A DNA stretch of 34,804 nt. Source: a virus. The first letter of the stretch is position 1, and the number at the start of each line of letters is the position of its first letter. Under the pieces are notes generated by a model. The model saw only the letters and a list, made by a program, of their open reading frames with translations. It ran no database searches and was not told where the DNA came from. The stretch spans positions 1-34,804 of the IMG/VR virus record IMGVR_UViG_3300042922_000595; one strand, 5' to 3'. A program made the translations under genes and the position numbers. Below are positions 1-34,804 of the stretch, in pieces.

Positions 1-127
1 TTCTGTGTAATCTATGTATTGCTTATTAATGTTTTCTATTTTAACTTCTTTAGTATATATTATAGAAGTAGCAATAATATATCCAAGCATATTCCACCAA
101 GTCTGAAAAGTTTCAAGCTTTTTTTTT
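1..127. repeat. Terminal direct repeat, left copy (circular join)
   Basis: These 127 bases are identical to 34678-34804, including the run of nine T at the right edge. A gene continues in frame from position 1 into 34677, so the repeat marks the closing point of a circular sequence. An exact 127-base overlap is what a de Bruijn assembler run with k=127 leaves on a circular contig. It is therefore probably an assembly overlap rather than a biological terminal repeat. Confidence 0.95.
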
Positions 128-363
128 CGCCCTAAATTAGTCTCATACAAGTAATCTCGATTCTTTTCTATCTTTTCGTAGTCCTGCTTTAGTTGACGAT
201 TTTGTCTGTAAAGCATAATACATATTATTATAGTAGCTAATAATATTCCGGAAATAAGAATGATAATTTTATATTCTGATTTGAGTGCAGGAAAAAGCCA
301 TCCTACATTTCCGGTCAATAATGATGTAGCACTTGCAACCCAATACCATTTACTGTTTTCCAA
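1..363 (-). CDS. Small membrane protein, N-terminal part (gene crosses the contig joint)
   Basis: The reading frame starts near TTG at 363-361, runs to base 1 and continues at 34677 down to a stop at 34636, giving 134 aa. I do not recognise a family. Residues about 8-27 are moderately hydrophobic, 32-52 form a clear membrane helix (IIILISGILLATIIICIMLY), and 90-103 are a third hydrophobic stretch. A charged, coiled-coil-like part with many Lys, Glu and Arg lies at about 54-85. The start is uncertain: the ribosome site before TTG is weak and the frame stays open up to base 429. It lies 53 bp after the CI gene on the same strand and overlaps the next gene by 14 bp, so it is probably part of a transcript made in the lysogen. 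Superinfection exclusion or another membrane-level function is an inference from position only. Confidence 0.7.
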   Translation of the reverse strand, partial: MENSKWYWVASATSLLTGNVGWLFPALKSEYKIIILISGILLATIIICIMLYRQNRQLKQDYEKIEKNRDYLYETNLGRKKKLETFQTWWNMLGYIIATSIIYTKEVKIENINKQYIDYTE

Positions 364-385
364 ATTTATATCACATCTTTTGTCC

Positions 386-406
386 AGCCTTGCTAAAAGC
401 AGGGCT
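386..406 (+). other. Hairpin between CI and the membrane gene
   Basis: On the plus strand AGCCTTGC, a TAAAA loop and GCAGGGCT form an 8-bp stem with one G-U pair, followed by a T-rich stretch. On the minus strand, the direction of the flanking genes, the stem has a mismatch and no T-run. As a terminator it would therefore act on a plus-strand (antisense) transcript. It may equally be an mRNA processing or pause structure. Confidence 0.3.
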
Positions 407-416
407 CTTATTTTAT

Positions 417-1013
417 TTAAAACTTTCCTCTAAGTTCGACAACCTTCCCAATAATGGATACTGGCTTAGTTTCAACTTCTTGGCAAGTATAGAACATCGG
501 CTCGTATTTTGGATTGTATGCTATAAGGGAAACTCCATTTTCATGCTTGACGAATTTTTTGACCGTTGCATCATTGCCGTTTACCAAAACAACAGCCACT
601 TCCCCGCTTTCCACGTCCGGCTGCTTGCGAACGATAACAACATCGCCTTCCTGGATACGTGGCTCCATGCTGTCACCTTTTACGCTTAGGGCAAAGTATT
701 CCCCTTGGCTTGCCATCTCTTCGGGGATTTCTTCATAGTCCAATATTTCTTCAATAGCTTCGATTGGTATCCCGGCCCGGACATATCCGAGGACGGGTAT
801 TTTTATGCCTTTTTTTGTGTTAGTCTTTTTATTTCCTAAGATGTAATCTACTGAAACTGAAAAATAACGAGAAAGATCATTAAGGATGTCGATTGTTGGT
901 AACATCTCTCCCGTTTCCCATCTGGATACCGTAGCTTGTGTAACATGGAGATCTTCAGCCAGCTTAGCTTGGCTTATTTTTTTTTGCTTTCGCAACTCTT
1001 TTATGGACACCAA
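417..1013 (-). CDS. LexA/CI-type prophage repressor (XRE HTH plus S24 peptidase)
   Basis: This 198-aa repressor keeps the phage dormant and is cut when RecA is activated by DNA damage. Residues 1-60 form an XRE helix-turn-helix (recognition region TQATVSRWETGE). Residues about 70-198 form an S24 self-cleaving domain with the Ala80-Gly81 scissile bond (YVRAG), catalytic Ser115 (GDSMEP) and Lys152 (ATVKK). All active residues are present, so it should be SOS-inducible. The start is TTG at 1013, with GTG one codon later as an alternative. The gene diverges from a Cro-like gene across a 156-bp switch region holding palindromic operators, and its own promoter contains one of them, which implies autoregulation. 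Genes continuing on the same strand beyond its stop probably share its transcript. Confidence 0.95.
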   Translation of the reverse strand: MVSIKELRKQKKISQAKLAEDLHVTQATVSRWETGEMLPTIDILNDLSRYFSVSVDYILGNKKTNTKKGIKIPVLGYVRAGIPIEAIEEILDYEEIPEEMASQGEYFALSVKGDSMEPRIQEGDVVIVRKQPDVESGEVAVVLVNGNDATVKKFVKHENGVSLIAYNPKYEPMFYTCQEVETKPVSIIGKVVELRGKF

Positions 1014-1034
1014 ATTCTCACACCCTTTGATTTG

Positions 1035-1064
1035 ATTATATAACCATAACGTATATTATGTAAA
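1035..1064 (-). promoter_or_regulatory. Promoter for the CI repressor gene (PRM-like)
   Basis: Read on the minus strand, TTTACA (1064-1059) and TATAAT (1040-1035) are separated by 18 bases. The start codon of CI at 1013 lies 22 bases beyond the -10. The palindrome CATAACGTATATTATG (1045-1060) fills the spacer, so bound repressor would act directly on this promoter. Confidence 0.65.
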
Positions 1065-1137
1065 TAAAAAGCTTATTTTATACGTAATTTGCATAAAATG
1101 TATTGACATATCTATTCGTACAGCGTATTATATACGC
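1045..1137. promoter_or_regulatory. Operator region of the CI/Cro switch
   Basis: Three dyads are visible. CATAACGTATATTATG lies at 1045-1060. An inverted repeat with ATTTTAT and ATAAAAT arms lies at 1075-1081 and 1093-1099. A perfect palindrome, GCGTATTATATACGC, lies at 1123-1137 over the rightward -10. A further CATAACGT sequence follows at 1137-1144. The shared elements are CATAA and ACGTA. The outer sites overlap the two divergent promoters, as expected for CI and Cro binding sites. Which protein binds which site cannot be told from the sequence. Confidence 0.6.
1103..1131 (+). promoter_or_regulatory. Rightward early promoter (PR-like)
   Basis: TTGACA at 1103-1108 and TATTAT at 1126-1131 are separated by 17 bases, a near-consensus vegetative promoter. 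It reads into the Cro-like gene and the early block. The GCGTATTATATACGC palindrome covers its -10, so repressor binding there would shut it off. Confidence 0.8.
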
Positions 1138-1169
1138 ATAACGTATTATTGAGCAAGGGGGTGAGGATA

Positions 1170-1364
1170 TTGAACGGTATTAAACTTTATCGGGAAAAGG
1201 CAGGATTGACGCAGCTGGATTTAGCCCGCGTGCTAAAGGTTAAACAAGCTTCGGTATCAAGGTGGGAAAGTGGAGATAGTATGCCAAGTGCAGATAAGCT
1301 TCCCGATATGGCGAGAGCATTGGGATGTAGTATAGACGATCTTTACAATAGCGAAATAGCATAG
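1170..1364 (+). CDS. Cro-like XRE regulator
   Basis: This 64-aa protein is almost entirely one XRE helix-turn-helix (GLTQLDLARVLKVKQASVSR at about residues 12-31). It has no peptidase domain, which is the normal Cro layout opposite a CI gene. I chose TTG at 1170 because AAGGGGGTGA sits 6 bases upstream of it; an upstream TTG at 1149 has no ribosome site. It is the first gene after the rightward promoter and would compete with CI for the operators between them, favouring lytic growth. An excisionase-like role is possible but there is no specific support for it. Confidence 0.85.
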   Translation: MNGIKLYREKAGLTQLDLARVLKVKQASVSRWESGDSMPSADKLPDMARALGCSIDDLYNSEIA

Positions 1365-1428
1365 CGAAGTAACTACCGCCTCCGGGCTGGAACCCAAAAG
1401 CGGCGAAAAACCGTGAAACATGTTCTGA

Positions 1429-1590
1429 AAGGGAAATCATTATAAAAAATATGACTGCTGGTGCAATTCAAATGGAATCAAAGCAGAATCGCTTACAGCG
1501 TTTGGCCGGTACCTGAAAGATACCGGCGTTGAATTTAAGAAGAAATCAGACGGTAACTATTATCTTGTGGATTCGGAAACAGTAAATTAA
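1429..1590 (+). pseudogene. Coding remnant without a start
   Basis: The 1365-1646 gap holds no complete gene. This frame is open for 53 codons and has coding character (for example LTAFGRYLKDTGVEFKKK) but no ATG, GTG or TTG in frame. A stop at 1426 closes it upstream, and the ATG at 1452 is in a different frame and ends after about 21 codons. It looks like the C-terminal half of a small phage gene whose 5' end was lost or frameshifted. A non-standard start cannot be excluded. Confidence 0.35.
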
Positions 1591-1646
1591 TGTGCCCGTC
1601 ATAGGACAATCAGCACTCTTAATAAATATGAGGAGAGGTGATAAAT

Positions 1647-1829
1647 ATGTTGGCAAAGATTCCGCTGGAAGGCAATATTGTCCAGGACTCTTACATAGGC
1701 AATACACACATATTGATTAGCGATGCTTATTACATAAATAAAACGCCGGAAGAATTAGAGCGGGTCGAAGCCAACTTTAATCAAAAGGGATTGAACATTT
1801 ATCTAAAATATCAGCGTGATCATCTATAA
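1647..1829 (+). CDS. Small early phage protein, unknown function
   Basis: This is a 60-aa protein of no recognised family. ATG at 1647 follows AGGAGAGGTG by 6 bases, so I prefer it to the GTG three codons earlier. The middle holds THILISDAYYINKTPEELER, a soluble, acidic, helical-looking stretch; there is no membrane segment or signal peptide. It is the first intact gene after Cro in the early transcript, 31 bp before the next gene. A regulatory or host-takeover role would fit the position but cannot be shown. Confidence 0.7.
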   Translation: MLAKIPLEGNIVQDSYIGNTHILISDAYYINKTPEELERVEANFNQKGLNIYLKYQRDHL

Positions 1830-1860
1830 CCTATTATCCCAAAAAGGAAGTGAATTATCA

Positions 1861-2346
1861 ATGAGGCAGAAAGCAACGAAAGCTGCTGAAAATGCTTATT
1901 ATCAAGCACGAATAAGAGCCGCAGAATACAATGACCGACTGAATAGCCGTGAGGGAGCCTCCGAAATTGTGTGTATCGAACGTACCAGGCTGGCAAATAT
2001 CGAACTGGGCAATATTAATCCACACCCGGAAGAGGTCAACCTTATGTCCAGCATTTACAATGCCCCGGACCTTGTAAATTATTACTGCTCGAGCCAGTGT
2101 CCATTGGGCTGCGGAAGGGTGGACAGGCTTACGCCCCGAAACCTGGAAAGCGCCGCCATGAAGATCGAACGCCTGACGCGAAATATTGACGAAATTGCCC
2201 GGGTAATATCAGATATTGCTGAGGACGGCGAGATTACCACGGAAGAGCGGCCTGTGTTTGATCAGAATATCAAGCAACTGGTCGCATTGAAAATGTCCAT
2301 CGAGGAGCTGCTCCTTGTGGCGGAGCAAAATGGAGTGGGAGAATAA
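1861..2346 (+). CDS. Phage XRE-type regulator with C-terminal helical domain
   Basis: This 161-aa protein resembles the early helix-turn-helix proteins common in clostridial prophages. Residues about 10-70 contain a divergent XRE fold (ARIRAAEYNDRLNSREGASE, then an RTRLANIELGNINPHPEEV segment). A short Cys-rich turn follows (YYCSSQCPLGCGR), then a long helix pair rich in Glu and Ile (MKIERLTRNIDEIARVISDI onward) that could mediate dimer formation. ATG at 1861 has AGGAAGTG upstream; in-frame starts from 1816 lack a ribosome site. It probably tunes early gene expression, but its DNA target is unknown. The next gene begins 2 bp after its stop. Confidence 0.75.
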   Translation: MRQKATKAAENAYYQARIRAAEYNDRLNSREGASEIVCIERTRLANIELGNINPHPEEVNLMSSIYNAPDLVNYYCSSQCPLGCGRVDRLTPRNLESAAMKIERLTRNIDEIARVISDIAEDGEITTEERPVFDQNIKQLVALKMSIEELLLVAEQNGVGE

Positions 2347-2348
2347 AT

Positions 2349-2726
2349 ATGGAATTTATGAACAACGATCACAAATCTTTCTATAATCAGATGGTTGCAA
2401 GGACTCACAGCGAACAAGATCCGTATCGAAAGTCCCTTTTTTATACGCTGGGCTTAACGGATGAGACTCGCAGAAATATTAATAACCTTTATGATTTTAA
2501 AGAAAACGGAATAAATCCGGACGGAATGCATGGAGGTTGGCAAACGAGCACCAGTTGGAAAGTAACTAAATTGGCGTTTAATTTATATAACGGTTTTGGG
2601 GACCCGGATGCCGAGGAATACACACCTTATGAACTGTTTTCTAATGGTTTAATGGAATACATGTTTAATGCCGTCCGGCTGCTATATCCCAATTATACGA
2701 AAGCAGGTGAATGCGGTGAGTGTTAA
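2349..2726 (+). CDS. DUF6075-family phage protein
   Basis: This 125-aa protein has the pattern I associate with DUF6075: a start like DHKSFYNQM, then YRKSLFYTLGLTDETRRNI, a conserved NLYDF segment, GWQTSTSWKVTKLAFNLYN and a YTPYELF motif near the end. The family is frequent in Bacillota phages and mobile elements, and its function is not known. It is soluble, with no membrane segment. GGGAG lies 7 bases before the ATG. Its end overlaps the start of a 43-aa gene, so translation is probably coupled. Confidence 0.75.
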   Translation: MEFMNNDHKSFYNQMVARTHSEQDPYRKSLFYTLGLTDETRRNINNLYDFKENGINPDGMHGGWQTSTSWKVTKLAFNLYNGFGDPDAEEYTPYELFSNGLMEYMFNAVRLLYPNYTKAGECGEC

Positions 2727-2847
2727 GACGTTACAGGGCTATATGTCTCTCTGCAGGTATTACGGCTGGACGCCGACGTGGCAGGGTTTGAAAGCTTTTG
2801 CAGGTGGTGTACGTGTCCGCACACTGGGAGGTGCCAGTGGAATATGA
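2716..2847 (+). CDS. Short 43-aa early protein
   Basis: This small gene is easy to miss. GTG at 2716 has AGGTGA just upstream, and the frame runs 43 codons to TGA at 2845-2847. The protein begins VSVKTLQGYMSLCRYYGWTP and ends with a Gly/Arg-rich tail. It overlaps the DUF6075 gene by 11 bp, and its stop overlaps the start of the next gene as ATGA. That chain of overlaps supports real translation. Function unknown. Confidence 0.55.
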   Translation: MSVKTLQGYMSLCRYYGWTPTWQGLKAFAGGVRVRTLGGASGI

Positions 2848-3071
2848 TGTTCTCTTCTCCTCCATGCAAGGATTGTACGGAACGTTACCTAAAATGTCAT
2901 TCTGAATGTCTGGATTGGACAAAATGGAAGTTGGAAGAAGCCCGAAAAAACGCGGAAGCCGAAAAAATTGTGAAAGCCGAAAAGGCTTTTCAGGAAATTC
3001 AAGCTGAAAAGAGCGCCAGGATTAAACGCCGGATTCATAATGCGCATGCCCGTGGATATTGCGTAAGATGA
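2844..3071 (+). CDS. Small Cys-rich phage protein with charged helical tail
   Basis: This 75-aa protein has a CKDCTERYLKCHSECLDW cluster at about residues 8-25, a likely zinc knuckle of the kind seen in many small Bacillota phage proteins. A long, highly charged helix of Glu, Lys and Ala repeats (about 30-65) follows. ATG at 2844 is preceded by GGGAGGTG and forms an ATGA overlap with the 43-aa gene. An upstream ATG in the same frame at 2778 has no ribosome site and would cross that gene, so I reject it. A nucleic-acid-binding or adaptor role is possible; function unknown. Confidence 0.7.
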   Translation: MMFSSPPCKDCTERYLKCHSECLDWTKWKLEEARKNAEAEKIVKAEKAFQEIQAEKSARIKRRIHNAHARGYCVR

Positions 3072-3099
3072 AAATTCAAATTGACAGGAGGAAAATATT

Positions 3100-3810
3100 A
3101 TGCTTTTGGATTATCAAAAGAAAGTCATTGCACAAGCGATTGCCCGGGCGAAAGAAAAGGGTACGGAAAAAGAAGAAATAACCAAATTGGCTCGGGGCAT
3201 GAAGGTCTCCGAGGCCGAAATTCTCCGTGCGCTCGATGAAAAGAAGCCCGCGACTGACAATCCCGTTCACGAAGTTTCAAAGGACAGAACCCGGATTGTT
3301 TGGACACCTCAAATGTTACAAAAGCTGACGGCGCTTCGTGATAGTGGTAAAGGGATTACTGAAATAGCAAAGGAAATGAACCTCGAATTTAAACAAGTTC
3401 AGAATAAATTGCAGCGGCTTCCGGTTGTTTCTCAAACAACTGCGGAAAAAATACTCGAAGATAAGCCCTCCGATTCGGTGCCTATTGTTTCGGATTCGCA
3501 GGATGATGATGGAGTTTCTAACCCGTATGTGTATAAAGGTGATATGCCCCCGGAAGATTTTGAAAGACTGCAGAACATGGAAAATGACAACCAGGGTGCC
3601 GTGGACAGCACATCGGAAAATTTGGAGCAGCCGAGGGGACTTGACATGCTTGCGGCTATGCTCATGCTTTTAAAGCTTCTTCGTGAAGAATTAAGTGGTG
3701 ATGTCGTTCGGGGGTATGCGGATAATGATGAGAGGTTTACACAAATAGACTTCGTGGTGGACGGCATCAAATACAGTATTAACCTGGAGGCAAAAAAATG
3801 TACTCATTAA
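3100..3810 (+). CDS. Early protein with two HTH-like segments
   Basis: This 236-aa protein is not a known family to me. Residues about 20-46 (TEKEEITKLARGMKVSEAEI) and 68-105 (WTPQMLQKLTALRDSGKGIT, then a Lys-rich recognition-like helix) both resemble small helix-turn-helix units, the second in the style of GcrA or Myb domains. A low-complexity acidic stretch (SDSQDDDG) links to a C-terminal region with a hydrophobic helix (LDMLAAMLMLLKLLREEL) and a short beta-like end. A strong ribosome site, GGAGG, precedes ATG 3100. It overlaps ssb by 13 bp, so it may be a DNA-binding replication or regulatory partner. Confidence 0.6.
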   Translation: MLLDYQKKVIAQAIARAKEKGTEKEEITKLARGMKVSEAEILRALDEKKPATDNPVHEVSKDRTRIVWTPQMLQKLTALRDSGKGITEIAKEMNLEFKQVQNKLQRLPVVSQTTAEKILEDKPSDSVPIVSDSQDDDGVSNPYVYKGDMPPEDFERLQNMENDNQGAVDSTSENLEQPRGLDMLAAMLMLLKLLREELSGDVVRGYADNDERFTQIDFVVDGIKYSINLEAKKCTH

Positions 3811-4241
3811 CAATTATGATGGGTCGCCTCGTCGTGGATCCGGAGCTTCGGCACACGGCGAATGACGTTTCAGTCTGTTCATTCCGGATTGCAGTGGACA
3901 GGCCTTATAAAGTAAATGATAAAACGGTCGCGGATTTCTTTGATGTTGTCGCATGGCGCGGTTGGGCGGAATTTGTCTGCAAATACTTTAAAAAAGGCAA
4001 ACCGATTCTTATCCAAGGACATTTTGAAACGCGCTCCTACGATGATAGGGACGGGAAAAAGCGATATGTCACTGAGTTAGTAGCAGAACAGGTAAAATTC
4101 GCCGGAGACAGCCCGGGAAACGGAAATAAGTCTTCTCTTCAGGAACCGCCGCCAGAACACGCAGGTTCGGATCCGGCGTACTCCAGTGGTAATACCGGTG
4201 ACTTTGAACAAATACCATCGGATGATGATCTGCCGTTTTAG
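3798..4241 (+). CDS. ssb: Single-stranded DNA-binding protein
   Basis: This 147-aa SSB has an N-terminal OB fold (MMGRLVVDPELRHTANDVSV, later FDVVAWRGWAEFVCKYFKKG and LIQGHFETRSYDD), a flexible Ser/Pro-rich linker and the acidic tip DDDLPF that recruits partner proteins. It coats single-stranded DNA at phage replication forks. GGAGG lies 8 bases before the ATG. The gene is in the early block between an HTH-like protein and small unknown genes; the primase-helicase further on is its likely partner. The length is slightly short of typical host SSB, which is normal for phage versions. Confidence 0.95.
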   Translation: MYSLTIMMGRLVVDPELRHTANDVSVCSFRIAVDRPYKVNDKTVADFFDVVAWRGWAEFVCKYFKKGKPILIQGHFETRSYDDRDGKKRYVTELVAEQVKFAGDSPGNGNKSSLQEPPPEHAGSDPAYSSGNTGDFEQIPSDDDLPF

Positions 4242-4257
4242 CGGGGAGGGATAAGCC

Positions 4258-4512
4258 ATGAATGCAATCCAATTAGAAAATGAAATGAAACTGCTGGAAA
4301 GGCATCCACGCTTTTTTGAGCATATCGATGTGGCCATCGTAGCCAATGGATTCGGGCATACTGTGGGAATTTACAGTATTAGACAGTTGGCGAAAGACTG
4401 GCTGCATATGGGCGCGGCTTACTTTTATGAAGTATATGGATTCGATTGGGTACCGCCGGAGTCGCTCATCCATACGGACAAAAAATCGGCAAAGGGCAGG
4501 AACAGAAAATGA
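4258..4512 (+). CDS. Small early phage protein, unknown
   Basis: This 84-aa soluble protein has no recognised domain. It begins MNAIQLENEMKLLERHPRFF, has a hydrophobic beta-like centre (VAIVANGFGHTVGIY) and a basic tail (KKSAKGRNRK). GGGGAGGG precedes the ATG. Its TGA overlaps the ATG of the following DUF3102 gene as ATGA, indicating coupled translation and perhaps a shared role in the early block. Confidence 0.65.
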   Translation: MNAIQLENEMKLLERHPRFFEHIDVAIVANGFGHTVGIYSIRQLAKDWLHMGAAYFYEVYGFDWVPPESLIHTDKKSAKGRNRK

Positions 4513-6128
4513 AACAGAAATACATATGCAAATGTGGAAAGACGTTTGAAAAAGATGGTAATCCTGATACGACTGGGTACCGCCTCGGCGCTGACTATGC
4601 ACTCGGTCATGAGTGCTACGGATGCCATTTTGTTGTCCCTTTAGAGGCCGGGTATCCGAATCCAAAAATCATAGACTATGAGTGCCGGGCGAGTAAGAAA
4701 ATTAACTATAAAACCACTGCCGATATTCCCCGTGACCGCGCTTCATTCCATGTGGCGCACGTCTGCACACTGGATATGGACTTTGCCCGCGAAATCTTTG
4801 AGTACACCCGAAAACTGGACGGGCTTGACGACAGCCGTAAAGAAATGGATTTGCGCGGCACGCTTTACCGCAGTGATGGACGGTATGACCTTGGCCTGTA
4901 TTTTACCAAAACAAAGGCGGGAATAGCCTCCTGCATTGCGGTATCTGACAAATTCTTTGCCAGCGGGGAATGCCGACCCGGAATAACAGCGGAGCAGGAA
5001 AGCAACATTGTTTTGCAACAAATTCACCAGCATATTGATGCGGCAAAGAATCCGCCTGCCGAACTTTGTCCGTCTGGTTCCCATCCTGTGCCCAATGAGG
5101 CCCCAAGTCAGCGTTCTATCGACCAAATTACACTTGAGATAAATTTCTATAAGGCCCAAACGGCACAGAATATCATTGAAATCGGTAAGCGGCTCATTGA
5201 AGCGAAGCAGCAGCTGCAGCATGGCGAGTGGATTCCGTGGCTGCGGGAAAAGGTCGATTTTACCGAACGGTCTGCTCAAAGATTCATGAAAATAGCCCAG
5301 GAGTTTTCAAATACGACACCGGTGTCGTATTTGCCCTATACAAAACTTCTGGAGCTTCTACAGGTTCCGGATGCCGAACGTGATATTTTTTTGCAGGAAA
5401 CACACCTGATCGACGGGCAGGAAAAAACCGTTTCCGAAATGTCAAAACGTGAGCTGCAGCAGGCTATAAAAGAGCGTGACGAAGCGCAGCTCACTGCACG
5501 GTTGATACGCGAACGGTGTGATAAGGCCGAAAAGGCTGCAACTGAGGCTCGTGAAGGCAAAAAAAGGGAATACGATAATTACATGGGTGCGCTGGTTAAG
5601 GCGGAAGAAGCAGAAGAGACGCTTAAAACTCTACGGGGAAGCCGTCAGTTTGACCTGCAGCGCATCACGGAGATGGAAGAGCAAATCAGGGAATTGGAGT
5701 CCCGCCCTGTTGAAGTCGCCGTACAGCAGCTGCCAGAAGCGGATAAGCAGAAATTGCGTGAAGAGGGTGCCGCCAACGCGGAAAGCCAAGCGGAACGGAC
5801 AAGGCGAGTGTATGAGAGCCGGCTGAATGAAGCACTCCGTCAGCTGGAGGAAGCCAAAAATCAGGCACGGCAGGACGCGGGGCTGGAACCGAATGAGATT
5901 GTGGCTGCTGCGGCGTCATTCCGGGATTCTATGGATTCGATTTTTGATAACTTTCAGCTTATTCTCAGAGTGTCCCCCGGTAAAACCATTAATGTGGTCG
6001 TTCGGGAATGCATTGGACACCTGAAGGGGCTTATCTCCGAATTAGAGGATGCGGCAAACATGGCCAGAAACATTTCCCTTGCTGATGAAGAGTTTGAGCT
6101 TCCCCCGGCGGATGGGATGGAGGAATGA
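4509..6128 (+). CDS. Zinc-finger, DUF3102 and coiled-coil early protein
   Basis: This 539-aa protein of a type common in clostridial phages has no assigned function. Residues 1-45 hold CKCGKTF and a CYGCHF pair, a likely zinc ribbon. A mixed domain to about 185 carries more Cys and His. Residues about 205-275 match DUF3102 (TAQNIIEIGKRLIEAKQQL, then GEWIPWLREKVDFTERSAQR). The remainder, about 310-490, is a long Glu/Arg/Ala coiled coil, followed by a C-terminal helical bundle. DUF3102 proteins occur in phage and plasmid early regions and may bind DNA. I chose ATG 4509, which overlaps the previous stop, over an in-frame start at 4446. A hairpin terminator follows 3 bp after the stop. Confidence 0.75.
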   Translation: MKQKYICKCGKTFEKDGNPDTTGYRLGADYALGHECYGCHFVVPLEAGYPNPKIIDYECRASKKINYKTTADIPRDRASFHVAHVCTLDMDFAREIFEYTRKLDGLDDSRKEMDLRGTLYRSDGRYDLGLYFTKTKAGIASCIAVSDKFFASGECRPGITAEQESNIVLQQIHQHIDAAKNPPAELCPSGSHPVPNEAPSQRSIDQITLEINFYKAQTAQNIIEIGKRLIEAKQQLQHGEWIPWLREKVDFTERSAQRFMKIAQEFSNTTPVSYLPYTKLLELLQVPDAERDIFLQETHLIDGQEKTVSEMSKRELQQAIKERDEAQLTARLIRERCDKAEKAATEAREGKKREYDNYMGALVKAEEAEETLKTLRGSRQFDLQRITEMEEQIRELESRPVEVAVQQLPEADKQKLREEGAANAESQAERTRRVYESRLNEALRQLEEAKNQARQDAGLEPNEIVAAAASFRDSMDSIFDNFQLILRVSPGKTINVVVRECIGHLKGLISELEDAANMARNISLADEEFELPPADGMEE

Positions 6129-6130
6129 AA

Positions 6131-6162
6131 AACGGCCTCGACCCACAAAGGTCGAAGCCGTT
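6131..6162. terminator. Strong hairpin terminator between convergent genes
   Basis: AACGGC, one bulged C, TCGACC, loop CACAAA, GGTCGA, one bulged A and GCCGTT make a 12-bp stem. On the minus strand it is followed by five T, so it is a good terminator for the YcxB-like gene, whose stop codon lies inside it. On the plus strand the T-run is interrupted, so early transcription may partly read through toward the primase gene. Confidence 0.8.
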
Positions 6163-6658
6163 AAGCAATCTTTTCTTTTAATGCTGAAATGAACGCATCT
6201 TTGTCTTCAATGTTGTAAATGTTTTGAATTGGAATATAGACCATATCTCCGAATTTGAATTCAATAAAAATAAAATCCTTGTCTTCTGTTACCGCCTGAA
6301 TGCCGTTATAAGGTGTTTTTATTTCCCTTAGAATGGATTTTAGTTCCAGAGCATTTTCGTGCAATTCAGCCGATTTATCGGTTTCAAAAAACGCTGCGCC
6401 GGCTTTGCGGATGTTCTTATTTATTCCGTTAGATAAATTGTTATTAAGAAACCAAACAACAAACACAAAGCAAAACGGCGTCATAGCCAAAATAATTGCG
6501 TACCCTGCAGTGGGAACGTGAAAGCCGACTCCAATTGATAGAAGAAGGCTCAAAATTACAGCAGTGACCAGAAATGAAAAAAACTTGATATCTGATTTAG
6601 CAAACTCTTTAGCGTATTTTATGTAGTCTTCGACGGTTGATCGATAGATTAATTTCAT
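6161..6658 (-). CDS. YcxB-like membrane protein (moron)
   Basis: This 165-aa protein has two membrane helices at about residues 25-45 (FFSFLVTAVILSLLLSIGVG) and 52-72 (AGYAIILAMTPFCFVFVVWF). A C-terminal cytoplasmic domain follows, containing IFIEFKFGDMVYIPIQNIYN and the DAFISALKEKI ending typical of YcxB-like proteins. The family's biochemical role is unknown. It points against all surrounding early genes, has its own promoter and terminator, and is more AT-rich than its neighbours. These are the signs of a moron, a gene carried for the lysogen rather than for phage growth. A membrane role such as blocking other phages is possible but unproven. Confidence 0.8.
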   Translation of the reverse strand: MKLIYRSTVEDYIKYAKEFAKSDIKFFSFLVTAVILSLLLSIGVGFHVPTAGYAIILAMTPFCFVFVVWFLNNNLSNGINKNIRKAGAAFFETDKSAELHENALELKSILREIKTPYNGIQAVTEDKDFIFIEFKFGDMVYIPIQNIYNIEDKDAFISALKEKIA

Positions 6659-6681
6659 TTGTACAACCCCTTACGGAATAA

Positions 6682-6711
6682 ATCATATCATTACTGATTT
6701 AACCGAGTCAA
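6682..6711 (-). promoter_or_regulatory. Promoter of the YcxB-like moron
   Basis: On the minus strand TTGACT (6711-6706) and TATGAT (6687-6682) are separated by 18 bases and lead to ATG 6658, which has AAGGGG upstream. No repressor-like palindrome is seen, so expression is probably constitutive in the lysogen. Confidence 0.65.
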
Positions 6712-6784
6712 TACCAAATAAAGGGAATAGGGCAATAAATGGATAATAGGCAGGACAATACAACTATAGGAAAGGAAGTCAAAT

Positions 6785-7021
6785 ATGAAAACAATTATTG
6801 ATGGAAAGCTTTACGATACGGAAACCGCTGAGTTAGTTGCGGTAGGAGATTTTGTAGAGGTTTATAGGACGGCCAAAGGGAACTGGTTCGAGCGAAATAA
6901 AGATATTCATGGAGTAAATTATAAGGTTGAGCCAATCGAAGCCAATTATGCAAAAAGATTCATAGGAATTCACGCTCCTGATAGATATTGTAAATATTTT
7001 GGTGAGGCTGAGGAGGCCTGA
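6785..7021 (+). CDS. Small phage protein with KLYDTETAE motif
   Basis: This 78-aa protein starts MKTIIDGKLYDTETAELVA, a pattern shared by a widespread group of short proteins in Bacillota phages and plasmids. A VEVYRTAKGNWFER segment follows, typical of the same group. Function unknown. AGGAAAGGAAG lies upstream of the ATG. It restarts the plus-strand early block after the moron and is followed 24 bp later by the OB-like gene. Confidence 0.7.
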   Translation: MKTIIDGKLYDTETAELVAVGDFVEVYRTAKGNWFERNKDIHGVNYKVEPIEANYAKRFIGIHAPDRYCKYFGEAEEA

Positions 7022-7045
7022 CCTGAAAGAGAGGTGTTCGGCAAG

Positions 7046-7414
7046 ATGGAAAAAAAAGATCACATGCGCAGGATGGCGATTATCGCTGAAACGGCATGTT
7101 ATGACGGTGTTGGCAACCTGCAGGGAAAAACATTTCTGACCCTGCAGATGATATACACCGCCGGTGCCGAGCGCGGCCAGGCAATTGACAAACAGTATGT
7201 TTTTGAGGGCAATCCCCCTGATTACCTCCGCAGGGATATGCTCCGGTTGGGTTTCATGGTGGATTCAACGGAAAAATTAAAGGAAATAACGGAACAACTG
7301 ATTGGAGTTGTAGTTCGCGTGTCGCTGACTCAGGATGGCGACACGCTGCACGTTTATATTGACGATTATTATGGCAGGGACAATCCGAAAAAATATTATG
7401 CAGTAAATGGGTGA
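7046..7414 (+). CDS. Early phage protein, possible OB-fold replication factor
   Basis: This 122-aa protein has alternating beta-like segments (GNLQGKTFLTLQMIYTAGAE near the start and DTLHVYIDDYYG near the end) and a central PPDYLRRDMLRLG motif. The layout resembles small OB-fold or DUF669-like proteins found just before phage primase-helicase genes, but I cannot assign a family firmly. ATG 7046 follows GAGAGGTG; the GTG at 7034 lies inside that site and is unlikely to be the start. Its stop lies 4 bp before the primase start, so the two are probably translated together and may act together at the fork. Confidence 0.6.
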   Translation: MEKKDHMRRMAIIAETACYDGVGNLQGKTFLTLQMIYTAGAERGQAIDKQYVFEGNPPDYLRRDMLRLGFMVDSTEKLKEITEQLIGVVVRVSLTQDGDTLHVYIDDYYGRDNPKKYYAVNG

Positions 7415-7418
7415 TTTT

Positions 7419-9914
7419 ATGGGCTTTAACAATATTCCGGTGGAGCTGATTCAGCGCCCGCAATGGGTTTGCCACCGTTTTCCAAATAAAATGCCGCTTT
7501 GCCCCCGCCCCAACTATAAAGGGGAACTGTATGCGGCGAAAGCTGATGACAGTCGAACCTGGGGAACATTTGAAGAAGCACTTCTCGCCGTAAAAGAATA
7601 TGGTGCGACTGGAGTTGGCTTTGAATTTGGGAATGGTATAGGTGGAGTTGATATTGACCATTGTATCGAAGATGGTGAGCTAAGTGATATGGCAAAAGAA
7701 ATCATCAATCAAATGCAAAGCTATACGGAAATTTCTCCAAGCGGAACAGGCTTGCATGTTATATGCAAAGGTCACCTTCCCGACAGGGAAGGCCGAAAAG
7801 ATACACTATTAGGACTTGAAATGTATGACACGGCCCGGTATTTCACAGTTACCGGTAATGTTTTTTGTGATGAGGATGGTATTGCGTATCCCCTCCGCGA
7901 GTGTACGGCCGAACTGGATGCAATACATAAAAAATACCTGACTCATGACCAGGTAAAGCAATTTCGACTGGGTGAATCTGTTCCGGATGCGCCTGAGACT
8001 GTGGATATTGCTCCTGTCGATAAATCGGCCGCTCCCAAAATTGATAGGCCGCCTAAGGCTGTACAGGACGAGCGCGTTCGCGATCTAACCGATGATCAGC
8101 TTCTTGATATTGCATTTAGGTCGCAAAACGGTAAGGAAATAGAGCAGCTTTTTTACGGTGACTGGAATGGATCAAAGTACCCGTCCCCGAGTGAGGCTGA
8201 TTTTGCACTTGCCAGCTATTTGGCCTTTTGGTTTAATTGCGACCTGGATCGTATGGACCGTGTCTTTCGCTGTTCCGGATTATACCGTAAAAAATGGGAC
8301 AGGTCTGTCGGTGGTGGAAGAACATACGGGCAATATACGCTGTCACGCGCAATTAAGGGCAAGGACAAGACATTTATTCCACTTGACAGGAAAACTACCC
8401 GCCGTGAAGAGCTTCCTCTTCCAGAACCTCCCCCAGTGAATATAGGAGGCGGTGCAGTTTCCCCTCCTCCACCTCCACCACCAGGCGGGGATGATGAACC
8501 TGAAGAATCTGAAATACCAAAAGACCCAAAGCTTTATACCCTGGATGATACCGGCAACGCTTATCGCTTTAGGGATGCTTATTGCAAAGAAGTTAAGTAT
8601 GACCACATCAATAAATTTTGGATGATCTGGACGGGCCAGCGCTGGTGTGAGGATCAGACTGGAGATATTAAACGCCGGGCTGATGATCTCCTCGAAAGTC
8701 TTAGGCAGGAAGCCAGTCCAGGTGAAGATAAGGACGGTAATGAAACAATGATGAAGCATATTCGCCGAACGAGGTCCAGCAAGGCTAAAAAGGCGATGAT
8801 TGAAGAAACGCAGCATTTGCCGGGCATTCCGATCCTGCCCAATGAACTTGATCGCTATAAAGATGCAATTAATGTCCAGAACGGTATTGTTGACTTGAAA
8901 ACAGGAAAACTGCGCCCGCATGACAGGCGGCTGAAAATGTCTTTAATCGCCGAAGTAGAGTACATCGATGGCGCAAAGTGTCCGCTTTGGCTAAAGTTTC
9001 TGGACGAGATCACGCAGGGCGACAAGGAACTGCAGCTGTATATTCAGCGCATGGTCGGCTATTTCCTCACAGGCTCCACTGCAGAGCAGTGCCTGTTCTT
9101 TTTATATGGGACAGGCTCAAACGGCAAAAGTACCTTTGTAAATATGATTAGTTCCTTGTTTGGGGATTATACCAAAAATGCACAGTCTGACACGATCATG
9201 AGAGCCGACCGTGGCAATTCATCTTCCGCACGGTCAGATATTGCACGTTTAAAAAGCGTGCGTTTAGTGACTACCTCAGAGCCTTCAGGAGGCTGTGTGC
9301 TGGATGAGGCACTGGTTAAGACCATGACAGGTGAGGATGTTATTACCGCGCGCAGACTGTACCGTGAGGAGTTTCAATTCCGCCCGGAATTTAAGATTGT
9401 GATGGCTACTAATGTCAAACCAATCATAAAACACAGTGACCATGGAATATGGCGGCGCGTTCGGATGCTTCCATTCGTTGCCCAAATTCCAGACGACAAA
9501 AAGGATATACATCTGGCTGAAAAGCTGCAGGCTGAGCGGGCTGGTATCTTCCAGTGGGCGCTGCAGGGAGCTGTTGACTGGTACAAGAAAGGTATGCCGC
9601 CCTGCGCGAAGGTGAGCGCTGCTAATGAGGAATACCGCCAGGAAATGGATAAGATGAAGCAATTCGTTGATGACTGTATCATCAGTGCCACCGGATGCAC
9701 CATTCCGTCCGGCAAGCTATACTCTGTTTACCGCGCCTGGTGTTCAGAGCGTGGTGAGCGTTATCCCTCATCTCAGAGCAAATTTTCACTTGACCTGCAG
9801 GACAACTATCATTTTTTCAAGCGCAAAACAGCACGGTTCAACGAATTTGTAGACATGGATTTAACCGAGACAGGCAAACAATTGGCACTGATTGCCCCCA
9901 CATCCCCCCAATAG
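7419..9914 (+). CDS. Primase-helicase (NrS-1-like primase, D5/SF3 helicase)
   Basis: This 831-aa protein primes and unwinds phage DNA. The N-terminal primase-polymerase domain carries VDIDH (Asp78 and Asp80), SGTGLHV (His113) and EMYDTARYFTVTG, the metal and nucleotide motifs of NrS-1-type archaeo-eukaryotic primases. A proline-rich linker with a run of seven Pro follows at about 350. The C-terminal half is a D5/SF3 helicase with Walker A GTGSNGKST at 564-572, a segment SDIARLKSVRLVTTSEPSGG and arginine-rich sensor GIWRRVRMLPF, then a helical tail. I take ATG 7419 as the start; ATG 7407 is four codons earlier and lacks a ribosome site. The fused primase and helicase indicate self-initiated replication using host polymerase. 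Confidence 0.93.
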   Translation: MGFNNIPVELIQRPQWVCHRFPNKMPLCPRPNYKGELYAAKADDSRTWGTFEEALLAVKEYGATGVGFEFGNGIGGVDIDHCIEDGELSDMAKEIINQMQSYTEISPSGTGLHVICKGHLPDREGRKDTLLGLEMYDTARYFTVTGNVFCDEDGIAYPLRECTAELDAIHKKYLTHDQVKQFRLGESVPDAPETVDIAPVDKSAAPKIDRPPKAVQDERVRDLTDDQLLDIAFRSQNGKEIEQLFYGDWNGSKYPSPSEADFALASYLAFWFNCDLDRMDRVFRCSGLYRKKWDRSVGGGRTYGQYTLSRAIKGKDKTFIPLDRKTTRREELPLPEPPPVNIGGGAVSPPPPPPPGGDDEPEESEIPKDPKLYTLDDTGNAYRFRDAYCKEVKYDHINKFWMIWTGQRWCEDQTGDIKRRADDLLESLRQEASPGEDKDGNETMMKHIRRTRSSKAKKAMIEETQHLPGIPILPNELDRYKDAINVQNGIVDLKTGKLRPHDRRLKMSLIAEVEYIDGAKCPLWLKFLDEITQGDKELQLYIQRMVGYFLTGSTAEQCLFFLYGTGSNGKSTFVNMISSLFGDYTKNAQSDTIMRADRGNSSSARSDIARLKSVRLVTTSEPSGGCVLDEALVKTMTGEDVITARRLYREEFQFRPEFKIVMATNVKPIIKHSDHGIWRRVRMLPFVAQIPDDKKDIHLAEKLQAERAGIFQWALQGAVDWYKKGMPPCAKVSAANEEYRQEMDKMKQFVDDCIISATGCTIPSGKLYSVYRAWCSERGERYPSSQSKFSLDLQDNYHFFKRKTARFNEFVDMDLTETGKQLALIAPTSPQ

Positions 9915-10081
9915 ATGGAGGGTTATGGAAGCTTGGAGGCATACCCCGAAACTTTTTCTTGTAATTACATAAGCAAAGTTTTATCTAACGTCCTCCATCC
10001 CTCCACAAGTATCCACAAAGATAGTATTTATCTATCTTATTTACTTTCCTTAGCTTCCATTTCTATCCATAAGTATCCATA
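9914..10081. repeat. TCCAY-rich repeat region, possible origin
   Basis: This 181-bp gap after the primase-helicase holds no gene. It has several TCCAT or TCCAC elements on the plus strand, including TATCCACA (10010-10017) and TATCCATA (10064-10071 and 10074-10081). Opposed copies near its left edge give two exact 8-bp inverted pairs: GATGGAGG 9914-9921 with CCTCCATC 9992-9999, and ATGGAAGC 9925-9932 with GCTTCCAT 10053-10060. An AT-rich stretch lies at 10018-10050. The position and repeats would suit a replication origin or primase-loading site; this is inference. Confidence 0.4.
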
Positions 10082-10095
10082 GGGAGGTTATTAAA

Positions 10096-10512
10096 ATGAA
10101 TGATGAAGAGAAAAAAGAAAAACTAATGAAATATTTGATTGCAGTTGATAGATTGAAGCGGAAATGCGATGATGCTGCCCGATGGGAAAGCATGAGCTGC
10201 GGCCCTTCCGGTGAGGTTCGAGCTCATTCCCACCAGCAAAATCACCCCGATACGATAAAGGACACAGCAATTCAGCTGCGCCAGGAGTGCGAATCCCTTG
10301 CCATCGATGTACGCGGCCTGCGTCAGGAGCTGGGTGAAGCACTGGTCATGATGAAGGACGATCGCCTCAAAGCTTTACTTGAAAGCAAATATATCGACGG
10401 GATGAGCAACCGCCAATTGCAAGAACATAACAGCTATTCAGAGCGCCATATGCGCCGCCTGATGACTCAGGCAGTAAGAGAACTTGACCGTTGCAGTTCC
10501 TATTTCTCGTAA
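10096..10512 (+). CDS. DUF1492/ArpU-like late transcription regulator
   Basis: This 138-aa protein is of the sigma-region-4-like DUF1492 group, related in role to ArpU and RinA late regulators of Gram-positive phages. The N-terminal half is helical (KLMKYLIAVDRLKRKCDDAA). The C-terminal part is a helix-turn-helix (LESKYIDGMSNRQLQEHNSY, then ERHMRRLMTQAVRELDR). GGGAGG precedes the ATG. It is the last gene before the late promoter, and four helically phased TGKCC repeats begin 3 bp after its stop, so it is the best candidate for binding them and switching on head, tail and lysis genes. Activation by direct binding, or acting as an antiterminator at the nearby hairpin, are both possible. Confidence 0.85.
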   Translation: MNDEEKKEKLMKYLIAVDRLKRKCDDAARWESMSCGPSGEVRAHSHQQNHPDTIKDTAIQLRQECESLAIDVRGLRQELGEALVMMKDDRLKALLESKYIDGMSNRQLQEHNSYSERHMRRLMTQAVRELDRCSSYFS

Positions 10513-10515
10513 AGA

Positions 10516-10550
10516 TGGCCGCAAATGGCCGGATATGTCCGCATTTGTCC
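10516..10550 (+). promoter_or_regulatory. Four phased TGKCC repeats, probable activator site
   Basis: TGGCC (10516), TGGCC (10526), TGTCC (10536) and TGTCC (10546) recur at exactly 10-bp steps, ending 2 bp before the -35 of the late promoter. At this spacing all four lie on one face of the helix. The longer units TGGCCGCAAATGGCC and TGTCCGCATTTGTCC match at 11 of 15 positions. The adjacent DUF1492 regulator is the likely binder. Confidence 0.7.
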
Positions 10551-10552
10551 TC

Positions 10553-10582
10553 TTGAAATCAACACCATTATTGACATATAAT
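10553..10582 (+). promoter_or_regulatory. Late promoter
   Basis: TTGAAA (10553-10558) and TATAAT (10577-10582) are separated by 18 bases. A second possible -35, TTGACA at 10571-10576, lies directly against the -10 and would need a weak -10 near 10594. Transcription from the first arrangement would begin near 10589, upstream of all head, tail and lysis genes. Confidence 0.7.
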
Positions 10583-10591
10583 AATGCTCAG

Positions 10592-10624
10592 AGAGGTATG
10601 CCGACTGGGCGTATCTCTTTTTTT
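10592..10624 (+). terminator. Rho-independent terminator just after the late promoter
   Basis: AGAGGTATGCC, loop GACTG and GGCGTATCTCT form an 11-bp stem with two G-U pairs, followed by seven T. It starts about 3 bases after the predicted transcription start, so without antitermination the RNA would be only about 35 nt. This promoter-terminator layout resembles lambda pR' and tR' and implies a Q-like control step before the late genes. Confidence 0.8.
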
Positions 10625-11076
10625 GTACTCCAAATTCAAATTAACATCAAATTCAAAGGCACTTTCTATATTCAAACGCATGCAGAAAGTTTTCAACACA
10701 ATCTCGCCCAAAGCGCCCGCAGACGGGGGTTATCCACAAAAGCGCATGGGTTTTCAACAGGAAAAGCCAGTTGTGGTGCGGGTCGTGGGTCCTCCCGACC
10801 CAGTACCCCTATTGCGGGTCTTGCGAGGCCCGAGGAATACCCAGATTAAAATCAATAAAACCACTTTGAATATTTGAAAACGTGAAAACCCGCCCAGCTA
10901 AGGCAAAATTTATGCAATGTGCCGAAGTTCGGCGGATGGCGGGAAAATCCGCCAAGATTAGGCCAGTTCGGCATAATGCCGAAGAAATCGGGGCCGGCGA
11001 AACTGTGTTGGTTGGTTTGGCGGGTTTGGAACGGAACTTTCAAGAGAATTATCAGGGGGAAGGGGAAAACAACTTT
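10625..11076. other. Probable packaging/regulatory region before the small terminase gene
   Basis: No convincing gene lies in these 452 bases. From left to right there is a TTTTCAACA (10690-10698), a perfect DnaA-box sequence TTATCCACA (10730-10738) and another TTTTCAACA (10751-10759). A GC-rich block at about 10780-10835 follows, with GGGTC at 10780, 10787 and 10816 and a GGGTCG/CGACCC inverted pair at 10780-10785 and 10796-10801. Three dyads then lie at 10921-10983. In lambda-type phages the cos site and terminase-binding sites lie just before the small terminase gene, so this is the best candidate for that role. The exact cut position cannot be read from the sequence. Confidence 0.45.
10921..10983. 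repeat. Three tandem dyads upstream of the small terminase gene
   Basis: GCCGAA-G-TTCGGC (10921-10933), TGGCGG-GAAAAT-CCGCCA (10937-10954) and TTCGGCAT-A-ATGCCGAA (10967-10983) follow one another. The first and third share the same GCCGAA/TTCGGC half-site. They end 93 bp before the terminase start and could be binding sites for its DNA-binding domain, like the R sites of lambda cosB. Confidence 0.6.
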
Positions 11077-11634
11077 ATGGCAGACGAAGAAAAAAGCGAA
11101 CCGAAGGGTGATCTGTATTTTGAAGGCGGGACGATCGTCGCCTGCACAAAATACGCCGCCGCTTACTTTGGGGTAACGCCGGCGACACTCAGCAACTGGA
11201 TGAAGGCCGGTTGTCCGCGGGTAAAGCACGGATATTATGACATTAAGGCGGTCAGTGAATGGAACGCGCAGAAAGAGGGAGAAAAACTGGCCGAAGTGGC
11301 AAAGACCGACCCGACGAAGATGACGCCGTCTCAGCTCAAAATGCACTATGAGGCTCTGCTAAAACAGGCCCAGCTTGAATCCACCAGATTAAAAAACCAG
11401 GTTACCAACGGAGAATATCTCGATAAGGCTGCTGTGGTCGATGATTTGACCAACTTCTTTGCAATTTTTAAGGCGTCTGTAACGGGCCTTGGGCATGAAC
11501 TGGGGCAGGTGGTGGCCGGGTATGTCGATACCGATGGAGCACGGCGAGCTGACAAGCTGATCAACGAAAGAATCAGCGACGCGTTGGCGCAAATGTCAAT
11601 TGAAGGGGTCTATCATCCGGAAATTGATGAATAG
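11077..11634 (+). CDS. Terminase small subunit, Nu1-like
   Basis: This 185-aa subunit recognises phage DNA at the packaging site and passes it to the large terminase. Residues about 25-75 form a MerR-like winged HTH (TKYAAAYFGVTPATLSNWMK, then GCPRVKHGYYDIKAVSEW), as in lambda Nu1. The rest is helical, with a LESTRLKNQVTNGEYLDK segment typical of this family. I chose ATG 11077, which follows an AAGGGG site by 11 bases. The frame is open upstream to a GTG at 10882 but that part runs through the dyads and has no ribosome site. The large terminase follows 29 bp later. Confidence 0.88.
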   Translation: MADEEKSEPKGDLYFEGGTIVACTKYAAAYFGVTPATLSNWMKAGCPRVKHGYYDIKAVSEWNAQKEGEKLAEVAKTDPTKMTPSQLKMHYEALLKQAQLESTRLKNQVTNGEYLDKAAVVDDLTNFFAIFKASVTGLGHELGQVVAGYVDTDGARRADKLINERISDALAQMSIEGVYHPEIDE

Positions 11635-11663
11635 TAAGGAAACAACGATGGGAGGGAAGCGTA

Positions 11664-13523
11664 TTGATCGGTAAAAAGTGGCGTGTCCCGGAGTGGATCC
11701 AGATCGCGCTGGTCGCGCTCAGGCCTCCCGGAAAAATGACAGTGAGCGAGTGGGCCGATGAGAATCGAATCCTGTCACTGTCGGAATCCAGCAAGCCGGG
11801 CCCTTGGCGAACAGAATTTGTTCCGTATTTACGCAAGATTATGGATGCCTTTAATGACCCGGAGGTTGAGGAAATCATTTTTATAAAGCCGACGCAGGTT
11901 GGCGGGACGGAAACAATGCTGAACATGATGGGATACGCAGTCTGTCAGGATCCCGGGCCGATGCTGGTTGTTTATCCTCAGAAAGAACTGGCAGAAATTA
12001 TCAGCGACCATCGTATCCAGCCAATGATTAAAAATTGCAAGGATTTAAAAAGCAAATATGACGAAAACAGCAAACGAATGGATTTGAATTTTTCAGGCGG
12101 TATCAGCATTGGCATTGTTGGCGCAAATTCACCCAGTGATTTAGCCAGCCGGCCGGTGCGGTATGTTTTTCTCGATGAGGAGGACAAGTATCCGGCCCGC
12201 GCGGGTAAGGAAGCAAGCCCGGCGGCACTGGCTATGGAACGTCAAAAGACGTACCCTGCCAGTAAGAAAACGATGAGAGCATCAACGCCGGTATTTGAAA
12301 TCGGTCCAACCTGGCAGAACTGGCTCAAGGCCGACACGCAAATGGAGTGTTTTGTCACCTGCCCCCACTGCGGGGCAAGCTGGACGTTCAAAATGAAGCA
12401 GCTGAAATGGCCGGAAGGCAGCAATTCGGATCAGGCCCGCAAGGAAGCATTTTATGTTTGCGAAGAGTGCGGCTGCCTGATTTCCGAATCCGACAAGAAC
12501 GGAATGATTCATCATTGCGAATGGCGGTCGATCCGGACGAACGGCAGCAAGCGTCGGACAGCGTTCCGGCTGAATGCCTTTTATTCTCCGTGGGTTCGCT
12601 TCGGTGAAATTGCAGCGAATTTTCTGGACAGCAAAAACCAGCCGGAGCTGCTGCAAAACTTCATCAACTCCTGGTTGGGGGAACCGTTCAAGGAAATAGA
12701 GCAGGAGCTCGACGCAGAGTGGCTGCTCAGAGAAAAACAGAGCGAGTACCGGCGGAAGATTGTTCCGACACACACGGTTATGCTGACCGGCGGCGTCGAT
12801 GTTCAACGAAAAAGTTTTTATTGGACGATTCGGGCATGGCGAGCCAACATGTCAAGTTACAATGTGGCGCATGGCCAAGTATTTACATGGGCTGAAATTG
12901 AAGATGTTATGAATGACTGGTATCGGGATGAGAACGGCGGGAAATATCAGGTAAATCTGTGTTGTGTGGACTCTGGCGACCAGACAGATGATGTTTATGA
13001 GTTCTGCGCTATCAACCGGGAATGGGCGGTGCCAATTAAAGGCTCCAGTAATCGGATGATTACAAAATACCGCCCGTCAATCATTGACAAAGACGGCGTT
13101 TCAAAAGGAATGACCATGCTGATGGTGGACACCGATTACTACAAAGACATGATTTTCTCTCGAATTTTCAGGGATGAGGACAACGGTGGCTGGTACCTGC
13201 ACGACAAATGCGACCCGGAATATGCGGAAATGATCACCGCGGAACAAAAAGTCATTGATCGGGTTCATGGCCGTTTGATTAGCCACTGGGTACCAAAATC
13301 AACCGGCAGAGATAATCACTATTTTGACTGTGAAGTATATGCGGCCTGCGCAGCGGACGTGTTCGGAATCCGTACATTACATGCGAACCAGGCGCGGCAG
13401 GAACGCGGAGAGCCGACTGCGGAGGAAGCTCCAAAGCAGTTGGCAAATGAACCGCCGGCAGTGCAAAAGTCAAGCACGTTACACAGCGGAAAATCATTCC
13501 GGAAAGGGCGGTGGAAAATATGA
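11664..13523 (+). CDS. Terminase large subunit, GpA family
   Basis: This 619-aa packaging motor and nuclease belongs to the lambda GpA family. The ATPase has a Walker A-like KPTQVGGTE at 75-83 and Walker B VFLDE at 168-172. Two CxxC pairs (CPHCG and CEECG, about 231-268) form the zinc finger inserted in this family. The C-terminal nuclease region has GGVDVQRKSFYWTIRAW and CCVDSGDQTDDVYEF, with conserved Asp residues, and ends with the basic tail SGKSFRKGRWKI. The start is TTG 11664 with GGGAGGG upstream. The stop overlaps the next ATG as ATGA. GpA-type terminases usually act on cohesive-end genomes. Confidence 0.95.
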   Translation: MIGKKWRVPEWIQIALVALRPPGKMTVSEWADENRILSLSESSKPGPWRTEFVPYLRKIMDAFNDPEVEEIIFIKPTQVGGTETMLNMMGYAVCQDPGPMLVVYPQKELAEIISDHRIQPMIKNCKDLKSKYDENSKRMDLNFSGGISIGIVGANSPSDLASRPVRYVFLDEEDKYPARAGKEASPAALAMERQKTYPASKKTMRASTPVFEIGPTWQNWLKADTQMECFVTCPHCGASWTFKMKQLKWPEGSNSDQARKEAFYVCEECGCLISESDKNGMIHHCEWRSIRTNGSKRRTAFRLNAFYSPWVRFGEIAANFLDSKNQPELLQNFINSWLGEPFKEIEQELDAEWLLREKQSEYRRKIVPTHTVMLTGGVDVQRKSFYWTIRAWRANMSSYNVAHGQVFTWAEIEDVMNDWYRDENGGKYQVNLCCVDSGDQTDDVYEFCAINREWAVPIKGSSNRMITKYRPSIIDKDGVSKGMTMLMVDTDYYKDMIFSRIFRDEDNGGWYLHDKCDPEYAEMITAEQKVIDRVHGRLISHWVPKSTGRDNHYFDCEVYAACAADVFGIRTLHANQARQERGEPTAEEAPKQLANEPPAVQKSSTLHSGKSFRKGRWKI

Positions 13524-13732
13524 CCGTTGATGAACTAAAAATCAGACGGGACAGCATCCTACAGGCGATTAATAAAATTGAAAACGGTGCGCAGGAGTAT
13601 CGAATCGGACAGAGAACGGTAAGGAGAGCGGATTTGTCCACGCTTTACGCAGAGTGGAAGAACTTAAATGACAGAATTGAAAAATTGGAACGCCCGCCGG
13701 TGACTGTGGCCGTCCTGCGGCGAAGGAGGTAA
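13520..13732 (+). CDS. Head-tail joining protein, gpW/DUF6148-like
   Basis: This 70-aa helical protein lies between large terminase and portal, the place held by gpW in lambda. The pattern of an N-terminal helix (DELKIRRDSILQAINKIENG), a Tyr-Arg-Ile-Gly-Gln-Arg turn and a second long helix (LSTLYAEWKNLNDRIEKLER) is that of the gpW/DUF6148 group. It would fill the portal channel before tail joining. ATG 13520 overlaps the terminase stop; a GTG three codons earlier is the alternative start. Confidence 0.75.
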   Translation: MTVDELKIRRDSILQAINKIENGAQEYRIGQRTVRRADLSTLYAEWKNLNDRIEKLERPPVTVAVLRRRR

Positions 13733-13736
13733 GTGA

Positions 13737-15221
13737 TTGAAAAATAAAATGAGCCTGCTGAACCGGCTGCTCCTTCCAATTGCACCGAAAACAGCATGCC
13801 GCCGGGAAGCGTGGATTCAGTACTCGCGGGGTTTCTATTCTTCCGCGGACACCAGTTCACGCAGTGCGGGGTGGACAACCCAGAACGCCAGCGGGGAACA
13901 AAGCAACCAGGGCAGCCGTGATATTATCCGGGCGAGGGCCCGCGATTTGGAACGAAACAGCGATATTCTCAATGCGGAAATTTTAGCAATGGAGCGCAAT
14001 GTTGTGGGTTCGGGGTTTGTCCTCCAATCCAAAGTGTTAAAAGGCGATGATGAGGATGAAGCGCTGAATACGCGAATCGAGCAATGCTGGAAAAAATGGT
14101 GTCGCCCCGAAAACTGTGAGATTACCGGCAGATTCAGCCTTTCCGAGTTGGCTTGTTTGTGCCTAAGAAGGAGATTCGTTGACGGTGGATTCCTAATTTT
14201 AAAGGTTATCGAAGGCGGACAATTCAAGCTGCAGCTGCTTGAGGTGGACGATTTGGACCCAAGCGTCCAAATGAACGGAAAACATCGGGTAGTTGGGGGA
14301 ATCGAAATCGACGAATACCGCAGACCAGTAGCTTATTTTATAAAGATTTATGATGTCTGGGGCTATTCTGTGGAGTCAAAGCGGGTTCCTGCTGACCGGA
14401 TTATCTACATACCGAACCTTACACGACCCAGTCAGATTCGCGAAATCTCCCCAACCGCGCCATCATTGGGGCGAATCGACGATGTGAACGAACTGATTGA
14501 CGCCGCAGTGGAAAAAGAGAGGGTTCTGGCCCATTTGTCTGTGGTGGTTGAAAAGACCGGCGGCACGCTGACCGGGATTTCAGGCATTGGGCGCGGATAC
14601 GATGGGGATAGCGGAACTGCACCGGGCGAAAAAGACCCGCCGCAGGAAATCCTTGACCAGGGGTCGGTCACATACCTGCAGCCGGGCGAAAAAGTGTCGA
14701 CCGTTGCGCCGGCGGGAACCAGCTCCACTGTCGACCCGATGATTAAGACGACCCAGCGGCTTGCGGGCGGCGGCATCGGCCTCAGTTATGAGGCGGTTTC
14801 ACGGGATATGTCGCAGGTCAACTATTCTTCAGCCCGTCAGGGGCTTCTGGAAGACCAAAAAACATACCGCCCGCTACAAAAATATCTGATTGAGCATTTG
14901 CTCGATGTGATTTTCCCCGAGTGGATGGATTGGGCTGTCCTTACCGGACAGCTCATGATTCCGGATTATTTCCGCGATAGTGAAAAGTTCCAGCGGCATG
15001 TATGGATTGCCTCTGGCTGGGATTGGGTTGATCCAGTAAAAGAAGCAAATGCCAACAAAACGGCGCTGCAAACCAACCAGAAAACGCTGCAGGAAATCTG
15101 TGCGGAAAAAGGCAAGGACTGGCGCGATGTTGTTCGGCAACGCTCTGCAGAGGAGAAAATGCTTCAAAGCCTAAATTTGAGTGAAAGTGGAGGAAATACA
15201 GTTGGAACAGATGATGCATAA
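13737..15221 (+). CDS. Portal protein, lambda gpB family
   Basis: This 494-aa portal forms the ring through which DNA enters the head. Features of the lambda family include ARARDLERNSDILNAEILAM near the start, the Trp-rich CWKKWC segment, RRRFVDGGFLILKVIEGG and a VNYSSARQGLLEDQKTYRPL segment at about 360-380 that precedes the clip and crown parts. TTG 13737 is used because AGGAGG lies 8 bases upstream. Its end overlaps the protease-capsid gene by 20 bp, keeping head proteins in balance by coupled translation. Confidence 0.95.
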   Translation: MKNKMSLLNRLLLPIAPKTACRREAWIQYSRGFYSSADTSSRSAGWTTQNASGEQSNQGSRDIIRARARDLERNSDILNAEILAMERNVVGSGFVLQSKVLKGDDEDEALNTRIEQCWKKWCRPENCEITGRFSLSELACLCLRRRFVDGGFLILKVIEGGQFKLQLLEVDDLDPSVQMNGKHRVVGGIEIDEYRRPVAYFIKIYDVWGYSVESKRVPADRIIYIPNLTRPSQIREISPTAPSLGRIDDVNELIDAAVEKERVLAHLSVVVEKTGGTLTGISGIGRGYDGDSGTAPGEKDPPQEILDQGSVTYLQPGEKVSTVAPAGTSSTVDPMIKTTQRLAGGGIGLSYEAVSRDMSQVNYSSARQGLLEDQKTYRPLQKYLIEHLLDVIFPEWMDWAVLTGQLMIPDYFRDSEKFQRHVWIASGWDWVDPVKEANANKTALQTNQKTLQEICAEKGKDWRDVVRQRSAEEKMLQSLNLSESGGNTVGTDDA

Positions 15222-17244
15222 GGGGCAATTATTTACCAGATCGGTCGGAGAAGGCCAATCAGCTGCTCAAAGTTTACTACTGCGTTCCGGCGCGTTGGAA
15301 TGTAGGGCTGTCAAAGACACTCCGAACCAGTATGAAATCTCTTTTTCCAGCGAAACGCCCTATGTTCGCTGGGGGGTGCCCGAAATCCTATCACATAGCG
15401 CCGATGCAGTAGACTTGAGCTGTTTTGCCGATGGTGGAACCGGCGTACTGCTTTTTAATCACGGAATGGACGCTGCTTACGGTAAAATCCCCATCGGGAA
15501 GGTGGTAAAGGCATGGCTCGACGAGCCGACGCGAAAGTGCCGGGCCGTAATTGAGATGGATGTCGATGACCCTGAATGTGTCCGGCTGCAAAACAAGTTA
15601 GACAAAGGGATGCTCACCGGGGTATCAGTCGGGTATACAGTCGGGGCATGGATGGAACTTACTGCCGGACAGAAAAGCCCGGATGGTCGTTTTGCCGGCC
15701 CGGCGAATGTCGCAGTTCAGTGGACGCCGATGGAAATTAGTCTTGCACCGGTTCCCGCCGATTCAACAGTGGGACTGGGAAGAAATATGACAAATGAGGG
15801 AGAAATTAAAATGGGTGAAGAAAATACCAATGTAGTCACAACCGTCCCAGCCGGGGGCACAGCTGCTCCTGCAACAAAAGAACCAGCGACAAGATCACTT
15901 CCCGGTGCGCAGTTGGGAGGTGTGCCAGCACCGGCCGCGGCCTCGTCAGCGCCGGATCTAATTCAGGCGGAGCGCCAGCGTTCCGCGGAGATTACCGTTT
16001 TGTGCCGCAGTTTTCAGATGGAGGATGCCGCCGACGGTTACATCCGTTCCGGCACCACGCTTGACGGTGTTCGGGCGGAAATTTTGACAAAGCTGCAGCA
16101 GCGCAGTGCGCCGATCAGTGCAGGTGTGGAAAGCGCAAGCGGAATCCAGGTCACCCGCGATGAAATCGACAAGGTACGTTCCGCCGCTTCCGATGGGTTG
16201 CTAATGCGCTGCGGTGTTGAGGTTGAAAAACCGGCCGATGGAGCAAAGGAATTCCGCGGCATGAGCATTAAGGACGTTGCTGTGGAATGCCTGATGCGTT
16301 CTGGAGAAAATAAAGCGCACCGTCTGAGCAACGAGGAATTGTTCAAAAGATCAATGACGCCGGACAGCGCATTTGTGTCCATTGCGGACGATGTTGCGAA
16401 CCGTACTGTTCTGGCCGCGCAGCAGGCAGCGCCAACCACGTTCCAATATTGGACAGGGAAAGCCAACCAGCCGGACTTCCGCCCAACGCATGTATATGAG
16501 GTCAGCGACGGCGGTGATCTGGAAGAGATTCCTCAAAACGGGGAGTTCAAAGAAGCAAAATTGGGCGATCAGCCCGTTGCAACCAGGCGATTAATTACTG
16601 TAGGCAAGATGGTATCCTTTACACGTCAGATGTTTGTAAACGACGATTTCGGGCAGATTACCCGGACACTGACAGCCTATACGCTGGCATTTAACCGCGG
16701 AATCAACAAGGCAGTTTATGAAATTCTCAGGGCAAACCCCGCAATGCTCGACGGTCAGCAACTGTTCAGTGCAGCTCATAAAAACCTCGGCACCGGAGCG
16801 GCTCCTGGAACAGCAGCTTTCAGCGAAGCCCGCAGACTGATGCGGCAGCAGACAGATATGGACGGCAAGACAAAGCTTAATATCGCGCCGGCCTTCGTTC
16901 TAACCGGGTCTTCCACGGAAACAAGTATTGAGGCGCTGCTTGCCTCCCTTGCGGATCCATCGTCTAATAATGCCAATGTTGCGAACGTTTTCCGCAATAA
17001 AATGCAGATGATTACCGACGCCGAATTGGATGTAGATAGTGGTGCGCAGCCGTATTTCTTCTCCGCAAATCCCAGCTTGACACCCACAATTGAGGTTTGT
17101 TACCTCAACGGAGCTGAAAGCCCGATTGTAGAATCGGAAGTTAGCTTTGAACATCTCGGAATCCGTTACCGTGTGTACGGGGACAGAGGAATCACATTAC
17201 TGGGCCATAAGGGCTTGGTGAAAAATCCCGGCGTGAACGTTTAA
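15202..17244 (+). CDS. Prohead protease fused to major capsid protein
   Basis: This 680-aa fusion is known from other phages of Bacillota. Residues about 15-200 are an S78 HK97-type prohead protease with catalytic His (LLFNHGMDAAYGK) and Ser (GMLTGVSVGYTV), plus the family's EISLAPVPAD end. Residues about 205-300 are a low-complexity Ala/Pro/Thr linker and helical scaffold-like part. Residues about 310-680 resemble the Mu gpT-type major head subunit (FTRQMFVNDDFGQITRTLTA, MLDGQQLFSAAHKNLG). The protease would cut the scaffold during head maturation. TTG 15202 has GGAGG upstream; GTG 15181 is the alternative. A likely internal start lies at 15811. Confidence 0.92.
   Translation: MEQMMHKGQLFTRSVGEGQSAAQSLLLRSGALECRAVKDTPNQYEISFSSETPYVRWGVPEILSHSADAVDLSCFADGGTGVLLFNHGMDAAYGKIPIGKVVKAWLDEPTRKCRAVIEMDVDDPECVRLQNKLDKGMLTGVSVGYTVGAWMELTAGQKSPDGRFAGPANVAVQWTPMEISLAPVPADSTVGLGRNMTNEGEIKMGEENTNVVTTVPAGGTAAPATKEPATRSLPGAQLGGVPAPAAASSAPDLIQAERQRSAEITVLCRSFQMEDAADGYIRSGTTLDGVRAEILTKLQQRSAPISAGVESASGIQVTRDEIDKVRSAASDGLLMRCGVEVEKPADGAKEFRGMSIKDVAVECLMRSGENKAHRLSNEELFKRSMTPDSAFVSIADDVANRTVLAAQQAAPTTFQYWTGKANQPDFRPTHVYEVSDGGDLEEIPQNGEFKEAKLGDQPVATRRLITVGKMVSFTRQMFVNDDFGQITRTLTAYTLAFNRGINKAVYEILRANPAMLDGQQLFSAAHKNLGTGAAPGTAAFSEARRLMRQQTDMDGKTKLNIAPAFVLTGSSTETSIEALLASLADPSSNNANVANVFRNKMQMITDAELDVDSGAQPYFFSANPSLTPTIEVCYLNGAESPIVESEVSFEHLGIRYRVYGDRGITLLGHKGLVKNPGVNV
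15796..15813 (+). promoter_or_regulatory. Internal ribosome site for a nested scaffold-capsid product
   Basis: GAGGGAG at 15796-15802 lies 8 bases before ATG 15811, which is in frame (codon 204) and falls exactly between the protease domain and the linker. Starting here would give a 477-aa protein of scaffold plus capsid without protease. This parallels lambda, where Nu3 is made from an internal start in gene C. It would let capsid protein outnumber protease. Confidence 0.5.
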
Positions 17245-17278
17245 TCGCTAACGCTGAAAGAAGTGGAGGAAAATGAAG

Positions 17279-17599
17279 ATGGCAAGATACATTCAGGATG
17301 GCAAAATCATTAATTACCTCAACAGTTCCGCTGCGCAGATTAATTATGGCGACGTTTTAACGCTGTCTGGCAAAATTGGCGTTGCATCTGTTGATATCCC
17401 GGTCGAAACTGTCGGTGCAGTAGAGTTGGAAGGTGTTTTTGAGATGAACGCGGAAACAACTACTGCTTTTTCTGTTGGTCAGACGGTCTACTGGGACGCT
17501 GCAAATAAGCGCGTAACAGCAACATCCGGCGCAGTGGTCGCAGGAACGGTGATTGAGCCAAAAGCCGCAGCGGGTGCTTCGGCGCTCGTCAAGCTTTAA
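17279..17599 (+). CDS. Capsid decoration protein, DUF2190 family
   Basis: This 106-aa beta-rich protein has the YIQDGKIINYLNSSA start, a GDVLTLSGKIGVASVDIPVE segment and a VGQTVYWDAANKRVTATSG segment typical of DUF2190. This family forms head cement or decoration knobs stabilising the capsid surface. Two ATG codons are close; the one at 17279 sits 9 bases from GGAGG and is preferred over 17273 at 3 bases. It follows the capsid gene, as usual. Confidence 0.85.
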   Translation: MARYIQDGKIINYLNSSAAQINYGDVLTLSGKIGVASVDIPVETVGAVELEGVFEMNAETTTAFSVGQTVYWDAANKRVTATSGAVVAGTVIEPKAAAGASALVKL

Positions 17600-17626
17600 T
17601 ACACTGGAATTTAGGAGGAATTCACT

Positions 17627-17908
17627 GTGATTAAGTTAAAAAGCTCGCTGTTGTGGGATGGACATTTAATTTCCGCGGGGAAAATCGTTGCGCTTCCCGA
17701 ATTATTGGAAAAGAGCATTGTTTCCGCCGGAAACGGAGAGTATGTCAATCTCACGGAAGAAACTGGCTCGGAAAAACCCGAAACGCAAGAAATCCCTGCA
17801 TCCGAAAAAGTCGATACAGATGGAACGGAACAGGAAAACAGTCCGCCGGAAGGGCAGACCGCTGCTGACCCCGAACTGCAGCTGGGCCGTGTGGGGAGAA
17901 CTCAGTAA
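17627..17908 (+). CDS. Small head protein, DUF7210-like
   Basis: In this 93-aa protein only the first 45 residues look folded (LLWDGHLISAGKIVALPELL, then SIVSAGNGEYVNL), a pattern seen in small DUF7210-like proteins between decoration and connector genes. The rest is a disordered, acidic Glu/Pro/Thr tail. GTG 17627 follows AGGAGG. Its last base is the first base of the next gene. Role unknown; perhaps head completion. Confidence 0.6.
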   Translation: MIKLKSSLLWDGHLISAGKIVALPELLEKSIVSAGNGEYVNLTEETGSEKPETQEIPASEKVDTDGTEQENSPPEGQTAADPELQLGRVGRTQ

Positions 17909-18240
17909 TGGCACTGTGCAACCAGATTGAAGAGGATATTTCAATTTTTCTCGACCTGGACGACACGGCTACGGTACATACCATCCGATTGCCCGGTGAC
18001 ACTCAGTCAAGGGAAATCACTGTTGTGGTGGATAACGACGAGGGGCAACGGAACAGCTTGAAATCGCCGGGCGGCCTGTATGACGGAAACCTGCTATTCT
18101 TTGCTCGAACTGCTGATGTCGCAGGGGCTGCACCCGAGGGAATGATTATCTTCGACGGGGTGCCGTATAAGGTTGCTGGTGCTGTCGACGAGGATGGAAT
18201 GTCTCAAATCACGCTTCGCTCCGGTATGGGAGGATTTTAG
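17908..18240 (+). CDS. Head-tail connector protein (gpFII-like)
   Basis: This 110-aa beta-rich protein holds an acidic start (EEDISIFLDLDDTATVHTIR), a long central loop (GQRNSLKSPGGLYDGNLLFF) and the IFDGVPYKVAGAVDEDGMSQ segment characteristic of lambda gpFII-type connectors in phages with Mu-like heads. It would close the head and receive the tail. It is joined to the genes on both sides by one-base overlaps, so it is tightly coupled. Confidence 0.65.
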   Translation: MALCNQIEEDISIFLDLDDTATVHTIRLPGDTQSREITVVVDNDEGQRNSLKSPGGLYDGNLLFFARTADVAGAAPEGMIIFDGVPYKVAGAVDEDGMSQITLRSGMGGF

Positions 18241-18932
18241 TGAGTGGAAAAGATGGTACCATTTACGCAAATACCGCGCAGCTTGATAAAGTTGCCGATT
18301 TGCTGAAGGGATGCCCCAAAGAAGCCGCAAAAATTATGAACAGCGTCCTATCACGTGCCGCCGATACGGTAAGAGTAGAAACCGGACGTCAAATCCCGAA
18401 AGTGTTTGGTGTTCCTCAGAAAGAAATTCGGGATGCATTGAACAGTAAGCAGCGCAAGGTAAAAACCGTTATGGGGATGGCTGGAGAAGGAAGTGTGTCT
18501 GTTGAAGTTTTGGGCCGTCCGTTGACAATGCCTCGGTTCCGGCACACCCCACAGTCTCCCCCACAGATAATAAAGGGTGGAAAACGACGGGTATTTCGGG
18601 TAAAGGCAATGGTTTCAAGAGAAAGCGGAATGAAGTCCGTCGGCCCGGTTCGCGGCTTGGACGGAAAAAACAAATCCGTATTCTTAATGCCTTCAAAACG
18701 TAAAGATGGATCCGGGAGTTATTTGTTTGCATACCGCACAGGAACTCGAAAAGGTAAAAAGGAAAAGCTCAAAATAATTCGGACACTGTCTGTCCCGCAG
18801 ATGGTGACGAATGAGCAAGTGGGTCCGGTTATTGTTGATAAAGTCAACCAGACTGTTTTTAAGAGATTGACCCATGAACTTGACAGGTCGTTCGGAAATC
18901 TGGGCACTAATTTAGCGGCTGGAGGTAAATGA
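18240..18932 (+). CDS. Minor tail protein Z-like
   Basis: This 230-aa basic protein resembles the gpZ family (tail completion). It has helical start residues (LDKVADLLKGCPKEAAKIMN), a basic middle (FGVPQKEIRDALNSKQRKVK), GPVRGLDGKNKSVFLMPSKR and the family's RTLSVPQMVTNEQVG segment. It probably joins head and tail with the neighbouring tail terminator. GTG 18240 overlaps the preceding stop by one base. Placement between connector and terminator genes matches lambda order. Confidence 0.8.
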   Translation: MSGKDGTIYANTAQLDKVADLLKGCPKEAAKIMNSVLSRAADTVRVETGRQIPKVFGVPQKEIRDALNSKQRKVKTVMGMAGEGSVSVEVLGRPLTMPRFRHTPQSPPQIIKGGKRRVFRVKAMVSRESGMKSVGPVRGLDGKNKSVFLMPSKRKDGSGSYLFAYRTGTRKGKKEKLKIIRTLSVPQMVTNEQVGPVIVDKVNQTVFKRLTHELDRSFGNLGTNLAAGGK

Positions 18933-19471
18933 TGCAGACGGTATCATCACTTGAATCAATAAAAAAATGGCTGGAAAGCTTGATTTTAACCGACCACATT
19001 AAGCAGAAAGCCCCCCGCCATGACAATAAGGTCAGTACTTACACGCTCGTTTCCCCTGCCGTTCATATTGGTTTTGTTCCGCCGGACGGCATTATAGACC
19101 CGTCTGCCTCAATGCGTATCCCCTGCCTTGTGATCGGTACGGCAGAAACAAACGGAGACGAGGACAGCACAACGATGGAACTGCAGATTACGGCAATTGT
19201 CTATGACCCAGGGCTTCAAAAGCAGGATGAAAGCAGCCAGCTTCAGCTGACGCCAAACTTTGACGGGTATGTCACGTTGCTGAATTTTCTGGATCGCGTC
19301 AAGGGATGGATTCAGCGGGAGGACGGCATTGCCGACCAGTTTCAACTGGAATCTCCGGTAAAGTTGAAAACTTATGAGGAACAGCCCTGGCCGTACTGGT
19401 ACGGATTTTTGACGTTTACGGTTTCCGGCGAGCCGTATCCGGTAACACGGTTCGCCGATGTATTGAATTAA
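18932..19471 (+). CDS. Tail terminator / completion protein
   Basis: This 179-aa protein begins LESIKKWLESLILTDHIKQK and has PAVHIGFVPPDGIIDPSASM, a beta-rich MELQITAIVYDPGL segment and a C-terminal PWPYWYGFLTFTVSGEPYP motif. These are typical of tail terminator proteins in phages with contractile tails of this gene order. It would cap the tube when it reaches full length. ATG 18932 is 6 bases from GGAGG; ATG 18929 is 3 bases away and less likely. The sheath gene follows 15 bp later. Confidence 0.75.
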   Translation: MQTVSSLESIKKWLESLILTDHIKQKAPRHDNKVSTYTLVSPAVHIGFVPPDGIIDPSASMRIPCLVIGTAETNGDEDSTTMELQITAIVYDPGLQKQDESSQLQLTPNFDGYVTLLNFLDRVKGWIQREDGIADQFQLESPVKLKTYEEQPWPYWYGFLTFTVSGEPYPVTRFADVLN

Positions 19472-19486
19472 GGGAGTGATTTTTAT

Positions 19487-20917
19487 ATGAGCGAATACAG
19501 GCATGGCGTGTATGCCGATCAGGAGGACAGCCGAGATTATACGTCTCCTTCCGGCGTCGGCACGGTGCCGGTTTATATCGGCCGGGCGCCGATTCACCAG
19601 CTGGCGGATTATAAAGGAAAAACAAACGTCCCCATCCTGATTACATCCTATCAGGATGGCCGCAGGAAAATCGGATACAGCGATTCATGGAGTAATTACG
19701 ACCTCTGCGAGGCGGTCTACGCGCATTTTTGCAATGCTGTCAACAGTGTGGGGCCGATTGTCGTCATCAACGTGCTTAACCCCGACGACAAGAAAAATGA
19801 AACGCAGCAGACTGCAACCGCGAAATTTGTGAAGCGCACTGCTACGATTTCAAGTTCAAATGTAATTCTTTCCACTGTGACAATTGAGGGCAAAGTTCTC
19901 AATGTCGATTACAGCGTCGAGTATGCGGATGACGGCCTGAGTGTGCAGCTTAAAGATTTAAAAGGCGGGCTTGACAGCGTGCCCGTCAAATTTTACGAAG
20001 TGGATCCTTCCGGTGTTGCGGAAACGGACGTTGTCACCGGAATTAACCAAGGAATTCCCCGTATCTACTATGATCTATCATTGGTTCCCACCATTCTTTG
20101 CGCGCCGGGCTGGAGCCAGAAAGCAACGGTTTTTGCGGCATTGGTAGCGATGCAAGACAAGATCAACGGGCATTGGTACTCATGGATCAACGCTGACTTG
20201 GATTCGGCTGCAGTGAAGACCATTGACACCGCAATTGTCGCAAAGGAAGCCTATGAAACTGAAACCGGGGCCGCCGCGCTTCTGTGGCCGATGGCGAAAA
20301 AAAGCAATCGGATTTTTCATGCAAGCACTCTCAATACGGTGACCATGCAGTGGGTCGACTACCAAAATAACAATGTACCGTTTGAAACGCCGTCGAACAA
20401 GCAAATTGACATTGACTCTCTTTGCCTTGCCGATGGCAGCGCAATCCAGTATGACCAGACGCAGGCGAACCGACTGAATGCAAACGGCATTGACACAATG
20501 ACGTATTGGGAAGGCGTTTGGCGTATGTGGGGCCCGCATACGATGAAATATGCGGAGGGAATTAATATTAATGTCAGGGATGTTTTTGACTGCAACGTAC
20601 GCATGACGCGGTACGTGGAAAATACATTCCAACGCCGATACGGAGTCGAGGCCGACAAACCAATGACCCGTGGGAGAAAAGATTCTATTCTAAACGATTT
20701 CCAGGCATGGCTTGACAGCCTGATTCAAGATGGCGCACTGTTGCTCGGCTCCGTCGAATTTCAGGAGACCGATAACCCAGTCAGCGATTTGGTTGAGGGC
20801 AACTTTGAATTTTTGACCGAATTTACGAATCCGGTACCCGGAAAGAGCATCGGAAACAAGGTGCGCTGGACTTCCGCCGGGCTTAATTCTTTGTTTGGAG
20901 GTGGAGCGAATGCGTAA
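19487..20917 (+). CDS. Tail sheath protein
   Basis: This 476-aa protein of the contractile tail sheath family contracts to drive the tube through the cell envelope. Visible features are the beta-rich N-terminus (SPSGVGTVPVYIGRAPIHQL), an insertion domain at about 100-190, the core segment RIYYDLSLVPTILCAPGW, ANGIDTMTYWEGVWRMWGPH, and C-terminal NTFQRRYGVEADKPMTRGRK with the strand-exchange tail. It proves the phage has a contractile tail. GGGAG lies before the ATG. The tube gene overlaps its end. Confidence 0.96.
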   Translation: MSEYRHGVYADQEDSRDYTSPSGVGTVPVYIGRAPIHQLADYKGKTNVPILITSYQDGRRKIGYSDSWSNYDLCEAVYAHFCNAVNSVGPIVVINVLNPDDKKNETQQTATAKFVKRTATISSSNVILSTVTIEGKVLNVDYSVEYADDGLSVQLKDLKGGLDSVPVKFYEVDPSGVAETDVVTGINQGIPRIYYDLSLVPTILCAPGWSQKATVFAALVAMQDKINGHWYSWINADLDSAAVKTIDTAIVAKEAYETETGAAALLWPMAKKSNRIFHASTLNTVTMQWVDYQNNNVPFETPSNKQIDIDSLCLADGSAIQYDQTQANRLNANGIDTMTYWEGVWRMWGPHTMKYAEGININVRDVFDCNVRMTRYVENTFQRRYGVEADKPMTRGRKDSILNDFQAWLDSLIQDGALLLGSVEFQETDNPVSDLVEGNFEFLTEFTNPVPGKSIGNKVRWTSAGLNSLFGGGANA

Positions 20918-21422
20918 ATTGATCGCCGGCGCGACCGGTGGAATTAAAGTTTTAGCAAACGGAAACGAGTTGTCTAACGTAAGCAGTGTGTCGCTTCCGG
21001 AAATCGAAATCAAGGGCGAGGAAATCTCCGGGGCCGGAATCCTTGGCAGCATTACGATGCCCACTCCGGGCCAGTTTGGTGCAATGACCTCGTCAGTTTC
21101 TCTGCGGGCTGCCGGTGCGGACAAAAAATATCTGCTTGCGAGCACGGTGAATCTGGACATTCGTCTGGCTGCGAACATGAGGGCCAGTGATGGAACTCTG
21201 TTTGTTTCGGGAACCCGAATCTACATCACAGGCTATCCAGCAAAGATCAGCAATGGCAGCGGAGAAATCAGCAAGACGAGGGATGAAAGCGTCGATTATT
21301 CTACTGTAAGATACAGGGAAGTGGTTGACGGCGAGGAAACTTTGCTGATTGACCAAATTGCCGGGGTGTATAAGGTTGGCGGGGTTGATATGCTTTCGGG
21401 CATCCGCTCCGCCCTTGGTTGA
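20910..21422 (+). CDS. Major tail tube protein
   Basis: This 170-aa tube protein is of the P2 FII type. It forms the inner rigid tube. Features are the NELSNVSSVSLPEIEIKGEE strand pair, GAGILGSITMPTPGQFGAMT and the C-terminal half with YREVVDGEETLLIDQIAGVY, the usual pattern. ATG 20910 follows GGAGG; an ATG at 20895 lies before that site and is rejected. It overlaps the sheath gene by 8 bp, as usual for sheath-tube pairs. Confidence 0.93.
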   Translation: MRKLIAGATGGIKVLANGNELSNVSSVSLPEIEIKGEEISGAGILGSITMPTPGQFGAMTSSVSLRAAGADKKYLLASTVNLDIRLAANMRASDGTLFVSGTRIYITGYPAKISNGSGEISKTRDESVDYSTVRYREVVDGEETLLIDQIAGVYKVGGVDMLSGIRSALG

Positions 21423-21441
21423 CGAAAAGGGAGGAAATTAA

Positions 21442-21903
21442 ATGGCTGAAAAAGATAAAGAAATCGAGTCCGTCGGAATGGGAGACCTTTCCGACGGTCG
21501 CAAATTAATTCCGATGGGAGAAATGGGCGCGGAAGACCGCGAACCTGATGAAATAGATGAAATACTGGATCCGGAACATGTGCTTGTTTTAAAGCGTCCT
21601 ATTAAAATTGCGGGGGTAGAATTCAAGCGTCTTGAATTTGATTTTGATGAACTGACGGCAAAGGATTTGCACAAGGCATCTAAGTATCTGAAAAATCTTG
21701 GCATTCCGGTGAGTGTGCCGGCTTTGGATTTTGAATACCAACTGGTGCTGTTTACGTATGCGGTAAGAAATCGGATGCGCGACGTGGAAATGAATGATTT
21801 AATGCGGCTTTCCGCTGCCGATACATCAAAGGCGACCGGGTTAGCACGAGATTTTTTGCTCGACAAGGATCCCGGGCTCAAGGACTTGGGATCCGACGAG
21901 TAA
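21442..21903 (+). CDS. Tail assembly chaperone, short form (gpE-like)
   Basis: This 153-aa product of the unshifted frame is a tail assembly chaperone like P2 gpE or Mu gp41. It binds the tape measure while the tube grows. The N-terminal part is acidic and disordered. From about residue 50, LKRPIKIAGVEFKRLEFDFD and ELTAKDLHKASKYLKNLG are typical of these chaperones. GGGAGG precedes the ATG. A slippery site at 21852 near the 3' end lets some ribosomes make a longer form. Confidence 0.88.
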   Translation: MAEKDKEIESVGMGDLSDGRKLIPMGEMGAEDREPDEIDEILDPEHVLVLKRPIKIAGVEFKRLEFDFDELTAKDLHKASKYLKNLGIPVSVPALDFEYQLVLFTYAVRNRMRDVEMNDLMRLSAADTSKATGLARDFLLDKDPGLKDLGSDE

Positions 21904-22046
21904 TTGCACAGCTCACAATTGTCACGGCAAATGACGTCAATGTACTGAATAATCTGCCACTGGGCGATTTGTATCAGCTCTTTGAGGATGTTAACGAAGA
22001 GCTGTCCAGAATGCAGAATCCCTCAAAGGACGGTGAAGAACAATGA
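21442..22046 (+). CDS. Tail assembly chaperone, frameshifted long form (gpE+E'-like)
   Basis: A -1 frameshift at TTTTTTG (21852-21858) extends the chaperone after codon 139 by 62 codons to a TGA at 22044-22046, giving 201 aa. The new tail begins ARQGSRAQGLG and includes VIAQLTIVTANDVNVLNNLP and a helical LGDLYQLFEDVNEELSRMQ, with no start codon placed as expected for a separate gene. Its stop overlaps the tape measure ATG as ATGA. The same arrangement and slippery heptamer is known for P2 E and E'. The ratio of short to long forms is needed for tail assembly in such phages. Confidence 0.85.
21852..21894 (+). promoter_or_regulatory. Programmed -1 frameshift signal
   Basis: The heptamer T TTT TTG is in the correct frame (GAT TTT TTG). 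After an 8-base spacer, GGATCCC (21867-21873) and GGGATCC (21888-21894) form a perfect 7-bp stem with a 14-base loop. Slippery site, spacer length and stimulatory hairpin all fit standard -1 frameshifting. Confidence 0.85.
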
Positions 22047-23866
22047 AAGGAAAGGAACTGAGGGCACTCATCACCCTGGCGGGCAAGGTGGATCCATCCC
22101 TGCAGGCGGCAATGTTGAAAGCCAGCAGTCAGAGCAAAAAGACATCAAACGTATTTACTAAAGCGCTTGGCGCTATGAACAAAGGTGTAATGAATGTCGC
22201 GGGCAAAATCAGTCCGGCATTTCAGAGCCAGCTTACAAAGGTCGAATCCAGCGCGTCAAAAGCGTTTAGCGCGGTACAAAAGGGTGCCGGCTATGTTGGA
22301 AAAGGGTTCCAGGTAGCCGGCAAAGTTGCAAAAGGACTGGCAATCGGCGTTGCCGCTGTTGGTATGGTAGGGACTGCAGCTCTCGCCCCGCTGGCAAGTC
22401 AGGGGCTTGAATATGCGAGCAGCCTGACAGAAGTACAAAACGTCGTGGATACGACATTCGGAAAAAGTTCTTCTGTTATTGACAGCTTTTCTCAGACCTC
22501 GCTAAAATCATATGGATTATCCACGCTGCAGGCAAAGCAGTACTCTTCCGTACTCGGTTCCATGTATAAAAGCATGGGTATCGGATCTCAGCAGACGCTG
22601 ACCATGTCGCAAAACATGACGGCACTTGCCGGCGATATGGCGTCGTTTTACAACCTTGACCCGGCCGAGGCATTTGAGAAAATTCAAGCTGGCGTCTCGG
22701 GCGAAACGGAGCCGCTGAAACAGCTTGGTATCAATATGAGCGTGGCAAACCTGCAGGCCTACGCCATGTCTAAGGGAATCAAAACAAACTATAACAATAT
22801 GTCGCAGGCCGAACAGGCCACGCTGCGTTACAATTACCTGCTTTCTGCAACTTCTGATGCGCAGGGGGATTTCAGTAAAACGAGTGGGAGCTACGCGAAC
22901 CAGCAAAGACTTCTCAAAACAAGTCTGCAGCAAATTTCCGGCGAAGTGATGTCAAAAATGCTGCCGGCACTGGGAACGGGTATGGAAAAAATCAATGGCT
23001 TTATCGGAAGCCTGAATACGGATTCTATTGGTAATTTCGTCGGGCAGATTGCCAATATGGCAGTGTCGTTCCTCCCATTGGTTTTTCAAATTCTACCGCT
23101 TTTCGGGAACCTCCTGCAAATGATTCTCCCTCCGCTGATCAGCATTGCGCAACAGATCATGCCAATTGTAATTTTGGTTGTTCAGACGCTTTTGGCAGCG
23201 CTACAACCATTGATTCCACCGATTATGCAGTTTGTGCAGGCGTTGCTGCCGCCAATCATGCAGATATTAACGGCGATAAGTCCTTTACTGATTCAGGTTG
23301 CGGGCATTGTTGGTACCGTATTGGGGCCTGCTCTTGGCATTGTTGTTGACGTGATTACCAAAATTGCAGACCTCGTTTCGTCTGTTGCAAAGCCCGTGGG
23401 CGATTTCTTTGCTAAAGTCGGCTCTTTCCTGGGTATCAGCGGCAGCGCACAGCAGCAGATAGCAAGCGTAGGCGCGACCGCAGCGACAACAAAAGTTCCA
23501 GCTTATGCAAATGGTGGATTTGCAAATCGCCCGTCTATATTTGGTGAAGCGGGACTTGAAGCAGCAATTCCAATCCGACCGGGTAATGCACGCAGTATGG
23601 GGCTGCTCGCAAAAACGGCCCGATTGCTCGGAATGGACAATCGCAACCCTGAAAATGAACAAAGTGGTCCAAAGTCAGGGGCATTCTCCGGAGCAAAAAA
23701 TCTGTTTGGATTCGGTAGTCAGAAAAGGCCTATTCATTTCACCTATGCGCCGGTATTTCAGGGCGGAGACCGGCCGACGGAAAGCGTTCTGAAGCGGGAT
23801 GCCCAGAATATCAAGCGTGTATTGGATGACTATTTTGGAGATAAGGGGCGTTTGGCGTGGGATTAA
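22043..23866 (+). CDS. Tail tape measure protein
   Basis: This 607-aa protein sets tail length and is ejected with the DNA. The N-terminal part is Ala/Ser/Lys-rich helical (TLAGKVDPSLQAAMLKASSQ). A membrane-like start (KGLAIGVAAVGMVGTAALAP) follows, then the tape-measure core (SSLTEVQNVVDTTFGKSSSV, YNLDPAEAFEKIQAGVSGET). Residues about 330-460 are very hydrophobic with repeated Leu-Pro-Pro-Ile motifs, probably membrane-inserting. The C-terminus has YANGGFANRPSIFGEAGLEA, shared by many tape measures. At about 0.15 nm per residue, the family rule gives a tail of roughly 90 nm. Its ATG overlaps the chaperone stop and has a weak ribosome site, suggesting coupling. Confidence 0.94.
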   Translation: MKGKELRALITLAGKVDPSLQAAMLKASSQSKKTSNVFTKALGAMNKGVMNVAGKISPAFQSQLTKVESSASKAFSAVQKGAGYVGKGFQVAGKVAKGLAIGVAAVGMVGTAALAPLASQGLEYASSLTEVQNVVDTTFGKSSSVIDSFSQTSLKSYGLSTLQAKQYSSVLGSMYKSMGIGSQQTLTMSQNMTALAGDMASFYNLDPAEAFEKIQAGVSGETEPLKQLGINMSVANLQAYAMSKGIKTNYNNMSQAEQATLRYNYLLSATSDAQGDFSKTSGSYANQQRLLKTSLQQISGEVMSKMLPALGTGMEKINGFIGSLNTDSIGNFVGQIANMAVSFLPLVFQILPLFGNLLQMILPPLISIAQQIMPIVILVVQTLLAALQPLIPPIMQFVQALLPPIMQILTAISPLLIQVAGIVGTVLGPALGIVVDVITKIADLVSSVAKPVGDFFAKVGSFLGISGSAQQQIASVGATAATTKVPAYANGGFANRPSIFGEAGLEAAIPIRPGNARSMGLLAKTARLLGMDNRNPENEQSGPKSGAFSGAKNLFGFGSQKRPIHFTYAPVFQGGDRPTESVLKRDAQNIKRVLDDYFGDKGRLAWD

Positions 23867-24072
23867 TGAATGGTTTTGATTATGTAACAATGGCCGGGGA
23901 TACTTTCGATATGATTTCGCTGGATGCCTACAACGACGAATTCCGGTCAGTTGAAATTATAAGGGCGAATCCCCAGTTTGCCGGAATTGTGGTATTTGAT
24001 GCCGGAATCAAACTGAGAATCCCATATCTGGATGAAGTTGCTTCGGAAAGTTTGCCACCATGGAAGAGGTGA
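23857..24072 (+). CDS. Tail protein X (LysM-like)
   Basis: This 71-aa protein of the P2 gpX type is essentially one LysM-like fold (YVTMAGDTFDMISLDAYNDE, then IIRANPQFAGIVVFDAGIKL). It ends in the family's LPPWKR-like tail. It probably sits in the baseplate hub region and links tape measure and hub. GTG 23857 is 8 bases from AAGGGG; ATG 23866 is the alternative. It overlaps the tape measure gene and is followed 4 bp later by the gpD-like hub gene. Confidence 0.85.
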   Translation: MGLMNGFDYVTMAGDTFDMISLDAYNDEFRSVEIIRANPQFAGIVVFDAGIKLRIPYLDEVASESLPPWKR

Positions 24073-24076
24073 TATT

Positions 24077-24991
24077 TTGGCACAAATATTTTATCAGGGT
24101 AAGGACATCTCGGCAGATGTTGAAATATCCAATTTATTGGTGACTGACAGCTGCGGGGATCAGGCAGACGCAATCGACGCCAAATTTGCGAACAGTGAAA
24201 ACCAGTGGAGCGAATGGAAGCCCAAAAAAGAAGATGTTTTAAATATCATCAATGCGGGATACCGCTCCGGGAGCATGTGGATTGACCGAATCCGGCAGGA
24301 GGACAATCTTGTGGTATTGGGTGCGGTGAGCATCCCCCCCGGGGGGAAGACAAAGCGCACAAAAGCGTGGGAAAACGCAACTCTAATTACAATTGCGGCC
24401 GAACGGGCGGCCCAGTATGGACTGACCGCTCAGTTTTTAAATGTGCCGGCGTTTACCTACGCCCGAGTGGATCAGGTTGGCCGTGGGGACTTTGGCTTTC
24501 TGCAAGAGCGAGCCATGTTGGAAGGCTGTAGCATCAAGGTGCAGGATAAACGCTTGTTTGTTTATTCAGACGCCTATATGGAAGGGTTGCCGGCTGTCAA
24601 AACAATTGACGCAGCAGACTTTTTCGAGGAGCCGCGTTTCAGCGACTCTTCGGGCGGCACATACCACAGCTGCACTGTTGCCTGGCAGTCGTTCTCCGGT
24701 ACTTACACGGATCCTGATGCCATCGGGCCGGAGCTGGCTGTAAATACTTATCCGGTTTTCAGCGCAGGTGAATCACAGCGGTTTGCTAAAAATATCCTAC
24801 GCAGTTACAACAAAAAAGGAGATATCGGGGAAATCAGCGTGATGCTGGACACAGGCATCACAGCCGGAAACTCGGTCAACATCACTGGAATGGGCCTGAG
24901 CGACGGGAAATATTTCATCGATACGGCGCAGCATAATTTTGCGGAAGAAGTCAGCCGGTTTACGATGCATCGATGCTTTACGAGGTATTAA
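24077..24991 (+). CDS. Tail hub protein, P2 gpD-like
   Basis: This 304-aa protein of the late control D / gp27-like family forms the hub to which the spike attaches. It begins AQIFYQGKDISADVEISNLL, has IGDIG-type beta strands, GFLQERAMLEGCSIKVQDKR in the middle, RFAKNILRSYNKKGDIGEIS and an ending with FTMHRCF. TTG 24077 follows AGAGGTGA; the in-frame ATG at 24032 lies deep in gene X and lacks a ribosome site. It is next to the short spike-like gene, as expected for hub and spike partners. Confidence 0.85.
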   Translation: MAQIFYQGKDISADVEISNLLVTDSCGDQADAIDAKFANSENQWSEWKPKKEDVLNIINAGYRSGSMWIDRIRQEDNLVVLGAVSIPPGGKTKRTKAWENATLITIAAERAAQYGLTAQFLNVPAFTYARVDQVGRGDFGFLQERAMLEGCSIKVQDKRLFVYSDAYMEGLPAVKTIDAADFFEEPRFSDSSGGTYHSCTVAWQSFSGTYTDPDAIGPELAVNTYPVFSAGESQRFAKNILRSYNKKGDIGEISVMLDTGITAGNSVNITGMGLSDGKYFIDTAQHNFAEEVSRFTMHRCFTRY

Positions 24992-24993
24992 TT

Positions 24994-25221
24994 ATGATTA
25001 TAACTGGAACAGTTATGACCGTGACGGGCAGCCTATCCCGGGTCAATATCGGGGGCAGTCTGTCAACACCAATGCCACGGCTGACAAGTGCATACAGACT
25101 GCATGTGAGCTTGCCGGATACGGTGGAGCAGCTGCCGCCGGTCGTTGGAGACAGCGTCCTCTGCTGGTTCCCTGGTGATGCATTTTGTGATGGCTGCATT
25201 ATCGGAATTTTGGAGGAATAG
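24994..25221 (+). CDS. Short baseplate spike-like protein (gpV-type OB domain)
   Basis: This 75-aa beta-rich protein has a Gly-rich start (TGTVMTVTGSLSRVNIGGSL), PMPRLTSAYR and the ending VGDSVLCWFPGDAFCDGCII, which match the OB-fold base of gpV/VgrG-type spikes. It lacks the beta-helix and the metal-binding tip that make P2 gpV about 211 aa. It may sit on the hub trimer as a minimal spike. ATG 24994 is preceded by AGGT. It fills the spike position between gpD and the next tail gene. Confidence 0.75.
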   Translation: MIITGTVMTVTGSLSRVNIGGSLSTPMPRLTSAYRLHVSLPDTVEQLPPVVGDSVLCWFPGDAFCDGCIIGILEE

Positions 25222-25224
25222 GCT

Positions 25225-25770
25225 GTGATTATTGGAAAATTCGGGGCAAAAACCTTTGAGGTTTCCCCTAAAAAAATCCTTACCCCTAAAGATTTTTCGC
25301 TGACAGGGGATCTTAATACATCAAGCGAAGACGCTTCAAAGAAAAAGCCGGCGACGACCATTAAGGGCCCCGGATTGCTGAAAATCAGCATTGAAATGCA
25401 GCTGCTTACATCGGCGGGTGTTGACGTACAGTCGGAAATAGACGGCTGGATGACTTTGAAAGACGCCGCCGTCGCTTATCCTTTTATCCTTTGTGGCAAA
25501 GCGGTCAGCTTGAACAGCTTTTTGCTAACGAGCTGCTCCGCATCAGATTATGTTATTTCAAAGGCCGCATCTGTTCCGTACATTGCTTCTGCTTCACTCA
25601 AACTGGAATTTACTGAATATCTTCCGCCTGGCGCACAGAACTCAAAGAAGAAGAAATCTGGAAGCGCTGCAGGAGTAACAAACGCAAGCGTAGCGAATCC
25701 TTATAAGACACCGACAACGGTGCAAAAGGCGGCTGTCAAGCGGGTTAATAAGGGGATGTTGGAATCATGA
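25225..25770 (+). CDS. Tail/baseplate protein, possibly gpU-like
   Basis: This 181-aa protein starts with beta strands (GKFGAKTFEVSPKKILTPKD), then KKKPATTIKGPGLLKISIEM, a helix with DAAVAYPFILCGKA and a beta end (LKLEFTEYLPPG). The tail is Lys, Ala and Ser-rich and disordered. The core resembles the P2 gpU group and proteins of similar length found between spike and gp25-like genes in other Bacillota myophages. I cannot separate a tail-end role from a baseplate role. GTG 25225 follows GGAGG. Confidence 0.6.
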   Translation: MIIGKFGAKTFEVSPKKILTPKDFSLTGDLNTSSEDASKKKPATTIKGPGLLKISIEMQLLTSAGVDVQSEIDGWMTLKDAAVAYPFILCGKAVSLNSFLLTSCSASDYVISKAASVPYIASASLKLEFTEYLPPGAQNSKKKKSGSAAGVTNASVANPYKTPTTVQKAAVKRVNKGMLES

Positions 25771-26060
25771 CGACAGTACGGTCAGGAGATAAACAAATCA
25801 ATTGGAATCTGCATGGTGCCGACCGTATCGCGCAGAATGTCAGGAATTTGATTAATACCTATCGGTACGAGATACCATACCATCGGACAATGGGGCTTCC
25901 GGGCGAACTGATCGACCGGCCTTCCAATGCCCTGATGGAAGAGGCCCGGGTGGAAGCCAGCCGAATGCTGTCAATCTATGAGCCCCGGGCGAATGTTCGA
26001 GACGTGCAGTGCTCATTGTCTGCAGCAGGAAATATTGAGGTGGAGGTAATCCTTGAATGA
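25767..26060 (+). CDS. Baseplate wedge protein, gp25/gpW-like
   Basis: This 97-aa protein of the gp25 family (P2 gpW) acts in the baseplate wedge and helps start sheath assembly. Typical features are RIAQNVRNLINTYRYEIPYH, the RTMGLP motif and EARVEASRMLSIYEPRANV. The ATG overlaps the previous stop by 4 bp, and the next gene overlaps its stop. The length is normal for the family. Confidence 0.92.
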   Translation: MTTVRSGDKQINWNLHGADRIAQNVRNLINTYRYEIPYHRTMGLPGELIDRPSNALMEEARVEASRMLSIYEPRANVRDVQCSLSAAGNIEVEVILE

Positions 26061-27148
26061 TTGATTTTATAACGATTAACCCGGATGATCTCCTGAAGGA
26101 AGCGGTTGCACGGTATGAGGCTGTTTCAGGCGAAACGCTATACCCCGGAGATGAACATTATTTGTTTTTATCTCAAATGCTGCAGCTGATCGTAGCCTGC
26201 AAAGGAGACATTAACTCCGCAGCCAATCAAAACCTGCTACGGTACTGCACTGAAGATATTCTTAACGAGTACGGCAGCCAATATGATGTGATTAGAATGG
26301 CGGCGAAGAGCGCGTCGGCTTCCATGAAATTCATGCTTCCTGCTGCACTGGGCTTTGATGTAACGATTCTGTCCGGCACAAGGGTAACACCCGACGGGCG
26401 GCTGGTGTTTTATCTGCAGGCGGACGTCATTATCGCGGCCGGGCAAATTTCTGCACAGGGTACTATTCTGGCGGAAAATCCCGGGGCTGCCTACAATGGC
26501 TTTTTGCCCGGACAAATTCAAAGCATTATTGACCCGGTGGATTATATCGGCTCAGCTTCCAATGTCACGGTCAGCTCAGGCGGTGCAGACCAGGAGGATG
26601 ATGACAGTTTCCGGGAACGGATCCGGCTGAGCTGGGAAGCAATTTCGACGGCCGGCTCAAAGGACAGCTATGAATACTGGGCGAAAACGGCTTCGTCTGA
26701 CATTGTGGATGCGGAGGCGGTCAGGACTTCACCGGGCGAGGTTACAATTTACATCCTGATGAGCGGTGCGTCTGCGCCGGCGCAGACGATACTGGATGCA
26801 GTTATCGCAGCCTGCAGTGCCGAAAAGCACCGCCCGCTAACGGATAAGGTTGTTGCTGCAGCTGCGCAGGTAAAGGCGTATGACGTGAATCTGACCTATT
26901 ACGTGAGCAATAGCCGTTCGACCGAAGTCCTATTAATCCAGTCGGCCGTAAATAAGGCCGTCAATGATTTTGTAACTGTTCAAAAGCGGCAGCTGGGGGG
27001 CAATTTGAACCCTGACAGCCTGCGCAGCGCACTTTTGATGGCTGGGGCCTACCGCATTGATATGACATCGCCGACATACACGGAGCTGCAGCCGCAGGAG
27101 GTTGCGGTCGCCAATACGATTTCTGTCGTTTACGGAGGACTGCTGTGA
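26057..27148 (+). CDS. Baseplate wedge protein J
   Basis: This 363-aa protein is of the baseplate J family, the main arm of the wedge. It has a helical start (LFLSQMLQLIVACKGDINSA), the conserved beta-rich stretch FDVTILSGTRVTPDGRLVFY, the family's DDDSFRERIRLSWEAISTAG motif and ADAV-type strands near VTIYILMSGASAPAQTILDA. GGAGG lies 9 bases before ATG 26057. It pairs with gpI and gp25-like neighbours to form the contractile baseplate. Confidence 0.95.
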   Translation: MIDFITINPDDLLKEAVARYEAVSGETLYPGDEHYLFLSQMLQLIVACKGDINSAANQNLLRYCTEDILNEYGSQYDVIRMAAKSASASMKFMLPAALGFDVTILSGTRVTPDGRLVFYLQADVIIAAGQISAQGTILAENPGAAYNGFLPGQIQSIIDPVDYIGSASNVTVSSGGADQEDDDSFRERIRLSWEAISTAGSKDSYEYWAKTASSDIVDAEAVRTSPGEVTIYILMSGASAPAQTILDAVIAACSAEKHRPLTDKVVAAAAQVKAYDVNLTYYVSNSRSTEVLLIQSAVNKAVNDFVTVQKRQLGGNLNPDSLRSALLMAGAYRIDMTSPTYTELQPQEVAVANTISVVYGGLL

Positions 27149-27798
27149 TGGTTGACCTCAAAAATGTAGATCTTCTTTCGTTGCAGAGCCGGTATATGCA
27201 AGGGAATGTCACAACACAAGCACTTTGCGCGGCGCTGAATCCATTTCTGCAGGAGCTTGGCAATCAAATCGACCTCGTTATTTTGTACCCCCGGATTGAC
27301 GAGCTTTCCGGAAGTGTTTTGGACGAGCTGGCGTGGGGATTTCATGTTGACGCCTACGATGCGTTGGCCGATGATCCCGAAAAACGTAGTATGATTAAAA
27401 ACTCCTTTTTAATCCATAAGTTCAAGGGAACAGCTTTTTCAGTCCGCAAAATTGTAGAAGGTGTTTTTGGTAACGCTGGGGCAATTGAAGAGTGGTATCA
27501 GTATTCCGGAGAACCGTATCATTTCCGGGTTGATGTATACTGCCAGAATCGGGGCGCGACGGCCGCCGAACAACTCCGGGCCCTGCAACTGGTGGAAGCG
27601 GGAAAAAACCTGCGGTCGGAATCAGACGGCATTCGGCTCATCCTCGCACAGGGGGTTAACCAGACGGTGGCAGCAGCCGGAACATGGGGCGCTTTGCTTG
27701 AAGTGTATCCGATGAGTGAAATTGACACTCAACAGGTGAAAGTGGCCGCAACCGCAGCGCAAACGGCGACTATCGACGTTTATGAATTGGAGGAATGA
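27148..27798 (+). CDS. Tail protein I (baseplate)
   Basis: This 216-aa protein of the P2 gpI family joins wedge and tail fibre. Features include YPRIDELSGSVLDELAWGFH, HKFKGTAFSVRKIVEGVFG and the beta-rich AIEEWYQYSGEPYHFRVDVY. These form the usual gpI core. ATG 27148 is 9 bases from GGAGG; GTG 27145 one codon earlier is equally possible. The stop is 2 bp before the fibre start. Confidence 0.92.
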   Translation: MVDLKNVDLLSLQSRYMQGNVTTQALCAALNPFLQELGNQIDLVILYPRIDELSGSVLDELAWGFHVDAYDALADDPEKRSMIKNSFLIHKFKGTAFSVRKIVEGVFGNAGAIEEWYQYSGEPYHFRVDVYCQNRGATAAEQLRALQLVEAGKNLRSESDGIRLILAQGVNQTVAAAGTWGALLEVYPMSEIDTQQVKVAATAAQTATIDVYELEE

Positions 27799-27800
27799 GC

Positions 27801-29045
27801 ATGGAATACTATACAATGACAACCAACGCCGGGGACCAGGCAATTGCGCATGCGATACAAACCGGCACGACTACAACTTTTAAACAAATTGCCGTAGGTG
27901 ATGGGAACGGAACATATTATGAACCGGCCAAAACACAGACGGCGCTACGCCGCGAAGTTTGGCGCGGGAACGCAGTTGTGTCCCTTGACGTCAATAATCC
28001 CAAACGGGTGATTGTGACCGCAACCATTCCTGCGACTACCGGAGGATTTACGATCCGTGAAGCAGGAATTTTTGACACGACCAACGCCATGATGGTGATA
28101 TCAAAGCTGCCTCTCTCCGAAAAAGTGGCACCCGAATCCGGTGCCAGCAGCGACCTGGTAATTCGGTTATACGTAGAGGTGTCCGATGCCGGCGCAGTGA
28201 ACATTACGGTTGACCCGTCGGCAGTAATGGCTACGAAAGCAGATGTTACCAATGCTGTGGAGCCAATATCAACCGGCATCAGTGCCCATATGGCGGATGC
28301 CGTAAAACACACCACGCAGGCGGATAAGGATAAGATTGCGGCAGCCGTCCAATTGGCAACCATTGGCGGCGTTGCGGTACCTAAGAGTGGGGGGACGTTG
28401 CAGATACCGGATACGTTGGGCGGGCTTGTCTCGAACGACTACTCTCACGCACGAGCGCACCTATACACGGATGCAAATCTTATGGTAAACGATGGTGGAT
28501 ATTTATGCCTGCCTGCAGACGCACACGCTCCTTGGACTGACCAGTGGAGTACTATTGATGTAGTACAGGGCGGTACAGGGGCAATTATACAATTTGCGGT
28601 CTCTGCAGACAATCTAAATTTTGCGGTACGACATTTTAATGGTGCGGCGTGGGGTGGCTGGGAGTATCTTGATACTACTACCAGCAGGCCGTTGTCACAG
28701 ACACTATACGCTACAAGAGACATGTCCATTATGGGTGTGCAAACAATATCCGGATTGGTAGGTAAGCCAAGGAAAATAACGATTTTAGCAATTGTGTACG
28801 GGACCGTTATTAATTCGATAGGCAGCTGCACCCGGGATTTGGCCCAGTATGCCATGTCTTATCAAAAAGCATATAGTCTATACATTGATAATACGGCAAA
28901 TGCTATACAGCTCGGAAACACTGATTCTGATGGTGTGTGGGGAAAAATTACGGCTATATTAAACGGAAGTTTTGATATAACTTGGATTAAATCCGGCGCG
29001 GGAATAACGGGTACATGCAATGTCCATATTTCCGTGGAGTATTAA
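27801..29045 (+). CDS. Tail fibre protein
   Basis: This 414-aa fibre is the receptor-binding candidate. Residues about 1-150 match the DUF3751/tail-collar N-terminal domain that anchors on gpI (TNAGDQAIAHAIQTGTTTTF, IKFA-type strands, GGFTIREAGIFDTTNAMMVI). A short helical link follows (ISAHMADAVKHTTQADKDKI). Residues about 195-290 hold a pyocin-knob-like unit (WSTIDVVQGGTGAIIQFAVS, WGGWEYLDTT). The last 120 residues are beta-rich and unlike known families to me. ATG 27801 is 7 bases from GGAGG. No fibre chaperone gene follows. AT content rises toward the 3' end, as is common for exchanged receptor-binding tips. Confidence 0.9.
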   Translation: MEYYTMTTNAGDQAIAHAIQTGTTTTFKQIAVGDGNGTYYEPAKTQTALRREVWRGNAVVSLDVNNPKRVIVTATIPATTGGFTIREAGIFDTTNAMMVISKLPLSEKVAPESGASSDLVIRLYVEVSDAGAVNITVDPSAVMATKADVTNAVEPISTGISAHMADAVKHTTQADKDKIAAAVQLATIGGVAVPKSGGTLQIPDTLGGLVSNDYSHARAHLYTDANLMVNDGGYLCLPADAHAPWTDQWSTIDVVQGGTGAIIQFAVSADNLNFAVRHFNGAAWGGWEYLDTTTSRPLSQTLYATRDMSIMGVQTISGLVGKPRKITILAIVYGTVINSIGSCTRDLAQYAMSYQKAYSLYIDNTANAIQLGNTDSDGVWGKITAILNGSFDITWIKSGAGITGTCNVHISVEY

Positions 29046-29059
29046 AGGAGAAAAAATTT

Positions 29060-29377
29060 ATGAAGTATTGTGTTGTAAAAAATACAACTACAGTTATTGA
29101 CGGATCCGAAAATAATACAGATATTATGATTCAGAACGCGATTAATGCGGGATATAGAGAATCTGAGGTAGAAATTCTAACAGAAAAAGAGTATACAATT
29201 AGAAAGTCAAATGAACCAATCCCAACACCACAGCCATCTGAAACTGATATTCTCGGTCAGCAGGTGGCAGCCCTTACACTGGACGGGGCACAAAAGGATA
29301 CATTGATTCAGCAGCTCGGCGCGCAGTCCGTACAAATGCAGCTTGACATTGCTGCTCTGAAAGGGGGTGCAGCATAA
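29060..29377 (+). CDS. Small tail-region protein before XkdX
   Basis: This 105-aa protein begins KYCVVKNTTTVIDGSENNTD, a beta-like start, then IMIQNAINAGYRESEVEILT. A Pro-rich linker follows, then a C-terminal helix (LGAQSVQMQLDIAALKG) likely to coil. Such proteins commonly sit between fibre and XkdX genes in Bacillota phages; function unknown. AAAGGAG precedes the ATG. Its TAA overlaps the XkdX start by one base. Confidence 0.65.
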   Translation: MKYCVVKNTTTVIDGSENNTDIMIQNAINAGYRESEVEILTEKEYTIRKSNEPIPTPQPSETDILGQQVAALTLDGAQKDTLIQQLGAQSVQMQLDIAALKGGAA

Positions 29378-29505
29378 TGGCATTTTGGCAGATGGCTTAT
29401 AAATTTGGCTGGGCAACAAAAGACCAGCTCAAGCAGGCAGTAACCCTTAAAATTATTACTGCTGATAATTATCAGACCATCACAGGGGAGGCGTACACAG
29501 CATGA
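29377..29505 (+). CDS. xkdX: XkdX-family small protein
   Basis: This 42-aa protein holds the classic pattern of a Trp-rich start and a Lys/Gln helix (FGWATKDQLKQAVTLKIITA) ending in a YQTITGEAY motif. XkdX is found after the tail fibre in PBSX and many related phages; its exact job is unknown. GGGGGTG lies upstream. It overlaps the previous and following genes by 1 and 4 bp. Confidence 0.88.
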   Translation: MAFWQMAYKFGWATKDQLKQAVTLKIITADNYQTITGEAYTA

Positions 29506-30356
29506 GTACATACAGAGGCATTGATATAGCTCATCATCAGGGCAATCCGGATTTTAAGCGTGTAAAAGCTTCCGGCATCGATTACGTCATGCTCAAGGCA
29601 ACCGAGGGTGTCAATTATGTTGACCCGTGCTTTGCGGCCAATGCAGCCGCGGCAATCGCAGCAGGCTTGCCGATCGGCATCTATCATTTTTTGCGCGCCG
29701 GAAGCGCTGCCGATCAGGCACGGGATTGCCTGGCAGCCATCAAGCCGTATAAAATCACTTGGCCGGTTGCAGTTGATGTAGAGAATCCACCCAAAGGTAC
29801 CGAGCTGTCCGACCTCGGCCGGGACAAGCTGACCGACCTTGTATTGGATTTCTGCGCACGTATTAAAGCCGCAGGTTATCAGCCGATGATCTACAGCAAC
29901 CGTAACTGGTTGTACATGGCTAAGCTACTTGATGTGGATCGCATCAAGGCTGCGAATATCCCGATCTGGATGGCATGGTACAACAAGGCTACTCCTGAAG
30001 ACACCGACCGCTCTGCATTGTGTGATATGTGGCAGTATGCAAGCGACGGCAAGGTGGACGGCATCACAAACGCCGGTCTGGATTTGGATGTATCCTACAG
30101 GGATTTTGCCCCTGCCACCTTTAAAAGCGATACCACAAGTAACCTGGATATCAAGCACGGAGCGTATTATCAGCTTAAGGTCACCGCCGACAAAGCTCCG
30201 ACCGTCACTACAGGCACCGCCGATGTGGTCACTGTTCTCCCGCGATATGTCATTGGCAATGACCACTATTTTTATCTTTGTGCTGTTGGCGCTGAAAAGA
30301 GCGGAACAGGGATAATTATTAACGGGGTCAGAGCATTTGTAGTAAATGTAAAGTGA
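29502..30356 (+). CDS. Endolysin, GH25 lysozyme
   Basis: This 284-aa muramidase cuts peptidoglycan to release phage. The GH25 domain is about 1-208 with Asp8 (GIDIAHHQG), the YVMLKATEG strand and catalytic Asp92 and Glu94 (VAVDVENP), plus YSNRNWL and the closing MWQYAS and LDVSY motifs. The C-terminal part, about 210-284, starts with KHGAYYQLKVTADKAPTVTT and is beta-rich; it probably binds cell wall but matches no repeat I know. There is no signal peptide, so exit depends on the holin. ATG overlaps the XkdX stop. Confidence 0.95.
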   Translation: MSTYRGIDIAHHQGNPDFKRVKASGIDYVMLKATEGVNYVDPCFAANAAAAIAAGLPIGIYHFLRAGSAADQARDCLAAIKPYKITWPVAVDVENPPKGTELSDLGRDKLTDLVLDFCARIKAAGYQPMIYSNRNWLYMAKLLDVDRIKAANIPIWMAWYNKATPEDTDRSALCDMWQYASDGKVDGITNAGLDLDVSYRDFAPATFKSDTTSNLDIKHGAYYQLKVTADKAPTVTTGTADVVTVLPRYVIGNDHYFYLCAVGAEKSGTGIIINGVRAFVVNVK

Positions 30357-30365
30357 GGTGGTAGC

Positions 30366-30647
30366 ATGGCGGATGTTGCACAGGAGGCGTTAGATAGTGC
30401 GAAATCGGCTCACCACCGCATTGATGAGCTGACCGATGAGGTCAAGGATATACGGCAGCTTACTGCAGCAATGGCTCGGCTGGATACCAAAGTAGACGGG
30501 CTGGACTGTGACGTTAAAGAGATAAAATGCGATGTCAAAGTAATCACCTCCCGTCCTGGGCAACGGTGGGAAAAGTTTACAGGAGCAATTATAGCCGCAC
30601 TTGGTTCCGGCCTTGTAGCAGCTGTTTTAGCGCTTATATTAAAGTAG
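30366..30647 (+). CDS. xhlA: XhlA-family holin-associated protein
   Basis: This 93-aa protein is of the XhlA/haemolysin group. It has a coiled-coil first part (LDSAKSAHHRIDELTDEVKD, then VDGLDCDVKEIKCDVKV), a short basic link and a C-terminal membrane helix (FTGAIIAALGSGLVAAVLAL). In PBSX-type phages it acts with the holin at the membrane. GAGGTGG precedes the ATG. It lies between lysin and holin. Confidence 0.88.
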   Translation: MADVAQEALDSAKSAHHRIDELTDEVKDIRQLTAAMARLDTKVDGLDCDVKEIKCDVKVITSRPGQRWEKFTGAIIAALGSGLVAAVLALILK

Positions 30648-30678
30648 CCGGTCAACCCGGCTGGAAGAAGGATTGATT

Positions 30679-31011
30679 ATGAATATCAGTAAGAAACTCA
30701 CATCGCGCAAATTTTGGATAGCCCTCGCGGGTTTGATTGTCGGCATCCTGGCACTCTTTGCAGTGGACGCCAATACCACCACGCAGATCAGCGGGGTGAT
30801 TATGTCGCTTGGCAGTGTAATTGCCTACATAGTTGGCGAGGGGCTGGTAGATGCATCGGCGGCCGGTGTGCCGAATATCACTGCCCAAAGCATTGCGCCG
30901 CTAATTGGTACGGTTGTTCCTGCCCCGGAAGATGGAACACAACAGGCTGCAGCAACAGCGGTTAATAATAACACAGCGGCCAACCCTCCCACGGACGGCA
31001 CTGTGGCATAG
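30679..31011 (+). CDS. Holin
   Basis: This 110-aa protein has a basic start (MNISKKLTSRKF), a membrane helix at about 13-30 (WIALAGLIVGILALFAV), a second at about 38-58 (ISGVIMSLGSVIAYIVGEGL) and a Thr/Ala/Asn-rich soluble tail. This fits a small class II holin. It would form the pore for lysin release. ATG 30679 follows AAGAAGG; TTG 30673 is the alternative. It is the last gene of the late transcript, and a strong terminator follows. Confidence 0.82.
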   Translation: MNISKKLTSRKFWIALAGLIVGILALFAVDANTTTQISGVIMSLGSVIAYIVGEGLVDASAAGVPNITAQSIAPLIGTVVPAPEDGTQQAAATAVNNNTAANPPTDGTVA

Positions 31012-31034
31012 TAAAACCGAATAGACTTAATTAT

Positions 31035-31066
31035 AGCCCGCTGGATTAATTTCCAGCGGGCTTTTT
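31035..31066 (+). terminator. Late-operon terminator
   Basis: AGCCCGCTGG (31035-31044), loop ATTAATTT and CCAGCGGGCT (31053-31062) form a perfect 10-bp stem followed by five T. It ends the late transcript after the holin. The gene on the opposite strand stops 3 bases beyond it, so the hairpin may also serve that side, although the minus T-run is poor. Confidence 0.92.
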
Positions 31067-31068
31067 AA

Positions 31069-31254
31069 TTATCTTCTCTTATGTTTTCCAGCATGATCTA
31101 TTCTTTGTTTTTTCTTATATTTCTTTGCAATTTTTGCTTCAATCCCAATACGGACCAATTGAAATATCAGTTCTATTTCCAGCCGGTTCTCAATGCAGAA
31201 ATTAATAATATCCAGCCCAATATTGATAATTTCTAATATAGAGCAAAACGTCAT
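31069..31254 (-). CDS. Small hydrophobic protein with basic tail
   Basis: This 61-aa protein is hydrophobic at about 5-23 (SILEIINIGLDIINFCIEN) and at 26-42, and it ends in a strongly basic tail (AKKYKKKQRIDHAGKHKRR). It is not a known family to me. The shape, a short hydrophobic helix plus a basic tail, resembles small membrane peptides such as toxins or lysis inhibitors, but there is no direct support for that. ATG 31254 has AAAGGA upstream; TTG 31263 is too close to that site. It stands alone on the minus strand beside the attP end of the phage, where cargo genes are often found. Confidence 0.5.
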   Translation of the reverse strand: MTFCSILEIINIGLDIINFCIENRLEIELIFQLVRIGIEAKIAKKYKKKQRIDHAGKHKRR

Positions 31255-31330
31255 CGATACCAATCCTTTCTGAATTGGCGCTCGTGACGCTCTGTCAAAT
31301 TTTTATTTAATTAGCCTCTGACCTAAAAAT

Positions 31331-31358
31331 ATATTACCACATTGCAAAATATTTTCAA
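31331..31358 (-). promoter_or_regulatory. Possible promoter for the small hydrophobic protein
   Basis: On the minus strand TTGAAA (31358-31353) and TAATAT (31336-31331) are separated by 16 bases and lie 77 bases before ATG 31254. A second TTGACA nearer the gene has no matching -10. The spacing is acceptable but the match is modest, and the region is AT-rich. Confidence 0.4.
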
Positions 31359-31377
31359 ATTTCTTCTTAAATTACCA

Positions 31378-31406
31378 TTGATTTATCCGAACAAGCGTTC
31401 TATAAT
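31378..31406 (+). promoter_or_regulatory. Promoter of the LexA-box gene
   Basis: TTGATT (31378-31383) and TATAAT (31401-31406) have a 17-base spacer and lie 36 bases before ATG 31442, which has AAAAGGATG upstream. The LexA-like box occupies most of the spacer and touches the -10. Confidence 0.8.
31388..31401. promoter_or_regulatory. LexA (SOS) box
   Basis: CGAACAAGCGTTCT matches the Gram-positive LexA (DinR) consensus CGAACRNRYGTTYC at 13 of 14 positions and contains the invariant GAAC-N4-GTTC dyad. It lies between -35 and -10 of a strong promoter, the usual arrangement for repression by host LexA. Confidence 0.75.
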
Positions 31407-31441
31407 AATTCAAAGGAACAGATTGAAAAGGATGAATCGCC

Positions 31442-31651
31442 ATGCCAAAACTGACCATAACGATTGATGTACCTGATGATATTTACTGCGGGTATCCCGG
31501 AATAAAAGGCCACAAGTGCCGCATGTGCTTGCGTAAGGGTGTCGATTACTACTGTCTCATATATGGGGAAAGGCTGCAAAGTGATGTTTCAGGGCCGCTA
31601 AAGGTAGAGGACTGCGAAATAAAAACGTCTAATCTGCATAGACTTAGATAG
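31442..31651 (+). CDS. Small Cys-rich protein under LexA control
   Basis: This 69-aa protein begins with a beta strand (KLTITIDVPDDIYCGYPG), has Cys residues spaced as C-x8-C-x2-C and then YYCLIYGERL, a pattern seen in short phage proteins of unknown role and probably a zinc site. The end is acidic then basic. It is a single-gene unit: its own promoter with a LexA box, and a hairpin terminator 10 bases after its stop. It would be made when DNA is damaged, when the phage is also being induced. It may help the lytic switch or answer damage; function unknown. Confidence 0.75.
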   Translation: MPKLTITIDVPDDIYCGYPGIKGHKCRMCLRKGVDYYCLIYGERLQSDVSGPLKVEDCEIKTSNLHRLR

Positions 31652-31661
31652 GCAAAGATAT

Positions 31662-31695
31662 GCCCGCCGATGATTAAACCGGCGGGCTATTTTTT
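31662..31695 (+). terminator. Terminator after the LexA-box gene
   Basis: GCCCGCCG (31662-31669), a 10-base loop and CGGCGGGC (31680-31687) form a perfect 8-bp stem, followed after two bases by six T. It lies against the stop of the convergent minus gene and may also work in that direction. Confidence 0.85.
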
Positions 31696-31981
31696 ATTCA
31701 ATCATGCTTTCATATTTCTCTTTTATCCAACCGATCATTTCAGTATGTCCGTCAGAATCCAAAGTAAATTCAGATTGACTTACTATTTCACTTTTTTCGT
31801 AGCAGAATGGACCATACCACACTTCGGCTATTATTGTGCCATCAGCAGGCTTAATCTTGTAGCGAAATTCTTTGGTAGTCTTGTTGACAAAATCATTTAC
31901 ACTTCCGGTATACGCTGATCCATTCTTAAAATATAATAGTCCTGGCAATGTTCCTTCGTCAAACCAATCAATTGTTTTCAT
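31694..31981 (-). CDS. Small accessory protein, unknown
   Basis: This 95-aa soluble protein begins KTIDWFDEGTLPGLLYFKNG and has GSVNDFVNKTTKEFRYKIKP, IAEVWYGPFCYEKSEIVSQ and an ending with DGHTEMIGWIKEKY. It is beta-rich with a C-terminal helix. I recall similar small proteins in phages and integrative elements but no function for them. ATG 31981 follows AAGAGGTAA, 14 bp after a 48-aa gene on the same strand, so the two form an operon from the promoter at 32189. It could be cargo for the lysogen. Confidence 0.7.
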   Translation of the reverse strand: MKTIDWFDEGTLPGLLYFKNGSAYTGSVNDFVNKTTKEFRYKIKPADGTIIAEVWYGPFCYEKSEIVSQSEFTLDSDGHTEMIGWIKEKYESMIE

Positions 31982-31995
31982 TTTTTTATTACCTC

Positions 31996-32142
31996 TTATT
32001 CATTAATTGCATACATCCCTGATGCTGACCTATAAAAGCGATATCCATCGTACGCGCCCACGAACTCGCACGGTCTGGGAATCTCTCTGGAACTGTGAAC
32101 CAGCACGGCACGTCCAACAGGCCAAACAAATATCTCGTTCAT
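31996..32142 (-). CDS. Short 48-aa accessory protein
   Basis: This small gene has GGGGTG 5 bases before ATG 32142. The 48-aa product begins MNEIFVWPVGRAVLVHSS and contains PCEFVGAYDGYRFYRSASGM. It is compact with many aromatic residues and no membrane helix. It shares a promoter with the 95-aa gene that follows. Its ribosome site, near-consensus promoter and tight spacing support it as real. Function unknown. Confidence 0.6.
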   Translation of the reverse strand: MNEIFVWPVGRAVLVHSSREIPRPCEFVGAYDGYRFYRSASGMYAINE

Positions 32143-32160
32143 ACAATCACCCCAAAGCAT

Positions 32161-32189
32161 ATTAAACGATATTGCAGCGAGGTTGTCAA
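32161..32189 (-). promoter_or_regulatory. Promoter of the small accessory operon
   Basis: On the minus strand TTGACA (32189-32184) and TTTAAT (32166-32161) have a 17-base spacer, leading to ATG 32142. It starts just beside the attP candidate, so in an integrated prophage this operon would lie at the very edge of the element. Confidence 0.75.
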
Positions 32190-32206
32190 CAATGAAAGAT
32201 CAATAT

Positions 32207-32256
32207 CATGTATAACTTTAGGGTACATATTCTTCTGTACCATAAGCATATCAGTG
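32207..32256. other. Candidate attP for the serine integrase
   Basis: GGTACA (32222-32227), the 8-base core TATTCTTC and TGTACC (32236-32241) form a perfect inner dyad. The symmetry extends outward: of 21 positions in each arm, 14 are complementary. The total length is 50 bp. Large serine integrases use attP sites of about 50 bp with imperfect symmetry around a central dinucleotide. The site overlaps the integrase stop codon (32251-32253) and is the only such dyad next to the gene. The central dinucleotide would be TC. Confidence 0.6.
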
Positions 32257-33843
32257 ATTTGTATGGATTGTTGGAAGTTTTGGATATAGCATCAGCTCAA
32301 ATTCATCCGGCTTGTTATGCCAGCGGCCATTGACGGTCTTTGTATAAACTACCTTTTCTATTACGGATTTGAGAAGTTCGTTTTTCTCTGCCGGTGATTT
32401 TACTTTTTTATATTGTGCGATCACACGCTCCGCACGTGGAATAATTGTTTTTTGGCTTTGCTCCGTTAAAGTTTCTCGTTCAATTTCAGAATTGATGACA
32501 TTCATGCTTTCCTTCAATTCGCTTATTTTGTCGTTTATGCTCTGTGATCGTTCCAGAAAAACATCGGTGGTATAAATACCTTTTTCCAGCAGGTCATATA
32601 TACTGTCCCTTTGCTTCTCAAGGGATTTTAATTCAGCTTGTGTATTCTTTAGTGCCTTTTTCTTTATGCTCGTCTGAGGGGCTGCAGCAGGCTGCTTTCC
32701 ATAGGCAAGTTTATAATTGTTAAGCCACTGCTGCAGAGACTGCAAAACTCTTTCTTCAACGTAATCAAGCTGGGAACTAATATTATTGCAGGAGGTAACA
32801 GCACACATTAACGTATCTGGATAATTACTGTTTGTATATGGGCGCCGTACCATTTTGCGGCCGCACATACCACAGACGACTAACCCGGAAAGAGGATTCT
32901 TTACTTGATATTCCTTTGGACATGGTGTGGACGGGTTCGCGTGCAGATGCTGCTGCACTTCATTCCATGTTTTATCATCAACCAGCGCTTCATGCAGGCC
33001 ATCTGCCATGATCCAATCGGCTTCCTTCGCTCGAGGTCGCTCTATAATCATCTGGCCATCTACCATACGCTTTTTCATGGGGCGGGCACTCCAACGGATC
33101 TTTCCAATGTATACGGGGTTCCGCAACATGTTTTGCAATGTGGCGTTTACCCATACGTCACCCTTCACGGTAGGTATGCCCAAATTATTCAGCTTTCGGA
33201 CTATTTTAGCTACTCCCATTTCTTTCAGAGTGCCATCTGCTTGGCGTTCGCCGTGCGCATAAAGGTCAAAGATCATTTTAACGATGGGCGCTTGCTCCGG
33301 ATCAACATCAAGCGTAAACCCTTTTTCGTGCTCCAGCTTTTTGCGCACGTATCCATATGGCGATTTGTTGCCGACATACTTACCTTCTTTAACCGAGGCA
33401 ATGCGGCCACGCTGCAGACGTCGGTTAATCGTCTTATATTCACGGCGCGACATGAAGAGTCCAAATTCAAAGTATTCCTCATCATACTCATTGTTTGGAT
33501 CATAAGTTTTCATCGGAGTAATAATTTTTGTATCTGATAGTTTAAACGTCTGCGCTACAATACCCTGGTCGATGGTGTCGCCGCGGGCCAGACGTTCCAC
33601 TTCCATAACGAGCACACCGTCCCAGGCACCTTGCTCCACTTCGGAGAGCAGCTGCTGCATGACCGGCCGCGCCGCAATAGTTTCTCCGGATACGATTTCA
33701 CGGTATATTTGAGTAATATTCAACTTTTGCCGTTTGCCGAGTTCCAATAGCGCCTTTTCGTGTCGTGCAAGAGTTTCACCCTCGCCGCGAGCTTCAGCGT
33801 CGAGATCGGCGCGGGATTTACGCAAATATAAACAGTGAGACAT
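32251..33843 (-). CDS. int: Large serine recombinase (integrase)
   Basis: This 530-aa site-specific recombinase inserts and excises the phage. The catalytic domain (about 1-145) starts YLRKSRAD with nucleophile Ser10 and Arg8, and has VLVMEVERLARGD and SRREYKTINRRLQRGR motifs. The recombinase domain (about 160-280) includes KSPYGYVRKK and NATLQNMLRNPVYIGKIRW. The zinc ribbon (about 310-360) has CGMCGRKM with later Cys. A long coiled coil (LKSLEKQRDSIYDLLEK) controls direction. ATG 33843 follows GGAGG by 8 bases; GTG 33852 is the alternative. It lies in the lysogeny block with attP at its 3' end. Confidence 0.96.
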   Translation of the reverse strand: MSHCLYLRKSRADLDAEARGEGETLARHEKALLELGKRQKLNITQIYREIVSGETIAARPVMQQLLSEVEQGAWDGVLVMEVERLARGDTIDQGIVAQTFKLSDTKIITPMKTYDPNNEYDEEYFEFGLFMSRREYKTINRRLQRGRIASVKEGKYVGNKSPYGYVRKKLEHEKGFTLDVDPEQAPIVKMIFDLYAHGERQADGTLKEMGVAKIVRKLNNLGIPTVKGDVWVNATLQNMLRNPVYIGKIRWSARPMKKRMVDGQMIIERPRAKEADWIMADGLHEALVDDKTWNEVQQHLHANPSTPCPKEYQVKNPLSGLVVCGMCGRKMVRRPYTNSNYPDTLMCAVTSCNNISSQLDYVEERVLQSLQQWLNNYKLAYGKQPAAAPQTSIKKKALKNTQAELKSLEKQRDSIYDLLEKGIYTTDVFLERSQSINDKISELKESMNVINSEIERETLTEQSQKTIIPRAERVIAQYKKVKSPAEKNELLKSVIEKVVYTKTVNGRWHNKPDEFELMLYPKLPTIHTNH

Positions 33844-33867
33844 TCCATTCACCTCCGGAGATTAGTA

Positions 33868-33893
33868 TCCCCACGCCTTAATCGGCGTGGGGA
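33868..33893. other. Perfect hairpin before the integrase gene
   Basis: TCCCCACGCC, loop TTAATC and GGCGTGGGGA form a perfect 10-bp stem that ends 15 bases before the integrase ribosome site and 5 bases after the zinc-ribbon stop. There is no T-run on the minus strand, so it is not a typical terminator. It may protect mRNA, pause polymerase or hide the integrase ribosome site. Confidence 0.55.
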
Positions 33894-33897
33894 AGGG

Positions 33898-34110
33898 TTA
33901 TGCTTTCCATTTGTGGCCGCAACTCTGACACACGGCATAAGAAACTGTTTTGGATTTTTTGCCCCTAAGTAGCATAAATAGTGCAATCCACCCAATTACA
34001 GGTATGCATAACAGGATAATGTAGAGTAAGACAGTAAGACAGCCCCTCTTTTGAGTTTCCGCAACAGTCTGAATGCTTACGTTTTCACTCTTACATTTTG
34101 GACAAACCAT
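33898..34110 (-). CDS. Zinc-ribbon membrane protein
   Basis: This 70-aa protein begins with a CPKC motif, ends with CQSCGHKWKA, and has a membrane hairpin between them (LTVLLYIILLCIPVIGWIAL). The two Cys pairs would form one zinc ribbon on the cell side. Such LITAF-like small proteins are common near prophage repressors and integrases; their role is not settled. GGAGGGG precedes the ATG. It lies between the integrase and the two small lysogeny genes on the same strand, so it is probably expressed in lysogens. Confidence 0.75.
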   Translation of the reverse strand: MVCPKCKSENVSIQTVAETQKRGCLTVLLYIILLCIPVIGWIALFMLLRGKKSKTVSYAVCQSCGHKWKA

Positions 34111-34136
34111 TTTTTACCCCTCCAACGTTTATACTA

Positions 34137-34164
34137 TTGACATATTTCGACAATAGCATATAAT
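34137..34164 (+). promoter_or_regulatory. Plus-strand promoter of a possible short RNA
   Basis: TTGACA (34137-34142) and TATAAT (34159-34164), both perfect consensus, are separated by 16 bases. It fires against the surrounding minus-strand genes and has no open frame before the terminator at 34204. Confidence 0.65.
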
Positions 34165-34170
34165 TTATTT

Positions 34171-34240
34171 GAGAAGTGTTTGCAAACGCTTTTTCAGAAT
34201 CCCGGCCGTTCACTATTTGCAGTAGTGAGCGGCCTTTTTA
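34171..34240 (+). ncRNA. Candidate short phage RNA
   Basis: A perfect-consensus promoter upstream and a strong terminator downstream would define an RNA of about 70 nt. It contains the near-perfect palindrome AGTGTTTGCAAACGCT (34175-34190), which could form a first hairpin, and the terminator stem as a second. No coding frame of useful length is present. The palindrome could instead be an operator controlling this promoter or the opposite zinc-ribbon promoter. I judge RNA and operator roles about equally likely. Confidence 0.4.
34204..34239 (+). terminator. Terminator of the candidate short RNA
   Basis: GGCCGTTCACTA (34204-34215), loop TTTGCAG and TAGTGAGCGGCC (34223-34234) form a 12-bp stem with one G-U pair, followed by five T on the plus strand. 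The minus strand has no T-run, so it terminates plus-strand RNA and not the convergent gene at 34263. Confidence 0.85.
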
Positions 34241-34262
34241 TTTTATAGTACGTTGTTTGACT

Positions 34263-34649
34263 TCAAAGGGCAGAACGTACATAATCCCCAATTCTTATTG
34301 TTTTATCAAACTTTGAAAAATCTCCTGTAATTTCTTTGTCGTCAACAGGAAGTGATCTTCGTTGTCCCCTCATTGTAGTTGAAAGTGAGGCTGCTAACGA
34401 TAGGGAATCATTGTATTCAGTGTTTTTGCAGAGACACATATTTTCATAGATAGATGTTATTTCTACTCTGGCTTTAATATAGTCCAATGTTCCTAATTCG
34501 TTTTTTGAATAAGGATCTATTATTTTTTCACCCTTTGCATAGACTTCTAAAGTATCACCTATGTGTAGACCGTCATTTTTTCCTACATTCACTAAAATTG
34601 AGTATTCGCCAGGGATTTTTATGACTCGGGCTTCATTAATTGTCGTCAT
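34263..34649 (-). CDS. Small FlgT-C-like beta-domain protein
   Basis: This 128-aa protein has the pattern VNVGKNDGLHIGDTLEVYAK, then EKIIDPYSKNELGTLDYIKA and a beta end. This pattern (a GxxDG turn, GD, VY, IIDP and LG) is found in FlgT C-terminal-like domains and in many short proteins of Bacillota mobile elements. Their role is unknown. The last third is linker-like, followed by a short beta end (RIGDYVRSAL). ATG 34649 has GGAGG 8 bases upstream; ATG 34664 lies before that site and is rejected. It overlaps the membrane protein gene by 14 bp, so the two are made together. Confidence 0.7.
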   Translation of the reverse strand: MTTINEARVIKIPGEYSILVNVGKNDGLHIGDTLEVYAKGEKIIDPYSKNELGTLDYIKARVEITSIYENMCLCKNTEYNDSLSLAASLSTTMRGQRRSLPVDDKEITGDFSKFDKTIRIGDYVRSAL

Positions 34650-34804
34650 TATCAAAACCTCCATTTTTTCTTATTGCTTCTGTGTAATCTATGTATTGCT
34701 TATTAATGTTTTCTATTTTAACTTCTTTAGTATATATTATAGAAGTAGCAATAATATATCCAAGCATATTCCACCAAGTCTGAAAAGTTTCAAGCTTTTT
34801 TTTT
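34636..34804 (-). CDS. Small membrane protein, C-terminal part (continues at base 1)
   Basis: This is the C-terminal end of the gene that begins at 363. Bases 34678-34804 duplicate 1-127; the unique part is 34636-34677, ending KNGGFDNDDN before TAA. The whole product is 134 aa. Its tail overlaps the start of the FlgT-C-like gene in another frame. See the entry at 1-363 for domains. Confidence 0.7.
   Translation of the reverse strand, partial: KKKLETFQTWWNMLGYIIATSIIYTKEVKIENINKQYIDYTEAIRKNGGFDNDDN
34678..34804. repeat. Terminal direct repeat, right copy
   Basis: This copy is identical to bases 1-127. It should be removed once when the genome is closed to a circle of 34,677 bp. Confidence 0.95.

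Follow-up and report, generated by a model that had tools for sequence, protein, structure and literature searches.

Four boxes in 10-bp register ahead of a predicted phage late promoter: probable operator of an adjacent Ltr/RinA/ArpU-type regulator

What reads the four short repeats that stand between a small regulator gene and the predicted late promoter of virus IMGVR_UViG_3300042922_000595, and to what effect? The stretch analysed here (the window) is the 34,804 nucleotides of that record; the genes, boxes, promoter, leader, and hairpin located below are all on its + strand. The boxes are TGGCC (10516..10520), TGGCC (10526..10530), TGTCC (10536..10540), and TGTCC (10546..10550). Their sequences and starts, as given in the original prediction, were read directly in the window, and all four were also placed by pattern search and family alignment. 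The stop codon of the regulator gene ends at 10512. The array stops 2 bp short of the -35 hexamer, as had been claimed: box 4 ends at 10550 and TTGAAA (10553..10558; five of six consensus positions) begins at 10553. After an 18-bp spacer follows a perfect -10, TATAAT (10577..10582), so that the promoter is near consensus (11/12), and the boxes cover about -74 to -40 relative to its predicted start. A search of the whole window with the four-box pattern, allowing up to three mismatches, returned this array as its single match (shuffle mean 0.01), and the frequency of TGKCC within the window predicts about 1e-6 exact four-box arrays. The likeness between boxes extends beyond TGKCC, to a 10-bp unit of roughly WTGKCCGSAW. 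The boxes had further been said to lie on one face of the DNA, which holds approximately but not strictly: 10.0 bp against ~10.5 bp per turn amounts to a drift of ~17 degrees per box. We softened the strict claim because some relatives carry at least eight boxes at 10 bp, and these must wind slowly round the helix (L205).

Close relatives were gathered by protein search and by promoter or box pattern, giving a family of eight phage or prophage loci (the window, L002, L003, L005, L006, L008, L012, and L032) whose regulators are 51 to 69% identical to that of the window. The array is conserved in exact register throughout. Counted back from TATAAT, boxes start at 31, 41, 51, and 61 nt in 8/8 loci, and the last ends 26 nt short of it in all of them; each locus has four or five boxes at exact 10-bp spacing, the fifth occurring in three. 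Mean box match over the eight loci was 4.5-4.75 of 5 at offsets -31, -41, -51, and -61, and below 3.0 at every other offset. The repeats of Ltr-type systems have their counterpart here in four boxes kept in eight loci. Within the family the -10 is invariant, the 18-bp spacer is kept in 8/8, and the -35 is intact in all eight and identical in seven. The original prediction suggested that such a pair of regulator and operator may recur in other clostridial phages; the comparison it called for was made, and the contrary outcome, no conservation beside DUF1492 genes, did not occur.

The gene that adjoins the array (10096..10512) encodes a protein of 138 aa that profiles, fold, and gene position mark as RinA/ArpU/DUF1492/Ltr-like. 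Its profile matches are weak but consistent (phrog_36, E 6e-7; phrog_248, E 3e-4). PF07374 (DUF1492) scored 19.5 bits against the protein, under the 21.5 cut-off; neither TIGR01636 nor TIGR01637 matched it, even at E ≤ 1; and tblastn against annotated phages gave one weak match only. Its place in the Ltr/RinA/ArpU group is therefore supported by fold, by the position of the gene, and by profiles that are weak; we take the protein to work as an Ltr would, but to be at most a divergent relative outside the formal TIGR01636, TIGR01637, and PF07374 families. That it ends in an HTH, as originally proposed, was borne out by several lines of evidence. In profile, NCBIfam, and PDB searches the C-terminus grouped with region 4 of sigma factors (8x6g_H, a sigma factor chain, E 4e-5). 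The AlphaFold model (pLDDT 87.9) begins with two long helices and ends in an HTH; in fold this HTH best matched sigma region 4 domains, with no match at E ≤ 0.001. The recognition helix of this sigma-region-4-like HTH is YSERHMRRLMTQAV. The gene has the position usual for Ltr-type regulators: it lies upstream of terS, where early genes give way to late ones, and encodes a small C-terminal-HTH protein. Just upstream of it, at 7407-9914, is an NrS-1-like primase/helicase (D5_N, NrS-1 polymerase HBD domain). The first late gene is the terminase small subunit (11077..11634; phrog_57, E 4e-19), followed by a gpA-type terminase large subunit (11664..13523; PF05876 and PF20454). A 14-nt match to a box pair (TGGCCGGGTATGTC) occurs inside terS, at 11513-11526.

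The box sequence varies with the recognition helix of the neighboring protein. Helices beside TGTCC arrays are mostly R-[TH]-[IVM]-R-R, with H never at the variable position; those beside TTGGCA arrays are mostly R-[TS]-V-H-R, with R never at that position. Among distinct helices, R was found in 17/24 beside TGTCC (18 with L078 correctly read) and H in none, and H in 7/13 beside TTGGCA and R in none; these are counts of related, phylogenetically non-independent sequences and describe a correlation, with no formal test. The helix pattern misread L078 (ERTIRR by eye) and took in L264, an ORF that is probably spurious. The RinA of phage phi11, with helix DRTAHR and TTGGCA/GTGGCA boxes, agrees with the pairing of H and TTGGCA. 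R and TGTCC also go together in two clades whose proteins differ greatly, that of the window and the ADARTIRRWH clade. As in Ltr systems, then, repeat sequence tracks the C-terminal HTH, as a correlation. Since the boxes change with the recognition-helix residue (RTxRR-type with TGTCC, RTxHR with TTGGCA), we strongly infer from these comparisons that the product of the adjacent gene reads the array.

The proposed pairing of regulator and operator is favored by the in-register conservation of the boxes, by their linkage to the gene, and by the way box and helix vary together, and we think it very probable that the four boxes are the operator through which the upstream-encoded Ltr/RinA/ArpU-type protein activates the late promoter. 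Binding and activation are attributed to it by analogy with published Ltr systems. Late in the lytic cycle, several regulator copies would bind head-to-tail, one sigma-region-4-like HTH per 10-bp box, and the exactness of the 10-bp period suggests that neighboring proteins touch. Together the bound regulators would bring sigma-A RNA polymerase to TTGAAA-18-TATAAT or stimulate it there, and the activated promoter would start transcription of terS, terL, portal, and the rest of the operon for packaging and structure. More speculatively, bound regulator may also be needed for the polymerase to pass a hairpin at the start of the transcript.

The arrangement was originally taken to be undescribed; it is known as a kind, and the window holds a variant of it. 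PMC13123087 describes the late regulators Ltr, RinA, and Alt as binding some four imperfect direct repeats ahead of a late promoter, and attributes the Ltr superfamily of Gram-positive phages to Quiles-Puchalt et al. 2013. According to the same paper, Alt of TP901-1 binds four imperfect direct repeats from -76 to -32, a span that matches that of the window boxes. The TP901-1 repeats differ in sequence, and a long leader with a tRNA-like sequence precedes terS (L209, 13130-13220, between the Alt promoter and terS). In phi13, deletion of the repeats abolishes the P23 promoter (PMC13123087). The phi13 Ltr/P23 system has terS and terL downstream, like the window, but its repeats are of 18 bp and another sequence, whereas the window has a strict 10-bp period, an intact -35, and a hairpin from about +1. 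The order in phi11 is rinA stop, TTGGCA/GTGGCA boxes 10 bp apart, a TATTAT-like -10 (TATTATGATAGTG), a leader terminator, and terS; its RinA has H in the recognition helix where the window protein has R, and its box is TGGCA rather than TGKCC. What is unusual in the window is a near-perfect promoter running into a predicted stop signal.

That signal was absent from the original prediction. Right after the predicted start, AGAGAGGTATGCCGACTGGGCGTATCTCTTTTTTTG forms a 13-pair stem with a T-run, a terminator-like hairpin at 10590..10620 with T residues to about 10624, which begins 7-8 nt past the -10, at about +1, and has a predicted dG of about -17.8 kcal/mol. The helix is kept in the family, with 98% of cells paired in the eight sequences and two pairs altered on both sides; covariation is modest (47/500 shuffles were equally good), the signal being weak because the stem is mostly invariant. 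A strong hairpin with T-run occurs in 44/48 distinct array loci against 6 in shuffles, at a median start of 23 nt after the -10, although the reverse strand also scores in 31/48, which limits the strand specificity. In a broader DUF1492 sample the forward strand scored in 42/68 loci, the reverse in 21, and shuffles in 10.5. By eye, the phi11, phi13, and TP901-1 leaders have such hairpins too. An Rfam search of 9900-11700 returned nothing credible.

The promoters of most relatives are built differently. In the 19 distinct loci with RTxRRWH helices, the third TGTCC box ends 20 nt before TATAAT (19/19), there is no recognizable -35 (mean 2.6/6), and ahead of the three boxes there is usually a fourth, degenerate and GCGCC-like. 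The predicted geometry of the window family differs in having a 26-nt gap with a good -35 inside it: its boxes are 6 bp further upstream than in most relatives and its TTGAAA is intact, unlike theirs. Simple activation is perhaps not the whole story, since the window promoter is already close to consensus and the RTxRR relatives lack a -35.

Lambdoid Q genes lie beside the late promoter pR', which is followed by the promoter-proximal terminator tR', and Q is bound to the DNA. The window resembles this system in having a regulator gene by the late promoter and, following the promoter, the predicted hairpin and T-run at 10590-10624. The promoter might thus fire constitutively or easily, with the transcript ending at the hairpin, about +38, and the box-bound regulator modifying RNA polymerase for read-through. 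The near-consensus promoter with its -35 intact in all eight family members, the conserved hairpin with its few compensatory pairs, and the leader terminators of the array loci and of the three known phages are all consistent with such an arrangement; so is the faint resemblance of the HTH to Phage_antitermQ (PF06530; 17.4 bits, cut-off 26 bits) and to the Q-like phrog_79 (E 0.005). That similarity is of a generic HTH only (E 0.004-0.005), with no real homology to Q seen beyond it, and no Q structure is among the best 50 fold matches listed. Lambda Q binds between the -35 and the -10, unlike the window boxes, which lie upstream of the -35. Relatives with a 20-nt gap between box and TATAAT and no -35 would need help at initiation, the frequent reverse-strand hairpins limit the strand specificity, and a simpler alternative is that the terminator merely stops early read-through and is overrun under strong promoter activation. 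We consider antitermination of this kind possible but doubtful.

With its near-consensus promoter and a hairpin at +1, the window nevertheless leaves room for a second, antitermination-like role beside activation. A more general proposal, offered only tentatively, is that RinA/ArpU/Ltr regulators of Gram-positive phages, at least those of the window family, are both activators and DNA-loaded antiterminators acting on promoters with a built-in terminator, with a simple helix code of RTxRR for TGTCC and RTxHR for TTGGCA. No paper connecting RinA/ArpU with antitermination turned up in literature searches, in which coverage was incomplete, and the word "terminator" is absent from PMC13123087. The phi13 reporter covered +50 (PMC13123087); by our estimate of the start it ends inside the U-tract of the phi13 hairpin, and we read it as leaving the choice between activator and antiterminator unsettled. 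The near-universal leader terminator, which with the box/helix code we find the most interesting point, raises the question of whether such regulators are only activators or antiterminators too.

Two other roles for the boxes can be set against that of activator operator. They lie upstream of terS, and next comes a long non-coding leader (10625..11076), conserved in relatives by eye and presumed to hold the cos or packaging site, so that they could be a cosB or pac site for the small terminase rather than a transcription operator. This is very improbable, and we rejected it: box identity follows the recognition helix of the regulator, and the distance from box to TATAAT is fixed, at 26 nt in the window family and 20 nt in the RTxRRWH loci. 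Still less probable is a site for a host or early-phage repressor silencing the late promoter; such a site beside a strong promoter would be conserved too, but the array ends before the -35 and does not overlap the promoter, and arrays in this position act positively in the Ltr systems described in PMC13123087. In the leader itself (10620-11076), AAATTCAAA-type repeats occur at 10629, 10646, and 10665, along with a GGGTCC...TTGCGGGTCTTGCGAGGCCCG block that is also conserved; the region is a candidate for cos.

The activator-operator reading can be followed into the wider regulator class, which is widespread and poorly mapped in gut and clostridial phages. PF07374 matched in 76/291 sampled genomes of the class to which the host genome of L005, an Oscillospiraceae MAG, belongs. 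When 70 de-duplicated, diverse DUF1492-family loci were scanned for tandem boxes near the regulator stop, 10 scored at least 21 at period 10, where shuffles predict 0.1; at other periods 0-3 did so. The row for the window drew on the wrong source and scored zero, with the other rows unaffected. Box sequence varies by locus (TTGGCA in L138 and L150, GTTCAC in L179, AAGCCA in L141). In L205, about eight TTCCG boxes at 10 bp, twice the usual number, lie 3' of the regulator stop, and in L004 (5360-5395) a distant homologue (32% identity) is followed by TTTTTGGACCG repeats at period 11, then TTGCCA-17-TACAAT. Searches of DNA alone found three TGTCC boxes at 10 bp with a TATAAT in 62 viral contigs, where an estimated one would arise by chance, and an HTH regulator ORF adjoins the array in 44 of these; three-box TTGGCA arrays occurred in 108 contigs, with such an ORF adjacent in 29, one probably spurious. 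The analysis thus defines operators at the level of sequence and proposes a recognition code, from which late promoters should be predictable from sequence alone.

The four-box pattern was discarded as a diagnostic by itself, as the exact scan of viral contigs also gave many unrelated high-GC arrays without an adjacent regulator. In one recurrent form, with no adjacent RinA/ArpU-like ORF recognized, four TGTCCC at 10 bp are followed by a short spacer and four inverted GGGACA (L024 3744-3838, L034, L042, L045, L047, L053, L061, L066, L081, and L083, and further L094, L096, L100, L102, L109, L115, L117, and L118). Another viral contig (L019, 5147-5391), in which no regulator was recognized, has the box TGGCCRAACC repeated 25 times in tandem with a 10-bp spacing.
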